Positions 1-64,000 of a stretch of 64,000 bases of DNA are shown here, one piece after another. The stretch is taken from contig NZ_CP075523.1 in the NCBI RefSeq assembly GCF_018502385.1, positions 124,001 through 188,000 of the forward strand, read 5' to 3'. The first letter of the stretch is position 1, and each line of letters opens with the position of its first letter. This DNA is from Synechococcus sp. LA31. Its GTDB lineage: Bacteria > Cyanobacteriota > Cyanobacteriia > PCC-6307 > Cyanobiaceae. A model generated the notes under the pieces. The model did not search any database. It had not been told where the DNA came from and saw only the letters and a program-made list of their open reading frames with translations. Position numbers and translations under genes: made by a program.

Positions 1-240
<240 letters not shown>

Positions 241-577
241 ATGAGTGCTCCAAGAGCTCTCGCAGACAGGGGTTTGAAACCTGCGCTGCATCGCGTCGGC
301 GACCACAAAAGTATCCTCTGTCGCCCTGCCCTCCGTCAACTGGGCTGGGGTAGTGGAGAGGCTGAAGGATGGTTGGCCAAAGCCGTTGCCGTGGTTTTTT
401 GAACGCTCTCCAGATGTGGATATCCATGGATATCCCGAGTTGGACAGTTCCCTTGCACCCCTGCCCCACCGGCCAGCCTTAGTCGTCAACTCGCGATCAT
501 GGCGCTCCTACGAAGGAATTCGCTCCAGCAAGCCCACGGGAGCCTTCTTCCAGGATGAGAGGGATCTCGCGCGCATG
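241..577. other. Stretch without a recognisable gene
   Basis: Between tRNA-Asp and the terminator at 578 I find no convincing coding sequence: the open frames here have no recognisable domain and run antisense across the tRNA. The one structured element is an 18-bp perfect palindrome at 418-435, described separately. Confidence 0.5.
418..447. repeat. Palindromic dispersed repeat, copy 1
   Basis: Bases 418-435 (GGATATCCATGGATATCC) are a perfect 18-bp palindrome. The 30 bases 418-447 match 51403-51432 in the same orientation at 25 of 30 positions, including the shared tail TCCCG...GGACAG. This copy lies in an apparently non-coding stretch. With only two copies and palindromic content, chance similarity is possible. 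Confidence 0.35.
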
Positions 578-604
578 AAAAAAAGCCCGCCATGGGACGG
601 GCTT
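578..604 (-). terminator. Rho-independent terminator
   Basis: On the reverse strand AAGCCCG (604-598) pairs with CGGGCTT (589-583) around an 8-nt loop, and the stem runs into a T-tract (T7, 584-578). It sits 30 bases after the stop of the small ORF at 634-822, so it should end that transcript before tRNA-Asp. Confidence 0.85.
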
Positions 605-633
605 GAGGAGTCTGCGGTGGATTCGCAGCTCAA

Positions 634-822
634 TCAGGGGCGAAAGCCAGCGGGTTCGATCAAGCGCACCTGGTTACCGCGAGCAGTGAATTCACGACCT
701 TGATCGCTTTGAACGACGACGCGACCACCAGATTTCACACGGATCACCCGGGCACGAACCCAGCCGAGGGCGGCGGATTCGAGAACCTTGACGACATCAC
801 CGGGCTGTAGATCCAACTCCAT
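634..822 (-). CDS. Small conserved SH3-like protein, unknown function
   Basis: A 62-residue protein beginning MELDLQPGDVVKVLES. The pattern PGDVVKV...GWVRARVI, then alternating beta-prone segments (GGRVVVQSD, REFTARGNQVRLIEP), suggests a small SH3-like or KOW-like beta barrel. The frame is open 11 codons further upstream, but the internal ATG fits the compact domain better. It lies between tRNA-Trp and tRNA-Asp on the same strand and is followed by a strong terminator. I do not recognise a named family. The call of a real gene rests on coding character, context and terminator placement. Confidence 0.7.
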   Translation of the reverse strand: MELDLQPGDVVKVLESAALGWVRARVIRVKSGGRVVVQSDQGREFTARGNQVRLIEPAGFRP

Positions 823-859
823 GTCCGGAACGTAGAAACTGCAGGGAGGAAACACCGAA

Positions 860-932
860 CGCGCCGTGGAGGACTTGAACCCCCGACATCAGGTTTTGGA
901 GACCTGCGTTCTACCAACTGAACTAACGGCGC
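860..932 (-). tRNA. trnW-CCA: tRNA-Trp (anticodon CCA)
   Basis: The reverse strand gives a cloverleaf with acceptor GCGCCGT/ACGGCGC, discriminator G, a D arm with GTTGGTAGAAC, anticodon loop CTCCAAA with CCA, and T arm GGTTCAAGTCC. It is 73 nt long. It lies about 100 bases downstream of rplS on the same strand and 37 bases upstream of the small ORF. Confidence 0.96.
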
Positions 933-1030
933 AGGGCCGATGTTCCCTCAGCCGGATGATTGGGTTGGTGACCAAATCATCCGGCGGGCCGATCAACAAG
1001 TGATGGCCAGGTGCTGAAGGCGGAAAGCGA

Positions 1031-1528
1031 TCAGCGATCGAAGCGCTGCTTGACGCGGGTGGCTTTGCCCACTCGGTCGCGCAGATAGAAGAGCTTCGCT
1101 CGACGCACCTTACCCCGGCGCTCCACCTTGATGGAAGCCACCTGGGGGCTGTGGATCAGGAACACACGCTCAACGCCCACACCCTGGAAGATGCGGCGCA
1201 CGGTGATGGTCTCGTTGAGGCCGCCATGGCGCTTGGCGATCACCACACCCTCGTAAGGCTGGATGCGCTCTTTGTTGCCCTCAGTGATGCGCACGCCCAC
1301 GCGAACGGTGTCACCCACGTAGATCTCGGGGTGATCTTTGGCTTGCTTGGCGATCTGCTCGGCCTCGAAGGCACGGATCAGTTCACTGGCGCTCAGCTTG
1401 CCCACACTCACTTTGGCGGCAGGCTTCTCAGCTACGGCCACGCTGGGCTCAGCTGCGACCTCGGTGCTGGTGGTGTCGCTGGTGGTCTCTTTGATGTCGT
1501 CAGTCATGTCCTTGGATTCCGCTGCCAT
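1031..1528 (-). CDS. rplS: 50S ribosomal protein L19
   Basis: Structural protein of the large ribosomal subunit at the interface with the 30S subunit. Residues from about 50 onward carry the L19 core: [20 protein letters not shown], the [11 protein letters not shown] segment, and [10 protein letters not shown]...[12 protein letters not shown]. At 165 aa it is longer than the roughly 115-120 aa bacterial norm because of an acidic, Thr/Ala/Val-rich N-terminal extension of about 45 residues. Extensions of this kind are seen in picocyanobacterial L19. A second ATG eight codons in (position 1507) is an alternative start. It is followed by tRNA-Trp on the same strand. Confidence 0.96.
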
Positions 1529-1570
1529 CCAGCTCCGAAAAACGCCTGGCCAAACAACCAGTGTACTGGC

Positions 1571-1876
1571 TCAGGGTGCAGGGGTGCCTCGGGGCTTTCT
1601 CTGCTGCCAGCGCCTGATGAGCAGCAGGGCTCCACTGCCCAGCATCCAAAGGAGCCCCAGACCATTGAGCAGCACATAGACGGGTTCTGCCCAGGGGCCG
1701 AGCCACTCGCCCTCATGCACCACCATCAGCCAATGCACCTGATCGCGGCCCAGTCCACCCCAATCCTTAAGTAGCCGGTAGCTCATGCCGCTCAACACAG
1801 TGATCAGCAGCGGTGCCAGCACCACCGGAGCCACAGCGGCATGCCAACGGCGCAGGTGAACCAACGGCGAGCTCAT
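1571..1876 (-). CDS. Small membrane protein, PepSY-associated TM-like
   Basis: A 101-residue protein with two predicted membrane spans: residues about 14-33 ([20 protein letters not shown]) and about 67-87 ([20 protein letters not shown]). Between them lies a short loop with [14 protein letters not shown]. The HRR/LRRWH N-terminus, the [10 protein letters not shown] motif and the histidine-bearing loop resemble the membrane segments of PepSY-TM proteins, and GEWLGP recalls half-sized versions in cyanobacteria. Function is unknown. It is divergent from map, with 65 bases between the starts. Confidence 0.65.
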
Positions 1877-1941
1877 GGCAAGGGATCGGCCGGGCTGTGG
1901 TTTCAGGTTCTAACTTGAACCAAAGGGCCCGTATCGCCGAG

Positions 1942-2817
1942 ATGAACCTGTTCGCTGAACTGCTCGCCGCTACGCAGAAGTCTCAAGGTGGAGCTGAACA
2001 AGCTGCAGCCTCTGCGGTCACCCAAACCGGCCCGCGCATCCAGAAGAGCAGGCGCGGTGTGGAGGTGAAGAGCGCTCGCGAGCTCGCCACGATGCGCCAG
2101 GCCAGCCGCATCGTGGCCACGGTGTTGCGGGAAATCATGGAGATGGCGGCCCCCGGTATGACCACGGGCGATCTCGATGCCCACGCCGAGAAGCGCATCC
2201 GCGAGATGGGTGCGGTTCCGAGCTTCAAGGGGTACCACGGCTTCCCGGCCAGCATCTGCGCCTCGATTAACAACGAGGTGGTGCACGGCATTCCCAGTAA
2301 CAAGCGGGTGATCAAGGCTGGTGATCTGATGAAGATCGACACCGGTGCTTACTTCGACGGCTATCACGGCGATAGCTGCGTGACCATCTGCGTCGGCGAA
2401 GGGGTGCCTGAACACGCCCGCACCCTCTCCCGCGTCGCTCAGGAATCTTTGATGAAGGGCCTGGCCACCGTGAAGGCCGGCAGCACCCTGTTCGAACTGG
2501 CCGGTGCTGTGCAAGACCATGTGGAAGCGCATGGTTTCGCTGTGGTGGAGGACTACACGGGTCACGGCGTGGGCCGCAACCTGCACGAGGAGCCTTCGGT
2601 GTTCAACTACCGCACCCGCGAGCTGCCCAACATGAAGCTCCGGCCGGGCATGACCCTGGCGGTGGAACCGATTCTCAATGCCGGCAGCAAGGCCTGCCGC
2701 ACCCTCAAGGACCGCTGGACTGTGGTGACCGTGGACGGCAGTCTTTCGGCGCAGTGGGAGCACACGATCGCTGTGACCAGCGACGGCTGCGAGATCCTGA
2801 CCGACCGCAACTTCTGA
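1942..2817 (+). CDS. map: Methionine aminopeptidase, type I
   Basis: Removes the initiator methionine from nascent proteins in the cytosol, using a di-metal centre. The pita-bread fold motifs are present: [25 protein letters not shown] (first metal-binding Asp pair), [12 protein letters not shown] (metal His and catalytic region), TLAVEPIL and the C-terminal WEHTIAVT carrying the last Glu-His. The ATG at 1942 gives 291 aa with about 40 residues ahead of the catalytic domain (from [11 protein letters not shown]). The upstream part of the frame overlaps the divergent gene and is rejected. Convergent with the SDR gene downstream. Confidence 0.96.
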
Positions 2818-2844
2818 TCCAGCCCAGGGCCTGGTGAATGGTGA

Positions 2845-3573
2845 TCAGGTCGCAGCTTTGCTGACAACCCTGAAATACAGCCAGCGGCTCAGGGCGGTCA
2901 GCGGCATCACCGCATAGGTGAGCGGGTTGGGGGTCACGATCACCAGCCCGCAGTTCCACTCCACCTGCCGCAGGATCTCGCGGGCCACAAAGGCTGCACT
3001 CATCAACCCGATCGGGTTGAGGGCCGAGCGGAAAGGCCCCAGCACCAGCCGGCGCAGCCGCAGCTGTGGTCCGGCCAGGTCGAGGCTGCGCAAACTCAGC
3101 AGCTGCCCTTGCAGGCGTTTGCTGATCTCGTAGAGCGGGCTCACGGCGGCCTGGATTTCCGCTTCTGAGGTGTTCATCCACAGCTCGCGGCGGGGGCGAC
3201 CGGTGGGGTCGGCCCGGGCGATCTCTGCAAACAACTCCAGCAGCCGCCAGCTACTCAAAGCATTCACCTCCAGGGAGCGCCCTACGGCCTCGGGGCTGCG
3301 ATCGCCATGGCTGTTGAATCCGTGGTTGATCACCAGCACATCGCAGCGTTGCAGCACCGGCTGCAGGGCCTGTTCCGCGCCGCAGCGCCACTGCACCTGC
3401 TCCAGCTGGATCGGGCTCCCCTGCGCATCGATCAGCGCCAGCTTGGCTGGGGAGCTGGTGAGCGCCACCAGTGCTGCGCCTTGGTGATGCAGCTCCAGCA
3501 GCAGAGCCTGCCCCAGGCTGCCGCTTGCTCCGGTTACGGCCACCGTGCGTCCGCTGAAGGGCTTGTGTGACAT
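2845..3573 (-). CDS. Short-chain dehydrogenase/reductase (SDR) family protein
   Basis: A 242-residue Rossmann-fold protein with the N-terminal NAD(P)-binding glycine motif VAVTGASGSLGQAL at about residues 10-23, VLVINHGFNSHG equivalent to the SDR NNAG strand, and a YEISK segment (about residues 149-153) that supplies the catalytic Tyr and Lys (YxxxK). The serine partner probably comes from MNTSEAE. The last 50 residues are hydrophobic and include CGLVIVTPNPLTYAVMPLTALSRW, suggesting a membrane-associated tail. The sequence resembles the SDR half of cyanobacterial proteins that also carry a sterol-desaturase-like domain, but here it stands alone. The substrate is unknown. Confidence 0.8.
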   Translation of the reverse strand: MSHKPFSGRTVAVTGASGSLGQALLLELHHQGAALVALTSSPAKLALIDAQGSPIQLEQVQWRCGAEQALQPVLQRCDVLVINHGFNSHGDRSPEAVGRSLEVNALSSWRLLELFAEIARADPTGRPRRELWMNTSEAEIQAAVSPLYEISKRLQGQLLSLRSLDLAGPQLRLRRLVLGPFRSALNPIGLMSAAFVAREILRQVEWNCGLVIVTPNPLTYAVMPLTALSRWLYFRVVSKAAT

Positions 3574-3630
3574 CGGCCATGGGCGATGCGGTCAGCTTGC
3601 GGCATCCTCTGGGCAGACGGAGTGGTGCGG

Positions 3631-4002
3631 ATGTCGGCGGCATTGGTGGCCCTCTACGCCCCCTATTGCCAAGGCGACCAACTCGAAACTGGGCTGCAAT
3701 GGTTGGCTCGAGGTGAGCTGCTGGGCCGGCGCCAGCTGCGGCCCGCAGGAGAGCGGCCGTTTGTGTTGCGCTGGCAGCCGGGTGTGGCTCCGCTCGAGAC
3801 CACACGCGCCCAACTGGAGGTGATGGCTGATGGTGTGGAGCAGCCGGTTCGCTACAGCTTTGAGCTGCCCACCCATCAGCTGCTCAGTTGGCTGATCGGC
3901 TGGCTCGCTGCCGGCGGCGGTTCCGCTCAGCCGGCCGACCTGCCAGAGAGCTTCTGGCAGTGGTTGATCCTCGGGCTCGAAACCACAGCGCCGCAGCCCT
4001 AG
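3631..4002 (+). CDS. Conserved hypothetical protein
   Basis: A 123-residue protein from ATG 3631 (MSAALVALYAPYCQGDQLET). No known domain is recognised. It has a compact alpha/beta look, an internal LSWLIGWLAAGG segment too short and isolated to call a membrane span, and a conserved-looking C-terminal ESFWQWLILGLE. It ends 24 bases before the phosphotransacetylase-like gene and is probably co-transcribed with it. The frame extends upstream to 3586, but the ATG at 3631 is preferred because it leaves room after the divergent SDR gene. Confidence 0.7.
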   Translation: MSAALVALYAPYCQGDQLETGLQWLARGELLGRRQLRPAGERPFVLRWQPGVAPLETTRAQLEVMADGVEQPVRYSFELPTHQLLSWLIGWLAAGGGSAQPADLPESFWQWLILGLETTAPQP

Positions 4003-4026
4003 ATTCGTTACACCAGCCTTCGTTAT

Positions 4027-5145
4027 ATGGGTCACGACAGCGCGTCCACCCAGGCTCGTTCGTCGGCCCTGCTGATCGGTTCGTGTGAGCCCTTCAGCGG
4101 TAAATCGGCTGTTGTGCTCGGGTTGGCACGGCAGTGGTTGCAGCGCGGCGTTCCGGTGCGGATCGGTAAACCCCTCGCTGATAGCGCTGAGTTGAGCGAG
4201 AGCAGCACGGGTGCGCTGATTGATGACGACGTGCGTTTCGTGGGCCAGATCCTCGGCCTCAGCGATGAACAGCTCGTGCCTTCGGTGCATCTGCAAGGGG
4301 CCGACGTGGCTCGCGAGCGTTTACTGGCTGGCAACTTGGACCCGGGTGCTGGCTTTGCCGCCCTCCAGCAGCAGCTCGATCAATCCGGCGACGGCATCAC
4401 CCTGCTGGAGGGAGCCGGTGGCCTCAGCGATGGCCTGCTCTACGGCCTGAGCTTGGTGCAGGTGGCCCGGGGGCTGCAGGCGCCTGTGGTGTTGGTGCAC
4501 AGCTGGAGTGGATGCCACAGCGCTGAGTCGCTGTTGGCTGCGCGTGAACAACTGGGTGATCTGCTCTGCGGGGTGGTGCTCAACGGTCTTCCGCCGGACC
4601 AGGTGCCACTGGTGCGCGCTGAGGTGGCTCCTGCCCTCGAGCGGTTAGGCGTGCCGGTGCTCGGTGTGATGCCCCGCTCACCGCTGCTGCGCAGCGTCAC
4701 CGTGGAGGAGCTGGTGCGCCGCCTCGATGCTCAGGTGCTGTGCTGCCGCGATCGCCTCGATCTGCTGGTGGAAACCCTGTCCATCGGCGCGATGAATGTG
4801 AACTCCGCAATGGAGTTTTTCCGCCGCCGCCGCAACATGGCGGTTGTCACCGGCGCCGATCGCACTGACATCCAGCTGGCAGCCTTAGAGGCGTCCACCC
4901 AGTGCCTGATCCTCACGGGTGCTGGTGAGCCGTTGCCGCAGTTGATCTCCCGGGCAGAAGAGCTTGAGGTGCCCTTGCTGAAGGTGGAGCACGACACGCT
5001 CACCACCGTTGAGGTGATTGAAAGCGCTTTCGGTCATGTGCGCCTGCACGAATCGGTGAAGGCCACCTATGCGTTCCGCCTGGTGGAGGAGCACTGTGAT
5101 TTTGAGCCGCTGCTGACGCGGTTGCGACTGCCAACCCCCGCTTGA
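4027..5145 (+). CDS. Phosphotransacetylase-family protein (BioD-like NTPase plus DRTGG domain)
   Basis: A 372-residue cytosolic protein of the cyanobacterial phosphotransacetylase-like family. Residues about 14-220 form a BioD/cobQ-type P-loop NTPase: GSCEPFSGKSAVVLGLA is the Walker A region, and LLEGAGGLSDGLLYG a second nucleotide-site motif. Residues about 225-340 match a DRTGG domain, with the marker segments GAMNVNSAMEFF and AVVTGADRTDIQLAAL. It lacks the C-terminal acetyl/butyryl-transferase domain of full Pta enzymes, so transacetylase activity should not be assumed. DRTGG proteins are thought to be regulatory or ligand-sensing. It follows the small hypothetical gene by 24 bases. Confidence 0.85.
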   Translation: MGHDSASTQARSSALLIGSCEPFSGKSAVVLGLARQWLQRGVPVRIGKPLADSAELSESSTGALIDDDVRFVGQILGLSDEQLVPSVHLQGADVARERLLAGNLDPGAGFAALQQQLDQSGDGITLLEGAGGLSDGLLYGLSLVQVARGLQAPVVLVHSWSGCHSAESLLAAREQLGDLLCGVVLNGLPPDQVPLVRAEVAPALERLGVPVLGVMPRSPLLRSVTVEELVRRLDAQVLCCRDRLDLLVETLSIGAMNVNSAMEFFRRRRNMAVVTGADRTDIQLAALEASTQCLILTGAGEPLPQLISRAEELEVPLLKVEHDTLTTVEVIESAFGHVRLHESVKATYAFRLVEEHCDFEPLLTRLRLPTPA

Positions 5146-5182
5146 ACACTGCTAGTTTCAACCCGTCAGCTGGTGGCGTGCG

Positions 5183-5695
5183 TTGACCCGGTCTCTTGAT
5201 CTACCGGCCCTCGACCGGATCGACACCTTGGCCCAGGAGCTCGCCTTGCTGCAGGACCGCAGCAAGCGCCGCATTGCGATTCTCGGCAGCCGGCATGTGC
5301 CGGTGGTGTCTGTGCATCTGGTGGAGCTGGTGTCACGCTCTCTGGCCCAGGAGGGCCACAGCCTGATCACCTCTGGTGCCCAGGGGGTCAACTCGGCGGT
5401 GATCCGCAGCGTGCTCGAGATCGACGCCTCGCGGCTCACGGTGTTGCTGCCCCAGAGCCTCGATCGGCAGCCGCGCGAATCACAGGAGCAGCTCGAGCGG
5501 GTGCTCCACCTGGTGGAGAAGCCTGAAAACGACGAGCTGCCCCTGCCCATGGCCAGCAGCCTCTGTAATCAGGAGATCATCCGCCGCTGTGATCAGCTGA
5601 TCTGCTTTGCGTTCCACGACAGCGAAACCCTGCTGGCGAGCTGCCGCACGGCTGAAGACATGGGGAAGGTAGTGAGTTTGATGTTCTTTGACTGA
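5183..5695 (+). CDS. DNA recombination-mediator protein A (DprA/Smf-like)
   Basis: A 170-residue Rossmann-like protein related to the DprA/Smf core and to lysine-decarboxylase-like nucleotide-binding folds. The strands RRIAILGSRHVPVVSV and HSLITSGAQGVNSAVIR give the DprA-type GS/R and SGxAxGxx-like pattern, and RCDQLICFAFHDSE completes the fold. It is much shorter than bona fide DprA (about 300-370 aa) and lacks a SAM-like or winged-helix domain, so a role in transformation is only suggested by homology. The start is a TTG at 5183, because the nearest GTG upstream is followed by an in-frame stop. Its last codons form one arm of a hairpin shared with the convergent MAPEG gene. Confidence 0.8.
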   Translation: MTRSLDLPALDRIDTLAQELALLQDRSKRRIAILGSRHVPVVSVHLVELVSRSLAQEGHSLITSGAQGVNSAVIRSVLEIDASRLTVLLPQSLDRQPRESQEQLERVLHLVEKPENDELPLPMASSLCNQEIIRRCDQLICFAFHDSETLLASCRTAEDMGKVVSLMFFD

Positions 5696-5711
5696 ATCAC
5701 AGTCAAAGAAC
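5683..5711. terminator. Bidirectional hairpin between convergent genes
   Basis: GTTCTTTGACTG (5683-5694) and CAGTCAAAGAAC (5700-5711) form a perfect 12-bp inverted repeat around the 5-nt loop AATCA. Each arm includes the stop region of one of the two convergent genes. It has no long T-tract, so it may act as a weak bidirectional terminator or as a 3'-end stabiliser. Confidence 0.6.
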
Positions 5712-6110
5712 GAAACTTCTCAGGCTATCGAGATACAGAATTCCGGTACACACCATCGCCCCGGCCCAGCACAACGACCGCAGTGGCGGCAAGTTGGCCA
5801 CGTAGGCAGCGATGTAGGCCAGGCGCAAACCGGGGTAGATCCAGGCCGCTGCGATGGCGACGGTGTTGTCGACCTTGCCAATCAGACAGAGCAGTGCGGC
5901 CGGTGCAAACAGCACAAACGCTTCGAAGCTGTTGAGGTGCGCCCAGTTGGCCCGTTTGCCCCATTCCGGCAAGCGATCAAACATCGCGCGTGGGGCCGCC
6001 AGGTCGCTGATCTGGAAATCGGCTTTCGAACGGGCAGCGCCCAGGGGAACGAGGCTGGCCACCACCACGCCGGCGGCCAGGCAGAGCGACCAGGCAAACG
6101 CAGATTGCAT
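5703..6110 (-). CDS. MAPEG family membrane protein
   Basis: A 135-residue protein with four hydrophobic helices (about residues 5-24, 63-81, 85-104, 109-130). The pattern RANWAHLNSFEAFVLFAPAAL followed by a YPGLRLAYIAAYV helix is characteristic of the MAPEG superfamily (membrane-associated proteins in eicosanoid and glutathione metabolism). The E-x-F motif in helix 2 and the R-x-x-Y motif in helix 3 are present. The actual substrate in cyanobacteria is not known. It is divergent from yajQ (88 bases) and convergent with the DprA-like gene. Confidence 0.85.
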   Translation of the reverse strand: MQSAFAWSLCLAAGVVVASLVPLGAARSKADFQISDLAAPRAMFDRLPEWGKRANWAHLNSFEAFVLFAPAALLCLIGKVDNTVAIAAAWIYPGLRLAYIAAYVANLPPLRSLCWAGAMVCTGILYLDSLRSFVL

Positions 6111-6197
6111 CGGGGCTAAACGCCGTTGGGCCGGCGGTTGGAATCAGCCTCCTTTTCTAGGGTGGGCCAAGTTCCCACCGTTGCCGCTGTTCTGCCC

Positions 6198-6689
6198 ATG
6201 GCCGACACCTATTCCTTCGACGTGGTTTCCGACTTCGACCGTCAAGAGCTGGTGAATGCCATCGACCAGGCCCGCCGTGACGTGTCGACCCGCTACGACC
6301 TCAAGGACTCCAACACCGAGATCGATCTGGAGGAGGCCAGCTTCACGATCACCACGGCTAGCGACATGACCCTGCAGGCGGTGGAGGATGTGCTGCGCCA
6401 GAAAGCCACCAAGCGCAATCTTTCGCTGAAGATCTTCGATTTCCAGACTCCCGAGCCCGTGGGCGGCAACCGGGTGAAGCAAGAGGTGAAGCTGCGTAAG
6501 GGCCTTAGCCAGGAGCTGGCCAAGAAGCTCAGCAAAACCGTGCGGGATGAGCTCAAGAAGGTCACGGTGGCCATCCAGGGCGACACCCTGCGGGTGACGG
6601 GCAAGAACAAAGACGACCTCCAGGCCGCCATCAATCTGCTCAAGGCTCAGGATGTGGAGGTGCCTCTTCAATTCCAGAACTACCGCTGA
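6198..6689 (+). CDS. yajQ: YajQ family cyclic-di-GMP/nucleotide-binding protein
   Basis: A 163-residue protein of the UPF0234/YajQ family with two RRM-like ferredoxin folds. Hallmarks are SFDVVSDFDRQELVNAIDQA at the N-terminus, the DLKDSNTEIDLE segment, the QKATKRNLSLK turn, and the C-terminal TGKNKDDLQAAINLLK. Some homologues bind c-di-GMP; the function in cyanobacteria is unsettled. ATG 6198 is the first start giving the canonical MADTYSFDVVS beginning. The last 50 bases overlap the 3' end of the convergent LysR gene. Confidence 0.94.
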   Translation: MADTYSFDVVSDFDRQELVNAIDQARRDVSTRYDLKDSNTEIDLEEASFTITTASDMTLQAVEDVLRQKATKRNLSLKIFDFQTPEPVGGNRVKQEVKLRKGLSQELAKKLSKTVRDELKKVTVAIQGDTLRVTGKNKDDLQAAINLLKAQDVEVPLQFQNYR

Positions 6690-7578
6690 AGGGCAGCGGC
6701 AGCATCTGGATCTCCGGGAGGTGCGAGGCCAACTGGCACAGCCTGTGGTGCAGGGTGGTGGCCAGTTGCTTGAACTGCGGCGTGGAGGCAAACTCCCGCC
6801 GCACCACCAGCACTTCCCCCGAGTTCACCGGCAATTGCAGTGCTAGTCGCTGCATCGCCGGGCCCAGCAGCTCCAGGCTCAGCGCTGTTCCGTAGCCGAT
6901 TGTGAGCTCCTGCTCAGTTTTGCCTTCCCACAGCTGCCGCTTGTAGCGCCGCATTCGCACCGGTGAGCTCCATAGGCCAACCTCCTTCAGAGCGGCCTCC
7001 ACCAGGGGGTAGGCACCTTGCGGCAGCGCCAGGCTCGGGTAGGGGCGCAGATCCTCAAAGCTGATGCTGCTGCGCTGGAGCAGCGGATGGCCGGGCTGCA
7101 CCAAGCAGTGCACCGGCATCTGGCAAAGGCTGATGCTGGTGAGCTCCGGGTCATCGGGCTCCGGTACATCCGGCAGGCCTGCTAGCCATACATCCACAAC
7201 TCGCTCGCGTAGCAGCGCGAAATTGCGCGCGATGCCCACGATGTTGCAGAGCCCCAGCACCCACCCTGGCGGTACCGGTTCGCAGAGCAACGGACCCGAC
7301 CAATAGGTGCCCTCCAGCCGAAGGGCACGATGGCCGCGCCAGCGGGCCAGCTGATGCACCTGCCGTTCGGCTGCCAGCAAAGGTGCATCACCGATGAGGT
7401 CCCATTCCCCCTCGAGTTTTCTCACGTCAACGTCAAACACCCGCAGGCAGCGGCGGGCCTGCCGCGAGACCGACGACTGGCTCAGTGCGAACCGCTCTGC
7501 CACCGCCTCACCTGAGCGCAACCACAGCAAACCATCGAGTGCGGCCAGGCTGTCTTGGTCGATCACGGCTCTCAGCAA
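6640..7578 (-). CDS. LysR-family transcriptional regulator
   Basis: A 312-residue regulator. Residues about 8-60 form the LysR winged helix-turn-helix (SLAALDGLLWLRSGEAVAER, then LSQSSVSRQARRCLRVF), and residues about 85-300 a periplasmic-binding-like effector domain. The start is not secure: TTG at 7578 or GTG at 7566. It is divergently transcribed from the 5-oxoprolinase and gamma-glutamyltransferase genes, with a perfect 10-bp inverted repeat in the 77-bp gap. It is therefore the likely local regulator of glutathione or gamma-glutamyl peptide breakdown, with oxoproline or a gamma-glutamyl compound as a plausible but unproven effector. Its tail overlaps yajQ by 50 bases. Confidence 0.88.
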   Translation of the reverse strand: MLRAVIDQDSLAALDGLLWLRSGEAVAERFALSQSSVSRQARRCLRVFDVDVRKLEGEWDLIGDAPLLAAERQVHQLARWRGHRALRLEGTYWSGPLLCEPVPPGWVLGLCNIVGIARNFALLRERVVDVWLAGLPDVPEPDDPELTSISLCQMPVHCLVQPGHPLLQRSSISFEDLRPYPSLALPQGAYPLVEAALKEVGLWSSPVRMRRYKRQLWEGKTEQELTIGYGTALSLELLGPAMQRLALQLPVNSGEVLVVRREFASTPQFKQLATTLHHRLCQLASHLPEIQMLPLPFSGSSGIEEAPPHPEP

Positions 7579-7583
7579 GCGGG

Positions 7584-7617
7584 GCTGAATTCAATCAGTC
7601 GGCAGGGTGAATTCAGC
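7584..7617. promoter_or_regulatory. Putative LysR operator (perfect inverted repeat)
   Basis: GCTGAATTCA (7584-7593) and TGAATTCAGC (7608-7617) are exact reverse complements separated by 14 bases. They lie in the 77-bp divergent gap, 6 bases upstream of the LysR start and 38 bases upstream of the 5-oxoprolinase start. That placement would allow control of the target gene and autoregulation. Binding is inferred. Confidence 0.65.
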
Positions 7618-7655
7618 AGGGTTTCTAAGATTCTTCTTGCCGAACAAGGCGGTGA

Positions 7656-10600
7656 ATGGCTTCGGCTGGCTGGCGCTTTTGGATTGATCGTGGTGGCACG
7701 TTCACCGATGTGGTGGGGTGCACGCCGCAAGGTGTTCTGCAGGTGACCAAGGTGCTCTCGGAGCAGCCTGAGCAACAGGGTGATCCAGCGGTGAATGCTC
7801 TGCGGGCCATGCTTGGCCTGCCAGAGGCGGCAGCCCCGATCCCCGTTGGCTTGATCGAGGAGGTGCGGCTCGGCACCACGGTGGCGACTAATGCATTTCT
7901 TGAGCGCAAGGGAGCGCCGAGCCTGCTGCTGCTCAACAGCGGTTTGGCGGATCTGTTGGTGATCGGTGATCAGCACCGGCCCGATCTGTTTGCCCTGGCG
8001 ATTGAACGTCTGGAGCCTTTGGCGGAGCAGGTGCTGGAGGTGAAGGGGCGCCTCGCTGCGGATGGCGCTGAGCTCGAGCCGTTGCAGCTGGATGATCACT
8101 TGGCTGATCAGTTGCAAGCCGCCCGTTCAGCCGGGGTGCGCAGCGTGGCTGTGGCGTTGCTGCACAGCGTGACCAATCCTGCCCATGAGCTGGCCCTGGG
8201 CCGTTGGCTGGAGCGCTTTCGCTTTGAGCAGATTGCGCTCTCTCATCAGGTGAGCCCGCTGCCGCGGCTGGTGCCGCGGGCGCATACAAGTGTGCTTGAG
8301 GCCTACGTGGGGCCTGTGCTGCAGAGCTATCTGCAGCGGGTGCAACAGGCCCTCGGCCCCGCTGTGCCGCTGCAGGTGATGCGCTCCAGCGGTGTGCTGG
8401 CGGAGCCAGGAGCTCTGCACGCCAAAGACACCATCCTTTCGGGGCCTGCGGGCGGCCTGGTGGGGGCCGTGCGCACGGCTGCCATGGCTGGTTTTAGCCG
8501 CATCGTGGGCTTCGATATGGGCGGCACCTCCACCGATGTTTGCTATTGCGATGGGCCCTGGCCCCGACGCGATCAGGTGGAGCTGGCCGGATTGCCGATC
8601 CAGGCACCGATGCTCGACATCCACACGGTGGCCGCCGGTGGTGGCTCGCGGTTGCAGTTCGATGGTCTGCGGCTGACGGTGGGGCCTGACTCGGCTGGTG
8701 CCAACCCCGGCCCCGCCTGCTACCGCCGCGGCGGGCCTCTCACCATCACCGACGCCAATCTGCTGCTGGGTCGTCTCAGGCCTGCATTCTTCCCCGCGTT
8801 ATTTGGCGCCGGTGGGGATCAGCCCATTGATGCAGAGGTGGTGCAGCAGGGATTTGCGCAGCTGGCCGAGGCGATGGGCTGCAGCCCGGAGCAGGCAGCC
8901 GAGGGGGCGTTAACGGTGGCGCTGGAGCGAATGGCTGAGGCGATCCGCCGCGTTTCGATTGAGCGCGGCCATGATCTGCGCGAGGCGGTGCTCTGCAGCT
9001 TTGGTGGCGCCGGTGGGCAACATGCCTGCGCCCTGGCCGATCTGCTGGGGATGCGCCAGGTGCTGTTGCATCCACTGGCGGGAGTGCTCTCGGCTTATGG
9101 GATCGGCCTGGCCGAAGAAGGCCGCCTGCTGGAGCAGCCGGTGGGCATGCCCCTCAGCGCGGCGCTGCTGCCCCTGCTCGAGCAACGGGCCAGCAGCTTG
9201 CTGGCCCAGCACGGGGTGTTACCGCTTCCTGAGGGGATGGCGATGCAGCGCACCCTGCAGCTGCGCTTGGCCGGCAGCGACCACACCCTGCCGGTGCCCT
9301 GGCCTGAACACACCTCACTACAGGCGTTGCTTGATGGCTTTGCGCGGCTCTATCGCCAGAGTTTCGGCTATGTGTCTGCCCAGCTGCCGGTGGTGGATCG
9401 CATCAGCCTTGAGCTCCATCGGCCCCAGGATCCGGTGGCGCTGCAACCGCTGCCGGAGGCCTTTGGCGCTGCCCCGCAACCGATCAGCTTGTATGTGCAG
9501 GGCGAGTGGCGGCCGGCGCAGCTCGTTCAACGCCAGCACCTGCGTCTCGGCCAGCGGCTGGCGGGGCCTGCCCTGATTAGTGAAGCCACCGGCACCATCC
9601 TGGTGCCGCCCGGCTGGAGCGGCCAATGCCTCGAGGCTGGGGTGTTGCTCTTGGAGCAGCAGGCAGCACCTGCGCAGGTGCTGCCCGAAGCATCTGGCCT
9701 CGATCCGATCAGCCTGGAGTTGTTTAGCCATCGCTTCATGGCGATCGCCGAACAGATGGGCACCCGGCTGCAGCAAACCAGCGCCTCGGTGAATATCCGC
9801 GAGCGGCTTGATTTTTCCTGCGCCCTGTTTGATGCCTGCGGCCAGCTGGTGGCCAACGCGCCCCATATTCCCGTGCACCTGGGTTCGATGGGGGAAAGCG
9901 TGCTGGCGCTCCTCGCCGCGATAGCGCGTGGTGATCACCAGCCGCTCGCGCCCGGGGATGCAGTGGTGTCTAACAACCCGTTCAACGGCGGCACCCATCT
10001 GCCGGATCTCACCTTGATCACGCCGGTGTTCTGGGCGGACCAGATGGTGGCGTTTGTGGCCTGCCGGGGTCATCACGCTGATGTGGGCGGCATCACCCCG
10101 GGTTCGATGCCACCCCACAGCACCAGCATCGAGCAGGAGGGCCTGCTGTTCGACAACGTGCCGTTGCTGCACAACGGTGAATGGTTGGAGGCGATGTGGC
10201 GTGAACGGCTCACAACGGGAGCCTTTCCTGCGCGCAACCCCGACCTTGTGCTCGCCGATCTTCAGGCGCAGCTGGCTGCCAATCAGTTGGGGGTGGAGCG
10301 CTTGCAAGCCTTGATGGCAGCCCAAGGCACCGATCGGGTGCAGCGGGCAATGCTCCAGGTGCAAGCCCATGCCGCTGAGGCCGTGCGGAGGGTGATCGGC
10401 CGCCTGAACAGCGGCAGTGCGCGTGTGGAGCTTGATGCAGGCCTGCAGATCGCGGTGGCGGTGCAGGTGGATCAGGCCAAGCGCTGTGTGCGCATCGATT
10501 TCAGCGGCACCTCAGCCCAACAGGCCAGCAACCTCAATGCCCCGCTGGCCGTCACCAAGGCGGTGGTGCTCTATGTGTTTCGCACCCTGGTGCAGCAACC

Positions 10601-11243
10601 GATTCCGCTGAATGCCGGCTGCTTTGAACCCCTGGAGTTGGTGGTGCCACCGGGCTGTCTGCTCAATCCGGCTCCCCCGGCTGCGGTGGTGGCTGGCAAT
10701 GTGGAAACCTCACAGGCGGTTGCCAATGCGTTGTTTGCTGCTCTGGGGGTGATGGCCGCGGCCCAGGGAACGATGAACAACCTCAGCTTCGGCAATGGGC
10801 GCTGCCAGTACTACGAAACGATTTGCGGCGGCACTGGTGCCGGAGAGGGATTTGATGGCGCTTCGGCGGTGCAATCTCACATGACCAACTCCCGCCTTAC
10901 CGATCCAGAGATCCTCGAACAGCGCCTACCGGTGCGGCTCGAGCGTTTCGCCATCCGCCGCGGTAGTGGCGGAAGCGGCCGCTGGCGAGGTGGCCATGGT
11001 GCTGTGCGGGAGCTGCAGGCGCTCGAGCCGCTCACCCTTTCGCTCTTGAGTGGTAGCCGCCGCGTGCCCCCCTTTGGTTTGAATGGAGGTGGCGCAGGGG
11101 CGTGCGGCGAAAACTGGCTGTTGCGCCGGGATCAGCAGCCTGAGCGCCTCGCCGGATCCACTGCTGTGGAGCTGGCTGCGGGGGATCGGGTGCGGGTGCT
11201 CACCCCTGGTGGCGGTGGCTTCGGGGCAGCAGCTCCAAACTGA
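7656..11243 (+). CDS. oplAH: 5-oxoprolinase (ATP-hydrolysing), fused HyuA-HyuB type
   Basis: Cleaves 5-oxo-L-proline to glutamate with ATP hydrolysis, in the cytosol. The 1195-residue chain contains the hydantoinase/oxoprolinase A half, with the ASKHA-type phosphate motifs WIDRGGTFTDVVG (residues about 8-20) and GFDMGGTSTDVCYCDG (about 285-300). From about residue 690 comes the HyuB half (DPISLELFSHRFMAIAEQMG, then LDFSCALFD). The length matches full-length prokaryotic OplAH. It is followed 24 bases later by ggt, and the two form a pathway: GGT releases gamma-glutamyl units, and oxoproline derived from these is returned to glutamate. It is divergent from a LysR gene across a palindrome. Confidence 0.93.
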   Translation: MASAGWRFWIDRGGTFTDVVGCTPQGVLQVTKVLSEQPEQQGDPAVNALRAMLGLPEAAAPIPVGLIEEVRLGTTVATNAFLERKGAPSLLLLNSGLADLLVIGDQHRPDLFALAIERLEPLAEQVLEVKGRLAADGAELEPLQLDDHLADQLQAARSAGVRSVAVALLHSVTNPAHELALGRWLERFRFEQIALSHQVSPLPRLVPRAHTSVLEAYVGPVLQSYLQRVQQALGPAVPLQVMRSSGVLAEPGALHAKDTILSGPAGGLVGAVRTAAMAGFSRIVGFDMGGTSTDVCYCDGPWPRRDQVELAGLPIQAPMLDIHTVAAGGGSRLQFDGLRLTVGPDSAGANPGPACYRRGGPLTITDANLLLGRLRPAFFPALFGAGGDQPIDAEVVQQGFAQLAEAMGCSPEQAAEGALTVALERMAEAIRRVSIERGHDLREAVLCSFGGAGGQHACALADLLGMRQVLLHPLAGVLSAYGIGLAEEGRLLEQPVGMPLSAALLPLLEQRASSLLAQHGVLPLPEGMAMQRTLQLRLAGSDHTLPVPWPEHTSLQALLDGFARLYRQSFGYVSAQLPVVDRISLELHRPQDPVALQPLPEAFGAAPQPISLYVQGEWRPAQLVQRQHLRLGQRLAGPALISEATGTILVPPGWSGQCLEAGVLLLEQQAAPAQVLPEASGLDPISLELFSHRFMAIAEQMGTRLQQTSASVNIRERLDFSCALFDACGQLVANAPHIPVHLGSMGESVLALLAAIARGDHQPLAPGDAVVSNNPFNGGTHLPDLTLITPVFWADQMVAFVACRGHHADVGGITPGSMPPHSTSIEQEGLLFDNVPLLHNGEWLEAMWRERLTTGAFPARNPDLVLADLQAQLAANQLGVERLQALMAAQGTDRVQRAMLQVQAHAAEAVRRVIGRLNSGSARVELDAGLQIAVAVQVDQAKRCVRIDFSGTSAQQASNLNAPLAVTKAVVLYVFRTLVQQPIPLNAGCFEPLELVVPPGCLLNPAPPAAVVAGNVETSQAVANALFAALGVMAAAQGTMNNLSFGNGRCQYYETICGGTGAGEGFDGASAVQSHMTNSRLTDPEILEQRLPVRLERFAIRRGSGGSGRWRGGHGAVRELQALEPLTLSLLSGSRRVPPFGLNGGGAGACGENWLLRRDQQPERLAGSTAVELAAGDRVRVLTPGGGGFGAAAPN

Positions 11244-11267
11244 TCCCAGTCCGCGCTCCATCTCGCT

Positions 11268-13085
11268 GTGCTGCATCACCGGCTCTTCACGGTCTGCGCA
11301 GCAGCTCTGCTGGCCTCTCCTGCCCACGCCAATTTGCTTCAGGAGCGCTCCCAGCGCTTCCACCCGATCGAATCGGGCGGCGGCATGGTGGCGGCGCAAG
11401 AAGCCCAGGCCGCCGCCGTGGGTGCGGCGATCCTTAAGCGGGGCGGCAATGCCGTGGATGCTGCGGTGGCTACCTCGTTTGCCTTGGCGGTCACCTTGCC
11501 CCAGGCCGGCAACCTTGGCGGTGGTGGCTTTCTGGTGCTGTGGCTTCCGCGCACAGGCCCGATCAGCACGTGTCCGGCCGTGGCACGCTCCACCCCCTTG
11601 CCGGAAACGATCGCGCTCGGCCGCGGCGAGGCAGTGGCGCTCAACTTCCGCGAAACGGCGCCCCAGGCGGCCCGTGAGGATCTCTTCCTCAATCCCGATG
11701 GCAGCGTGAACCGCCAGCGTGCGCTGCGCAGCCTGCTGAGCACAGGCGTGCCGGGAACGGTGGCCGGTCTGACCCAGGTGCAAGCGCGCTATGGCTGTTT
11801 GCCGCTGCAGGTGGTGATGCAGCCTGCGGTCGACCTGGCCGAGCGCGGCTTTCCGGTGGGAGCTGAGCTCAGCGCCTCACTCCAGGCGGCTGCTCCTCTG
11901 CTCAAGGCTGATCCCGCCAGTGCTCGTCAATTTTTCAAGGCCGATGGGGAGGCCTACCAGCCGGGCGACATCCTGCGGCAACCGCAACTCGCAGCCAGTC
12001 TTCGCTGCATCGCCCAAGACGGAGCGTCCTGTTTCTATGCCGGCAAGCTGGCTGGTCAGCTTGCCTCGCTGATGCAGGGGGGTGGCGGATTGATCACGGC
12101 GGCCGACTTGGCGGCCTACCGAGCTCCCTGGGCTACACCTCTGCAGGGTCAGTTTCATGGCCACCGGGTGCTCACCATGCCGCCGCCAAGCGGCGGCGGC
12201 GCCACGTTGCTTCAGCTGCTCAAGGTGTTGGAGCCCCTGGATCTGGCCACCAGCGGAATAAACAGTGCTGCCACGATTCACCTGATGGCGGAGGCGATGA
12301 ACCTCGCCTATCGCGATCGCAATGTTCTGCTGGGCGATCCCGACCAGGTGGTGATGCCACTCAACCGGCTCCTCAGCGATCGCTATGCCACGGAGCAACG
12401 CCGACGCATTCGCCTTGATCGCCACCGCCCTGCGGCGGAGCTCGAGGCTGAGCCGAGGCCGTCTGGTGAAGGAACCAACACCACCCATCTTTCGGTGGTG
12501 GACCGTGATGGCGGACTGGTGGCCACCACCACCACACTCAACACCGCCTATGGCAACGGCATCACGGTGCCTGGGGCGGGCTTCCTGCTCAACAACGAGA
12601 TGGATGACTTCACAGCCAAGCCGGGTGTGCCGAATGCCTATGGCCTGCGCCAGGGGCGTCAGAACGCCATTGCCCCTGGTCGACGGCCTCTCAGTTCGAT
12701 GACCCCCACCCTGGTGTTCCGCCCGGATGGCGCACCCCTACTGGCCACGGGCAGCCCTGGCGGCAGCCGCATCATCACCACGGTGTTGCAGGTGTTGCTG
12801 AACCGCCTGATCCATCGTCTCAACCTGGCCTCAGCGGTGGCGATGCCTCGGATCCACAGCCAGCTCTGGCCGGATCAGATCAGCATCGAGCAGGGCATCA
12901 GCCCGGACACGCTGAGGTTGCTCTTGCAGAAGGGACATGCCGTCAAGCTGGTGCCAGCGATGGGTTCTGCTAATTCCGTCGAAGTGCGCTACGGGGTTGA
13001 ATCTCCTGTTGCGCTCCCGATGGGCAGCTACGGAGTAGCGGATCCGCGTCGCCTGGATGCGGCAGCGGTGCGCGAGCGGCCGTAG
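11268..13085 (+). CDS. ggt: Gamma-glutamyltransferase
   Basis: Hydrolyses or transfers the gamma-glutamyl group of glutathione and related peptides, normally in the periplasm. A signal peptide is visible (HHRLFTVCAAALLASPAHA, residues about 3-21). The precursor is autocleaved before the catalytic threonine: T405 in the N-TTH-LSVVD motif fits. Downstream are NTAYGNGITVPGAGFLLNNEMDDF and the RPLSSMTPT substrate loop, with TGSPGGSRI forming the glycine loop. It has 605 aa, normal for the family. The start is a GTG at 11268, since the frame offers no nearer ATG before the signal sequence. Its last 58 bases overlap the convergent P-type ATPase-like gene. Confidence 0.95.
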   Translation: MLHHRLFTVCAAALLASPAHANLLQERSQRFHPIESGGGMVAAQEAQAAAVGAAILKRGGNAVDAAVATSFALAVTLPQAGNLGGGGFLVLWLPRTGPISTCPAVARSTPLPETIALGRGEAVALNFRETAPQAAREDLFLNPDGSVNRQRALRSLLSTGVPGTVAGLTQVQARYGCLPLQVVMQPAVDLAERGFPVGAELSASLQAAAPLLKADPASARQFFKADGEAYQPGDILRQPQLAASLRCIAQDGASCFYAGKLAGQLASLMQGGGGLITAADLAAYRAPWATPLQGQFHGHRVLTMPPPSGGGATLLQLLKVLEPLDLATSGINSAATIHLMAEAMNLAYRDRNVLLGDPDQVVMPLNRLLSDRYATEQRRRIRLDRHRPAAELEAEPRPSGEGTNTTHLSVVDRDGGLVATTTTLNTAYGNGITVPGAGFLLNNEMDDFTAKPGVPNAYGLRQGRQNAIAPGRRPLSSMTPTLVFRPDGAPLLATGSPGGSRIITTVLQVLLNRLIHRLNLASAVAMPRIHSQLWPDQISIEQGISPDTLRLLLQKGHAVKLVPAMGSANSVEVRYGVESPVALPMGSYGVADPRRLDAAAVRERP

Positions 13086-15418
13086 GTCTTTGTGTTTGGC
13101 TTCGTCTTTCCGGCAAGTGCGCCCTTTGGCTGTTTGCTGGGTGGGGGTGGCTGCCTTTGTGGCAACCGGCAGGCCAACGGGCGGTCGGGATAGGAGATAT
13201 CGGTTTTGTGATTGTGTTCGGAGGTTTCGAACATGCTGTGTGTGTTCATCGCCGTGATGTTGCGCACGCCGGCGAGAACAACCGGCACGTTTGAGAACAC
13301 AACAGTGGCCAGCGGGTTGAACCAGTTCACAGCTGAGCCAATGGCTGTCACCAGGGAGGAACCCACGAGGAGGCCGAAATTGCTGTTGGTAACGCGCTGG
13401 AGCCGCCGGCTCAGACTGATCATCCGCGGTAGCCAGTGCACATCTGGCCCGATCACGACATCGCAGATGCAGGAGGAGAAGATGCTGTCGGCGTCAACCT
13501 CGATGCCGATGGAGACATCAGCCTGCGAAAGGGCGGGCATGTCGCTGAGAACATACCCCACATAGGCCACCCCCTCGTTTTTTTTCTGCAGTTCACGAAC
13601 AAGATTCATGCGTTCTTCGGCATGAAAGTTGCCATGTAGGTGGCTTTCGTGTTTGATACCTAGTGGTTTGATGAGCTCCATCATTTTTGCGTTGTTATCA
13701 ACGCCCACCACATGAACTTCCAGGCCCAGTTCCTCCAGCGTTTCGCAGACGCCGCTCCAGCCAGGGCCAGGTTCCGTGATCAGATCGGCGTAGCCGAGGA
13801 AGGTTTCACCTTCCCAGATCTGGAGGGGATTGAGATGTCGCTGATGAATGTCTGACCCAGCCTGCCGCAGTTCGCTCATGATCAGCACGCGTCCGTCAGC
13901 AAGCGTGATGCGCCAGCCTTCGGTGAGCAGGTCGTTGATTTCCACATCAACAACCTCCGTGGGCGCATTCACTTTGTGAAGCTGGTCTGACCAGATGGGA
14001 ACATCATCGTTTTCCAGTAGGAAATTCTGAATGCCCGCCAGGATTTTCAGGATGTCACCCTTCTTTGCGCCGCTGCTGAGGTTGATGTGTTCATGGGTTT
14101 TGATGCCGCCCATGCGATCCAGGCAGCTTCGGCTGATCACGATGTGCTTCACCTTTCCCAGTGCGATGAGAGCCTCCGGGTCGTTCAGGTGAATGCCATG
14201 TAGATGCAGTGTTGCCATGGCGGTGAGCCTGGCGGAAATGCTGCTGGTTTCCCAAGAGTAAACCGGTGTGAACTGCAGAAAACCAAGGGCGCGTTCGGTT
14301 GCGCCCAAGACTGCTGATGCGCCGCCCGCGGTAAGGAGGACCGGCGTCATCCAGTTGTAGTAAGTTTCGATGGATTTTTCGGCTTGTACCTCATCCAGAG
14401 AAGAGCGCTCGTGGCGGTGAGGGATGTGATAAGTGGAGCATTCTTTGAGTGATTTGACGACCTCCAAAAGGCCATGGCCTTTGACGACGAAACCACCAGC
14501 GTGAACCACGTCGCCTGTCTTGAGGTGCAATGGTTTCCAGTCACCATCGTAAAGCCTGTTAATCACAATGAAGTCGCCTTCAATGACCCGGCTTAATAGG
14601 AAGATGTGTGATTGCAGTGCTATGTGATAGCGGTCGCCTTTCTTGGCTTCTGATAGTTTGCAGGTGCTGCGACTGCTATTGATTAGATCAAGCTTGATGT
14701 GTTCCCCGAGGCGATCGATTAGCTCGTGGGATTCGGCGTGAAATTCTTCCTCTCCAGACACCACGCCTTTGATGGTTTGCGTTGCATCGCCGAACAGTTG
14801 ATCCAGTAGGGCTTCGCCGGGGAGCCCTTGGCTGATCAGAAGACCAGAAAAGGCCAGTTCGAGAATGCTGTGATTCGATGATTCCTTGTGTTGTAGGCGG
14901 TGTTTGATCTCTTTGAGCAGTGGAATCAGGCTCAGGATTGCCCCGGCCGTCATCACGGCTAGAGGCATCGGGAGCAGGATTTCGGCGATCAGTAATGCAC
15001 CGATGGCTGCGCCATGCCGGGCCGCAAGCCTGCCAGCTTCATTGGCTTGCCAGCGTGCTGCCCTGAGCTCGCCCAAGGGAGAGACCAGCTCGTTATCAAT
15101 GGTGGGCAGTTGAAGGGCCAGCGTTAGTAGGGCCTTAACGTCGCGCTGGCGGTGCCGGGGGAAGCGGAGAATGATGCTGCCAGTGAGGCCGTTGATCCTG
15201 AAGCCCTGCAGCCAGTGGCAGCACGTGAGGGTGACGTTGCAGTGGTGGCGCAGAACCGGGGAGTTGACCAGCTCAGCGCTGTTGACACGGAGCCGCTGCG
15301 GCAAGCTGCTCTGCATCACCCACAACGTTTCCCGCGTTCCGGCCTGCGTCGTGCCCTGAGCCGAGCCGGGATTCACGGCAGTTGTCATGGCCCGCGTGAT
15401 TCCCGAACGGTCGCTCAC
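13028..15418 (-). CDS. Degenerate P-type ATPase-like protein with N-terminal HMA-like domain
   Basis: A 796-residue protein laid out like a P1B-type metal ATPase but with eroded catalytic motifs. Residues about 30-100 resemble an HMA_2/CoBaHMA-like domain (VMQSSLPQRLRVNS...FRINGLTGSIILRF), without the CxxC metal site. Hydrophobic helices follow at about 135-165. The A domain ends in GDVVHAGGFVVKG. The phosphorylation loop DKTGTLT is LDRMGGIKT, which keeps Asp434 but loses the K, both T's and the L. The P-domain hinge GDGxND is GYVLSD (621-626), and the HP and CPC motifs are absent. The C-terminus is a basic, Pro/Gln-rich tail. Active transport is unlikely. It starts (GTG) one base after the exchanger stop codon, so the two are an operon. 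Its third codon positions are more AT-rich than those of its neighbours. Confidence 0.8.
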   Translation of the reverse strand: MSDRSGITRAMTTAVNPGSAQGTTQAGTRETLWVMQSSLPQRLRVNSAELVNSPVLRHHCNVTLTCCHWLQGFRINGLTGSIILRFPRHRQRDVKALLTLALQLPTIDNELVSPLGELRAARWQANEAGRLAARHGAAIGALLIAEILLPMPLAVMTAGAILSLIPLLKEIKHRLQHKESSNHSILELAFSGLLISQGLPGEALLDQLFGDATQTIKGVVSGEEEFHAESHELIDRLGEHIKLDLINSSRSTCKLSEAKKGDRYHIALQSHIFLLSRVIEGDFIVINRLYDGDWKPLHLKTGDVVHAGGFVVKGHGLLEVVKSLKECSTYHIPHRHERSSLDEVQAEKSIETYYNWMTPVLLTAGGASAVLGATERALGFLQFTPVYSWETSSISARLTAMATLHLHGIHLNDPEALIALGKVKHIVISRSCLDRMGGIKTHEHINLSSGAKKGDILKILAGIQNFLLENDDVPIWSDQLHKVNAPTEVVDVEINDLLTEGWRITLADGRVLIMSELRQAGSDIHQRHLNPLQIWEGETFLGYADLITEPGPGWSGVCETLEELGLEVHVVGVDNNAKMMELIKPLGIKHESHLHGNFHAEERMNLVRELQKKNEGVAYVGYVLSDMPALSQADVSIGIEVDADSIFSSCICDVVIGPDVHWLPRMISLSRRLQRVTNSNFGLLVGSSLVTAIGSAVNWFNPLATVVFSNVPVVLAGVRNITAMNTHSMFETSEHNHKTDISYPDRPLACRLPQRQPPPPSKQPKGALAGKTKPNTKTYGRSRTAAASRRRGSATP

Positions 15419-15419
15419 G

Positions 15420-16571
15420 TTAACCGCCCAGGAACAAGGTGCCAGCGCCGATCACCGCATACAGGGTGAGGAGAAGACTTCCCTCGTACCAGCTCAACTT
15501 GCGGTTTTCCGTGATCCAGTGCACGGCCAGCACGGTGGCTCCCAGGCAAAACAGCGATGTGGCTGGAACGGCGAGATGCAGATAGCGGCCCATCGGCACG
15601 CCACAGATCACCAGGAGGGGGAGCACGAACAGCAGGAGCTGCACACTCGACTCGACCGTGCTGGCCATTGCCAGATCCATGCGGTTGGTGGCGGCCGCTT
15701 TCACGGCAATCAAGGCCTCAGAGAAGCATCCGAAGAGAGGGAGTAAAAACAGGCCAACAAACAGAGGATTGAGATGGGCTCCATCCACCATCAGCTGAAG
15801 CGATTCCACCAGGTTCTCCGACACCCCCACCAGCACGATGCTCACCAAGAGAAGCATGCCCAGGATGACGCTGAGGGGTTTGTTCTCGCCCTCTGGAGGT
15901 AGCACGCGCTCTTCTTCTTGTCGCAGGTAGAGGCTCCTGCCTGTTCCCATCTGATAGACGAAAGACAAGAGGTAGAAGGCTAGAACCAGAATGGAGACGA
16001 TCAGCGAATAAGAGGCAAAAGAGTCAAAGATATTGCTTCCATCGCTGAGAGCGGCTGCTTTTTCGCCGAGGTTAAAATTGTTGGCTAGGTGAAAAATTGT
16101 AGGAACGGCAAGAAAAATGGTGCTGATCAGGAGTTGTTGGCTTTGCAGCCCAGTGCTGTAGGGGTGGATTTCGATGGTCGCTTTTTTGCGTGCGCCCACG
16201 CAGGTGCTGATGCCCAATACCAGCAGGCAGTTGGTGATCACGGCGCCAGCTACGGAGATCACCACCAGGTGATACAAACCACTCGCCAGTGCCGTGAACG
16301 ACACCACCAGTTCCACCAGGTTGCCCAAGGCCACGCTGATGAGGCCTCCGATGCGATCGCCGAGCTTGTCGGCGAGGGCCTCTACCATTTCTGCGATCAT
16401 TCGGGCCAGGGGCACCAAGCCAAGGCCGCAGATCACAAACCAGCCCGCCAGTTGGCTGATGGGTAAGCCTTCTTCAATATGTCCAAACAGCGCTGCGATC
16501 GTGAAGATCAGTAGGAGGCTCCAGCGGCTAGACAGCAGGTCGCGGCCGAGCCCTACCCATGCTCTGATCAT
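15420..16571 (-). CDS. CAX-type Ca2+(cation)/H+ antiporter
   Basis: Integral membrane exchanger of the CaCA superfamily, expelling Ca2+ or related divalent cations against protons. The 383-residue chain has about 11 hydrophobic segments and both alpha-repeat signatures. The first is GNLVELVVSFTAL at about residues 82-94, with the ion-binding Glu. The second is GCFSEALIAVKAA, followed by a helix containing STVESSVQLLLFVLP. An acidic loop (RQEEERVLPPEGENK) separates the halves. It is the first gene of a two-gene operon with the degenerate P-type ATPase-like protein. The pairing suggests a shared divalent cation, plausibly calcium, but the ion is not determined by sequence alone. Confidence 0.88.
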   Translation of the reverse strand: MIRAWVGLGRDLLSSRWSLLLIFTIAALFGHIEEGLPISQLAGWFVICGLGLVPLARMIAEMVEALADKLGDRIGGLISVALGNLVELVVSFTALASGLYHLVVISVAGAVITNCLLVLGISTCVGARKKATIEIHPYSTGLQSQQLLISTIFLAVPTIFHLANNFNLGEKAAALSDGSNIFDSFASYSLIVSILVLAFYLLSFVYQMGTGRSLYLRQEEERVLPPEGENKPLSVILGMLLLVSIVLVGVSENLVESLQLMVDGAHLNPLFVGLFLLPLFGCFSEALIAVKAAATNRMDLAMASTVESSVQLLLFVLPLLVICGVPMGRYLHLAVPATSLFCLGATVLAVHWITENRKLSWYEGSLLLTLYAVIGAGTLFLGG

Positions 16572-16644
16572 GTGTGCCTCTCGCTTTACAGCTCAGGTGA
16601 TGCACCCATGCTGCGCAAGATGGCAAGGAATGTCACCTGGTTGT

Positions 16645-17388
16645 TCAGCCTCCGAGATAAGCGGCTTTGAGTTGGGGGTTGCGGAGTAGATCTGAGGCCT
16701 GGCCGTTCAGGTGCAATCGTCCGGCTTCGAGCACATAACCCCGATCGGCGATCTCTAGAGCGGCCTGGGCGTTCTGCTCAACCAACAAGATGGTGAGGCC
16801 GCTGCGATGCAGCTCCGCCAGGATCGTCATCACGTCCGTGACCAGTTTTGGGGCCAGACCAAGGCTTGGTTCATCCAGCATCAGCAGTTCCGGTTGTCCC
16901 ATTAAGGCTCGGGCGATGGCGAGCATTTGTTGTTCCCCGCCGGACAGGGCTCCTGCCTGCTGCTGCCGTCGCTCCGCCAACCTGGGGAATAAGCCGTAGC
17001 ACCGCTCGAGATCAGCGGCGATGCCCTCGCGATCGCGGCGCAGGTAGGCCCCAAGCTCCAGATTGAAGGCCACACTCTGGCGGTTGAGCAGCCGGCGCCC
17101 CTCGGGACAGTGGCCGATTCCTCGTTTCAAGGTGCGGTGGGCTGGCACGGCGGCAAGATCAGCCCCGTGCCAGAGGATCCGGCCTGCAGTGGCATTCACG
17201 AGCCGTGAGATGGCTCGCAGGGTGGTGCTTTTGCCAGCGCCATTGGATCCCAGCAGGGTGACCAGCTCACCGCGCTGCACCGTTAGGGAGATGCCGGCCA
17301 GGGCCTGCACACTGCCGTAGTGCACCTGCAGCTGTTCGATTTGAAGCAGGGCGGGGAGGCTTGGAGCGTGGGTGTGCACGGTGCTCAT
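16645..17388 (-). CDS. livF: Amino-acid ABC transporter ATP-binding protein (LivF/NatE-like)
   Basis: One of two ATPases of a branched-chain or neutral amino-acid importer. Walker A is LLGSNGAGKSTTLRA (residues about 41-55), the signature LSGGEQQMLAIARAL, and Walker B LLMLDEPSLGLAP. The LivF-specific reading GIGHCPEGRRLLNRQSV is present. The ATG overlaps the stop of the upstream ATPase gene as ATGA. It is the last gene of the five-gene transporter operon read leftward from hemL. Confidence 0.93.
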   Translation of the reverse strand: MSTVHTHAPSLPALLQIEQLQVHYGSVQALAGISLTVQRGELVTLLGSNGAGKSTTLRAISRLVNATAGRILWHGADLAAVPAHRTLKRGIGHCPEGRRLLNRQSVAFNLELGAYLRRDREGIAADLERCYGLFPRLAERRQQQAGALSGGEQQMLAIARALMGQPELLMLDEPSLGLAPKLVTDVMTILAELHRSGLTILLVEQNAQAALEIADRGYVLEAGRLHLNGQASDLLRNPQLKAAYLGG

Positions 17389-18182
17389 GCGCTGCCCCCC
17401 AAATAGGCCTCGATCACGCGCGGATCCTGCTGAATCTGCTCAGGCGTGCCGAGGGCGATCAGACGTCCGAAATCCAGCACCGCCAGCCGGTGGCAGAGCT
17501 GCATCAGCAGGGGCACGTGATGCTCGATCACGATCAGGGTGAGCTGGTGCCGCTGTCGCAGCTCGGCGAGGAGGGCGCAGAGCTTGTCTTTTTCGCTGGG
17601 GTTCATGCCAGCGGCGGGTTCATCCAGCAGCAGCAGCTTGGGGCTGGTTGCCAAAGCACGGGCAATCTCCAGCCGGCGGCGATCGCCATAGGCCAGTCCT
17701 CCGGCCTCACGGTGCGCCTGATCTGTCAGCCCCAATTCCTCCAGCAGGCCAAAGGCGCGCTCCTGAAGCTCCCGTTCACCACGACGGAAGCGGGGGGTGT
17801 TGAGCAAAGCATCCACCCCATGGCCCTGGGACCGGCGGTGCAGCGCGGCCATCACGTTGTCGAGCACGGTGAGGCCGGTGAACAGACGGAGGTTCTGAAA
17901 GGTGCGGGCGATACCCAGGCGGTTGTGGCGGTCGGGGCTGAGCCCCTGCATGGCCCGGCCGCGCCAGCGGATCGAACCGCTGGAAGCTGGGGTGACGCCC
18001 GAGAGCAGATTGAACAGGGTGGTTTTGCCTGCGCCGTTCGGACCAATCAGCCCGAAGATCTCGCCCTCCTGCACGCTGAAGCTCACCTCGCTGAGGGCCT
18101 GCAGTCCGCCGAAGCGGCGGTTGATCTGATGGAGCTCCAGAAGGGGAGCTGTGGCCGGAGCAGAGGACGTGGCGCCGCTCAT
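17385..18182 (-). CDS. livG: Amino-acid ABC transporter ATP-binding protein (LivG/NatA-like)
   Basis: Second ATPase of the importer, 265 aa from ATG 18182. Walker A is IGPNGAGKTTLFNLLSG. The LivG-type insert with IARTFQNLRLF is followed by the degenerate signature AYGDRRRLEIARAL and Walker B LLLLDEPAAGMNPSEK. The frame is open further upstream, but ATG 18182 overlaps the livM stop as ATGA, which indicates translational coupling and decides the start. Confidence 0.94.
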   Translation of the reverse strand: MSGATSSAPATAPLLELHQINRRFGGLQALSEVSFSVQEGEIFGLIGPNGAGKTTLFNLLSGVTPASSGSIRWRGRAMQGLSPDRHNRLGIARTFQNLRLFTGLTVLDNVMAALHRRSQGHGVDALLNTPRFRRGERELQERAFGLLEELGLTDQAHREAGGLAYGDRRRLEIARALATSPKLLLLDEPAAGMNPSEKDKLCALLAELRQRHQLTLIVIEHHVPLLMQLCHRLAVLDFGRLIALGTPEQIQQDPRVIEAYLGGSA

Positions 18183-19042
18183 GGCTTCCACCTCCCGATC
18201 CGCTCGAGCAGCGCCGGCGTGACCAGCCCCTGGGGGAAACACACCGGACCCAACAGGATCACCAGACCAAACAACACCAAGCGCAGATCGCCCACGGGGC
18301 GAAGCAGCTCGGGTAGCGCGGTGAGCAGCAGGCCGCCGATCACGGGGCCGAGCCAGCTGCGGGAGCCCCCCAGGATGACGAAGGCCAGGGTGGTGATGGC
18401 CACGTCAAAGCTGCCTTGGCGGGCGTTCCAGGTGTTGAGGTAGTGGGCGGCGATCACGCCTGTGATCCCAGCCAACATGGCGCTGGCCACGAAGGCGGTG
18501 AGCTTCACCCGGGTGGTGTTGATGCCCATGCAGCGGCTCGCTAATTCGTCGTCGCGCACGGCGGCCATCGAGCGCCCGAGTGGGCTTGCTTCAAGCCGCT
18601 GAAAGAGCCAGCCCACTAGGGCCAGTAGAGCCCCGCTCAACCACACGTATCCCAAGGGCTCCTCGAAGGGTTGGGGAATGCCGAAGATCCCTGTGGCGCC
18701 GCCGGTGAAGGGCAGGTTGAGGATGGCCACCCGCACAATTTCCACCAGGGCGATGGTGGCAATCGCCAAATAGATCCCCCGCAGCCGCAGCACCGGCAGT
18801 CCCACCAACAGGGCCAGACCTGCTGTGAGTGCCGCTGCAAGCAGCATTTCGCCCAACACAGCCCCCAGGCTGATGGTTGCTTGCGGGCTGCCTTGAGTGG
18901 CCAGCAGGGCGGCCAGGGTTCCGCCAATGGCATAGAAGGCTGGCGTGGCTAGCGACAGCTGCCCCGCAGCCATCGGCACGTACACCGATAACCCCAGCAG
19001 TGCTCCAAGGAGCATCTGCACCAGCAGGCCGTTATCGATCAA
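18179..19042 (-). CDS. livM: Amino-acid ABC transporter permease (LivM/NatC-D-like)
   Basis: Inner-membrane permease with about eight to nine hydrophobic helices, 287 aa. Family marks are GQLSLATPAFYAIGGTLAALLA near the N-terminus and the cytoplasmic EAA-like loop RSMAAVRDDELASRCMGINTTRVKL. The start is a TTG at 19042 preceded by a GGAG ribosome-binding site at a 7-base spacing; the only nearby ATG upstream runs straight into a stop. It is coupled to livG by a 4-base overlap. Confidence 0.92.
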   Translation of the reverse strand: MIDNGLLVQMLLGALLGLSVYVPMAAGQLSLATPAFYAIGGTLAALLATQGSPQATISLGAVLGEMLLAAALTAGLALLVGLPVLRLRGIYLAIATIALVEIVRVAILNLPFTGGATGIFGIPQPFEEPLGYVWLSGALLALVGWLFQRLEASPLGRSMAAVRDDELASRCMGINTTRVKLTAFVASAMLAGITGVIAAHYLNTWNARQGSFDVAITTLAFVILGGSRSWLGPVIGGLLLTALPELLRPVGDLRLVLFGLVILLGPVCFPQGLVTPALLERIGRWKP

Positions 19043-19060
19043 CGCAGATCTCCCATCGCT

Positions 19061-20002
19061 TCAAACCTTCTCCAGCTGTCGCCGCCCCAGCAGGCCGCTG
19101 GGGCGCAGCACCAGAACAGCGAAGAGGATGGCGAAGGCCAATGCATCACGCCAACCGGACGCTGACGGCGGGATCAGAGCCTCGGCCATCCCCATCACCA
19201 GGCCTCCCACAATCGCGCCGGGCACGCTGCCCAGCCCGCCCAGCACCAGCACCGCCAACCCCTTCAGGCCATAGCTGATGCCGAAGTAGGGCCCCGCCAA
19301 GCTCACGCTCATGCCGATCAGGCCGCCGCCTAGCCCCGCCAGCATGCCGCTGAGCAGGAAGGCCAGGCGCACGATGGCTTCGCTGTTGATGCCCAGCAGC
19401 GTTGCGGTGGTGGCGTCTTCTGCCACGGCCCGCATCGCCTTGCCGCTGCGGCTGCGCTCGAGCCAGAGGCTCAGCGCGGCAACCGCCAACGCCGAGATCA
19501 GCAGCAGCAGCACCTGAATCGTGCGGATCCGGGCACCACCGATCAGCAAGGATTCCGGTAGTTGGCCCAGGGTCGCGGCGCCCTGGGGGAAGGCATAACC
19601 CTCTGCTCCCATCAAAATCTGAAGCAGGTTCACCAGCACCACCCCGGCTCCGAGGCTGGTGATGAGCGACAGCAGGGGCTCGGCGCCGCGGCGTCGCAGC
19701 GGCGCAAAGGCGATGCGCTCCACCACCAGGCCCACCAATCCGGTGCCCAGGGCTGCCAGCACGAGGGCTAGCAAGAAGGGCAGGCCCACCGGCAAGCCCC
19801 AGCCCGGCAGCGCACCGTTCACGCCGATGTTGCCCCCCATGAATAGATACGTGAGGTAGCCCCCCAGGCTGAACAGGGCTCCCTGGGCAAAGTTGATCAC
19901 CCCAAGCACCGAGAAGATCAAGGTGTAGCCCAGGGCTACCAGGGCATACACCCCGCCGCTGGCGGCGCCATTGAGCAGCGTTTGCAGCAGCGCCTCAATC
20001 AC
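19061..20002 (-). CDS. livH: Amino-acid ABC transporter permease (LivH/NatD-C-like)
   Basis: A 313-residue inner-membrane permease. It opens with the classic LivH sequence LLNGAASGGVYALVALGYTL, then IFSVLGVINFAQGALFSLGG. A cytoplasmic loop RSRSGKAMRAVAEDATTATLLG supplies the contact with the ATPase, and GLKGLAVLVLGGLGSVPGAIVGG is the conserved late helix region. It overlaps the substrate-binding gene upstream by 4 bases and precedes livM by 18 bases. Confidence 0.94.
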   Translation of the reverse strand: MIEALLQTLLNGAASGGVYALVALGYTLIFSVLGVINFAQGALFSLGGYLTYLFMGGNIGVNGALPGWGLPVGLPFLLALVLAALGTGLVGLVVERIAFAPLRRRGAEPLLSLITSLGAGVVLVNLLQILMGAEGYAFPQGAATLGQLPESLLIGGARIRTIQVLLLLISALAVAALSLWLERSRSGKAMRAVAEDATTATLLGINSEAIVRLAFLLSGMLAGLGGGLIGMSVSLAGPYFGISYGLKGLAVLVLGGLGSVPGAIVGGLVMGMAEALIPPSASGWRDALAFAILFAVLVLRPSGLLGRRQLEKV

Positions 20003-21177
20003 GGCCCTCCCTCCGGTAGATCCTGCTCTCGCACCAGGGTGAACTGGCCGCTGCGGCCTGAGGCATCCATGCGCACTTCGGCCACGTAGAAACGCTCCTG
20101 CACCACCTCGCCATCGCTCCGAAAGTGAATGGGGCCCAGGGGGGTGTCGTAGTGACCGGCCAAGAGTTCTTGCATCAAGCGCTTGCGGGCTTCGCCCAGG
20201 GTCACCCCGTCCAATCCGCCGCGGGCTTGCAGCCTCTGAATCGCCTCAAACAGCACCTGATAGGCGCTCCAGGCCTGGGCCGCAATCTGCCCGGGGATGC
20301 GGCCCTTGTTGGCCTCAGCAAAGACACGCCGGAACGTGCGGTTGATCGGGGTGTTGAGCTCCGGGCTGTAGGCCTGGGCGATCAGCACGCCATCGCACCA
20401 GCGCTGGCAGATCGGATAGATGTTTGGCGTGTTGAGGCCATTGCCCACCACGATCTGGCCGCGGTAGCCGAGCTCGCGCAGCTGCCGGATCAGGTTGCCG
20501 CCATCCACCGCCTGGGCTGAGATCACCACCAACTGCGGCCGCTGCTGTAGTGCGGCGGTGATCGGGTTCTGAAAATCGTTGTCGGCTAGTTGGGTGCGTT
20601 GCACGCTCACGGGCTTGAGCTTCCGTGCAGCGAGCGCCTTCTGGAAGATGGCGGTTTCGGTGGTGCTGTAAGCATCATCCTGGGCGAAGAACACAGCTAC
20701 CCGCTCGGTGCTGGGCTCGCGCCGCAACGCTTCATCGATGGAGAGCGGTGCAATCACTGAGCTCTGCGCAGAAACGCGGCTGATGAACGAGCCGATCTGC
20801 GGAATGCCGCTGGCGGTATTGGACGGCGCCACCACGGGAACGGCCTGTCGCTGGGCGATCGGATCAGCGGCGAAGGCCTGCTGGGAGAGGGTGGGCCCGA
20901 TCAGGGCCACCACACCCTGGCGGATCAGCAGGTTGAAGGCGGCGATGGCGCTGGGTTCGTCCGAGGCACCGTCTTCGAGTTGCAGCTGCACCGGCCGCGT
21001 CTGGGGCTTGGCTTTAAACCACTGCCGCGCCAGGCCAATGCCCATGCGCTGGTCTTGGCCATAGACATTGGCGTTGCCTGTGAGAGCTAGGGCTGCACCA
21101 AGGCGGAGCGGTGCACTGGATGGCAGCGGTTTGGCGGCCGGGTCCGTGCTGCGTCCCAGCAGGGCGAGCAAGGCCAC
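19999..21177 (-). CDS. Amino-acid ABC transporter substrate-binding protein (LivK/NatB-like)
   Basis: Type I periplasmic binding protein, 392 aa from the first usable GTG, at 21177. The mature fold shows LRLGAALALTGNANVYGQDQ, VVALIGPTLSQQAFA and the binding-loop segment PVVAPSNTASG. The GTG start would leave only a few hydrophobic residues as signal. The frame stays open upstream to the hemL stop and would add KAKRRGSTRVAAALAVAVALL, a textbook signal n-region and core, but with no ATG, GTG or TTG before it. Either an unusual start (for example ATC at 21231 or CTG at 21249) or a different export route applies. First gene of the transporter operon. Confidence 0.9.
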   Translation of the reverse strand: MALLALLGRSTDPAAKPLPSSAPLRLGAALALTGNANVYGQDQRMGIGLARQWFKAKPQTRPVQLQLEDGASDEPSAIAAFNLLIRQGVVALIGPTLSQQAFAADPIAQRQAVPVVAPSNTASGIPQIGSFISRVSAQSSVIAPLSIDEALRREPSTERVAVFFAQDDAYSTTETAIFQKALAARKLKPVSVQRTQLADNDFQNPITAALQQRPQLVVISAQAVDGGNLIRQLRELGYRGQIVVGNGLNTPNIYPICQRWCDGVLIAQAYSPELNTPINRTFRRVFAEANKGRIPGQIAAQAWSAYQVLFEAIQRLQARGGLDGVTLGEARKRLMQELLAGHYDTPLGPIHFRSDGEVVQERFYVAEVRMDASGRSGQFTLVREQDLPEGGP

Positions 21178-21245
21178 AGCAACGGCTAGCGCCGCGGCAA
21201 CGCGTGTGCTGCCGCGGCGTTTGGCCTTGATCGGATCGACGGAAC

Positions 21246-22562
21246 TCAGGCCACCGCCGCGAAGCAGTCGCGGAAGGCACTGATGGTGGTGTCAATGTCC
21301 TCGTCGGAGTGGGCCAGCGAGGTGAAGCCGGCTTCGAAGGCGCTGGGGGCCAAATAGATGCCGCGCTCGAGCATGGCGCGGTGCAGCTTGCCGAAGCGAG
21401 CGGTGTCAGCCGCTTTGGCTTCTTCGAAGTTGCGCACAGGGCCTTCGCAGAGGAAGAAGCCGAACATGGCGCTGATCGAGCCGCCAGTGATCGGCAGGCC
21501 GGCGCTGCGGGCGCCCTCCATAATTCCTTCCACCAGCCGCTTGGTGATCGCTTCGAGGCGCTCGTAGCTACCGGGCTGCTTCAGCAGCTCCAGCGTTTTG
21601 ATGCCGGCTGTCATCGCCAGGGGATTGCCGCTGAGGGTGCCGGCTTGATACATCGGGCCGGCGGGCGCCACCATGCTCATTATGTCGGCGCGGCCGCCAT
21701 AGGCACCCACCGGCAGACCACCGCCGATCACCTTGCCCATCGTGGTGAGGTCGGGGGTGATGCCGAATTTGGCTTGGGCACCGCCGTAACTGATGCGGAA
21801 GCCGGTCATCACTTCGTCGAACACCAGCAGCGCACCGTTCTCTTTGGTGAGTTCGCGGATGCCTTCGAGGAAACCGGGCTCGGGGGTGATGAAGCCGGCG
21901 TTGCCCACCACGGGCTCCAGGATTACGCCAGCGATTTCGCCGGGGTTCTCAGCGAAGAGCTGCTTCACCGCCTCAAGGTCGTTGTAGGGGGCGGTAAGGG
22001 TGCTGGCCGCCGTGGTGCGCGGCACGCCCGGGGAATCAGGCAGGCCGAGGGTGGCCACGCCGGAGCCGGCCTTCACCAGGAACATGTCCGCGTGGCCGTG
22101 ATAACAGCCTTCGAACTTGATGATCTTTTCGCGGCCGGTGAAGGCTCGCATCAGGCGCAGCACCGACATACAGGCCTCGGTGCCGCTGTTCACGAAGCGC
22201 ACCATCTCCACCGAGGGCACTGCGTCGATCACCATCGCGGCCAGCTGGTTTTCCAGGGCGCAGGGGGCGCCGAAGCTGGTGCCCTTCTCAAGCGCGTCAT
22301 GCAGGGCGCCGATCACCTCGGGATGGGCATGGCCGCAGATGGCGGGACCCCAGCTGCCGATGTAATCGATGTAGCGGTTGCCGTCCACGTCCCAGGCGTA
22401 GGCGCCTTTGACGCGGTCGAACACGATCGGCTGGCCGCCTACGGAGCGGAAGGCGCGCACGGGCGAGCTCACCCCGCCGGGCATCAGCGTCTGAGCGGCA
22501 CTGAACAGTTCCTGGGACCGGGTGGTGTTGTGCACGGGAGCCGAAACAGGTGCCGAGGTCAA
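21246..22562 (-). CDS. hemL: Glutamate-1-semialdehyde 2,1-aminomutase
   Basis: PLP enzyme converting glutamate-1-semialdehyde to 5-aminolevulinate, the tetrapyrrole precursor for chlorophyll, haem and bilins. The 438-residue chain has [35 protein letters not shown], the PLP-binding Asp in [12 protein letters not shown], and the Schiff-base lysine in [18 protein letters not shown]. The ATG at 22562 gives the usual length. A signal-bearing ABC transporter gene follows with almost no gap. The gene is divergent from glcD, with 108 bases between the starts. Confidence 0.97.
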
Positions 22563-22670
22563 AACGGAATCCGCAGACGGGAGCTAGAGCGCACCATCCT
22601 TACGCAATTGCAGGCCCGAGAGTCCAGAGGTGGAACTCTCGTTAAGGTCTTGCCACCGAGACCAATCCTT

Positions 22671-24143
22671 GTGACGCCTGATTGGGGCTTGCTTGAACGC
22701 CGTCTACGGCCCCTGCTGCCGCCGCGTGCGGTGGTGTCCAAGCGTCAGGAGTTGCTGGCCTACGACTGTGATGGCCTCACCCTGAACCGCCATCAGCCGC
22801 GCCTCGTGGTGCTGCCAGAAACCACCCAACAGGTGGCGGCGGTGGTGAAGCTCTGCGCCGAGATGCAGGTGCCCTTCATTGCCCGCGGCAGCGGCACCGG
22901 GCTCTCGGGCGGTGCCCTGGCGGAGGAGCCTGCCTTAGTGATTGCCACCAGCCGGATGCGCCAGGTGCTTGAGGTGGATCTGGCCAACGAGCGGATCACC
23001 GTGCAGCCCGGGGTGATCAACAGCTGGGTCACCCGCGCTGTGGCCGGCGATGGCTTTTATTACGCGCCCGATCCATCCAGCCAGGTGGCCTGCAGCATCG
23101 GCGGCAACGTGGCCGAGAACTCCGGTGGCGTGCACTGCCTCAAATACGGCGTGACCAGCAACCACGTGTTGGCGATGGAGGTGGTGCTGCCGGATGGCTC
23201 GATCACCACCTTGGGTGGTGAGCTGCCAGACATGCCGGGCCTGGATCTGCGCGGCGTGTTCATCGGCAGCGAAGGCACGTTGGGGATCGCCACGGCAATC
23301 ACCTTGCGGCTGCTGCGCACGCCGCAAACGGTGGCGGTGTTGCTGGCGGATTTTGCCTCGATGGCAGCGGCTGGAGAGGCCGTGCGCCTGGTGACTGGTG
23401 CAGGCGTTCTGCCGGCGGGGATGGAAATGATGGACAACCCCTGCATCCAGGCAGTGGATGATTACTTCGGGGTGGATGAATATCCGCGCGAGGCCGCTGC
23501 CGTGCTGTTAATCGAGCTCGATGGCCACGAGCTTGAGGTGAAGGAATCGGTGCAGATCGCCAGCCGCCTTTGTTTGGAAGCAGGCGCCGGCGCGGTGCGC
23601 GAGGCCTGGAGCGACGAGGCACGCGCGCGTCTGTGGAAAGGGCGCAAGAGTGCGATCTCGGCCCTCGGCCGGCAGTTCCCCAGCTATTACTTGCAAGACG
23701 GAGTGGTGCCGCGCACGGCGTTGCCCGGTGTGTTGGCGGCGATTGATCGGCTGAGTGCGGAGCATGGCCTGGCGGTGGCCAATGTGTTTCATGCCGGTGA
23801 TGGGAACCTGCACCCGCTGATCCTGTACCGCGCCGGCGAGGCGGGGGTCAACGAGCGGGTGAAGGCCCTGGGTGCAGACATCCTGAGGTTGTGCATTGAG
23901 GCCGGTGGCAGCATCAGCGGCGAACACGGTGTCGGCAGCGACAAGCGCTGCTACATGGACTGGATGTTCAGCGTGGACGATCAGGCCACCATGCAGCTGG
24001 TTCGCCGGGCCATGGATCCAGAGGGCCTGGCCAATCCAGGCAAGTTGTTCCCCACGCCCAAAACCTGCGGTGAATCGCTGCGGCGCCAGGTGGAGTTGCG
24101 GGCAGCGGGCGTGAAGCTACCGGTCGAGGCCTTGGTGTTCTGA
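22671..24143 (+). CDS. glcD: FAD-linked oxidase, glycolate oxidase subunit GlcD-like
   Basis: FAD enzyme of the GlcD/D-lactate dehydrogenase group that oxidises glycolate (photorespiration) or D-lactate. The 490 aa from GTG 22671 include the PCMH FAD-binding domain (PRLVVLPETTQQVAAVVKLC, then FIARGSGTGLSGGAL and CSIGGNVAENSGGVHCLKYGV) and the C-terminal domain ending in GGSISGEHGVGSDKR and PEGLANPGKLFP. The frame is open far upstream, antisense to hemL; that part is spurious. No glcE or glcF is adjacent here, as is common in cyanobacteria with scattered glc genes. Confidence 0.92.
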   Translation: MTPDWGLLERRLRPLLPPRAVVSKRQELLAYDCDGLTLNRHQPRLVVLPETTQQVAAVVKLCAEMQVPFIARGSGTGLSGGALAEEPALVIATSRMRQVLEVDLANERITVQPGVINSWVTRAVAGDGFYYAPDPSSQVACSIGGNVAENSGGVHCLKYGVTSNHVLAMEVVLPDGSITTLGGELPDMPGLDLRGVFIGSEGTLGIATAITLRLLRTPQTVAVLLADFASMAAAGEAVRLVTGAGVLPAGMEMMDNPCIQAVDDYFGVDEYPREAAAVLLIELDGHELEVKESVQIASRLCLEAGAGAVREAWSDEARARLWKGRKSAISALGRQFPSYYLQDGVVPRTALPGVLAAIDRLSAEHGLAVANVFHAGDGNLHPLILYRAGEAGVNERVKALGADILRLCIEAGGSISGEHGVGSDKRCYMDWMFSVDDQATMQLVRRAMDPEGLANPGKLFPTPKTCGESLRRQVELRAAGVKLPVEALVF

Positions 24144-24158
24144 GGGCATTCGAGGCCT

Positions 24159-24986
24159 TCATCCCCAGTCGTCTTGTTCATTCTCTTCGGGGGGCCAGAT
24201 GAGGTTCACCACCACCGGTGCGTGATCGCTGGGTTGGGTGTTACCGCGAGGTGCCTTATCGATGACGCAACCTGTGGCGCAGCTGAGCAGATCCTCTGAG
24301 AGGTAGATGTGATCGATGCGCCAGCCCTGGTCACGGTCCCAGGCGCCGCTGCGGTAATCCCACCAGCTCCAGTGGCCGCTGGACGGTTCGAACACACGAA
24401 ACGCATCGGTGAGGCGCCCCGCAAGGGCAGCCTGCAGGGCCTGGCGTTCGGGGGCGCTGGCCATGATCCCGCCGGTGAGGCGTTCGGGATCATGCAAATC
24501 GCACGCTTCGAGGCCGATGTTGAAGTCGCCCACCATGCAGAGCGGATCAGCCTGAGCTTCCTGCCTCTCCAAATAGCGCTTCAGGCATCCCAACCACTGC
24601 AGCTTGTAGGGGTACTTCTCACTGGAGAGTGAGCTGCCATTAGGCACATAAAGATTGAGCACCCGCACTCCGTCGATCAGGGCGCTGATCACGCGCTTCT
24701 GGTCACTCAGCGCCGATGCTTCCGGATCGTTGGGCAGCAGGGCGGTGAAGCCGATCTGCTCATCTTCAATCGGTAGCCGGCTGATCAAGGCCACGCCGTT
24801 GTAGGCCTTCTGGCCACTGATAGCGCAGCTGTAGCCGAGCTCCTCGAAGGCGGCATGGGGAAACAGCTCATCGGCCACCTTTGTTTCCTGAAGGCAGAGC
24901 ACATCGGGCTGTGCCTGCTTCAGCCAGGTCAGCACCTGATCAAGCCGCGTGCGCACGGAGTTCACGTTCCAGCTGGCGATGCGCAT
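24159..24986 (-). CDS. xth: Exodeoxyribonuclease III
   Basis: AP endonuclease and 3'-5' exonuclease for base-excision repair, 275 aa. The EEP-family motifs are in order: ASWNVNSVRTRL, CLQETKVADELFP (metal Glu), YVPNGSS, GDFNIGLEACDLHDP (Asp-Asn), WRIDHIYLS, and the catalytic SDHAPVVVNL. The ATG at 24986 starts the canonical MRIASWNVNS. It is convergent with glcD, with 15 bases between the stops. Confidence 0.96.
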   Translation of the reverse strand: MRIASWNVNSVRTRLDQVLTWLKQAQPDVLCLQETKVADELFPHAAFEELGYSCAISGQKAYNGVALISRLPIEDEQIGFTALLPNDPEASALSDQKRVISALIDGVRVLNLYVPNGSSLSSEKYPYKLQWLGCLKRYLERQEAQADPLCMVGDFNIGLEACDLHDPERLTGGIMASAPERQALQAALAGRLTDAFRVFEPSSGHWSWWDYRSGAWDRDQGWRIDHIYLSEDLLSCATGCVIDKAPRGNTQPSDHAPVVVNLIWPPEENEQDDWG

Positions 24987-25100
24987 GGGCGGGGCCGGTG
25001 GTGTGGCAAGGCAATCGACCCCAGCTTCTCGTAGCGCCGCAGCACACCATTTGCAAAAAGGGCCCGCCTACGATTGCTGCACCAATCGCATCGAACGGTG

Positions 25101-25448
25101 ATGGATCGCTCCTTGTCATTCCGACGCGGTGCATTCCTGATGGGCGGGGCTGTAGTGCTCATGGCCGCCGCTGCACTGCCCCCGGCAGCCGTTCGCGCTG
25201 ATTACAGCTCCTGGGGAATGTCCACCCAGGAGCAACAGATTTATGACTACGGCCCCGGGGGGAGCAACACCGGTGGTTCAAAGAGCAACAGCGTGCTGGA
25301 TTCAGCCAATCCCATTGATCTGATGAACAAGATCCGACGCGGCACCGCGATGGATGACGCCACCCCTCCAGGTGATGCCATCGATGCGGCCCTCAAGGAG
25401 CTGGACGCTCAGAATTCGGGGGTGTCGTCCCAGGTGAAGGCTCCTTAG
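25101..25448 (+). CDS. Exported hypothetical protein
   Basis: A 115-residue protein with a basic n-region (MDRSLSFRRG) and a hydrophobic core GGAVVLMAAAALPPAAVRA giving a likely Sec signal cleaved near residue 34. The mature part begins DYSSWGMSTQEQQIYDYGPGG, is Gly/Ser-rich, and then has an amphipathic ALKELDAQNSG tail. No known domain. Start ATG 25101 (a GTG lies directly before it). Its last 56 bases overlap the 3' end of the convergent TPR gene. Confidence 0.7.
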   Translation: MDRSLSFRRGAFLMGGAVVLMAAAALPPAAVRADYSSWGMSTQEQQIYDYGPGGSNTGGSKSNSVLDSANPIDLMNKIRRGTAMDDATPPGDAIDAALKELDAQNSGVSSQVKAP

Positions 25449-26244
25449 GCGATTCAACCTTGCCTTGCCGCAGTTGGGTGATTCCCCAGCTGGCAGCCAC
25501 CCGATCCAGTCGTGTGTCCTTGTTGCCGGGCTGACGGTTGCGGGCTTGAGCCAGCGCTTCCTGGGCGGCCTTGCTGTTGCCCTGTTCTTGGCGGAGCAGG
25601 GCAAGCGCTAGTAGCGGCCTGGGATCCCTGGGAAACTCGGCCGCCAGCTTGGTGTAGGTAGCGGCGGCTTCGGCCTGTTGCCCCATCCGCTGCTGCAGGT
25701 CTCCCAGGAGCAGGCTTAGCGGCAGCACCTGGGGTTGCACGGCCGGCTTTCTACCGTTCACGATCAGCGTCTTCAGCTGCGCCTGGGCCTGGCCGCCTCG
25801 GCCCTGCTCCAGTTGCAACAGAGCCATCAGTTGCAGAGCCTCGATTCGGTTGGGGCTGAGGTTGAGCAGCTGGCGCAGCTCCCGCTCAGCCGCCGCGCGA
25901 TTGTTGTTTTGGCGATGCAATTCCGCCAGCAGCAGTCGCAGCTGCCAGCGCCGGGGCTGCTGATCGGCCAGTTGCTCCAGCAGCGCCGTTGCCTCCTCTG
26001 ATTGGTTCAACACCAGCAGCAGCTGCACCAGGCGCTGTTGTTCAGCTTCGCTGGCGCCGCCATCCAACAGCTTCTGGCGCAGTTGATCGGCTTGGCGCTC
26101 CACCGCGGCCTGGGAGCGGTCGCTCTCCACACCGCGGCTCCGCTGCCCCAGCCACCAGCCGCCCGCCATGGAGCCGCCCACCAAAACAAACGCCCCCAGG
26201 CCGAGCAGTAGCCCTCGGGGATTGGTGCTGGCGCGTGGCGGCAT
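25393..26244 (-). CDS. Membrane-anchored TPR protein
   Basis: A 283-residue protein with one N-terminal membrane span (LLLGLGAFVLVGGSMAGGWWLG, residues about 11-32) followed by a periplasm-facing or cytoplasmic helical repeat region. Segments such as LLLAELHRQNNNRAAAERELRQLL, RIEALQLMALLQLEQGRGG and PLLALALLRQEQGNSKAAQEAL show the TPR spacing (W/L-G-Y-A pattern). It probably acts as a scaffold; the partner is unknown. The Pro-rich C-terminus overlaps the convergent exported-protein gene. Confidence 0.8.
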   Translation of the reverse strand: MPPRASTNPRGLLLGLGAFVLVGGSMAGGWWLGQRSRGVESDRSQAAVERQADQLRQKLLDGGASEAEQQRLVQLLLVLNQSEEATALLEQLADQQPRRWQLRLLLAELHRQNNNRAAAERELRQLLNLSPNRIEALQLMALLQLEQGRGGQAQAQLKTLIVNGRKPAVQPQVLPLSLLLGDLQQRMGQQAEAAATYTKLAAEFPRDPRPLLALALLRQEQGNSKAAQEALAQARNRQPGNKDTRLDRVAASWGITQLRQGKVESPKEPSPGTTPPNSERPAP

Positions 26245-26311
26245 GGTTCAGCGCATGGATGTGACTCAGTCTGGGGCCATGGCAAGGGCTGGTTACATTG
26301 GCGGCCGGGCC

Positions 26312-27004
26312 ATGGACAACACGAGCGCCCAGAGGGTTTCAGCCACGATGCGTCAACACCCCATTTCCCCGGTCACCGAACCGATGCAGTACCGGGCCAT
26401 CGGTGTGGTGCGGGGGACCTATGTGCCCGAAGATCCCGAACAGCTCACCCGCGGCACTCTGCAGGCCGAAGACGGCACCGAGATCGAAGCGGTGGTGCTG
26501 GGCAGGGTGCTCACGCTGATGCGCCGCCATCTCGATCTGAGCAAGCCTCACCTTTGGGTGGCCTATCCCCGCTTTCGCGACCCCGACAAACTCCATCTGC
26601 AGCTGGTGGGTGTATGGGAACCAAGCACCCTGGCTGCCACGGCGATCGCCACCGAGAGCGCTGCTGAAGCCGAGGCCGATGCGCCCCCCAGCGATGATCT
26701 GCCGGAGGGAGATGGCTATTTCTCCGTGCGCGGTGAGCTGATCTACACCCGGCCCGAGGATGGAGACCTGGTGGTCAAGATCCGGCAGCAGCCGCGTGCG
26801 GACGGCTCGCGTCCCACGCCGTTCAAGCTGCAGCTGCGCGGAGAGATTGCGGCTGAGCATCTGCGTCACTTTGTGTCGCTGGATCTGCGCCGGCAGGGGC
26901 AGCAGCTGCAGGTGGAGGAGCACGAAGTGATTGCGCCCGTGCCCCAGCGTGGTGGCAAGGGCCGCGGCCCCGGCCGCGGTGGGCGTCCCGCCGGCCGGCG
27001 CTAA
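26312..27004 (+). CDS. Conserved cyanobacterial hypothetical protein
   Basis: A roughly 230-residue soluble protein whose conserved part begins PMQYRAIGVVRGTYVPEDPEQL and continues as a beta-rich domain (GTEIEAVVLGRVLTLMRRHLDL, LWVAYPRFRDPDKLHLQLVG). A second block, GYFSVRGELIYT...VVKIRQQPR, is followed by a basic Gly/Arg/Pro tail. The family is recurrent in cyanobacteria, but I know of no assigned function. The start is uncertain between ATG 26312 and ATG 26348. It ends 2 bases before the M41-like gene, so the two are likely co-transcribed. Confidence 0.75.
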   Translation: MDNTSAQRVSATMRQHPISPVTEPMQYRAIGVVRGTYVPEDPEQLTRGTLQAEDGTEIEAVVLGRVLTLMRRHLDLSKPHLWVAYPRFRDPDKLHLQLVGVWEPSTLAATAIATESAAEAEADAPPSDDLPEGDGYFSVRGELIYTRPEDGDLVVKIRQQPRADGSRPTPFKLQLRGEIAAEHLRHFVSLDLRRQGQQLQVEEHEVIAPVPQRGGKGRGPGRGGRPAGRR

Positions 27005-27006
27005 CC

Positions 27007-27666
27007 ATGGCGCCGCCGGAGCGGGGTCCCAGCTCCGACCAGGGCTCCACGGCAGCCCTCTCTGCCGGCGGCGCTGTGGCGGTGATCACCGTGCTGGCGG
27101 TGGTGGGGCCACCCCTCGGCCTGTCGCCTTGGTTGATTGCTGTGGCGGCCGGTGGAGGCTTGGTGGCTCTCACGCTGGATGCGGCCCGTTTCGGCGGGTT
27201 GGGTGGCCATCTGCTGGCCGAAGCGTTGCCGGCTGGCATCGGCACCGCTCGTTTGCGGCGTATCGCCATTCATGAAGCAGGCCATGTGCTCGTGGCCGCC
27301 GACAACGATCTGCCGGTGAAACAGGTGTTCGTGGGTAGCCGCGCCTGCCTGCGCGAAGGGCTCAGCGCCAATGGCACCACGCAGCTCGAACCTCCGGCCC
27401 ACGCCAAACTGCCGCTTGAGGATCTGCGCCGATGGAGCCGTGTGCTGCAGGCCGGGATGCTGGCCGAGCAGTTGGTGTATGGCGGATCCCGTGGCGGTGC
27501 CGATGATCGAGCCCTGCTAGGCCGGCTCTGGGGGTTATCGGGCTACGACGTGACCACTGCTCAGAACGAACAACGCCGAGCGCGCCGTGAGGTGGAGCAG
27601 TGGCTGCGGCAGCGCCGCAGCGAGCTGGAAGAGCGCGCTGAGCGTTTGCTGGTGGAAGCCCGATGA
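27007..27666 (+). CDS. Stand-alone M41-like membrane metalloprotease (no AAA domain)
   Basis: A 219-residue protein with two membrane spans (about residues 17-38 and 41-58) followed by a zinc-protease domain whose motif HEAGH lies at residues 89-93 in RIAIHEAGHVLVAA. This is the FtsH-type (M41) signature, and GMLAEQLVYGGSRGGADDRALL supplies the region where FtsH carries its third zinc ligand. The AAA+ ATPase module of FtsH is absent. Proteolysis without an own unfoldase, or a non-proteolytic role, is possible. It overlaps larC by 4 bases (ATGA). Confidence 0.78.
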   Translation: MAPPERGPSSDQGSTAALSAGGAVAVITVLAVVGPPLGLSPWLIAVAAGGGLVALTLDAARFGGLGGHLLAEALPAGIGTARLRRIAIHEAGHVLVAADNDLPVKQVFVGSRACLREGLSANGTTQLEPPAHAKLPLEDLRRWSRVLQAGMLAEQLVYGGSRGGADDRALLGRLWGLSGYDVTTAQNEQRRARREVEQWLRQRRSELEERAERLLVEAR

Positions 27667-28871
27667 GCGCAGCCCAGCCGCTGGCTTGGGTGGATTGCCC
27701 AACGGGTCTGGCCGGCAACATGTTGTTGGCGGCCCTGCTGGATCTCGGGCTGCCTGAGGCGGTGGTGGCTCAACCACTGGCGGCCCTGGGCTTGGGCGAG
27801 GCCTATCGCCTGGAATGCCGGGAGACCCGGAGCTGTGGCCTGCGGGGCATGCAGCTGGAGGTGGCACTGACCGAACCTTCTCCGCCCCACCGGCACTGGG
27901 GCGAGCTGCGCCAGCAGATCGCAGCAGCGCCTTTGGAGCCGGCGCTGCAACAGCGCGTGCTGGAGGTGTTTGCCCTGTTGGCTGACGCCGAAGCGGCGGT
28001 GCATGGTTGTGCGGCCGAGGCGGTGCATTTCCACGAGGTGGGTGCCGTTGATGCGCTGGTGGACGTGGTGGGTGTGTGTGCGGGCTTCCAGCATTTCGGC
28101 GTGAAGCAGCTGGTGTGCACGCCGCCACCTGCAGGCCATGGCCGTGTACGCACCGCCCATGGCCTGCTCCCTTTGCCGGCACCAGCGGTGCTGGAGCTCG
28201 CCAGGCGCCGGCAGGTTCCGCTCGCCGCCAGCGACGACTTCCCCGCCGCGGAACTCACCACGCCAACGGGCATGGCGCTGATGGCGGTGCTGGCGGATCG
28301 TTTCGGCCAGGCTCCAGCACTGCGTCCAGGGGCGGTGGGTGTTGGCCTTGGCACCCGTCAGTTGGATCGCCCCAATCTGCTGCGGTTGGTGCTGGCTGAT
28401 CCGCTTCAGTCTGGCCAGGGAGAGCTGCAGGAAACGCTGTTGCAGCAGCAGGCCCAGCTGGATGATTGCAGCGCTGAAGATCTGGCGTTGTTGATGGAGG
28501 CCCTGCGTAACGCCGGTGCCCTGGAGGTGTTTCACCAGCCCCTGCTGATGAAGAAAGGGCGCCCTGGACATCTGGTGACCGTGCTGGCCCAGCCGGATCA
28601 GGGCACAGCCCTACGCTCCGTTTGGTGGCACTACGGCAGCAGCATCGGGGTGCGGGAGCAGCTGCAGCAGCGGCTGAGCCTGCCGCGCGAGATCCTCTCG
28701 ATCGAGACCCCCTGGGGCGTTGTGCGCGTCAAGCGCTCGCGGCGGCCGGATGGCAGCTGGCTGTGCAAGCCGGAGGCCGATGATCTGGCAGCCATGGCTG
28801 CCCGCCATCAGCTGCCGGTGGAGCGGCTGCGGCGTGCTGTGCTGGCCCTGGTGGAGGAGCCCCTGCCATGA
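27663..28871 (+). CDS. larC: LarC-family nickel insertion protein
   Basis: A 402-residue LarC/DUF111 homologue, the CTP-dependent nickel-inserting enzyme in synthesis of the nickel-pincer cofactor of lactate racemase-type enzymes. Marker segments are WVDCPTGLAGNMLLAALLDLG, VHFHEVGAVDALVDVVGVC (conserved His and Asp), ELTTPTGMALMAVLADRFG and the C-terminal IETPWGVVRVKRSRRPDG. No larB, larE or racemase is in the window, so the client enzyme is unknown. It sits between the M41-like gene and the UPF0104 gene with 4-base overlaps on both sides. Confidence 0.88.
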   Translation: MSAAQPLAWVDCPTGLAGNMLLAALLDLGLPEAVVAQPLAALGLGEAYRLECRETRSCGLRGMQLEVALTEPSPPHRHWGELRQQIAAAPLEPALQQRVLEVFALLADAEAAVHGCAAEAVHFHEVGAVDALVDVVGVCAGFQHFGVKQLVCTPPPAGHGRVRTAHGLLPLPAPAVLELARRRQVPLAASDDFPAAELTTPTGMALMAVLADRFGQAPALRPGAVGVGLGTRQLDRPNLLRLVLADPLQSGQGELQETLLQQQAQLDDCSAEDLALLMEALRNAGALEVFHQPLLMKKGRPGHLVTVLAQPDQGTALRSVWWHYGSSIGVREQLQQRLSLPREILSIETPWGVVRVKRSRRPDGSWLCKPEADDLAAMAARHQLPVERLRRAVLALVEEPLP

Positions 28872-29830
28872 AGCGCTTGCCTGCTCTGCCTGGTGGGGCG
28901 AAGCTTTGGGTCTCGCTGGTCAGTGGTGGCTTTGTGTTGGCGGCCTTGCTGGGCCATGGCCGGCAGCTGCTGCAATTGAGCCTTGATGGCCAGGGTTGGT
29001 GCTGGCTGCTCTTGGGGGTGGGGCTCAGTCTGCTCAGCCTGGTGGCCAATGCCTGTGCCTGGGGCTTCTGTCTGCGCTGGCTGGGGCAGCAGCCCCGCTG
29101 GATCGCTCTGATCGCACTTTTTCTCAGTTCCAACCTGCGCAAATACCTTCCTGGTGGGGTGTGGCATCTGGTGGCGCGGCTGCGGGCCCTCAAGGCCGAT
29201 CCGGGGCCGGAAGCACCCGTTGCGCTTCAGCCCCTGAGCACCCCACAGGCACTGGTGGCGGTGCTGCTCGATCCACTGCTGGCAGCGGTTGCGGCGCTCG
29301 CTCTGGTCCCCCTAGGGGGCTGGCAGTCGGGGCTGGCTCTGGGCTGTCTGCTGCCTCTGCTGCTGTTGCTGCCACGCTGGCTGAATCCGCTGATGCAGCG
29401 CTTGGAGCAGCAGCGGGCCCAGCAGTTGGCCCAGCGCGGGCTCTTGGACGGTGAGCTCGATGCCTTGCCGCCGGCGCTGCCGGGATACCCCTGGCCGCCT
29501 CTGCTGGCTGAGCTGGGGTTTGTGTTGCTGCGCTTCGCTGGATTTGCCTGTTGCGTGCAGGCCTTTGATTTGTCGTTTGCCCTTGGCTGGGGCAGCTGGC
29601 TGGCGGGCTTTGCTCTGGCCTGGACCGCGGGGCTGGTGGTGCCGGGAGCGCCTGGAGGTCTTGGTGTGTTCGAGGCGGTGCTGCTGCTCCGTCTGGCCTT
29701 TGCGGTCCCCGAAGCGCCTCTGTTGGCGGTGGTGATCAGCTACCGGCTTGTGAGCACGCTTGCCGATCTGATCGGGGCTATCAGCGCCCGTGCGGACGTG
29801 GCATCGGTTCGCAACAGCCGTTACTGTTGA
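28868..29830 (+). CDS. UPF0104 / lysylphosphatidylglycerol synthase-like membrane protein
   Basis: A 320-residue integral membrane protein with about eight helices, homologous to the flippase-like half of MprF/UPF0104. The conserved stretch SNLRKYLPGGVWHLVARL and the late GLVVPGAPGGLGVFEAVLLLRL are typical of the family. No synthetase domain is attached, so it is probably not a lysyl-PG synthase. It is the last gene of the run starting at 26312 and ends 22 bases before the Fur-family gene. Confidence 0.85.
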   Translation: MKRLPALPGGAKLWVSLVSGGFVLAALLGHGRQLLQLSLDGQGWCWLLLGVGLSLLSLVANACAWGFCLRWLGQQPRWIALIALFLSSNLRKYLPGGVWHLVARLRALKADPGPEAPVALQPLSTPQALVAVLLDPLLAAVAALALVPLGGWQSGLALGCLLPLLLLLPRWLNPLMQRLEQQRAQQLAQRGLLDGELDALPPALPGYPWPPLLAELGFVLLRFAGFACCVQAFDLSFALGWGSWLAGFALAWTAGLVVPGAPGGLGVFEAVLLLRLAFAVPEAPLLAVVISYRLVSTLADLIGAISARADVASVRNSRYC

Positions 29831-29852
29831 GAAGAGCGCCACGTCTGCCTGC

Positions 29853-30335
29853 ATGCCTGCCGTACCGGCGCCCGATCTGCCAGCGGAAGCGTTGCGCAGC
29901 AGCCTGCATGGCCGCGGCCAGAGGCTCACGCCCCAGCGTCAGCGGGTTCTGTCGTTGTTTGAGCGGTTGGGCGAAGGCACCCACCTCAGCGCCGAGGAGG
30001 TGCACCAGAGGCTCCTGCGCGCCGAGGAGCGTGTATCGCTAGCTACCGTATATCGCACCCTGCGGCTGTTGAGCTCCATGGAGCTACTGCGGGAGCTGGA
30101 GCTGCCCGAAGGCGGTCGCCGCTTTGAGCTGGCCAGCGATGACGATCATCGCGATCATCACCACCTGGTATGTGTGCGCTGCGGACACACCGAGGAATTT
30201 GAAAGCCAAGCCGTACTCATGGCTGGCGAGCAGGCGGCCGGTGACCACGGCTTTCGTCTGCTGGAGTGTGTTCTCAATGTGAGGGCGCTATGCCCGAGTT
30301 GTGCCGCAGCTGAATCAGCGCTGATGCCGAGCTGA
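29853..30335 (+). CDS. Fur-family transcriptional regulator
   Basis: A 160-residue metalloregulator. Residues about 15-85 form the winged helix (GQRLTPQRQRVLSLFERL, RVSLATVYRTLRLLSSMELL). The dimerisation domain has HRDHHHLVCVRCGHTEEF and VRALCPSC, i.e. two CxxC structural zinc sites. Which metal or signal it senses (Fe, Zn or peroxide) cannot be assigned from sequence alone. The gene beside it on the other strand is hupE with a B12 riboswitch. ATG 29853 gives the usual length; the frame extends into the upstream gene and that part is ignored. Confidence 0.88.
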   Translation: MPAVPAPDLPAEALRSSLHGRGQRLTPQRQRVLSLFERLGEGTHLSAEEVHQRLLRAEERVSLATVYRTLRLLSSMELLRELELPEGGRRFELASDDDHRDHHHLVCVRCGHTEEFESQAVLMAGEQAAGDHGFRLLECVLNVRALCPSCAAAESALMPS

Positions 30336-30485
30336 TCGCACTGGCACCAGCACCGGCTGCATCAGACCGCCACCACCGTTGTCGTCATCAGAGCCGGCAG
30401 CCAACCAAGCGATCACTCCAGCCAAGGTGAACACGGCGGAGAGCAGAATCAGATCGGCCAAAGCGCTGGACGCGATTGGGATCAC
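30315..30485 (-). CDS. Possible small membrane protein downstream of hupE
   Basis: A 56-residue frame from GTG 30485: a single membrane span (LADLILLSAVFTLAGVIAWLAAG) followed by a SDDDNGGGG linker and a basic end. It follows the hupE stop by 41 bases on the same strand, and its last 21 bases overlap the convergent fur gene. Support is coding character and position only. I do not recognise a family. Confidence 0.4.
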   Translation of the reverse strand: MIPIASSALADLILLSAVFTLAGVIAWLAAGSDDDNGGGGLMQPVLVPVRSARHQR

Positions 30486-30526
30486 GCTAGCGGGATTGTC
30501 CAGCGCTGGTGTTGCAATGGCTGCCG

Positions 30527-31102
30527 TTACAGCGGCGCGAGGGCCAGAACACCACCGAGCAGAGCAAGCGCACCGGCTGCCCACTGGCTCTGGCGCTGAT
30601 TGAACTGGCGGCCTGCCAGGAAGCTCAGCCCGATCACCAGCGAGGCGGTGAGCAGCGCTCCCAGCCACCAACCGGCGGTGCCACTGGCTTCTTGACCGTG
30701 AAGCATGGCGTGAACGGCCACAGCCGCACCCATCACGCCCCCGAGCACGGGCAGCGGTCGCATCAGGTTGCGGCTCAGGAGCAGTGCTGCACCCAGGCCA
30801 CTCACAGCCAGGGCTGCTAGCACTTCGGCGCCGGGCAGATGACCGCCAAAGCTGCCGAACACGCTTCCCAGGAGTGCTCCGCCAAGGGCGACGCCCAACA
30901 GCAAAGACCCGAACTGGGCAGCGGCAAAGCCCACGCCCACCAACAGCAACAGGTGATCAATGCCCAGCAGGGGATGCAGGGCCCCACCCAAAACGCCGGC
31001 ATCGGCGTTGCCGTGGGCGCCGGCAGGAAGGGTTGAAAGCAGGCTGAGGCCAAAGCCTGCGGCGCTGCTGAGCAGTAGGGAGCGAGTCAGCTTGGAGGTC
31101 AT
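30527..31102 (-). CDS. hupE: HupE/UreJ-family metal transporter (cobalt or nickel)
   Basis: A 191-residue membrane protein with a signal-like first helix ending at PAGAHG and five further helices. The family motif HPLLGIDHLLLLVGVG (HPxxGxDH) is present, along with the later AVHAMLHGQE histidine/glutamate motif. HupE/UreJ proteins carry Ni2+ or Co2+. A cobalamin riboswitch directly upstream indicates that this one supplies cobalt for (pseudo)cobalamin and is repressed when the cofactor is plentiful. ATG 31102 is the start; the upstream frame lies within the riboswitch. Confidence 0.9.
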   Translation of the reverse strand: MTSKLTRSLLLSSAAGFGLSLLSTLPAGAHGNADAGVLGGALHPLLGIDHLLLLVGVGFAAAQFGSLLLGVALGGALLGSVFGSFGGHLPGAEVLAALAVSGLGAALLLSRNLMRPLPVLGGVMGAAVAVHAMLHGQEASGTAGWWLGALLTASLVIGLSFLAGRQFNQRQSQWAAGALALLGGVLALAPL

Positions 31103-31144
31103 GGGCAGTGCCGGTCCGCGCCGGTGCTGATAAGGAAACGAGAG

Positions 31145-31293
31145 GCAAAGAGCGGCGAGCGTTCTGACTGAGGGGTCTGCCCTACCGGCAGGCCCCATCA
31201 CAGCTGCGGGACAGTGCCGGAATAACAGCCAGGGCTGCTCACCGGACTTTCCTCGTTGCCATCCCGGGCTGAATCCGGAAAACCGCTCTTTGC
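31145..31293 (-). ncRNA. Cobalamin riboswitch
   Basis: On the reverse strand an 11-bp P1 helix is formed by GCAAAGAGCGG (31293-31283) and CCGCTCTTTGC (31155-31145), whose arms are exact complements. Between them come, in order, GAGGAAAGTCCGGTGA, TTCCGGCACTGTCCCGCAGC (the B12-box core) and AGTCAGAACGC, the standard cobalamin riboswitch consensus blocks. It ends 42 bases before the hupE start and begins 9 bases after the cobW stop. Confidence 0.92.
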
Positions 31294-31302
31294 AGTATGG
31301 CC

Positions 31303-32454
31303 TCAGACGAAGCCCTTGCCTGCATCCTTGGCCACGCAGGCTTGGAGCTGCTTGCGCAGCAGGGCATGGTCGAGGTTCTTGCCGATCAGCACCAGCTGGT
31401 TCTTGCGCTCAGCGGCTGAGCTCCAGTCGCTGTCGTCGATGGAGAAGCGCTTGCCGGCCAGGTGGAACACGTGGCGTTTGTCGCTTTCGTTAAACCAGAG
31501 GATGCCCTTGGCACGGAATACGCCGGCCGGCAGCTGGTTGTCGAGGAAATTCTGGAATTTGCGCAGGGCGAAGGGGCCTTCGCTGCTGAATGACAGCGAG
31601 GTGAATCCTTCGATTGCCAGGTGATCGGGATGGTTGTGGCTGTGATCGTGCGCGTGGCTGTGGCTGTGGCTGTGGCCGTGGCTGTGGCTGTGGCCGTGAT
31701 CGTGGCTGTGATCGTGGTGGTCATGGCTGTGGCCGTGCTCATGCTCATGCACGCAATGGCCGTGGTCGTGATCGCAGTCGTCATGGTTCTGCTTGGCGAC
31801 CACTTTGTCGCTTTCAAACAGGCCCACGCTCAGCAGCAGCGGCAGGCTCACATCACCCTTCACCGAATGCAGGATGCGGGCATCGGTCTTGATCTCTCGC
31901 AGACGGCTTTCCACCTCCGCCAAGCGCTCCTCTCCCACCAGGTCGCACTTGTTGAGCAGCAGGATGTCGCCATACACCACCTGGGCGCGGGCCACCTCAC
32001 CATCGAGGATCTCGTCGCTGAAGTTCTCGGCGTCAATCAAGGTGATGATTGAATCGAGCCTGGTGGTATCGCGTAGATCACTACCGAGGAAGGTCATGGC
32101 CACCGGCAGGGGATCGGCCAATCCAGTGGTCTCCACCACCAGATAATCCACCCGTTCGGGCCGATCGAGGATGCGATACACCGCATCGAGCAGCTCGCCG
32201 TTGATCGAGCAACAGATGCAGCCGTTGCTCAGCTCCACCATGTCGTCGCCGGTGGCGATGATCAGGTCATTGTCGATGCCGATCTCCCCAAATTCGTTCA
32301 CCAGAACGGCCGTTTTCACCCCCTGCTGGTTGCTGAGGATGTGATTCAGCAGCGTGGTTTTGCCGGCGCCCAGGAAGCCGGTGAGGATTGTGACGGGTAG
32401 GGGAGCGGTGGTGGCGACGCTCTTGGTCGCAGGGGAAGTCGCGCTGGCGGTCAC
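31303..32454 (-). CDS. CobW-family GTP-dependent metal chaperone with His-rich linker
   Basis: A 383-residue G3E GTPase. Walker A is GFLGAGKT (residues 26-33), GCICCS at about 78-83 is the CxCC metal site, ETTGLADP the switch region, and LNKCDL the NKxD guanine motif. A very His/Asp-rich segment (about residues 225-277, repeating HSHSHGH and HDH) links to the CobW C-terminal domain. The family includes the ZNG1/YeiR-type zinc metallochaperones and cobalt-related CobW. The riboswitch lies after this gene, so CobW itself is probably not under it. It follows the porin gene by 39 bases on the same strand. Confidence 0.9.
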   Translation of the reverse strand: MTASATSPATKSVATTAPLPVTILTGFLGAGKTTLLNHILSNQQGVKTAVLVNEFGEIGIDNDLIIATGDDMVELSNGCICCSINGELLDAVYRILDRPERVDYLVVETTGLADPLPVAMTFLGSDLRDTTRLDSIITLIDAENFSDEILDGEVARAQVVYGDILLLNKCDLVGEERLAEVESRLREIKTDARILHSVKGDVSLPLLLSVGLFESDKVVAKQNHDDCDHDHGHCVHEHEHGHSHDHHDHSHDHGHSHSHGHSHSHSHAHDHSHNHPDHLAIEGFTSLSFSSEGPFALRKFQNFLDNQLPAGVFRAKGILWFNESDKRHVFHLAGKRFSIDDSDWSSAAERKNQLVLIGKNLDHALLRKQLQACVAKDAGKGFV

Positions 32455-32493
32455 GTGCGGGCAGGTGTGATGGCGATGGGGAGAGTCTGATCC

Positions 32494-33741
32494 CTAAAAG
32501 GAGAAGCTGGTTTTCACGAGGCCCCCCAATTGCGCGAAGCTCTGGCCAGAGGGTGTGTCAGCCCCCAGTGGGCGACTCAGATAGAACAGCCCCGGAGTGA
32601 TGCTCACGTTGTCGCTGATCTGGTAGCGATACCACCACTCCCAGATCAGATTCCCATCGTTCGGGGGGGCACCGCTGGTGAGGCTGGTGGCAAAGGTGGG
32701 CTCCCCAACGGCCATGCCAAGGATGTTGCCCGGCAAGAAGGCGTCATCCCACTGCAGGCCCACGCTCCACGATTGACTGACGCTGACAAGCGCGGGGTTG
32801 CTTGCCTTGGCGCTGTACGTCGTCTGGTTGATCCCCCAGCCGGCACTGATCGACGGCGCCCAGCCACGTTGTGTTGGCTGCCAGTAAGCGCTGACGCCGA
32901 AAGCGTCGGTGCTGCCGCTGCGGCTGAGGCTGGTGATGGTGAAGGTGGTGCCGTAAGGAACTGCACGTCTGTCGTTCTCCAGGTGGGAGTAGATCGCTGC
33001 GATGCCCCAGCCCGGCGCCTGATAGCCGATCTGAACGCTGGTAGCACCTCCTGAATCAGACGTGGAGGCAAAGTTGGAAGCTCCATTGGCAGCCACGTAA
33101 TTAGCGCTGATCGCCAGCCCCTGGCGCTGCCACCAGACCCCTGCCCCAGCACCGAGAGTCATGTTGTTGGCCCCGATGGCACCGGCAAACGACATCAGAT
33201 CGAGGATGCTTTCAGTCGGGTAGAGACTGGGGGTGATCGCCAACATGTTGTCTTGTTCAACCCGGCCACCCAAGGTGAATGTGAAATCACCGATAGGAAC
33301 TTGGTAGAAGATCCGGTTGATCGCTAGTCGGTTGGGGCCAGACTGCTCTTGAAAGGCAACTTCTAGTTGCGAAAGGGTGCTTGGTCCGGCACCGGAAAAG
33401 CTGTTATTTAGCTTCTCAAAGTTTCCGGATCTCAATCGTATGTGGAGTAGGTCGCGCCCTGTGAAGCTGGTATCTAGAATGAGTTTGACGTCGTAATTGA
33501 AGGTGGTAGCTCCAAACGATTGCTTGCTTGTATTAACTAGTCTCTTCGCGCTTCCTTGAAAGTGATTACTGCCAGTTACAAAGCTCGAGTTGATGGTGAG
33601 GGTGGTGGTGGGTGAGAAGCGCAACGCATCCAGTGCTTGGATGCGTTGTTCAAGCTCAGTGTGCTCGTCTTCAGCTTTTGCGGGGGCCGTGCTGATGCTG
33701 AGACCGATCAGCAGGGCAAAAAGGCTTCGAATACGTGGCAC
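32494..33741 (-). CDS. Outer-membrane porin, Som/iron-uptake-porin-like, without SLH domain
   Basis: A 415-residue protein with a signal peptide (LFALLIGLSISTAPAKA), a short coiled coil (DEHTELEQRIQALDALRF) and a C-terminal beta barrel of alternating strands ending in phenylalanine (KTSFSF*), as outer-membrane proteins do. It matches cyanobacterial OprB/Som-type porins (FSPTTTLTINSSFVTG start, WEWWYRYQISDNVSITPG near the end). The N-terminal SLH domain that usually binds the cell wall in cyanobacterial porins is missing. The 5' third is more AT-rich than its surroundings. It lies upstream of cobW on the same strand. Confidence 0.82.
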   Translation of the reverse strand: MPRIRSLFALLIGLSISTAPAKAEDEHTELEQRIQALDALRFSPTTTLTINSSFVTGSNHFQGSAKRLVNTSKQSFGATTFNYDVKLILDTSFTGRDLLHIRLRSGNFEKLNNSFSGAGPSTLSQLEVAFQEQSGPNRLAINRIFYQVPIGDFTFTLGGRVEQDNMLAITPSLYPTESILDLMSFAGAIGANNMTLGAGAGVWWQRQGLAISANYVAANGASNFASTSDSGGATSVQIGYQAPGWGIAAIYSHLENDRRAVPYGTTFTITSLSRSGSTDAFGVSAYWQPTQRGWAPSISAGWGINQTTYSAKASNPALVSVSQSWSVGLQWDDAFLPGNILGMAVGEPTFATSLTSGAPPNDGNLIWEWWYRYQISDNVSITPGLFYLSRPLGADTPSGQSFAQLGGLVKTSFSF

Positions 33742-33785
33742 GATCGTATGGTTTGTGTGTTATCCGGCTAGTTCTGTAGCGCTAG

Positions 33786-34541
33786 CTATTGACGGCTCAG
33801 AAAGGATTTCAGACGCTCGCTGCGGGGGGTTGTGAAGACATCGGCGGGCTTGCCTTCTTCTTCGATCAGGCCGTTATTAAAGAACAGCACATGATTGGAA
33901 ACCTCACGGGCGAATCGCATTTCATGGGTCACGACCAACATTGTCATCCCGGTTTCCGCAAGCAGCCGCATGACTTGCAGCACCTCAACGACCAGCTCGG
34001 GGTCGAGAGCACTTGTGGGCTCATCAAACAACATCACCGCGGGGTTCATGCACAGGCTGCGGGCAATTGCCACGCGCTGTTTCTGTCCACCCGACAGCTG
34101 AGCGGGATAGGCGGCGCTGCGATGGCCCAGGCCGACTTGCTCGAGGTGGTGCCGTGCGCGCTGTTCGCATTCGGCTAGAGATAGTTGCAGCACCTGGCGC
34201 GGCGCGAGCACCAGGTTTTCCAGAACGGTGAGATGGGGAAAGAGATTGAATTGCTGAAACACCATGCCAACGTTCACGCGGAGTTGGCGCAGGTTTTGCC
34301 AGTGCATGGCCGTGCCTGGAACGGCCTGCCCCATGACCTCCAGGCTGCCCTGCTCAAAGCTTTCCAGCCGGTTGAGGCAGCGCAGAAACGTGCTTTTGCC
34401 GCAGCCGGATGGTCCGATGATCGACACCACATCGCCGGCATGAACGGTGGCACTCACTCCGCGCAGCACGCTGATATCGCCATAGCTTTTGTGCAGATCA
34501 CGGCACTGCAGCACAGGGGCGGAGGTTGATGTGCTGATCAT
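33786..34541 (-). CDS. bgtA: Polar amino-acid ABC transporter ATP-binding protein (BgtA/GlnQ-like)
   Basis: A 251-residue ATPase. Walker A is [15 protein letters not shown], the Q-loop [16 protein letters not shown], the signature [15 protein letters not shown] and Walker [16 protein letters not shown], with H-loop VTHEMRFA. These match the GlnQ/HisP subfamily that energises polar amino-acid import. It is head-to-head with the fused substrate-binding/permease gene, its obvious partner; in Synechocystis the equivalents are BgtA and BgtB. ATG 34541 is the start; only 25 bases separate it from the partner's start. Confidence 0.92.
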
Positions 34542-34566
34542 GGGAGCTCTGGGAGGACGCCTCGGT

Positions 34567-36072
34567 ATGGCCCATCCGCTTCGGCGCAGTCTGCATGAAC
34601 ACATCCGCAGGTGGCGTGGCTGGGTTCTGGCCTTGGTGGCGATGGTGGCGGTGGTGCTGCCGGCTGGCAGTGGTGGCGCCTCAGGCGCTCCATGGCGGGT
34701 TGGAACCGATCCCACGTTCCCACCTTTTGAGTATCGCAATGCTCAAAACGGCGCGATCTCTGGTTTCGATATTGACCTGATGCAGGCGATCGGTGAGGAA
34801 ACCGGTCATCCAATCCGATGGGTGCCGCTGCCCTTCGATGGCTTGATTCCCGCTCTGCAGGCTCGCAGTGTGGATGCGGCCATCAGTGCGATGACCATCA
34901 CGGCTCAGCGCTCGCGTGCGATTGATTTCAGTCGTCCGTATTTCAAGGCAGGCCAGGCGATTGTTGTGCGGGATAACGGCCCTGCCTACGAACAGTTGGC
35001 GCAATTACAAGGCCGCCGCATTGCCGTGCAGATCGGCACCACCGGCGCCTTGGAGGCCAGCCAAGTGCCTGGCGCCAAGGTGAGCAGTTTTGATTCCACG
35101 CCTCTGGCCCTGCAGGAGTTAGCCAATGGCAATGCCGATGCTGTGGTGAGTGATGTGCCTGCGATTCTCTATGCCATTGACCAGGCCAAGCTCACGGGCC
35201 TGCGCATCTCAGGGGAGCATCTCAGCACCGAGTTTTATGGGATTGCGTTGCCCATGAACTCGCCAATCACCGCTGATGTGAATCGCGGGCTGGATGCCCT
35301 GATCCGGAGTGGTCGCTACGCTGATCTGTATCGCGAGTGGTTTGCGGCGGATCCTGCAGATCTGCCGGAGCGTGCTCCCGCATTGGATGCTGCCTCATCG
35401 CCTCTTGCGGGTCTTGACCTTCATGTGTTGGCGCTGAATCTGCTGAAGGGGGCCGCCATCACTCTGATGCTCACGGCCCTCTCTTTCAGCTTTGGTTTGA
35501 TGGGGGGAATCGCGCTTGCAGTGTTGCTGCAGGCTCCCTGGCGGTTAGCCCATGGGCTCTGCCGCGTCTATATCGACTTCTTCCGCGGCACCCCAATGTT
35601 GGTGCAGCTGTTTCTGATCTATTTCGGCCTCCCGGCGCTACTGCAGAGCATGGAGGTGCCGTTCACGATCAACCGCTTAGCGGCGGCGGTGACTGCTCTT
35701 AGCCTCAATGTGGCGGCCTATCTGGCGGAAACCCTGCGCAGTGGCATCGAATCGATCGATCGGGGGCAATGGGAAGCGGCAGATGCACTGGGGCTGAGCC
35801 CGCTGGAGCGAATGCGCTTCGTGATCGCACCTCAGGCTCTACGCCGTGTGCTGCCGCCACTGGCCAATGAATTCATCACTCTGATCAAAGACACCAGCTT
35901 GGCCGCGGTGATTGGTTTTGATGAGTTGTTCCGCCAGGGGCAGTTGATGGTGGCCACCACCTACCGGGCTTTTGAAATTTATATCGCGGTAGCTCTTGTG
36001 TATTTGCTGATGACCACCACGGCGTCTCTATTGTTTAAGCGGCTAGAGGCCCGCTGGCAGCTTCCTGCCTAA
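34567..36072 (+). CDS. bgtB: Fused substrate-binding/permease protein of an amino-acid ABC transporter (BgtB-like)
   Basis: A 501-residue fusion. After a signal or anchor helix ([19 protein letters not shown]) comes an SBP_bac_3 domain (about residues 40-270: [49 protein letters not shown]). A HisM-type permease domain follows (about 285-495), with [18 protein letters not shown] and the EAA loop [25 protein letters not shown]. Binding domain and channel in one chain is the BgtB/GlnP arrangement. ATG 34567 keeps a clean signal; an ATG at 34540 overlaps the start of the divergent ATPase gene and is less likely. Confidence 0.9.
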
Positions 36073-36075
36073 GCC

Positions 36076-36103
36076 CCAGGATCGAAAGGCGTTTCGATCC
36101 TGG
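36076..36103. terminator. Perfect 12-bp hairpin after bgtB
   Basis: CCAGGATCGAAA (36076-36087) and TTTCGATCCTGG (36092-36103) are exact complements around loop GGCG, three bases after the bgtB stop. There is no T-tract, so it could be a 3'-end stabiliser or a weak terminator. Confidence 0.55.
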
Positions 36104-36217
36104 CGGGACGCCTGAGCATGGCTACGGATCCCTGGTCGCTCGTCGACCTGCTACGCCGGCAGGGCTGACACGGCAGCTTGCGCTAACTAGGGTTTTGACA
36201 GGAACAACACGTTCTCC

Positions 36218-36700
36218 ATGATTGCCGCTCCTCCTATTGACATCGGTATCCCTGCCGATCAACGCGCCAACATCGCTGAAGGGCTTGGTCGCGTGCTTGC
36301 TGACAGCACTGTGCTGTATGCCAAAACCCATGGCTTCCACTGGAACGTGACGGGGCCGATGTTCAATACGCTCCATTTGATGTTTATGGAGCAATACACC
36401 GAGCTCTGGACGGCCCTTGATGAGATTGCTGAGCGCATCCGGGCTTTGGGCCACAAGGCTCCCTTTGGGGGCAGCATCTACAGCAGCTTGTCGACGATTC
36501 CTGAAACTCAGGGTGTGCCTGCTGCCATGGAGATGGTGCATGAGTTGGTGCAGGGTCATGAAGCTGTGGCACGCACGATCCGTGTGGTGTTTGCCATGGC
36601 TGACGAGGCGAATGATCAGCCCACAGCTGATCTGCTAACCCAGCGACTGCAAATCCACGAGAAGACAGCCTGGATGCTTCGCAGCCTGTTGGAAACCTGA
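36218..36700 (+). CDS. dps: Dps-family ferritin-like protein
   Basis: A 160-residue Dps (DNA-binding protein from starved cells). It oxidises Fe2+ at dimer interfaces with peroxide and stores iron in a 12-mer shell. The ferroxidase ligands fall with exact family spacing: His41 (GFHWNV), His53 (NTLHLMF), Asp68 and Glu72 (DEIAERIRALG). It lacks an obvious lysine-rich DNA-binding N-terminus. It lies 91 bases upstream of a ferritin gene on the same strand, making a two-gene iron-storage and peroxide-protection block. Confidence 0.93.
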   Translation: MIAAPPIDIGIPADQRANIAEGLGRVLADSTVLYAKTHGFHWNVTGPMFNTLHLMFMEQYTELWTALDEIAERIRALGHKAPFGGSIYSSLSTIPETQGVPAAMEMVHELVQGHEAVARTIRVVFAMADEANDQPTADLLTQRLQIHEKTAWMLRSLLET

Positions 36701-36791
36701 CACCCCCTCGTGCCATTGCTTACACGCCCTGTCTCGCAGCGGCAGATCGCTGCTGTTCTGCTGTACAACATTTCAACACTGCTCCGACAGG

Positions 36792-37328
36792 ATGAAAGAG
36801 CTCACCCGCGCGATCAACAACCATCTGTCGGCCGAATTCCAGGCCAGTCATACTTACCTGGCGATGTCGATCTGGTTGCGCGAAAAAGATCTGGTGGGCT
36901 TCTCCTCCTACATGCTCAACAAGAGCAATGAGGAGCGTGGCCACGCCTCGCGTTTGATTGCCTATTTGGTAGATAGCGATCAGCAGGTGGAATTGCCCAC
37001 TATCGAGGCCCCCGAGCGCGATTGGCCTTCTGTGCAGACCTTGTTCGATGTGGTCTACGACCTAGAAAAAGGAGTAACAGCCTCAATTCACCATCTCTAT
37101 ACGTTGGCGGAGGGGCTGGGCGAACGCAGTGCCACCGCCATGCTCGATTGGTTCGTCTCTGAACAATTGCAGGAAGAGGCTGAGGCGCGTTTCGTGTGTA
37201 AGCGCCTCAGGTTGGCTGGTGAGAACAGTGCAGCGCTGTTGTTGCTTGATCAGCAGTTTCTTGAAGGCACCGCTCTGGCCCACGTGAAAGGCGGCATGGG
37301 CGGTGCTGGGGCGCGTGACGTCGGTTGA
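36792..37328 (+). CDS. Ferritin (non-haem)
   Basis: A 178-residue four-helix ferritin that stores iron in a 24-mer cage. Di-iron ligands are recognisable: Glu15 (LSAEFQASHTYL), Glu48 and His51 (NEERGHASRL), with the third-helix Glu in DLEKGVTASIHHL and EQLQEEAEA in helix D. The sequence resembles the ferritins of marine Synechococcus. The last about 20 residues (HVKGGMGGAGARDVG) are Gly-rich. ATG 36792 is the natural start. Possibly co-expressed with dps upstream. Confidence 0.93.
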   Translation: MKELTRAINNHLSAEFQASHTYLAMSIWLREKDLVGFSSYMLNKSNEERGHASRLIAYLVDSDQQVELPTIEAPERDWPSVQTLFDVVYDLEKGVTASIHHLYTLAEGLGERSATAMLDWFVSEQLQEEAEARFVCKRLRLAGENSAALLLLDQQFLEGTALAHVKGGMGGAGARDVG

Positions 37329-37335
37329 ACTCGGC

Positions 37336-37473
37336 TCAGTCGCGGCCGCAGCGGCATTGGCCGCCTTTCCAGTGGGAGCACTTCTTTTGCTTGCAACCCT
37401 TCTTTTTGGCATGCTCGCCGCTCGGCCGCTTCATGGGGGCTTCGTCGCTGTGGCGGCCGATCTCCTGAGCCAT
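37336..37473 (-). CDS. Possible small Lys/Cys-rich protein
   Basis: A 45-residue frame from ATG 37473: MAQEIGRHSDEAPMKRPSGE followed by HAKKKGCKQKKCSHWKGGQC and RCGRD. Four cysteines and two histidines in a basic tail suggest a small metal- or nucleic-acid-binding peptide. It sits between ferritin (convergent, 7 bases between the stops) and znuA. The coding call rests on composition and position only; an upstream ATG at 37497 is an alternative start. Confidence 0.45.
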   Translation of the reverse strand: MAQEIGRHSDEAPMKRPSGEHAKKKGCKQKKCSHWKGGQCRCGRD

Positions 37474-37575
37474 TTTGCTGTTGAGAATCAATCGCATCCT
37501 ATGGGTTTTTGGGGGCGCCCAGGCTCCTCTGGTGCGGCGATGACGCCCTGATGTGACTTTTGTCACAGGTGCGGT

Positions 37576-38523
37576 TCAGCGGATTGCATCCCAGCTCTGC
37601 ACCAGCGCTTCAGCGCCCTGGCGATTGCACGTTCCACCCAGGGCATCCACGATCAAGCAGGTGTTGCTGGTGAGGGTGGTCATCAGGTGGTCGCCAGTGG
37701 TGTCAGCCATCAGCGGCTGCGGTGCCAGGCGCACGCCGCTGAGGCTGCTGATGCGCTGCAGCGATTTGCTGGGCGGGCTTTGTTCTGCAAACAGGCTGAG
37801 CACCCTGCGTTGCTCGAGCGTGCTTACCGCTGAGGCGAGGGCCTGGGGGCGAATAGATGCGCTGGTGCTGGTGGCATCGATCACTGCTAGCTCTTCCAGG
37901 TCGTAGGCCCGGGTGAGGCTGGCAAAGGCGCGATGGCTGCTGGCCAGGATCCGGGGTGAGGGGATGGTGGCGAACTGTTGCTGGTTCCAGCTGTGCAGAG
38001 CCTTCAAGCTGGTTTGCATCGCGGCAGAGCGGGCCTGGATCTTCGCCGCTGCTGCTGGATTCAGCGCTTGCAGTCGCTGGCTCACCAGGTCCGTCATCGC
38101 TGCGGCCTGGCGAGGGTCGTGCCACACGTGCGGATCCTGATCGCCATGGCCATGGCCATGCCCGTGGTCGTGGTGGTCCGAAGCCTGTTGGGTCTGCAGC
38201 GCGGGGCTGTCTGGCACGGCGATTTCTGCCACCTTCACAGCCCCGGGCAGTTGCGCCAGTGCGGGGGTGAGTCCGTAGCCATTGATCAGCACCAGCTGCG
38301 CCTCGCGGATCTGGCGGGTTTGCTCGGGCGTGAGCTGGAGCTGGTGGGGGTCGTCCTTTGGTCCCAGTAGGCACTGCACGCGCAGGTCTGCCCCTGCGAG
38401 GCGGCGGGTGATGTCGCACAGGGCCCCATCGGCAGCGATCACCTCAGGCTTAGGGGCTCGGCTGCAGGCCTGGCTGATCAGTAGCGCTAGGGCCGCCATC
38501 GATACCGCGAACACCCGGCGCAT
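37576..38523 (-). CDS. znuA: Zinc ABC transporter substrate-binding lipoprotein
   Basis: Periplasmic zinc-binding component of ZnuABC. The N-terminus has a lipoprotein signal with the cysteine in LLISQACSRAP. Mature motifs are DDPHQLQLTPEQ (first Zn His), the His/Asp-rich loop DHHDHGHGHGHG that buffers zinc, PHVWHDPRQAA (second His), ASSHRAFASL (third His) and the late LFAEQSPPS. The chain is 315 aa from ATG 38523; a TTG three codons upstream is an alternative. It is divergent from znuC across a Zur-box palindrome. Confidence 0.94.
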   Translation of the reverse strand: MRRVFAVSMAALALLISQACSRAPKPEVIAADGALCDITRRLAGADLRVQCLLGPKDDPHQLQLTPEQTRQIREAQLVLINGYGLTPALAQLPGAVKVAEIAVPDSPALQTQQASDHHDHGHGHGHGDQDPHVWHDPRQAAAMTDLVSQRLQALNPAAAAKIQARSAAMQTSLKALHSWNQQQFATIPSPRILASSHRAFASLTRAYDLEELAVIDATSTSASIRPQALASAVSTLEQRRVLSLFAEQSPPSKSLQRISSLSGVRLAPQPLMADTTGDHLMTTLTSNTCLIVDALGGTCNRQGAEALVQSWDAIR

Positions 38524-38544
38524 GAGGAGCAATTGGGGTATTTA

Positions 38545-38561
38545 ATGATAACCGTTCTCAT
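38545..38561. promoter_or_regulatory. Putative Zur box
   Basis: ATGATAAC-C-GTTCTCAT is a 17-bp inverted repeat with one mismatched pair, fitting the cyanobacterial Zur consensus TGATAAnnnTTATCA. It lies 21 bases upstream of znuA and 128 bases upstream of the divergent znuC, and the zur gene is in the same cluster. Confidence 0.75.
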
Positions 38562-38689
38562 CCATGGGCCTGTGCAGCTGTTTCTGGCTGGGGTCTGATG
38601 GGGGGTGGTCGGCCTTCGCGCGGTGCTGGTGCAGGTGGGCGATTGAGGTGTGCCCGATCACTAACGTGAGTTCAGTGATGCCGTGATCG

Positions 38690-39382
38690 GTGCTCAGCGT
38701 TCAGCAGCTGTGTGTGCGCCGCGGCCCCGAGCTGGTGCTCGATCACCTCAGCTTTGCCTTGCAACCCGGCAGCCTTACGGCTCTGGTGGGTCCTAACGGA
38801 GCCGGCAAGAGCACGTTGCTGCAGACCCTCGAGGGCAATCTCACCCTGGAAAGTGGTGCCATTGCCTGGGAAGGAGTGCCCCTCAGCCGGCCTCTGGCAC
38901 GGCAGATGCTGGCGCTGATGCCCCAGCGAGGGGAGATTGCCTGGAGTTTCCCGATCACCGTGGGTGAGCTGGTGGCGCTGGGGCGTTTGGCGGGCCAGAG
39001 GCCGGGTTGCTGCGATGTGGAGGCGGCACTGCAGCGGGTAGGGCTTGCCGGTTTGGCCGGGCGGCGCCTTGATCAGCTCTCAGGTGGCCAGCAGCAGCGG
39101 GCACTCCTCGCCCGCACCCTGGTGCAACCAGCTCGTTTGCTGTTGCTAGATGAACCGTGTGCGGCCATTGATCCGCCTTCCCGTACGGAATTGCTGCGTG
39201 TGATGCGCCAGCTCAGTGATGCTGGGCTCACCCTGCTGGTGAGCAGCCATGACTGGGGCCGTGATCTCGATGCCTACGACCGGGTGCTGGTGCTGGATCG
39301 TCAGATGCTGGCCGATGGCACGCCGCAACAGGTGCGCCAGGCACTCGGGGATCTACGCGTGGGGAACCACTGCTGCGGCTAG
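38690..39382 (+). CDS. znuC: Zinc ABC transporter ATP-binding protein
   Basis: A 230-residue ATPase of the metal-type ABC family. Walker A is VGPNGAGKSTLLQTLEG, the signature LSGGQQQRALLARTL, Walker B LLLLDEPCAAIDPPS, H-loop SSHDWGRD. The start is a GTG at 38690, because a TGA lies two codons upstream in frame. The last 4 bases overlap the stop of the convergent zur gene. Its permease partner znuB lies beyond zur on the same strand, so zur interrupts the transport genes. Confidence 0.92.
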   Translation: MLSVQQLCVRRGPELVLDHLSFALQPGSLTALVGPNGAGKSTLLQTLEGNLTLESGAIAWEGVPLSRPLARQMLALMPQRGEIAWSFPITVGELVALGRLAGQRPGCCDVEAALQRVGLAGLAGRRLDQLSGGQQQRALLARTLVQPARLLLLDEPCAAIDPPSRTELLRVMRQLSDAGLTLLVSSHDWGRDLDAYDRVLVLDRQMLADGTPQQVRQALGDLRVGNHCCG

Positions 39383-39780
39383 ACGCTCTGGCGCTGCTGG
39401 CAGTGGCTGCACAATCCGAAGAATTCCAAGGTGTGAAACAGCAATTGGAAGCCATCGGCCTGATCCCCGTGAAGTTTCACGTTATGCATCGGGCAGTGTT
39501 CCAGCACCAGAGTGGCGCCGCAGTCCACACAGGTGAGATGGTGCTCATCGCGCTCCATGGGTGCAAACAGGGCTTCTCCGCTCGGTAGGTGGCGACAGCG
39601 GATTAAGCCGCGTTGCTGCAGCTGACGCAGGTGGCGGTACACCGTGGCCAGCCCCATGGGCTGTGGCCCCTGGCGCAGCAGGGCGTGCAGGTCTTGGCCG
39701 GAGAGTTCTCGATCTGCTCGCTTCAGTTGTTCGAGCAGGAGCTGCTGGCGATCACTCGAAGCGGCAACCTGGGGGGGCAT
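39379..39780 (-). CDS. zur: Zinc-uptake regulator, Fur family
   Basis: A 133-residue repressor that binds operator DNA when zinc-loaded. The winged helix includes LSGQDLHALLRQGPQPMGLATVYRHLRQL. The C-terminal half has HHLTCVDCGATLVLEHCPMH and LCSHCQQ, two CxxC structural zinc sites plus regulatory His/Cys. Its position between znuC and znuB makes Zur the preferred identity among Fur paralogues. It is divergent from znuB with 32 bases between the starts. Confidence 0.9.
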   Translation of the reverse strand: MPPQVAASSDRQQLLLEQLKRADRELSGQDLHALLRQGPQPMGLATVYRHLRQLQQRGLIRCRHLPSGEALFAPMERDEHHLTCVDCGATLVLEHCPMHNVKLHGDQADGFQLLFHTLEFFGLCSHCQQRQSV

Positions 39781-39812
39781 GGCCGAACCAGCGGGGCAGA
39801 TGCCCTGATCCT

Positions 39813-40604
39813 ATGGAGCGTGTGTGGTGGCTGCTGCCCTTGCTTGTGGCCTTGGTGGTGGGAGGCCTCTGCCCGCTGGCGGGCACTCTGTTGCTGGTGC
39901 AGCGCCGGTTGTTTCTGGTGAATCTGGTGTCGCACGCCGTGCTGCCCGGGTTGGCCATAGCCCTGGCGCTGCGGATTGATCCCGGGGTGGGTGGAGTGAT
40001 CAGCGGCTTGGCGGGTGCCTTGCTGGCTGAGCGCTTTAGCGGCGGATCACGGCCGGGACAGCCTGGCGATGAAGCCGTGCTCAATACGGTTCTGGCTGGA
40101 TTTCTGGGCCTTGGGGTGTTGCTGATCCCGTTGCTGGGGATCCGTGTTGACCTGGAGGCTGTGCTGTTCGGCGACCTTCTGGCGGCGGCGCCGGTGGATC
40201 TGTGGCGCAGCCTGATGGCCTTGGCGGCGATGGTGCTGTTGTTGGGTTTCCGCTATCGCCATTACGTGTATTTGGGGGTGGATCCGCTCGGTGCGGCCAG
40301 CGCCGGTCTGCCTGTGCAGAGGCTGCGGTTGCTGCTCACGTTCGTGACGGCGTTCACCGTGGTGAGTGCGATGACGGCTGTGGGGGTTGTGCTGGTGATC
40401 GGTTTGATGGGAGCACCAGCCCTGTTGGCCCTGCCCGGTGCCAGCAGCCTGCGTCAAGCCCTGTGGCGTTCGGCCGGGCTCGGCACGCTGCTGAGTGGTG
40501 GTGGTTTTCTGCTGGCGATTCAACCCTGGGTGAACCTGCCACCCGGGCCCTTGATCGGCGTGCTCTGCCTTCTATTGCTGCCCCTCCAGCTAGCCAGGCG
40601 GTAG
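39813..40604 (+). CDS. znuB: Zinc ABC transporter permease
   Basis: A 263-residue ABC-3 family permease with about eight helices. Marker regions are GTLLLVQRRLFLVNLVSHAVLPG near the N-terminus, the central LNTVLAGFLGLGVLLIP, and VVSAMTAVGVVLVIGLMGAPALLA. ATG 39813 gives MERVWWLLPLLVALV. The longer open frame upstream is antisense to zur and is discarded. The last 15 bases overlap the 3' end of the convergent 437-residue gene. Confidence 0.92.
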   Translation: MERVWWLLPLLVALVVGGLCPLAGTLLLVQRRLFLVNLVSHAVLPGLAIALALRIDPGVGGVISGLAGALLAERFSGGSRPGQPGDEAVLNTVLAGFLGLGVLLIPLLGIRVDLEAVLFGDLLAAAPVDLWRSLMALAAMVLLLGFRYRHYVYLGVDPLGAASAGLPVQRLRLLLTFVTAFTVVSAMTAVGVVLVIGLMGAPALLALPGASSLRQALWRSAGLGTLLSGGGFLLAIQPWVNLPPGPLIGVLCLLLLPLQLARR

Positions 40605-41903
40605 CCAGAGGGCCCGGCGCACCGCTTTGGCCAGGGGTTCCAGCTGCAGTGTGGCCACCGGGATCAGCACCGGTTGGGCCTCCTGTTTCCCAGGTTTCCG
40701 CAGGGTGAGCAAGAGCTGCTGTCTGGTTGGGTCGTAGGCCATGGGGGCACCTGGCTCCACTTGCCAGTCAGCCAGATCTTTTTGGCGCACGATCTGCCCC
40801 TTGCGGTTGATTTCCAGCAGCCGGTTGCGCTGAGCATCACGCCAGTGGCTGAGCAGCAGCCATACCCGTTCCCCACCGCGATCGCAGGCGGTGCTCAGCA
40901 CGGCATCGCCGCCCAGCCACAACTGGCGTGGCGGCTGCCCAGGCTCGACCAGCTCCAATGAACGGCGGAAATCGGGCCAATGCCGCACCAGCAGTGCTCT
41001 CCCGCTCACAGGGCAGAAACTGCTCAGGTCACGGCTACCCGGCAGCAGCTGGCGGCGTTCGGGCCTGCCAGGCAGATTGCGCAGGCTCAAACCCTCCAGC
41101 TCAGGAACCACCAGCGCTCCCCCTTCCGGTAGCAGCTGCATGGGACCGGAGGCCTCCAGCTCCAGTTGCTGGCGGTTGCCCTGGCGCGGCCAGAAGCTGG
41201 TGATCGAGCGCCCCAGGGTTCGGGCGCTCCACTGCACCAATAGGTCGCCCCGTTGGTTGCTGCTCAGGTGGGCAAAGATCAGGGGCTCCGGCAGCAACGC
41301 CTGCAGCGAACCGGCCTGCACCTCCGCGCTGCCCGGTTCGCCCTCACGCTGTAGGGCGCTCTGCTTCAGCGGCAGCAGCCAGAGTTGTTCGCTGGTGTTG
41401 TTGCGGCTGGCCATGGCAATGCCCGACCCATCCCCCAGCGGCGTCACCGCTGTGATCCGATCGACTGTCGGGGTGAGTGGCCGCCAGGTGCCGTTGCGCT
41501 GCATCAGCTGTAGTTGCTCACCGTTGCCGCTCGGCACCACGGCCAGTAGCCGTGGCCTTGGGTCCCAGCTCCAGCGCTGCGGCTGCATGGCAAGGCCCCG
41601 CCGATCTGCTCCGCGAATCAGCATCGCGATCGCGCCGTTGATCGGTTGATTGGCTGCCAGCAACAAGCGCAGGGGATTGTCGTCGCCCAACCATTGGTGA
41701 GGCAGGGGAGGTTGTAGGCGGCTGTGCTTCGCCAGGCTGGCGCGATTCATCGGCCGGCTGAAGCGCAGCGAGAGAGCTGCTGGGCCTGAGCTGGCGGTGC
41801 TCGATTGCAGCTCCAGCAGCCGCGGCGGGCGGCGCAGCAGCCATTGCTGTTGCATCAGCGCCAGCAGCGCTCCACCAGCCAACAGCAGGGCTGCGGTGTT
41901 CAT
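40590..41903 (-). CDS. Hypothetical secreted or membrane-anchored beta-propeller-like protein
   Basis: A 437-residue protein with a short N-terminal hydrophobic segment (TAALLLAGGALLALMQQQWLL) and a large extracytoplasmic part. From about residue 120 on, repeated blocks such as PRLLAVVPSGNGEQLQLMQ, SGIAMASRNNTSEQLWLLPL, QRGDLLVQWSA and ERVWLLLSHWRDAQRNRLLEI have the strand-turn-strand rhythm of a beta propeller. No family is recognised. It overlaps the YcgQ-like gene by 4 bases (ATGA) and so belongs to the operon of the YcgR/YcgQ-like pair, next to the zinc transporter. Confidence 0.75.
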   Translation of the reverse strand: MNTAALLLAGGALLALMQQQWLLRRPPRLLELQSSTASSGPAALSLRFSRPMNRASLAKHSRLQPPLPHQWLGDDNPLRLLLAANQPINGAIAMLIRGADRRGLAMQPQRWSWDPRPRLLAVVPSGNGEQLQLMQRNGTWRPLTPTVDRITAVTPLGDGSGIAMASRNNTSEQLWLLPLKQSALQREGEPGSAEVQAGSLQALLPEPLIFAHLSSNQRGDLLVQWSARTLGRSITSFWPRQGNRQQLELEASGPMQLLPEGGALVVPELEGLSLRNLPGRPERRQLLPGSRDLSSFCPVSGRALLVRHWPDFRRSLELVEPGQPPRQLWLGGDAVLSTACDRGGERVWLLLSHWRDAQRNRLLEINRKGQIVRQKDLADWQVEPGAPMAYDPTRQQLLLTLRKPGKQEAQPVLIPVATLQLEPLAKAVRRALWLPPG

Positions 41904-42571
41904 GGCTCGAGCGGCCTCGCGGGGCGAGGGATCGGGCGGATGCGGGCTGGTAACACCACGTTGCGCTGCTGTCCGGCCACGCTGTCCACCCCCATGGCTC
42001 CCTCAATGGCAAGCCATTGATCGGGTTTTGGTGTGAAGCCAGGCGGCCACCGCACCGACAGCCCGATCGGCGTGGCATCGGCCAGGCAGCACCGCACCAA
42101 CAATCTCCCCAGCTGGGGCGGGCCATTCGGTTGCGTGAGTACGAATCCGCTGATGCGCACCGGGTCGCCCTGATAAAGCTGTGGGTCGGGCTGGCTGCGC
42201 AGCAGCCGCACCCAGTCGGTGAGGCTGCGCTGGCCAGGGGGCAGCAGGAAATCCAGTTCCACGTCGCTACCCAGATCGCTGTTGCGGTTAGAGGCCAGAT
42301 CGCTGAAGGAGGGATTCGGTGGTAAGGCCAGCACCGCGATCGCCAGCAGACTGCTCAACGCCCAACTGCGATTCCAGCGCCGCTCGCGGCGGCGCTGCCA
42401 TGCCTGCTGCAGGGCGATGGCCAGCAGCACCACGCCGCTAAGCCCCACCAGCGGATGAAACACCCCGCGCAGCAAGAGGTCGAGCCGGCCCGAGAGGGTG
42501 CTCACCAGCAGCACCGCACCCCAGAGGGCCAGGGCGAGTGGCCGGATCAAAGCAGCCAGAGATTGACCCAT
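41900..42571 (-). CDS. TIGR03943 / YcgQ-like putative permease subunit
   Basis: A 223-residue protein with two N-terminal helices (LIRPLALALWGAVLLVSTLSG and GVFHPLVGLSGVVLLAIALQQ), a third near residue 75, and an extracytoplasmic domain containing VRISGFVLTQPNGPPQLGRLLVRCCLADATPIGLSVRW. That block is diagnostic of the YcgQ/DUF1980 family, which pairs with YcgR-type permeases and is often Zur-regulated. ATG 42571 overlaps the upstream permease gene by 25 bases. Role inferred as metal-related. Confidence 0.83.
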   Translation of the reverse strand: MGQSLAALIRPLALALWGAVLLVSTLSGRLDLLLRGVFHPLVGLSGVVLLAIALQQAWQRRRERRWNRSWALSSLLAIAVLALPPNPSFSDLASNRNSDLGSDVELDFLLPPGQRSLTDWVRLLRSQPDPQLYQGDPVRISGFVLTQPNGPPQLGRLLVRCCLADATPIGLSVRWPPGFTPKPDQWLAIEGAMGVDSVAGQQRNVVLPARIRPIPRPARPLEP

Positions 42572-43503
42572 TGCCCGATCAACAGCACCACCACACAGGC
42601 GCCCGCCGCCGTGAGCGCAATCGCCCGGGGCTGCAGCACCACGCCAAACAACCCCAGCAGTTTCAGATCCACCACCGGGCCCAGCACCAGAAAGGCCAGC
42701 AGCGCGCCGGGGGTGATCTGAGATGCAAAGCCCAGGGCGAGAAAAGCATCCACGCTGGAGCACACAGACACCACCACGGCCATCAGCATCAGGCTGAGCA
42801 CCGAGAGCGTGGGGCCGCCCCCCACAGCCAGCAGCCAGGTGCGGGGTAGAAGGGTTTGTACCACCGCAGCCAGGGCACTGCCCAGCACCAGCAGCCCTGC
42901 CAGATCTAAAAATTCCCGGCTGCTGTGGTCCAGCACCGTGGCCAGGCTTGGCTTCTCCGGTTTGGGCGGCGTCGTCGCTGCTGTCGCCGCTCCCACGAGG
43001 CCGGTACGGCGCTCGAGCAGCCCCACTTCAGCCAGGGGCTGGCTTAGGCGGCGCTCCTCTAGCAGGGCAGGCTCCAGTAGCTGCCCCTCGGGCCATTGCT
43101 GCAAGAGGGCTGAAAGAGCAAGTGCCAGCAGCAGGGCAGCAAGCGGGCGAGCGGCCAGCAGCCAAGGCTGATGCGGAAAGGCGGCCCAGGTGCTGGCCAG
43201 CACGATCGGATTGAGCACAGGGGCTGCAAACAAAAAGCCCAGGGCTGAGCCCAGTGGTGCGCCGCTGGCTAGCAGCCGCCTTGCCACAGGCACATTGCCG
43301 CACTCGCAGGCAGGCAGCGCAAAACCCAGGGCGGCTCCGGTGAGCGGTGCCAGCAGGGGTTGGCTGGGTAAACGCTGCAACCAGCCCCCACCCGGTGCGA
43401 TCCAGCGGGCCATGCCTGCGATCAGCACCCCGATCAACAAAAAAGGGAGCGCCTCCAGTAGCAAGCCCTGAAAGATGGCCCAGATGGTGGCCAGCCTGCT
43501 CAA
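42547..43503 (-). CDS. YcgR/YraQ-like permease (DUF318)
   Basis: A 318-residue membrane protein with about eight helices. The family motifs GFALPACECGNVPVARRLL and LGFLFAAPVLNPIVLASTWAAF occur in the first half, and the mirrored VVSVCSSVDAFLALGFASQITPGALLAFLVLGPVVDLK in the second. Cysteine pairs (ACEC, VCSS) may bind metal. Its partner is the YcgQ-like gene directly downstream. The start is a TTG at 43503; an in-frame TGA lies 4 codons upstream. The position beside znuABC/zur supports a zinc-stress role, but I see no Zur box in front of it. Confidence 0.85.
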   Translation of the reverse strand: MSRLATIWAIFQGLLLEALPFLLIGVLIAGMARWIAPGGGWLQRLPSQPLLAPLTGAALGFALPACECGNVPVARRLLASGAPLGSALGFLFAAPVLNPIVLASTWAAFPHQPWLLAARPLAALLLALALSALLQQWPEGQLLEPALLEERRLSQPLAEVGLLERRTGLVGAATAATTPPKPEKPSLATVLDHSSREFLDLAGLLVLGSALAAVVQTLLPRTWLLAVGGGPTLSVLSLMLMAVVVSVCSSVDAFLALGFASQITPGALLAFLVLGPVVDLKLLGLFGVVLQPRAIALTAAGACVVVLLIGQWVNLWLL

Positions 43504-43544
43504 TGCGGATCAGCCACAGCGGATGGCTTGCAATCAGAAGCCCA

Positions 43545-44030
43545 TCATGGCTTCGTGCTCAGGGCTTCTGGCGAGCCGCCGATGGCCAAGGGGGCCGAGG
43601 GTTGGTCGATTGGCGTGGTGGTTGGTGTGTCTTCCTCGATCAGTGAGCTCAGGAGCTCAGGCCGGTTGGATTCGAAGTGGAGGTGAGGCCCGCTGCTCCA
43701 GATGCCGGTGTTGCCGCAGGTGCCGATTTGATCGCCCCGTTTGTACGTGCCGGCGGGCATGGCGGTGTGGAGGTGGCTGTAGCTGGTCTCTAAGCCGTCG
43801 TCGCCCCGTAGTTCAAAGGTGGTGCCATGGGTGCGGCTGTTGCGTACGAAGCCCCGGCCGTCGTGGGCTGCGCGCACCGGGGTGCCAGTGATGCAGGCGA
43901 TGTCGATGGCGGGATGGCCCTCTCTCACTCCCTGGGTGATCACCCCGGGCATGGGGTGGAGCAGCTGCAGGGCAGGAAGAAGCAGGGCAATGGGCAACAG
44001 GCTTACGCGGGATGAACAACCGCGACGCAA
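43545..44030 (-). CDS. M23 (LytM) family peptidase
   Basis: A 161-residue exported protein: signal peptide (VSLLPIALLLPALQLLH) then a zinc peptidase domain with GHPAIDIAC (first His and Asp) and GPHLHFES (HxH). Tyr-Ser-His-Leu-His (YSHLH) is also present. These are the metal ligands and catalytic histidine of LytM/lysostaphin-type endopeptidases that cut peptidoglycan cross-links. It is short, with almost no domain besides the catalytic one, and a Thr/Pro-rich tail. The start is a TTG at 44030. It is followed on the same strand by nothing closer than the YcgR-like gene, 41 bases on. Confidence 0.88.
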   Translation of the reverse strand: MRRGCSSRVSLLPIALLLPALQLLHPMPGVITQGVREGHPAIDIACITGTPVRAAHDGRGFVRNSRTHGTTFELRGDDGLETSYSHLHTAMPAGTYKRGDQIGTCGNTGIWSSGPHLHFESNRPELLSSLIEEDTPTTTPIDQPSAPLAIGGSPEALSTKP

Positions 44031-44124
44031 ATCTGAAGCAGATCTTAAATTGCGACGTGCTGGTCCCGTCTGTTGTCTACGCGACTGGTTGCCGCCTTCT
44101 GGTTGTGGCGTTAGGGGCGCGCCT

Positions 44125-44523
44125 TCAGTGGGGCTTGTGGTCGGTTGGATGCTCGGCGCAGGGCATCCACAAGGAGCCCATGGCGTGCACGCCCTCGCAA
44201 CCGAGTTCCCGTGCTTTGTCGAGAGCTACCTGTTTGCTGGGGTAGGCCATCAACTGTTCCTGGGCGGCTCTGCTGCTGTGGTGTTGATGCGCGCTGCCCG
44301 GGCTGAGCGACCAGATGCCCATGGCATTGAAGCCGGCCACCACGACGCCCATGCCCACGACGCAGGCGTTGACGACGCCCATGCCTACAACTCCAAGGCT
44401 GAGCACCCCCATGGGTACAACCCCGATGCTCACCACTCCCATGGGCACAACCCCAATGGAGATGATCCCTAGTGGGGCGATCCCGAAGGCAACCAGTTTG
44501 GGTGGTTCACCGCAGCTGCTCAT
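44125..44523 (-). CDS. Hydrophobic pentapeptide-repeat protein with C-terminal DUF3721
   Basis: A 132-residue protein. Residues 13-72 are twelve consecutive five-residue units of the form [M/I/L]-G-V-V-[P/S] (for example IGVVP, MGVVS), with no charged residue. Residues about 85-132 carry a DUF3721-like domain: SKQVALDKARELGCEGVHAMG then WMPCAEH. The repeat could form a beta helix of the pentapeptide-repeat kind, with Gly replacing the small A residue, or a membrane-embedded hairpin; the fold is unknown. It lies 9 bases after a second, secreted DUF3721 gene on the same strand. Confidence 0.8.
   Translation of the reverse strand: MSSCGEPPKLVAFGIAPLGIISIGVVPMGVVSIGVVPMGVLSLGVVGMGVVNACVVGMGVVVAGFNAMGIWSLSPGSAHQHHSSRAAQEQLMAYPSKQVALDKARELGCEGVHAMGSLWMPCAEHPTDHKPH
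44308..44487 (-). repeat. 15-bp tandem repeat block encoding xGVVx units
   Basis: Twelve in-frame 15-base units encode residues 13-72 of the DUF3721 repeat protein. The middle units are near-identical at DNA level (the plus strand shows CCCATGGGTACAACC and CCCATGGGCACAACC alternating with CCGATGCTCACCACT), which points to recent unit duplication, while the outer units have diverged. Confidence 0.8.
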
Positions 44524-44532
44524 CGTGTTGGC

Positions 44533-44787
44533 TCAGTGATGGTTGTTGGCTGAAGGGCTGGTCTGGCTGTGTTGGGCGCAGGGCATCCATTGGTTGCCCA
44601 TCGGATGGGCGCCGGTGCAGTTGAAGTGCTTTTTGGCTGCCTCTTCTGCTTCTGCCTGGGTGGCGTACAGCGCGGGGACGCCACCGGTGTTGGCATGAAC
44701 CGCGGCGCCCTGTAGCTGGAGGCCTGTCGCCAGGCCGATCGCGCTCAGTAGCTGGGGCAGCTTGCGGGTTGTCTGAGCTTGGGGCAT
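44533..44787 (-). CDS. Secreted DUF3721 protein
   Basis: An 84-residue protein with a signal peptide (LLSAIGLATGLQLQGAAVHA, cleaved near residue 32) followed by a single DUF3721 domain: ATQAEAEEAAKKHFNCTGAH then MGNQWMPCAQH. Two cysteines flank the GAHPMG-WMPC core, and His residues follow at the C-terminus, a pattern that could bind metal. The function of DUF3721 is unknown. First gene of a two-gene set with the repeat-DUF3721 gene. It is divergent from the merR gene, 141 bases away. Confidence 0.82.
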   Translation of the reverse strand: MPQAQTTRKLPQLLSAIGLATGLQLQGAAVHANTGGVPALYATQAEAEEAAKKHFNCTGAHPMGNQWMPCAQHSQTSPSANNHH

Positions 44788-44928
44788 GGCCTAGCCGAAG
44801 CGGGCAGAGGCGCAAGGTAGTGCAAGTCTCTGGCTGGGTGGACTTAGTGGAGGGTTGATGTCGTCAGATCGGCATACGGGCTTGCTCCTTAGGGTTGCAG
44901 CAGATTCCTGTATCTGGAGGGTTGTTGC

Positions 44929-45348
44929 ATGGAGGTTCCGGCTCTGCGGATCGGGCAGGTTGCCCAGGCCAGTGGCTTGCCCGTGAAGACCGTGCGCTTC
45001 TACAGCGATGAAGGGCTGATTCATGCCGCTGGCCGCTCTCAAGGTGGCTATCGCCTCTTCGATCCCGAGGTGGTAGCTGAGTTGAGCCTGATTCGTGCGC
45101 TTCGCACCATGGATGTGCCGCTGCCTGAGCTCAAGCGCATCCTCGATGTTCGCCGGGAAGGTCAGTGCAACTGCAGCGCTCTGAAAAGCAGCATCCAGAC
45201 CCGCATTCAATCGATCGATCAGCGCCTGACGGAGTTGGTTGCGATGAAAGCTGAGCTGGTGCAGTTGTTGCGTTCCTGGCAGGAGTGCGGCGGTCTGAAG
45301 CCCAACGAAGGCTCAGCCCAGGTCCGCTCGCTCAAACCACTCCGGTAG
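44929..45348 (+). CDS. MerR-family metal-type transcriptional regulator
   Basis: A 139-residue regulator: winged helix RIGQVAQASGLPVKTVRFYS then DEGLIHAAGRSQGGYRLFD, followed by a long dimerisation helix. Cysteines in GQCNCSALK and WQECGG sit at the two positions where ZntR/CueR-like proteins hold metal ligands, so a metal signal is likely. The neighbours are the divergent DUF3721 pair, the obvious candidate target. The last 36 bases overlap the convergent pterin-synthase-like gene. Confidence 0.88.
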   Translation: MEVPALRIGQVAQASGLPVKTVRFYSDEGLIHAAGRSQGGYRLFDPEVVAELSLIRALRTMDVPLPELKRILDVRREGQCNCSALKSSIQTRIQSIDQRLTELVAMKAELVQLLRSWQECGGLKPNEGSAQVRSLKPLR

Positions 45349-45786
45349 AGCCTCAAAGCAGGCGGCATTCTTCTCATTTTCGCGGGCTTCTACCTTCCAG
45401 CAGCAGCTGCGCCCGTTGTCGCGCTCCTCGAGAAGCTCGTTCGCCCAGGTCCACACCAGCTGCGCACTCGCTTCCATTCCCACGTTGTCCATCACCCGTA
45501 GATCAAGGGCGCCCTGCGCATGCAGCGACTGCCACTGAGCGAGCAGCGGGTCGTCGGCATTGACCAGAAACGTGTGGTCAAATTGCTGCGTGAGCTGCGT
45601 TTGCAGGCTGCTCAGGCTTGAGAAATCCACCACGAAGCCGTGCTGATCGAGCTGCGTGGCCCGGAACCAGCAGGTGAAACTACGGCTGTAGCCGTGCACG
45701 AAGCGGCAATGGCCTGGATGGCGCCACTGCCGGTGGCAGCAGGGGAAGCCGCTGAACGTCTTCGTGCAGGTGAAGGCGGCGCTCAT
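45313..45786 (-). CDS. 6-pyruvoyl-tetrahydropterin synthase / QueD family protein
   Basis: A 157-residue T-fold enzyme. The zinc-binding set is seen in HPGHCRFVHGYS (two His) plus an upstream His in CCHRQWRHPG. The catalytic Cys/His/Asp candidates are FPCCHRQWRH and QFDHTFLVN, with VVDFSSL and the C-terminal KVEARENEKNAACF (Glu anchoring the pterin). Family members make 6-pyruvoyl-tetrahydropterin or 6-carboxy-tetrahydropterin (queuosine pathway). The variant histidine spacing leaves the exact reaction open. Divergent from hisIE by 49 bases. Confidence 0.82.
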   Translation of the reverse strand: MSAAFTCTKTFSGFPCCHRQWRHPGHCRFVHGYSRSFTCWFRATQLDQHGFVVDFSSLSSLQTQLTQQFDHTFLVNADDPLLAQWQSLHAQGALDLRVMDNVGMEASAQLVWTWANELLEERDNGRSCCWKVEARENEKNAACFEALPEWFERADLG

Positions 45787-45835
45787 TCCCGGGGCCTGAC
45801 GGTGGTGATTCGGTGTTGCGGGAGGATCAGACCAG

Positions 45836-46531
45836 ATGGTTGGCCACTCCTTGCAGGCATCATTTCAGCTCCCTGATCCGGCCCTGATCGACTCCCTTCG
45901 ATTTAATGAGGCCGGCTTGATTCCTGCTGTGGCTCAGGACTGGCTGGACGGAGCGGTGTTGATGGTGGCCTGGATGAACCGCGAGGCGATCGAGCACACC
46001 CTGGCCACCGGGGAGGTGCATTACTGGAGCCGCTCTCGCCAGGAGCTCTGGCACAAAGGCGCCACCAGCGGCCACACGCAAACCCTGCGGGATCTCCGCT
46101 ACGACTGTGATGCCGACGTGCTCCTGCTCACGATCGAGCAGAGCGGTGATGTGGCTTGCCACACCGGTGCGCGCAGCTGTTTCTTTGACAACGGACCGGC
46201 AGCCACGGCCGGTGGCAGCGCGGCAGCTCCGCCACCGGCGGATGTGTGCACCGAGCTGATGCGGGTGATCGAGGGCCGCCGTGATCGGCCTGAACCTGGC
46301 AGTTACACCAACAAGCTGCTGGAGGGGGGCGACAACCGCATCCTCAAGAAGATCGGCGAGGAGAGCGCCGAATTTGTGATGGCCTGCAAAGACAACAACG
46401 CCGCTGAGATCGCTGGAGAAGCGGCCGACATCCTGTTTCATCTGCAGGTGGCCCTGGCACATCACGGCGTCAGCTGGCGAGAGGTGCAGCAGGTGCTCGC
46501 CCAGAGGCGCGGAGCCCCAAGGCGCGAGTGA
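45836..46531 (+). CDS. hisIE: Bifunctional phosphoribosyl-AMP cyclohydrolase / phosphoribosyl-ATP pyrophosphatase
   Basis: Catalyses steps 2 and 3 of histidine synthesis. Residues about 15-120 are the cyclohydrolase (HisI): [43 protein letters not shown] and the zinc Cys in CHTGARSCF. An Ala/Pro linker leads to the pyrophosphohydrolase (HisE, residues about 135-225) with [20 protein letters not shown] and [10 protein letters not shown]. Length 231 aa, normal for the fusion. Convergent with the adaptor gene downstream, 6 bases between the stops. Confidence 0.96.
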
Positions 46532-46537
46532 GTGGCC

Positions 46538-47656
46538 TCAGGGCTTGAGCTGCACTGGGCTGCCATGCCGCAGGCCCATGCTGCCGCTGAGGATCACCCG
46601 GTTGTTGCTGCTCAGGCCGCTCAGCACCGGGTAGAGCTCCCCCTGCAGAGGGCCGAGGTTCACTGGTTTCTGTAGGGCTAGCAGGGTTCCCTTGGGTAGG
46701 CGGCGTAGGGAGGCGAGATCCGCTTTGCCTGGATCACGCTCGAGGTCGCTGAGGGTGCCCACCACAAACACAAAGCTTTGACCGAAGCTGCGGGTCACCG
46801 CTGAAAACGGCACCGCCAGCTGCCGGTCTGCACCCAGGATCACGCGGGTGCGGAGCCGCTGGCCGTTGCGCAGCAGGCCTCGGGGGTTCTCGATCGTGGC
46901 CTTGGCTAAAAGGGTCTGGCTGGTGTTGTTCACACCGGGGTCGATCAGGTTGATGCGCCCTTCGGCCAGAGGGCGTGGGTTGATGCCATCGAGCAGTTGC
47001 ACCCGCTGGCCCCGCGCCACAGCATTGGCCTGGTTGGCAGGCACATCGATACGGGCCTGCAGCTGGTTGTTGCGGATGATGCGACTGAAGGGCGTGCCGG
47101 CTTGCACCACATCCCCCGCCTTGATGGTGACATCCGCCATTACCCCACTGATCGGGGCGCGTACATCCTTGTAAGCCAGGTCGGCCTGTTTCGAGCGCAG
47201 AGCTTCTTGGGAGCCGATGGCCTTGGCGCGCACTTCATCGCGCTGCAGCGCCGTGGCCGCTCCCTGGCTTACCAGCCCCTTGAAGCGCTGATAGGAAATG
47301 GCATCGGTTTCGGCCGCGGCCTTGAGGGCCGCCACATCAGCCAGCAGCTGGGTTTGATCAAGCACCACCAGCAGCTGCCCAGCACTGACGGGCTCGCCTC
47401 CCTGCACCAACACCCGCTGCACGCGGCCGCCCGCCTGGGACGCCAGTTCGATCTCCGTGGTGGCCTCCAACGTGCTGACAGTGTCGAGGCTGCGCACAAA
47501 GGCTTCCTGGCGTGGCTGCTCCGCCAGCACACGCATTGGTGGGCGGGCAGCACGGGGCCTGTTGCAGCCGCTGAGCCCCAGTGCTGCAGCGGCAACGGTG
47601 GCAGCGATCACCAGCTTCAGGCTGCTCTGCATCACCATGACCTTCGGTTCAGCCAT
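46538..47656 (-). CDS. RND efflux periplasmic adaptor (membrane-fusion) lipoprotein
   Basis: A 372-residue HlyD/AcrA-type adaptor. ATG 47656 gives [10 protein letters not shown], a hydrophobic signal and lipobox LGLSGC. Then come the split lipoyl domain ([29 protein letters not shown] and [24 protein letters not shown]), a short alpha-hairpin and beta-barrel domains. It bridges the RND pump to an outer-membrane channel. It overlaps the pump stop by 8 bases. The outer-membrane protein is not in the window. Confidence 0.93.
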
Positions 47657-50600
47657 GCTGGCCTCCATGCACCTGCCGATGGGGCCGTGCAAGCTCCCAG
47701 CCCTTGATCAGCCTGTACACCCCCGGCACCACAAATAGGCTTAAGCCCGTGGCCACCAGCAGCCCCGAGAACACCACGGTGCCGATGCTGATGCGGCTGC
47801 TGGCGCTCGAGCCCGTGGCCAGCAGCAGTGGCAGGAAGCCAGCCAGCGAAGAGATTGCCGTGAGCAGGATCGGCCGTAGCCGGCTTGTGGCCGCGTCTCG
47901 GATCGCCGCATCCAGCTCCAGGCCTTCCCGCAGGCGCTGATTGGCGAATTCCACGATCAAGATGCCGTTTTTGGCGGCCAGGGCCACCAGCACCAGCAGC
48001 CCCATCTGCCCATAGACATCAAGGGGGAGCCCGCGCACGATCAGGCCACCGACAGCTCCTAGTAGGGCCAGGGGCACGGTGATCAGGATGATCAGCGGGT
48101 CGAGCAGGTTTTCGTAAAGAGCTCCCAGCAGCAGACCCATCACCACCACCGCCAGCACGAAGGCGCGAATGCTGCCGCCGCCGGCCTCACGCTCTTCACG
48201 GGCCAGGCCTGCCCACTCCAGCTCCACGTTGGTATTGCCCTGCTGGCGCTGGATTTGTTCAAGAGCGGCCATGGCCTGACCGGTACTCACCCCTGATGCG
48301 GGTACGGCTCGGATCGAAATCGAGCGCACCAAGCGGGTGTGGTTGATGGCACTGGGTCCGGTGGACGGCACCACCTGCACCAGTTGGCCGATGGGAATGA
48401 GTTGTCCGTTGCGGTTGCGCACCTGGAGGGCGAGCACGTCATTCGCATCCCGGCGCCCCTCGCCCTCCAGCTGCACGATCACCCGCCGCACCTGGTCGCC
48501 TTCGAAGCTGTCGTTCACGTAGGTGCTGCCGAAGCTGGCCTGCAAGGTGGCGACCAGCTCATCGAGCTCCACCCCCAGGGAAGCCAGCTGCAGCCGATCG
48601 GGCTCCAGGCGCAGCACGGGGGAATCTGCATTGAAGCGAGTGGAGACACGGCTGAACCGCCCGCTGGCATTGGCCGACTGGATGAAGGTCTGCGCCTGCT
48701 GGGCGAATTGCTGAATGCTGAGCTGACCATTGCTGGTGTCCAGCAGCTCCACCTCGAGCCCACCTTCGCTGCTGAACCCGCGCACGGTGGGGGCTTCGCT
48801 CAGCATCACCACCGCCCCTTGCACGCGCTGCATCAGTTGGCGGTTGAGTCGCTCAGCCACCGCCGAGGTGGAGCTGTTGCCCTCACCCCGATTGCCGATC
48901 CCGTGCAGCCTCACAAAAAAGATTCCTTTATTAGGGCTGCTGTCTCCGAAGGAGCGGCCGGCGTAGAAGTTTGCGCTTCGCAGGGCCGGTTCCTGCGCCA
49001 GGGTGCTGCGAACTTCTTCCATCACCGCCTGGGTGCGTTGGAGGGATGAGCCGTCTGGCAGCACCACCACGCCCCGCAGCTGACCGTTGTCCTCTTGGGG
49101 AATGAAGGCGCTGGGGCGCAGGCTTAACCCAGCAGCGGTGAGCACCAGGCCTAAGGCCAGGGCGATCAACACGCGACCGCGGTGATGAAGGCTCCGGTCA
49201 AGCCAGCGGCCGTAGGGCTGCTCCATCGATTCCAGCCAGCGGCGTGGCGGATCGATCCAGCGCAGCAGCCAGGCAGGCTCCTTCTGCTCTGCGTGCAGGA
49301 TGCGGCTGGCCGCCACCGGCGTGAAACTGATGGCGTTAAGCGTTGACACCACAATTGCGGCCCCGATGCTGATGGCGATCGGGGCATAGAGCCGGCCCAC
49401 GCTGCCCTCCATGCCCAGCACCGGCAGAAACACCACAAGCAGCACCAGTGAGGTGGCCACCACGGCTCCACCCAGCTCGGCCATGGCCTCCCGGGCCGCT
49501 GCTCGTGGTGAGGCGCCCCGCTCAAGGCGCCGTCCGATGTCTTCGCTCACCACGATGGCGTCGTCCACCACCAGGCCTGAGGCCAGCACCATGCCGAACA
49601 GGCTGAGGGTGTTGATTGAGGTGCCGCTGAGGTTGATCAACGTGATCGAGCCCAGCAGCGATACCGGCACGGCCAGGGCGCTGATCAAGGCCAGGCGGCT
49701 ATTGCCCAGGCCCAGCAGTAGGGCCAGAAACACCAGCAGCACTGCATCGCGCAGGCTGCCAGCCGCCTCGCCGATGCTCTGGCGCACCGTGTCGGCTTCG
49801 TTGACGATCAGCTGCAGCTCCACCCCTGGTGGAAAGCGGGGCTCCAGGTCAGCCAAGGCCCGCTCCACCGCCTCGCTCACCGTGAGCGCATTGCTGCCAT
49901 CACGCTGGAACACCCCCAGGGCCACTGTGGGATCGCCTTTGAGGTTCCTGGCGACGCTGCCGTAGTTCTCGCTTCCCAGGGACACCCGGCCGATATCGCT
50001 CAGCAGCACCACGCCGCCGTCGGGCCCTTTGCCCACCACCAGCTGCTTCAGCTCCTCGGGGCTGCGCAGCCTCCCTTCCATTTGGAGGGGCAGGGTGGTG
50101 GCCTGACCGGTTGGAACCGGGGCATCTCCCACCTGGCCGAGGGCTGCCAGCACGTTCTGGCCTTCAAGGGCACGGCGAACGTCGTTGATCGTGAGCTCAC
50201 GCTCCAGCAGGGCTGCCGGATTCAGCCAGAGGCGGAAGGCCAGGGGGCTGCCGCCGAACAACGTCACATTGCCTACGCCATCCACCCGCTGTAGGCGCTC
50301 CTTCACCACCTGATTCACCCAGCCGCTGAGAAAGAGCTCGCTGTAGCGGCCGTTCTCGGCGCTGAAGCTCAGCACCATCAAGAGATCGTCGGAGCTGCGA
50401 CGCACCTGCACCCCGAGCCGTGCCACCTGAGCCGGCAGCTGGCGCAGCACCTGGCTCACCTCGTTCTGAGCATTCACCTGATTGAGCTCAGGGGCGCCGC
50501 CGCGGAAGCTGAGGTTGATGCTGCTGCCGTTGGCGGTGCTGGTGGAGCGGATGCTGTCGAGCCGCTCGAGGCCATTGAGCTGGCGCTCCAGCAGAGCGGT

Positions 50601-50804
50601 GACGCCCTGCTCCACCACTTCCGGGCTACCACCGGGGTAGGTGCTGCTCACGCTCACCCGCCCCGGTGCGATGGCCGGCAGGTTTTCCACCTGCAGCGAC
50701 AGCAGGCTCAGGCCCCCCATTAGGAGCAGCAGGGCAGTGAGCACCAGGCTCAACACCGGCCGGCGCAGGAACAGATCGGAGATGGTGCGCTTGGGCTGGC
50801 TCAT
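47649..50804 (-). CDS. RND multidrug efflux pump, HAE1 family
   Basis: A 1051-residue proton-driven inner-membrane pump with twelve helices. The proton-relay Asp pair lies in [19 protein letters not shown] (helix 4), and the tandem porter domains include [18 protein letters not shown] near the N-terminus and [20 protein letters not shown] near the C-terminus. The AcrB-type [12 protein letters not shown] motif is intact. ATG 50804 gives [19 protein letters not shown]. It overlaps the metzincin gene upstream by 4 bases and the adaptor downstream by 8, so all are translationally coupled. The substrate is unknown. Confidence 0.94.
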
Positions 50805-51472
50805 GGCCTTGCCGGCTGGGTCAGCCCCGGTTGCTGCTGCAGCCATTGAAGGGTGCGCAGGTCACGATCCGTGAGTTGAAGAATGGGTTTGCCTCCCGGG
50901 ATTGCTGCCATCACATCGCCGGCCTGGTCGCTGTGTCCCCAAAGGCCAAAGGCATGGCCGAGTTCATGCAGAGCTGTGGCCTGAATCGCTGGCTGGGCCT
51001 GGCCCGGGCTGATCATCACGGTCACCTTTGGCTCCAGTTGCCAGCGTCCCTGGCGCTGCACCTCCAATAACTGCAGCTCAGCCCGGCCATGGCTGGCGCG
51101 GTTGTTGCGCAGGGGAGGGCGTCTGCGTTCCAACAGCACTTGGGCTTGCTCTGGTTGGTCCACCAACGTGATGGCTAGGTGCTGCTGCCAGGTGTTGAGG
51201 GCATCGATTACGGCCTGATGCCAGCGCTGCTCCCAGATTCCCGTGGGCCCGCTCGTGTAAGTGGGCTCCACCCACACGCACCAGTGCTGCTGGATCGGCC
51301 AGCCCGCCGGGGTGGCTTTTAGGCGGTGGCGGTAGTCGGCTGGATCAGACGCTGCTCGTACGGCGGCGATGGGTGGAGTGGGGTCTGGGGATGTCCATGG
51401 CCGGATATCCGTGGATCTCCCGCATGGGACAGCTAATGGTGGTGGTAACTCCACCGCTCTCTCAGGCAGCAA
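50801..51472 (-). CDS. Matrixin-like zinc metalloprotease (metzincin)
   Basis: A 223-residue protein whose C-terminal half has the metzincin signature [12 protein letters not shown] (His169, Glu170, His173, His179) followed by the Met-turn region QAGDVMAA. Upstream, [20 protein letters not shown] is a conserved matrixin-type helix. No signal peptide is evident. The start is unsure: TTG 51472 or GTG 51454, and residues 1-30 look non-native because they include a palindromic repeat. It overlaps the RND pump gene by 4 bases, so a function connected to the pump or envelope is inferred. Confidence 0.8.
51403..51432. repeat. Palindromic dispersed repeat, copy 2
   Basis: Matches 418-447 at 25 of 30 bases (GGATATCC..TGGAT.TCCCG....GGACAG). 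It lies inside the doubtful N-terminal part of the metzincin frame, which hints that the true protein start is further downstream. Confidence 0.35.
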
Positions 51473-51974
51473 GCGTGCCGGGAAGCCCCACGCCGCGCGC
51501 CATCAGCGTGGCCAGCAGGGGGATTAGGGCAAAGCCAACCAGCTCAATATTGAGGATCCACGCCAGCCGGTTGGCGAGGGCTTCGCTCACTTGGGGCAGT
51601 TCGCCCTTGCGCAGGGGGATAGCCCAGAGGATGTAGGTGATGGTTGGGTAGAGGGAAAGCCCACCAACGCTGAGGTAGAGGCCAACCTTCCACCAGAAAA
51701 GAGGATTTTCTGTGTAAAAACTGCCTCCTTGACCGAAGTACATCACCCGCAGGATGCCGCTCACCAGCAGGGCAAGAGCCGCCAACCCGTACACGACATC
51801 GGTGATCACCATCAAGGTGGCGTCTTGCTTACTGGGGTTGGGGCGGATCAGGCGTCGTTCCAGGACCAGAGCACCGAAGCAGAGCATGAAGCTCAGGTAA
51901 TGCACGTAGGCAACCCCGGCCCTCGGCAGCACGTCGGTGGACAGGTCGGCGAACAGGGCCGCAAGGGCGGACAT
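51462..51974 (-). CDS. DUF2214 membrane protein
   Basis: A 170-residue integral membrane protein with four helices (about residues 22-38, 56-75, 95-113, 137-156). Segments VAYVHYLSFMLCFGALVLERRL, DVVYGLAALALLVSGILRVMYFG and NPLFWWKVGLYLSVGGLSLYP are the hallmarks of the DUF2214 family, which resembles CopD-like four-helix membrane proteins. Two candidate starts exist, at 51974 (chosen) and 52013. It overlaps the start of the metzincin frame by 11 bases and appears to be the first gene of the operon leading to the RND pump. Confidence 0.82.
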   Translation of the reverse strand: MSALAALFADLSTDVLPRAGVAYVHYLSFMLCFGALVLERRLIRPNPSKQDATLMVITDVVYGLAALALLVSGILRVMYFGQGGSFYTENPLFWWKVGLYLSVGGLSLYPTITYILWAIPLRKGELPQVSEALANRLAWILNIELVGFALIPLLATLMARGVGLPGTLAA

Positions 51975-52249
51975 GGGGCTGTGGGCAGCGCGGAGAAATG
52001 ACCGTAGCGACATCCCTGATGCGCTGCCGGGCTCAACGCGTTGCTCGGCGTTACCGAGTCAACTTGCCCGTGTGCCGTTCATGGTGCTGGGTGGAGGCAG
52101 TGCGGGTGAGCTTTGCACCAGAAGAGTTTCGTTTCCGGTGTGGATTTGTAGAGTTCTTGGGCTGCAACATGCGAAGCAAAGGTGAAACTTGGAAGCCTTT
52201 TGGATGCTTTCCTCGATGAGCGAAAAAGCTTCTAGGTTCAATTCAGTGG

Positions 52250-53185
52250 ATGGAACCGCGCATGGCCAGCTCTTTGAGTGCCTTCCTGGGTGAAATTGGC
52301 CGGCACCAGTTACTCACTCCGGAACAGGAGTTGATGCTGGGCCGCAAGGTGCAAGCCATGGTGGCTCTGCACGAGCGTTGCGCTAGTGCTGGTGGTGTGG
52401 GTGAAGCTTGCACTTACGACGACATGGAAAAGCGCACGATGCGCGTGGGTGATCGGGCCAAGGATCAGATGATCACGGCCAATTTGCGCCTGGTGGTCAA
52501 CCTGGCCAAGCGCTATCAGGGCAAGGGGCTTGATCTCCTCGATTTGATCCAGGAAGGCACCCTGGGCCTCACTCGGGCTGTCGAGAAATACGATCCCACC
52601 CGCGGCCATCGCTTCAGTACCTATGCCTATTGGTGGATTCGGCAGGGTCTCAATCGCGCGCTCTCTACCCAGAGCCGCACCATTCGCATCCCCGTGAATG
52701 TGAACGAAAAGCTCACGCGCCTGCGTGCCGCCAAGGCGCGCCTGTTGCAGAGCAATGGCATTCAGCCCACAGCTCAGCAGCTCGCGACGGCGATGGATCT
52801 GCCGCTTGATGAGATTGAGGATCTGCTGGGTTGTGAGCTGCGCAGTGTCACCGTGAGTTTGCAGGGGGTGGTGAAGTCCAAGTCAGATCCCACTGAGCTG
52901 GTGGATGTGCTCCCCAGTGAAGATCTGCCGCCCATGGAGCGCTGCGAGCGCGCTGAACGCAATGCCGCGGTGTGGAAGCTGCTGGATCAGTCGAATCTCA
53001 CCCCCAAGGAGCGCACTGTGGTGATGCTGCGTTTTGGCCTCGACGGCAGTCATGAGTGGCGCACCTTGGCTGAAGTAGCGCGTCTGCTCGGGTGCAGCCG
53101 AGAATATTGCCGCCAGGTGGTGCAACGTGCGTTGCGCAAACTGCGCAAAGCCGGCATCCAGACCGGGCTGGTTGAGGTCAGCTGA
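52250..53185 (+). CDS. Group 2 RNA polymerase sigma-70 factor
   Basis: A 311-residue non-essential sigma factor of the RpoD-like family. Region 1.2 is LSAFLGEIGRHQLLTPEQEL. Region 2 is NLRLVVNLAKRYQGKGLDLLDLIQEGTLGL with the -10 recognition helix FSTYAYWWIRQGLNRAL. Region 3 begins TIRIPVNVNEKL, and region 4 has TLAEVARLLGCSREYCRQVVQRALRKLRK for the -35 box. The variant ECRQ-type helix (REYCRQVVQRAL) differs from principal SigA. A start at 52262 is also possible. The 5' flank (52014-52249) is more AT-rich and probably holds its promoter. Confidence 0.93.
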   Translation: MEPRMASSLSAFLGEIGRHQLLTPEQELMLGRKVQAMVALHERCASAGGVGEACTYDDMEKRTMRVGDRAKDQMITANLRLVVNLAKRYQGKGLDLLDLIQEGTLGLTRAVEKYDPTRGHRFSTYAYWWIRQGLNRALSTQSRTIRIPVNVNEKLTRLRAAKARLLQSNGIQPTAQQLATAMDLPLDEIEDLLGCELRSVTVSLQGVVKSKSDPTELVDVLPSEDLPPMERCERAERNAAVWKLLDQSNLTPKERTVVMLRFGLDGSHEWRTLAEVARLLGCSREYCRQVVQRALRKLRKAGIQTGLVEVS

Positions 53186-53245
53186 GCGTTCATCTTCAGC
53201 TGCGCCAATCCATGATGGAGGCATCGGTTTAAGGAGGCTTTGCCC

Positions 53246-53623
53246 GTGGCCGCCAATTCCTCGGCTCGCATGGACGCTGACTGCGTGGATGCGGAGGTGC
53301 TCGGGAGCACCGAGGTTGACGAAGGGGCGCTGCGACGCCTCTTGCGTCGCGCCGGGCGCACCCTGGCTCGCCCCGCCCTGGAGTGTCTGGAGCTGTTGCT
53401 GGACGCCAACACCCCTCCCCAGGTGAGGGTCACCATGCTCGCTGCACTCACCTATCTGCTGATGCCGATGGATCTGATTCCGGATTTCATCCCAGCAGCT
53501 GGTTTCAGCGACGACCTGGTGGCCCTGACCGCCTTGCTTGGGCTGTGCACCACCCACATGAGCGATGCCATCCGCTTGCGCGCACAGCGCAAACTGGATC
53601 GCTGGTTTCCCCTGGGGCGCTGA
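53246..53623 (+). CDS. DUF1232 (YkvA-like) membrane protein
   Basis: A 125-residue protein with a DUF1232 domain: LAALTYLLMPMDLIPDFIPAAGFSDDLVALTALLG, where the DLIPDFIP motif is diagnostic. Function unknown. GTG 53246 is preferred to TTG 53240 because a consensus AAGGAGG lies 8 bases before it. Its stop TGA overlaps the start of the next gene (TGATG). Confidence 0.85.
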   Translation: MAANSSARMDADCVDAEVLGSTEVDEGALRRLLRRAGRTLARPALECLELLLDANTPPQVRVTMLAALTYLLMPMDLIPDFIPAAGFSDDLVALTALLGLCTTHMSDAIRLRAQRKLDRWFPLGR

Positions 53624-53952
53624 TGACCACGCTCACCACTGAGCAGCTGGATGACCTGCAGGTCTTCCTGAAGGATTGGTTGCGTCACAGCGGCCGTACC
53701 CAGGCTGATCTGCGCAGAGCCCTGCGCGCTAGCTCCATTCGTATGCCTGTGTTGCTGGAGGAGCTGGCCGGGGTGTACGGCCGTGATGGCCTCACTGGGC
53801 TGGCCCAGCGCTTGTGCGAGATCGAATCCCTCTGGCAGGGGGAGGATCAGGGCGGCGAAGCCGACGATCAGGTCTCAGCATCTCTTGACGACTCCCTCGG
53901 CCAGCTGGATCTGTTGCTCCAGGAGATTCGTTTGGATTCAGGCGAAGCCTGA
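53623..53952 (+). CDS. Conserved hypothetical protein
   Basis: A 109-residue soluble, acidic protein. MTTLTTEQLDDLQVFLKDWL then RHSGRTQADLRRALRASSIR suggest a small helix-turn-helix-like N-terminal fold, followed by a Leu-rich, acidic coiled region ending in LDLLLQEIRLD. It is coupled to the DUF1232 gene by a 1-base overlap. No family is recognised. Confidence 0.75.
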   Translation: MTTLTTEQLDDLQVFLKDWLRHSGRTQADLRRALRASSIRMPVLLEELAGVYGRDGLTGLAQRLCEIESLWQGEDQGGEADDQVSASLDDSLGQLDLLLQEIRLDSGEA

Positions 53953-53999
53953 CGGTGCTGCGCGGACACGTCAAAGTGGGTGCACGCTCCGCTGCCGTT

Positions 54000-54269
54000 A
54001 TGTCGCTGCATCGTCTGTTTGTTACGCCGCTCACCACCGCTGGATCGATGCTCATGGCAGGTGCAGCGGCTGCCGTGATGGTGCTGCCGGCCCAGGCTCA
54101 GGTGGAAAGCTTTCTCTGGGGGCCGGGCAGCAACGTGGGCCCTGCAACGAAGGTGGAGCCGCAAAACTGCGTGACAGCTCCCGATGGCAGCATCACCTGT
54201 GACACCAAAATCGTGAATCCACCCGGCGATACCCCCGCCAAGCCTCAGTACCGACCGTTCAGTTACTGA
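54000..54269 (+). CDS. Exported small hypothetical protein
   Basis: An 89-residue protein with a signal peptide (SMLMAGAAAAVMVLPAQAQ, cleaved near residue 33) and a short mature part with two cysteines (NCVTAPDGSITC) that could form a disulfide, followed by a Pro-rich end. ATG 54000 is chosen over a start 15 codons upstream. Function unknown. It precedes the psiE-like gene by 13 bases, probably in one transcript. Confidence 0.7.
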   Translation: MSLHRLFVTPLTTAGSMLMAGAAAAVMVLPAQAQVESFLWGPGSNVGPATKVEPQNCVTAPDGSITCDTKIVNPPGDTPAKPQYRPFSY

Positions 54270-54282
54270 GCGGGAGGGGTAG

Positions 54283-54765
54283 ATGCGCTTTTTCGACGAC
54301 CGGGCTTTTCTTCGGGCGATCACGCTGTTTGAGCGAGCCCTGGCCAAGGTGCTCTCCGTGGTGCTGACCGGTGTGCTGGTGGTGGCCACCTTGCAGTTGT
54401 TGCTGTTCCTGGGCAGTGATCTGCTTGATCTCAATGTGAACTGGACCGGCGAAGGGCTGGTGACCCTGCTGGATCAGGTGCTGGTGATCCTGATCGCGCT
54501 CGAGGTGTTGCAGAACCTCACGGCGTATCTGCGGGAGCACGTGGTGCAGATCGAGTTGGTGCTGGTGACGGCGCTGACCGCCGTGGCACGAAAAGTGATC
54601 GTGATGCCGCCCGGCGTGCAGAAAAATCCCGCCGATCTGATCGGCTTGGGCTTCGCAATTTTGTCGCTGGCGGGGGCTTACTGGCTTGTGCGTCAGTCCC
54701 ACGTCAGGCGTCTGCCGACCAGAAGAGAGCAAGCCACAGCGTTCCAGGATCCGGATCTGTTGTGA
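54283..54765 (+). CDS. psiE: PsiE-like phosphate-starvation-inducible membrane protein
   Basis: A 160-residue protein with four membrane helices (about residues 22-42, 66-83, 89-108, 120-138). The segments LLDQVLVILIALEVLQNLTAYL and HVVQIELVLVTALTAVARKVIV are the conserved core of the PsiE (DUF970) family. The Pho link is known from E. coli only. I see no clear Pho box here. Its last 62 bases overlap the convergent Nif11-cupin gene. Confidence 0.83.
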   Translation: MRFFDDRAFLRAITLFERALAKVLSVVLTGVLVVATLQLLLFLGSDLLDLNVNWTGEGLVTLLDQVLVILIALEVLQNLTAYLREHVVQIELVLVTALTAVARKVIVMPPGVQKNPADLIGLGFAILSLAGAYWLVRQSHVRRLPTRREQATAFQDPDLL

Positions 54766-55249
54766 CCACGCGGTGACGGCGATGCGGGGCAATCAGCAGG
54801 CTGTCCCCCGCGCAGAGATCCCTTGGTTCTGCTTCGTCGTGAAACTGCAGCTTGGCGCTGCCCCGCAGCACCATCACCCACTCGCTTTCGCTCTGGTCAT
54901 ACCAGAACCCCTCGGGGCTGCTGGCCTGGCAAGAGTGAATGCGTTCAAGCCGCCAGCCAGGCCCCTCGATCAGGAGCTCCACCCGCTCCTGCCCCGTTGG
55001 GGGGCAGGCACTGGCTAGCAGATTGCTCTGGTCGCTGGAGCTTGTGTGCTGCTGCGTGGCCGCGGGGCCGCTGTCACCCCAGCGCCGCCCGATTTCGAAA
55101 CCGTTTTGTGCCGCCAGTGCCACCACTTCATGGTGGTTACTACAGGCGCTGAGTGCTTCCCTGACATCGGTTTTCGCTTGCGTCAATGCCACAAAGGCAT
55201 TGAGCTGACGCACCTTCTCGAGAAACTGTTGGAGTTGGGCTTCGGCCAT
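54704..55249 (-). CDS. Nif11 domain-cupin fusion protein
   Basis: A 181-residue protein. Residues 1-60 look like a Nif11-like leader domain: MAEAQLQQFLEKVRQLNAFV then ALAAQNGFEIGRRWGD, with the classic helix-turn-helix of Nif11/nitrile-hydratase-like leader peptides. Residues about 95-180 form a cupin: WRLERIHSCQASSPEG, WVMVLRGSAKLQF, and CAGDSLLIAPHRRHRV (the second cupin motif, GDxxxxPxxxxH). Nif11 domains usually lead RiPP precursors; fusion to a cupin is odd. It is 4 bases downstream of a GNAT acetyltransferase gene on the same strand. Confidence 0.8.
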   Translation of the reverse strand: MAEAQLQQFLEKVRQLNAFVALTQAKTDVREALSACSNHHEVVALAAQNGFEIGRRWGDSGPAATQQHTSSSDQSNLLASACPPTGQERVELLIEGPGWRLERIHSCQASSPEGFWYDQSESEWVMVLRGSAKLQFHDEAEPRDLCAGDSLLIAPHRRHRVVTTDPDPGTLWLALFWSADA

Positions 55250-55253
55250 CGGC

Positions 55254-55727
55254 TCAGTATCCCCGTTGCAGCTGTTTGTGCATGCGGAAGCGCAGGAAGG
55301 GCACGCCACCAATGCGCAGCTCCTCTCGCCAGCTCACCAGCCAGCCCAGCTGTTCAAACAGGGGTTTGGAGATCAGGCTCGCTTCGGTGCTCAGCACCTT
55401 GACGTCAAGAGCCTTGGCCTCTTGCTCCACCGCCTCAATTAATCGGCGGCCGAAGCCCTGGTGTTGTGCAGTGGGATGGCAATAGAGAAGAGCCAGGCGG
55501 TCATGGGGATGGCGCAGGCTAAAAGCCAGGGGCTGATCCTCTGCATTGCAGATCACGAAACCGTGGCCCTGGCTGAGCAGAGGCTGCAGTGCCTTGCTCT
55601 GTTCAGCCCAGGCCCTTTGCTGTATCTCGCTGTAGTGCTTGGCGGTGCTAAGCAGAATGGCCTGGCGATAAATCTCCGGGAGCGCATCGTGATCATGAGC
55701 TTCGAGGCGCCGCAACCGATTGGCCAT
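55254..55727 (-). CDS. GNAT-family N-acetyltransferase
   Basis: A 157-residue acetyl-CoA-dependent transferase. The pyrophosphate-binding loop is HPTAQHQGFGRRLIEAVEQEA (Q/R-x-x-G-x-G/A). Preceding strands LAFSLRHPHDRLALLYCHP and following VKVLSTEASLISKPLFEQLGW complete the fold. The substrate is unknown. It is read first in a two-gene set with the Nif11-cupin gene. Located 127 bases from the divergent cyAbrB gene. Confidence 0.86.
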   Translation of the reverse strand: MANRLRRLEAHDHDALPEIYRQAILLSTAKHYSEIQQRAWAEQSKALQPLLSQGHGFVICNAEDQPLAFSLRHPHDRLALLYCHPTAQHQGFGRRLIEAVEQEAKALDVKVLSTEASLISKPLFEQLGWLVSWREELRIGGVPFLRFRMHKQLQRGY

Positions 55728-55854
55728 GGTTACTGCTGATCAGTGCTGAGTCATTGTCGACCCCCAAGGCCTGGATCTTCGATATCTCAGCCATGGCAAC
55801 ACAGGCATTGATGTTGTAGGTTCGGATTGTCTTCTTAAACAACCCACTCCGGCA

Positions 55855-56220
55855 ATGCTCACAGGAACGGATCTGCTGGCCAAAGTCAAGGAAATGGGCG
55901 ATGTAGGCAAATCAGAAATTGTCCGCGCTTGTGGCTACGTCTCCAGCAAGAAGGATGGCGGCGATCGTCTGAACTTCACTGCCTTCTACGAGGCTCTGCT
56001 CGAGGCCAAGGGCGTTGAGCTTGGCGGCTCCGGCAAGGTTGGTAAGGGCGGTCGCAAGCTCAGCTACGTGGCCACCGTGCAGGGCAACGGCAACCTCTTA
56101 ATCGGCAAGGCTTACACCGCCATGCTTGATCTACAGCCAGGCGATGAGTTCGAAATCAAGCTCGGCCGCAAGCAGATTCGCCTGATCCCTGTCGGCGGCA
56201 CCGACGAAGACGAGGAGTGA
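55855..56220 (+). CDS. cyAbrB-type transcriptional regulator
   Basis: A 121-residue DNA-binding protein of the cyanobacteria-specific AbrB family: MLTGTDLLAKVKEMGDVGKS, EIVRACGYVSSKKDGGDRLN (the family N-terminus), then a C-terminal AbrB swapped-hairpin (GNLLIGKAYTAMLDLQPGDEFEIKLGR). These proteins control nitrogen and carbon metabolism genes. Paralogues cyAbrB1 and cyAbrB2 cannot be separated here. A terminator lies 82 bases downstream, inside the convergent gene. Confidence 0.93.
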   Translation: MLTGTDLLAKVKEMGDVGKSEIVRACGYVSSKKDGGDRLNFTAFYEALLEAKGVELGGSGKVGKGGRKLSYVATVQGNGNLLIGKAYTAMLDLQPGDEFEIKLGRKQIRLIPVGGTDEDEE

Positions 56221-56248
56221 TCCTTCGCCGGCAGCTTTGCTGATCTCC

Positions 56249-58960
56249 TCAGCTCAGTTCCACCAAGACACGCTCTCTCTGCTCTCCCAGCTCTGCTGAG
56301 ATCCCCTCGAGCTTCTCGGGGGGATTTTTTTTGTCTGCATCGAGCGTCGCCGGCAGCAGAGAGAGGTAGTCCGTGGGGTGGCAGGTGAGCAGCACAATCT
56401 GCGTGCCCTGGTCGACGCCTCGTTGCAGCATCCGCCGGAGCCCTTCCAGGCGCTGGCGGTCACTGTTGGTGAAGGCGTCATCGAACACCAGCGGCAGCAC
56501 ATCGTCGTAGGCCGGTTTGAGCACCTGAGCCATGGCCAGTCGTACGGCTGCTGAGAGTTGCTCACGCATGCCTCCACTCAAGCGCTCAAAGGCAAAGGCT
56601 TCATCGCCCTGGCGTAGTTGCAGTTCGTGGAATCCCTGTTGTGGGTCAAAGGCCAGCAAGGGCTGCTGGGGATCGGTGGCTAATTCCGCCAGATAGGGCG
56701 CGATCGCGGCGCGAAGCGGTTCGCTGTAGCGGTTCGCTAAATGACTCTGCTCGCTGTAAAAGCGCTCGAGCAACAGCTGCAAAGCCTGGCCGCGCTGCTC
56801 GAGCGATTGACGTTCTGCATCGGCTTCAGCCAAGGCGGCCTGCCGCTGTTCGAGTTCGGCCACCGGGTTGATTGCTCCCAGGCTCTGGCAGCGCTGTTCG
56901 GCTTGGCCCCGCTGGCTGAGCAGTTGATCCTTTTCCTGCTCCAACCTCTCGAGAGAGGCTCCTGCATCTGTATTGCCGCGGCTGTTGGCTAGGTGCTGAA
57001 GTTCTCTTTGCAGGGCTTGCAACTGCTGTTGCTGAGCCTCAAGGTTGCTGTTGGGGTGTTGCTGTTGGCGGAGGGCTTGCAACCGCTGGCTGAGCACCTG
57101 CAGTGATCCCTCGAGCTGGTCCCCTCGGCTGCGAAGTTGCAGCAGGTTGCTCTGGATTTGTTGGAGGGTCTGATCCAGATCTTGCAAGCGTTGCTGGTTG
57201 CGCTCTTGATCTGTGATGAGGTCAATGGCGCTGTTGCGCAGCTGCTCCTGCAGATCATGCAGGGCTGCTTGATCCATCTGCTGGGGGGCGCAGCCGTCTT
57301 GCGCCTTAGCCATGGCGATCAGCAGCGGCTGTTGTTGGTGAAGGGCCTGTTGCAAGCGCTGGCGCCGGGGGGTGAGTTGCTCTAACCGCTGCTGCAGCCC
57401 CGACCAGGGAATGGCCTTGGCGGCCTGGCGCAAGTTGGCCAGCTCCTGCTCGATCGCCTGGCGCTGCCGTTCAATCGCTTCGGCCTGATCGCTGCTGTTG
57501 AGTTTCAGCGCCTGTTGCAGCTGGGCCAGTTGTTGTTGCGCGCGCTGCTGGAGATTGAGGGCCTGGGGCAGGGCCTGGCCGCCGCCGGGCGTGATGGTGA
57601 TCTGCACGCCCGCTCCCACCTCGAGCTGCGCGGCTTCGCTGATGCGGCGACGCTCCCCTCGGCTCAGGGGTTTGCCGTTGAGGCGGATTGTTTGATCACT
57701 GGCCAGCACCTCAAGGTTTGAGGCCATCGCTTCGCAGCGGGCAGTGGCCTGCGCCAGGGCCTGCTCTGCCTGGCGCAACTCACGCACTTGATCGGCGCTG
57801 ATCTCCGGCAGCTGCGCCAGCTGTTGTTTGAGCGTTTCGGCCTGTTCCTGAAGCCTCTGCAGCTGTTGCTGGTGTTCCCGCAGTTGCAGTTCCTCGCTCT
57901 CCAGTTGCTGCAGATCGAGCAGCAACTGCACGAGCTCCTGGCGCTGCGCCTGTTGCTGCAGCTGGGCGCTGAGCTGTTGCGCCCGTTGTTGCAGCTGCTG
58001 CTGCTCAGCCAGGAGCCGGGATTGCTCCTGGCTGAGGCTGTTCAAGCTCTTCTGCAGCTGCGTGTGCTCGTTCTGCTCTTGACGCTGCTGCTGCTCTAGT
58101 TGCTGGCGCTCCTGCTCCTGCCGCAGCATTGGCGCGAGCTGGGCCTGAAGCAACGTGATGTGCTGCTGCAGCTTCAGCTCACGCTGCAATGCCGGTCGCT
58201 GTTCAGCTTCGATTGTCTCCAGCCGTTCGTTGATCCTGCGCCATTGCTCCATGGCGGCCTCAAGATCAGACAGCTGCTCTTGGGCGTTGTGGTGGGCTGC
58301 CTCAGCTTCCTTGCAGCGGCGCTGCGCTTCGGCCAGCACTGAGCCCGCCTTCACCCGGCCTGTGGCGGTGTAGAGCTCGGCCACCTGCTGCTGGATCTGC
58401 TCCATCACCAGCCGATCGAGGTTGGATTCCAAGGCGCTGCTACTGCCTTGCAGCTGCAATTGCTCTACCAACCGGTTGTGGTCGTAGCGCTCCTGGTTCC
58501 CACCCAAGGGGTTCAGCCCGCCATCCCCCTGACGCACCCAGAGGTGTGCCCAGCGCTCGGGTAGCTGGGCGATGCGACGCCCTTCTACCGGGGCTTCGAA
58601 GCCCAGCAGCCCCGCCAGGTGATCTTCGGCCGTGGCGCCGTTAAGGGCCAGGCCACTGCCGTTGCTCAGCTGGCAGGTGCCGCTGCTGCCGGCGAAGCGC
58701 TTGCGCAGCCGCCAGAGATCCCCCTGCGCCGCGAAGCTGATCTCCACATCCGGCAGGCCTGGATGCAGCCGAGAGCGCAGCTCCTCCACTCCCCGCCCAG
58801 TGGCGGTAGCCCGCAGAAACAGCACCTTATGCAACGCCTCCACCAGGGTGCTTTTGCCCGTTTCGTTGGCGCCGCCGATCAAGGTGAGCTCCCGCCCGAA
58901 GCGCAACGCCAGCTCCCTATGGCGGCGCACGTTTTGCAAGCGGCAGGCAATCAGGCGCAT
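56249..58960 (-). CDS. SMC/Rad50-like ATPase (SbcC-like)
   Basis: A 903-residue SMC-like ATPase: Walker A GANETGKS (residues 30-37), a long Gln-rich coiled coil, and a C-terminal lobe with signature LSGGMREQLSAAVRLAMA and Walker B region LPLVFDDAFTNSD. In place of a zinc hook CxxC, the centre (about residues 415-475) carries a beta-rich insert with IRLNGKPLSRGERRRISEAA and VGAGVQITITPGGGQ. It pairs with the Mre11-like nuclease directly upstream (10-base overlap), and together they probably process DNA ends or hairpins. C-terminal codons contain the cyAbrB terminator. Confidence 0.88.
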   Translation of the reverse strand: MRLIACRLQNVRRHRELALRFGRELTLIGGANETGKSTLVEALHKVLFLRATATGRGVEELRSRLHPGLPDVEISFAAQGDLWRLRKRFAGSSGTCQLSNGSGLALNGATAEDHLAGLLGFEAPVEGRRIAQLPERWAHLWVRQGDGGLNPLGGNQERYDHNRLVEQLQLQGSSSALESNLDRLVMEQIQQQVAELYTATGRVKAGSVLAEAQRRCKEAEAAHHNAQEQLSDLEAAMEQWRRINERLETIEAEQRPALQRELKLQQHITLLQAQLAPMLRQEQERQQLEQQQRQEQNEHTQLQKSLNSLSQEQSRLLAEQQQLQQRAQQLSAQLQQQAQRQELVQLLLDLQQLESEELQLREHQQQLQRLQEQAETLKQQLAQLPEISADQVRELRQAEQALAQATARCEAMASNLEVLASDQTIRLNGKPLSRGERRRISEAAQLEVGAGVQITITPGGGQALPQALNLQQRAQQQLAQLQQALKLNSSDQAEAIERQRQAIEQELANLRQAAKAIPWSGLQQRLEQLTPRRQRLQQALHQQQPLLIAMAKAQDGCAPQQMDQAALHDLQEQLRNSAIDLITDQERNQQRLQDLDQTLQQIQSNLLQLRSRGDQLEGSLQVLSQRLQALRQQQHPNSNLEAQQQQLQALQRELQHLANSRGNTDAGASLERLEQEKDQLLSQRGQAEQRCQSLGAINPVAELEQRQAALAEADAERQSLEQRGQALQLLLERFYSEQSHLANRYSEPLRAAIAPYLAELATDPQQPLLAFDPQQGFHELQLRQGDEAFAFERLSGGMREQLSAAVRLAMAQVLKPAYDDVLPLVFDDAFTNSDRQRLEGLRRMLQRGVDQGTQIVLLTCHPTDYLSLLPATLDADKKNPPEKLEGISAELGEQRERVLVELS
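56303..56332 (+). terminator. Rho-independent terminator inside the convergent SbcC-like gene
   Basis: On the plus strand CCCC-T-CGAG (56303-56311) pairs with CTCG-GGGG (56315-56322) around the loop CTT, leaving an unpaired T, and is followed by T8 (56325-56332). It should end cyAbrB transcription. On the other strand the same bases encode the last SbcC-like residues (T8 read as KKN). Confidence 0.8.
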
Positions 58961-60147
58961 GGCATTGCCCCCACGGCACGATGCAGTTCCGCCATCGCCA
59001 GCTGCAGCAGGCGGCGTTTGTGGGGATCTTCTGCGGTTGCAGCCTGTTCCAGCTCGATCTTCAAACCATGGGCCACACGGGCAATCAGGGGATCTTCCGC
59101 CCGTTGGAGCAGTTGCTCGAGTTCGGCGGGGTCTGGGCTGTGCTCGATCACGCCGCGTCGCTTCAGGCGCAGCAGCTGGGCTTCGAGCCGCTCTAGCAGC
59201 TGCGCATAGCGCTGGTGGGCTTCCAGGCTGAGGCTGCCGCTCTGCTCAAGCAACAGCAGCTGTTGGCCTGGTTCGGCTGCCAGCAGCGGTTCAAGCCGCC
59301 GTTCCAACTGCTCAAGATCCTCAGGGCTTAACAGTGCTGCCTGGAGCTGCTGCCAGTTCAAGGCAGCTGTGGGCTGGGGAACAACGCTGATGCTGCCGGC
59401 GCGCTCAACGCTCACCTCCAGAACCTGGCCGCCTTGGTAGTCATTGGTGCGCGGAAAGCGATCCGGCTCCGGTGTTCCGGAATACCAGGTGCGTGGATTG
59501 ACCTGTTTCAGCCCGTGCCAGTCGCCCAACGCGACGTAATCAACTTGCTCGAGCAGGCCGCCATCGAGCTGCAGACGATTGTTGGCACTGCTGGGGTTGT
59601 CATCGTCGGCATCGAGATCAGCTGCAGCGAAGCCATGGACCGAGCCATGGGCAAGCAGGATGCGCGGTTTGGCCGCTGGAAGCCTCTCCCAGTTGAGCTG
59701 CCGCATCCATGTGGTGGGATCGGTGCTGTCGCTGCGGCGCAGCAGGGGGCAGGGCAGCACCACGGCCTCCTCCAATTCCACAGGCTGCCGCTCCAAGAGC
59801 ACCTGCAGGTTGGCGGCGCGCCGCTGCTGCTCAGCAAGGAAGAAGGGGCTGTGCCACACGCTGCCGGGTGCTCCGTGGTCGTGGTTTCCAGGAATCACCA
59901 GCACCGGGATCTCCAGCTTGCCGATGGCCTGACACACCGCGCTCACATCGCTGTTGCTGGGGGTTGGCGAATCAAACAGATCGCCAGCCACCACAAGAAA
60001 ACGCGCCTTTGATCTGGATAGCAACGCGCCGATGCGGCTGATCACGTCGATGCGGGCCTGCCGCAGCCGCGCGCGCTTATCGGGGTCTTGCACCCGGGCG
60101 TAGGGCTTGCCGATCTGCCAGTCGGCGCTGTGCAGAAAGGTGAGCAT
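58951..60147 (-). CDS. Mre11/SbcD-like DNA exonuclease
   Basis: A 398-residue metallophosphoesterase acting with the SMC-like partner. Motifs are FLHSADWQIGKPYARVQDPD (DxH as ADW, with the usual His replaced by Trp), VVAGDLFDSPTPSNSDV (GDxxD), IPGNHDHGAP (GNHD), ILLAHGSVHG and YVALGDWHGLKQ (GDWH). All metal-binding groups except the first histidine are in place. The C-terminal half (about residues 240-398) is a helical capping region. It overlaps the SMC-like gene by 10 bases. Divergent from the cytochrome c gene. Confidence 0.88.
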   Translation of the reverse strand: MLTFLHSADWQIGKPYARVQDPDKRARLRQARIDVISRIGALLSRSKARFLVVAGDLFDSPTPSNSDVSAVCQAIGKLEIPVLVIPGNHDHGAPGSVWHSPFFLAEQQRRAANLQVLLERQPVELEEAVVLPCPLLRRSDSTDPTTWMRQLNWERLPAAKPRILLAHGSVHGFAAADLDADDDNPSSANNRLQLDGGLLEQVDYVALGDWHGLKQVNPRTWYSGTPEPDRFPRTNDYQGGQVLEVSVERAGSISVVPQPTAALNWQQLQAALLSPEDLEQLERRLEPLLAAEPGQQLLLLEQSGSLSLEAHQRYAQLLERLEAQLLRLKRRGVIEHSPDPAELEQLLQRAEDPLIARVAHGLKIELEQAATAEDPHKRRLLQLAMAELHRAVGAMPCA

Positions 60148-60240
60148 GCATCAGCGCATCAGCGCACCCATTTCAGCGTGCCGGGGCCATCGGTGCGCCG
60201 GGATGGATCGGCAGACTGATGGGAGCCATTCACTGGGCCT

Positions 60241-60594
60241 TTGATCTTTGTTTCCGTGTTCTGGCGCCGCACCTGCCGCTGCTGGTGGGCGATGGTGGCC
60301 GCGGCAGCCCTGCTGATGGGGCCTGCCCAAGCTTTCGCGGATGGCAGTGAGCTGTTTCAGCTGCACTGCGCCGGATGTCACGTGAATGGCGGCAACATCC
60401 TTCGCCGCGGCAAGACCCTCAAACTGGCGGCACTGGAGCGTCAGGGTTTGGCCTCTGAGGAGGCCATCGCCAGCATTGCCGCCGCGGGCGTAGGGCAGAT
60501 GAGCGGATACGGGGCTGTCCTCGGAGAGCAGGGCACTACTGATGTAGCGGCCTGGGTGTGGCAGCAGGCCCTGGCGGATTGGCCCAAGACCTGA
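60241..60594 (+). CDS. Cytochrome c6-like electron carrier
   Basis: A 117-residue, lumen-targeted class I cytochrome c. The signal is WWAMVAAAALLMGPAQAFA, and the mature protein starts about residue 33 (DGSELFQLHCAGCHVNGGN). CAGCH binds the haem, and the distal Met is probably in GVGQMSGYGAVLG. The NGGNILRRGKTLKLAAL stretch and the QMSGYG motif fit the c6-like (c6B/c6C) subfamilies rather than classical PetJ. The start is uncertain (TTG 60241 or GTG 60256). Convergent with the YciI gene (1-base gap). Confidence 0.86.
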   Translation: MIFVSVFWRRTCRCWWAMVAAAALLMGPAQAFADGSELFQLHCAGCHVNGGNILRRGKTLKLAALERQGLASEEAIASIAAAGVGQMSGYGAVLGEQGTTDVAAWVWQQALADWPKT

Positions 60595-60595
60595 A

Positions 60596-60862
60596 TCAGA
60601 AGGCTTGGATCCATGGATACACCTGGAGCTCCGTCCAGATGCCATTGCGCCAGTACACATCGGTGTGCAGGAGGTTCTCCACCTGTGTTTTGGTTTCCGC
60701 TTCGTAGATGCCGAACACATGGGTGCTGCCCTCGGTGGGGCCGAGGGTGATCAGCACACCAGCATCTTTCTGCTGCTGGAGCCCGGCCAGATGCTCCTCG
60801 CGGTAGGGGGCGCGCTTCTCAAGAGCGTTGTCGCAGTAGGTGCCCCAGAGAACAAACCGCAT
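60596..60862 (-). CDS. YciI-family protein
   Basis: An 88-residue YCII domain protein: MRFVLWGTYCDNALEKRAPY, REEHLAGLQQQKDAGVLITL, then an EAETKTQVENLLHTDVYWRNGIW stretch. The conserved His (EEHLAGL) and Asp (HTDVYW) are the presumed active-site pair of this ferredoxin-like family. Reaction unknown. The gene upstream on the same strand (exported protein) is 29 bases away. Confidence 0.9.
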   Translation of the reverse strand: MRFVLWGTYCDNALEKRAPYREEHLAGLQQQKDAGVLITLGPTEGSTHVFGIYEAETKTQVENLLHTDVYWRNGIWTELQVYPWIQAF

Positions 60863-60891
60863 GGCCAGGCCTTCCTAATGAACGGCCGAAC

Positions 60892-61206
60892 CTACAGCCA
60901 GCCTGCGGCGAAGATCGGCTGACGGATCCGCGATGGGAAGAGAATCGGGCGGTCGGTGGGCTGGGCTTTCGCGCTGTCGCTCCAGCGCACCTTGCAAAGG
61001 AAGGTGTTCCCGCTCTTGTTGGTGTTCACGCTGTAGCGAAACTCTTGCACCACGGCCTTCTCAGGCATCAGGTATTGGGCCTGATTGCAAGCATCCACCT
61101 CTGAGATGGCTGAGCTGTACTCGCTCCAGCCCGCCAGAGCTGCAGCAGGTGAAAGGGCAATGCCGCCCGCTATCAAACCGGCGGTGAACAGAAAACGGTG
61201 GGCCAT
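60892..61206 (-). CDS. Exported hypothetical protein
   Basis: A 104-residue protein with a signal peptide (LFTAGLIAGGIALSPAAALA, cleaved near residue 25) and a mature part with two cysteines (VDACNQAQ and TFLCKVRW) that probably pair. WSEYSSAISEVDACNQ and VVQEFRYSVNTNKSGNTFL have no family I recognise. ATG 61206 is chosen; the longer upstream frame lacks coding character. Confidence 0.72.
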   Translation of the reverse strand: MAHRFLFTAGLIAGGIALSPAAALAGWSEYSSAISEVDACNQAQYLMPEKAVVQEFRYSVNTNKSGNTFLCKVRWSDSAKAQPTDRPILFPSRIRQPIFAAGWL

Positions 61207-61259
61207 CGATGCGGCTGAAGCGGAAACGGATGGCCTGATTCTGACGGCTTCGGCAAGGT

Positions 61260-62021
61260 TCAGCGGGTGATCACGCCCCAACGCCCCATGAACGGCCAAC
61301 GAGCCAGAAGGCGCTGGCGGCCATGACCAGGCCATAAGGCCCGCATGGTGTCGACGAGCTCGGGCAGGGGATCCACCCCGGCGCGCCGCGCCGTTTCCAC
61401 GGCCGACCAGGTGCCCAGATACCCAGCTAGATCGTCGAGGGTCCATTGCCGTTCGATCCAAAGGTCTTGCGGGAAAGGCCACTCCTCACCAGGAAACGGC
61501 AGGCCTGCATAGCGCTGATCGACCCAGCGGCGCTCGTTGGGCCACCAGGGTTCAAGGGTGGTTGCATAGAAGCCATCGAGGCACGTCTGCAGCACCTCCG
61601 AGGTGAGCTGTAGTGGCAGATAGCCAATCCAGGCCATTACGGCTCCCGCTTTGGCGACACGCCTTACCTCTGTGTTGAAGGCATCGCCTGCAAACCAGTG
61701 GACCGCAGCTGCAACCAGCACACCATCCACGCTCGCGGCCTCGAGCCCGCTTGCCCAGGCGGAGGCTTGGCGGTAATTGATGCGCGGATGAGGTTGGGCT
61801 TGCTCGAGCTGAGCGCCACTGGCATCGGTGGCCAGCACCTGATCAAAGTGCTGCGCCAGGGTGAGTGAGGCTTGGCCGCTGCCGCAACCGCAATCCCACA
61901 CCCGCTGGTGACTCGGGCAACGCTCGGCGAAGGCCGTGAAGAAATGATCGGGATAGGTGGGGCGGTGGGCGGCGTAAGCCTGCGACACCGCACCAAACAG
62001 CTCGGAGGCGCGATCAGTCAT
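61260..62021 (-). CDS. SAM-dependent methyltransferase (class I)
   Basis: A 253-residue Rossmann methyltransferase of the type with [18 protein letters not shown] and motif [18 protein letters not shown] (SAM-binding glycines), motif [16 protein letters not shown], and [18 protein letters not shown] as motif IV. Substrate unknown; it may be a small molecule. ATG 62021 overlaps the trpA stop by 8 bases, so it is the last gene of the ndhL-DUF3007-trpA operon. Confidence 0.86.
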
Positions 62022-62826
62022 CTAGGGCCTTGCGCAGCAGCCGGCAGAACTCTCCAGCTGCTGCTGCCACATCGCCTTGTTGGGCATAGGCCTCGGCCAT
62101 CACCTTCACCAGCGCGCTGCCCACGATGGTCCCATCAGCCCCCCAGTCGCGCACCTGGCGCGCCTGGTCGGGACCTGAGATGCCGAAGCCCACGGCCACC
62201 GGCGTGGGCCCCATGCCCTTCAGCTGTTGCACCAAACCGGCCACCCGGTTTTCCAAGTTGGTGCGAACGCCTGTCACGCCGGTGACGCTCACCAGATAGG
62301 TGAAGCCTCGGCTTGCCGCAGCGATGCGGCCCATGCGATCGGCGGGCGTTGTGGGTGCCACCAACAGCACCAAATCCAGGCTGTGTTGCTGGGCGATCGC
62401 CGAGAGTTTCTCCGCTTCCTCCAAGGGGAGGTCTGGCACCACGAGCCCGGCGGCACCTGCTGCTGCTGCGTCGCGGCAAAAGCTCTCCATGCCGCGGTTG
62501 AGGAGAGGGTTGCTGTAGGTGAACAAGATCACCGGAATGCGCAGCTCGCCTTTGAGGCTGCTGAGCATCTCCAGCACGCGGCCGGGGGTGGTGGCTGAAG
62601 CCAGTGCGCGGCTGGCAGCTGCCTGAATCACAGGCCCGTCGGCCAGGGGATCGCTGTAGGGAATACCCAGCTCGATCATGTCGGCCCCGGTGCCCTGCAA
62701 TGCCAGCAGGGTGGCGCGGGTGGTGGAGAGATCCGGATCGCCAGCCATCAGGAACGGCATCAGCGCACATTGGCCGCGCTGCTGAAGCTGACTGAAACGC
62801 TGCTGAATCGGGGTGCTGGTGCTCAC
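62014..62826 (-). CDS. trpA: Tryptophan synthase alpha subunit
   Basis: Cleaves indole-3-glycerol phosphate to indole and glyceraldehyde-3-phosphate, passing indole to the beta subunit. The TIM barrel, 270 aa, has [20 protein letters not shown], the catalytic pair in [19 protein letters not shown] (Glu and Asp), [13 protein letters not shown], and phosphate-binding GVTGVRTN and [21 protein letters not shown]. trpB is not in the window. The linkage to ndhL is conserved among cyanobacteria. Confidence 0.96.
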
Positions 62827-62876
62827 GGCAGCGCTGGATCTGCCGGTGAGCCTATGGGGTCGTGTTCAGCCCGGCC

Positions 62877-63224
62877 CTAAAGCTCGCTGCTGTCTTGCAG
62901 CTGTCCCAGTTCCTTCAGCAACGTCTCCTGCTCTTCAGGAGTGAGCGCATCAAAGCGCTTCTGCAGTTCTTCGTCGGTAGCGCTGTCGTAGGCGGAGCGA
63001 TAGCGGCGGCGTTGCTCCATATAGGTCATGTTGCCGGTCACCACTCGGAACAGGTAGGAGCCCGTCCACACCAGCACAACCGCCACCAGCACGGCTTGGG
63101 CCGCAATACCGGCACTGAAACCCTCAAGGCCTACAGCCTCGAAGCCCCAATAGCCAAGCCCGCCAAGCCCAAAGATCGCCAGGCCTACCAGCAGAGCCTT
63201 CCCACGCGTAATCCCTGGGTTCAT
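62877..63224 (-). CDS. DUF3007 cyanobacterial membrane protein
   Basis: A 115-residue protein with two helices ([20 protein letters not shown] and [21 protein letters not shown]) and a helical C-terminus with [20 protein letters not shown] and [25 protein letters not shown]. This matches DUF3007, found in cyanobacteria and plastid-bearing lineages, function unknown. Its ATG overlaps the ndhL stop by 4 bases. Confidence 0.9.
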
Positions 63225-63475
63225 CCCACTTGCCCCTGACCCTGCATCCGCAGATTCACGAACGGTGCGAACACGATCAAGCCAGGGAAGAACAGGAACA
63301 CCAACCCGTACACCGCCGTGCGTTCAATCTTCCCCATCGCCGTCCAGCGCTTGGTCATCCAGGCCATCAGCGCGAGAGGCACCACCACCAGATAGGCACC
63401 GGCGAGGGCTACATAAGCTGCGATCACCAGCAGCGTTTCGCTCGTAAGGGAGCTGAGGATCCCAGGCAGGGGCAC
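63221..63475 (-). CDS. ndhL: NAD(P)H-quinone oxidoreductase subunit L
   Basis: Membrane subunit of the NDH-1 complex in respiratory and cyclic photosynthetic electron flow. The 84-residue chain has two to three helices: [20 protein letters not shown] and [20 protein letters not shown], with [19 protein letters not shown] between them. The start is a GTG at 63475. The open frame runs further upstream but would enter the tRNA-Leu gene and makes the protein longer than NdhL. It overlaps DUF3007 downstream by 4 bases. Confidence 0.92.
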
Positions 63476-63542
63476 GGCGCTGAAGCGGTTGCTAGGGAAA
63501 TCTAGGATGAGCCTCCGGAAGCCGGGTTGTGCTTCCGGCCGC

Positions 63543-63626
63543 GGGAGCATGGCGGAATTGGTAGACGCAGCGGACTTAAAATCCGCAGACGGCAACGTTG
63601 TGGGGGTTCAAGTCCCCCTGCTCCCA
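63543..63626 (+). tRNA. trnL-UAA: tRNA-Leu (anticodon UAA)
   Basis: Class II tRNA of 84 nt: acceptor GGGAGCA/TGCTCCC, discriminator A, D arm with ATTGGTAGACG, anticodon loop ACTTAAAAT with TAA, an extended variable arm, and T arm GGTTCAAGTCC. The gene is uninterrupted; there is no group I intron, unlike many cyanobacterial tRNA-Leu(UAA) genes. It is divergent from ndhL. Confidence 0.97.
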
Positions 63627-63745
63627 TCACGCGACAAACGCTGCTAGGCGGTTGTGTCGCCGTAGCAGTTGGCAAATCATCACAGCCGGATGCCGCTGCT
63701 TGAGCTGCTCGCCAAGCTGGAGGTAGTGCTGGTTGGACCGCCCCC

Positions 63746-64000
63746 ATGCTTGAGCTGCTGCCGCCGCTCAACGACAAAAACCTGCCCTGGCTCGACGTCA
63801 TTCACCCGATCGTGGTGCACTTCGTGATCGCGATGGCGCTGATCAGTGTTGTGTTTGATCTGATCGGTGTCGTGACCCGCAGGCAAAACCTGTTTGAGGT
63901 GAGCTTCTGGAATCTGCTGGTCGCCACGGTGGCGATCTTCGTGGCGATCATTTTTGGGCAGGTGGAAGCTGGCCTCGCCAATCCTTACGGTGCTTCCCGC
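63746..64000 (+). CDS. DUF2231 membrane protein, N-terminus only (cut by window edge)
   Basis: The frame from ATG 63746 runs to the window end without a stop: MLELLPPLNDKNLPWLDVIH, PIVVHFVIAMALISVVFDLI, then a second helix (LLVATVAIFVAIIFGQVEAG). HPIVVHFVIAMA with a second helix after RRQNLFEVSFWN is the DUF2231 signature. Function unknown. It follows tRNA-Leu by 119 bases. Confidence 0.82.
   Translation, partial: MLELLPPLNDKNLPWLDVIHPIVVHFVIAMALISVVFDLIGVVTRRQNLFEVSFWNLLVATVAIFVAIIFGQVEAGLANPYGASR

Follow-up and report, generated by a model that had tools for sequence, protein, structure and literature searches.

The window, that is, the whole 64,000-nt stretch of DNA analyzed here (G000:C1:124001–188000 of a 2.75-Mb genome), encodes a protein that is well supported as a conserved, selected, and catalytically dead P-type ATPase. 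The gene for this pseudo-ATPase (positions 13028–15418, minus strand; 796 amino acids as called) has an open frame. Directly upstream and in the same orientation lies a gene for a homolog of CAX-type Ca2+/H+ exchangers (15420–16571, minus strand; 383 amino acids), also with an open frame. As the first-pass annotation of this DNA had observed, a single base separates the CAX stop codon from the GTG start of the pseudo-ATPase when this start is taken as called. The start codon is uncertain because residues 1–32 show no conservation; homologs start near residues 20–33, and the true start may lie up to ~30 codons downstream of the called GTG. At the other end, the last 58 bp of the gene (13028–13085) overlap the 3' end of a convergent gamma-glutamyltransferase-like gene (11268–13085, plus strand), and this overlap encodes the very end of the disordered tail of the pseudo-ATPase. 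A PADLOC search gave no match, and a scan for promoters and terminators did not rise above chance and was uninformative.

Fold and Catalytic Motifs

The window protein matches the Pfam model E1-E2_ATPase with an E-value of 4.3e-6, just under the cut-off, and matches the NCBIfam models of heavy-metal P-type ATPases far under their cut-offs. In its AlphaFold2 model (mean pLDDT 76.5, pTM 0.75), the fold is complete and the A, P, N, and M domains follow the P-type order. The best sequence and structure matches are P1B ATPases (ZntA, CopA, and ATP7B), which have the same overall fold and domain order. The best Foldseek match is ZntA (E 7.5e-26) and the best VIA match is LpCopA (4bbj; Z 25.6, 571 residues), with about 13–16% identity to P1B ATPases in structural alignment. 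The phospho-aspartate is a defining feature of P-type ATPases. P1B ATPases keep this residue (in DKTGT) as well as the TGE, TGD, HP, CPC, and GDGxND motifs, whereas the window protein lacks all of them. Because these defining catalytic features fail, the protein is not classified here as a P-type pump.

The first-pass annotation had described a 796-residue open frame with LDRMGGIKT as the phosphorylation loop, GYVLSD as the hinge, and neither CPC nor HP, all of which hold on the sequence. It had also considered Asp434 to be the kept catalytic residue, which is incorrect. In the MAFFT alignment with intact pumps (VVVFDKTGT vs. HIVISRSC), the catalytic aspartate corresponds to Ser429 (14132–14134, minus strand), and Asp434, five residues farther on, aligns with a leucine. 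The AlphaFold2 model agrees, since Ser429 ends the strand 423–429 at the site of the P-domain nucleophile and Asp434 lies in the helix 430–437. Asp434 as a retained phosphorylation site is thus ruled out. The position of Ser429 is occupied by a hydroxyl residue in all 35 relatives aligned (Ser in 30 and Thr in five), whereas position 434 is variable among them (D/E/L/N/Q/R/C/K/G).

The losses exceed those listed by the first-pass annotation, and also include TGE, TGD, the P-domain lysine, and both the proline and most of the hydrophobicity of M4. In the actuator domain, the loop DGDW (residues 291–294; 14537–14548, minus strand) aligns in place of TGES, so that TGE reads DGD in the window copy; position 293 is variable across the family. 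TGD is replaced by VGV, and the P-domain lysine by Arg603, which is also arginine in 33 of the 35 relatives. GYVLSD (residues 621–626; 13541–13558, minus strand) aligns with GDGxND, and of the two aspartates in that motif only the second is kept, as Asp626, which is invariant in 35/35 relatives. The HP nucleotide-binding motif is missing from clades A, B, and C of the family. In M4, the window copy has WETSSISARLTA at the position of CPC/SPC with no proline there, and the hydrophobicity is mostly gone (best 19-residue mean of 0.44, compared with 1.27 in an intact pump). That these motif losses are common to 35 relatives indicates more than chance. With the catalytic residues replaced and M4 changed, transport by the usual P-type cycle would be very unlikely for this protein.

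Departures from the canonical loop are rare among P-type ATPases. In a 2014 survey, DKTGT was found in 99.77% of these proteins, and only 22 of 9,634 had an altered form, all by single point mutations (PMC3896382). The variants in that survey differ from the present family, in which every catalytic motif is replaced. No P-type pseudo-ATPase family is described in the literature searched, which covers few subscription journals, and a prior description may exist.

The N-terminal part of the protein (residues 32–112; 15083–15325, minus strand) forms an HMA_2-like, ferredoxin-like domain that lacks CxxC, as indicated by HMM, model, and fold matches. The HMA_2 (PF19991) match of the window copy itself is below threshold (E 0.02 / 5e-4; 20.4 bits vs. 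the curated cut-off of 30), and E-values of 0.01 or lower were obtained for 18 of 21 relatives (best, 1.5e-7). The domain is modeled with a pLDDT of 90.5, has fold matches to HMA domains, and carries the invariant basic residues R42, R44, and R74. RNA polymerase L/K subunits also appear among its PDB matches, with Z-scores equal to those of HMA domains; this likeness reflects a common small alpha/beta arrangement and was rejected. Speculatively, a basic HMA-like domain without CxxC could mediate contact with the membrane or with a partner. Its HMA-like fold, conserved basic residues, and lack of CxxC presumably also place it near calcyanin and CoBaHMA proteins. At the opposite end, residues 727–796 (13031–13240, minus strand) form a disordered tail in the AlphaFold2 model, which in clade A, the subclade of the window copy, contains the motif (A/S)CRLP. 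This motif is recognizable in four of the five clade A copies (one reads SCRVL) and is absent from clade B, which makes it a candidate docking motif of the clade A tail.

The pseudo-ATPase gene is under purifying selection. For the closest pair of relatives from the lineage of the window copy, dN/dS is ~0.09; the values are 0.09–0.10 in the two close clade A pairs and 0.16–0.19 in clade B and C pairs, all of them rough since dS approaches saturation in several of these comparisons. In the two closest copies, the P-domain loop (residues 426–455; 14054–14143, minus strand) is the most conserved part of the protein, with a pN/pS of 0.07. Frameshift or pseudogene decay, which the first-pass annotation had envisaged alongside homologs with intact motifs, is contradicted by these ratios and by the open frames, and the 35 relatives share the losses.

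Distribution and Genomic Neighborhood

An HMM built from 11 members was searched against 400 Cyanobiaceae genomes from 59 genera. The AB-type pseudo-ATPase was found in 27 of these genomes, representing seven genera. A wider HMM (E 1e-30) detected no AB-type member among 388 genomes of the class outside Cyanobiaceae, and a short-pattern scan of named genomes returned one distant archaeal match only. A distant type C occurs in the window's genus, g57, and g67. The window's own genome has one such copy (L047:8321–10507, plus strand), which has a serine at the catalytic position and lies away from the pump cluster described below. In the phylogenetic tree, a branch with 100/100 support separates all pseudo members from 21 catalytic ATPases. 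A single origin of the pseudo-ATPases is likely from this topology; the long branches in the tree leave it short of proof. The tree disfavors, but does not reject, a scenario in which clade A arose when the clade B copy of the same genus was recently duplicated (AU p 0.084).

The usual gene order around AB-type members consists of an intact P-type ATPase, a small HMA-like protein, and the pseudo-ATPase. Companions in this cluster include genes for beta-carbonic anhydrase and DUF1345, as well as DUF5132-like, DUF454-like, and ArsA_HSP20-like genes. In the window's own genome, the row of intact ATPase, small HMA-like protein, and clade B pseudo-ATPase is found at L046:8033–13082 (minus strand), and this row is conserved in several genera. 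The intact ATPase of the cluster (L046:10608–13082) has the same layout as the pseudo-ATPase, including an HMA_2-like N-terminus, but keeps DKTGT, TGES, TGD, and GDGxND and is placed apart from the pseudo-ATPases by the tree. This pump is present in 30 of the 400 genomes, and all 27 genomes with an AB-type pseudo-ATPase are among them. Two of the remaining three (g67) have a C-type pseudo-ATPase directly behind the pump, and in the third, the small HMA-like gene is truncated by the end of the contig. Of the functional associations found for the family, co-occurrence with the intact pump is the strongest.

The clade B cluster of the window's own genome also contains a gene (L046:15440–16348, plus strand) for a 302-aa protein with an HMA-like N-terminus and glycine zippers. 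Such proteins occur in the main cluster of the window's genus and of g70, with weaker matches at the g67 pump locus, and HMM matches in other cyanobacterial families are proteins of roughly 320–380 aa. In G638 (L169), a homolog overlaps a CAX gene by 11 nt. Calcyanin is a protein tied to intracellular calcium carbonate. We take the glycine-zipper protein to be probably calcyanin-like, since its architecture and distribution fit those of calcyanin. Calcyanin is mentioned in PMC11773610.

Clade A has a different setting. It comprises five copies in four genomes of the window's genus, two of which form a tandem pair, and all four loci follow the same CAX gene, with a 1-nt overlap or gaps of 1–24 nt. 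The first-pass annotation had left open that the two genes might lack conserved linkage in other genomes; they are linked in all four clade A genomes, for all five copies. The pair is flanked by an ABC-transporter operon and the gamma-glutamyltransferase-like gene, and because these flanking genes are conserved as well, the linkage partly reflects common descent. The tandem copies (G015, L040:7631–12233, plus strand) are 44 and 70% identical to the window copy, and the first of them lacks the C-terminal tail. At the same locus, two further genomes (G007 and G021) encode an intact CAX and no pseudo-ATPase, which indicates that the CAX does not need the pseudo-ATPase. In G013, which has no clade A member, the syntenic CAX is split by a frameshift (L115:7772–8901, plus strand).

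Other cation exchangers occur near members of the family. In another genus (g70), three genomes have a CAX gene ~6.5 kb away from the main pseudo-ATPase locus, and a Na_H_Exchanger gene is also found beside the family. In g5, a GDT1 divalent-cation/proton antiporter gene is the convergent neighbor of the pseudo-ATPase (L122:11832–12434, minus strand), and in g67 a putative GDT1-like frame (L144:3411–4040, plus strand) is located a few kb from the pump locus. CAX and the pseudo-ATPase family occur together in 15 of the 400 genomes, an association that is confounded by kinship.

The exchanger in the window matches Na_Ca_ex at 6.8e-26 (91.5 bits vs. the cut-off of 24.9) and falls under the NCBIfam cax equivalog cut-off (TIGR00378; 179.2 vs. 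211.15 bits). Its PDB matches are VCX1 and YfkE, which belong to the same CAX family, and its orthologs are 79–88% identical. The first-pass annotation had called this exchanger intact. The open frame agrees with this, as does the acidic residue kept in both alpha repeats (GNLVEL and GCFSEA, as aligned with VCX1 and YfkE), but the second repeat is atypical, with GCFSEA and VESSVQ compared with GNAAEH and GSSLQ in VCX1. The atypical repeat is found in the cyanobacterial copies compared, both with and without a linked pseudo-ATPase.

Possible Roles of the Pseudo-ATPase

The reading that we lean toward, if only slightly, is that the pseudoenzyme is a non-pumping partner of cation transporters, which would ancestrally be the intact pump and here the CAX or the same Ca/Mn homeostasis. 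This reading rests on the loss of catalytic residues, the purifying selection, the predicted fold, the co-occurrence with the pump, and the fixed place behind the CAX. The P1B-like fold would be unable to form the usual phosphoenzyme and probably unable to bind ATP. It could then act as a membrane partner of a cation transporter, as either a regulatory or an assembly subunit, with both its A/P/N head and its basic HMA-like N-terminal domain as docking surfaces. Ancestrally, this transporter would be the intact pump from the conserved cluster. The window copy, presumably co-expressed with the CAX, would most likely modulate the exchanger or couple it to the same Ca/Mn homeostasis.

The first-pass annotation had favored a sensor, chaperone, or regulatory pseudo-ATPase for the exchanger in particular. 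A dead, selected, and CAX-linked protein fits this, but most family members sit behind an intact pump, and the kept "Asp434" on which the proposal partly rested is a misalignment. Regulation of the CAX by the window copy is judged as possible only, given that the CAX is not the usual partner of the family and that three related CAX loci have no pseudo-ATPase.

Alternatively, the clade A protein may still work with the intact pump of the distant cluster, like its paralog is presumed to do, and be placed behind the CAX only for co-expression under the same Ca or Mn conditions. This is a real but lesser possibility. All four clade A genomes encode the intact pump, which is the regular neighbor of the family. 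Three of them have a complete clade B pseudo-ATPase, and the fourth (G022) has a fragment of it where a contig ends. However, clade A proteins share a conserved C-terminal motif that clade B lacks, and their constant position directly behind the CAX is more than co-regulation needs.

A role as a membrane scaffold or lipid binder with no relation to any transporter, in which the HMA-like domain binds anionic lipids and the dead core serves only as an anchor, is improbable. Although the absence of the metal-binding CxxC, the invariant R42, R44, and R74, and the crowding of similar small HMA-like proteins in the main cluster would suit such a role, it does not account for why the A, P, and N head is conserved, Ser429 and Asp626 included, or why exchangers and pumps recur as neighbors. 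Residual transport, whether by an ATP-independent channel or carrier mechanism or through a phosphoserine/threonine intermediate at residue 429, is also quite improbable. The invariant hydroxyl residue at this position and the kept Asp626 are compatible with it, but HP is missing from the nucleotide site, replacements affect TGE, TGD, and the P-domain lysine, and M4 is without its proline and largely without its hydrophobicity. A decaying pseudogene, as the disappearance of most catalytic motifs and the freely varying C-terminal tail might suggest, is scarcely credible in view of the open frames in the window copy and the relatives used, a dN/dS of about 0.1, the altered loop being the most conserved segment, and the same replacements in relatives from eight genera.

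The non-pumping partner can also be extended to a broader model, which we regard as rather unlikely. Dead P-type ATPases may be exchangeable regulatory subunits of cation transporters (the intact pump, CAX, and perhaps GDT1), within a system that includes the calcyanin-like protein and carbonic anhydrase and governs the handling of calcium, and of carbonate, in picocyanobacteria. The role of the pseudo-ATPase is directly testable because there are two concrete candidate partners, namely the intact pump and the CAX. A selected family that always has Ser or Thr at the site of the phospho-aspartate would be a clear P-type pseudoenzyme lineage, and its link to CAX, GDT1, and a calcyanin-like gene touches on how cyanobacteria handle intracellular calcium.
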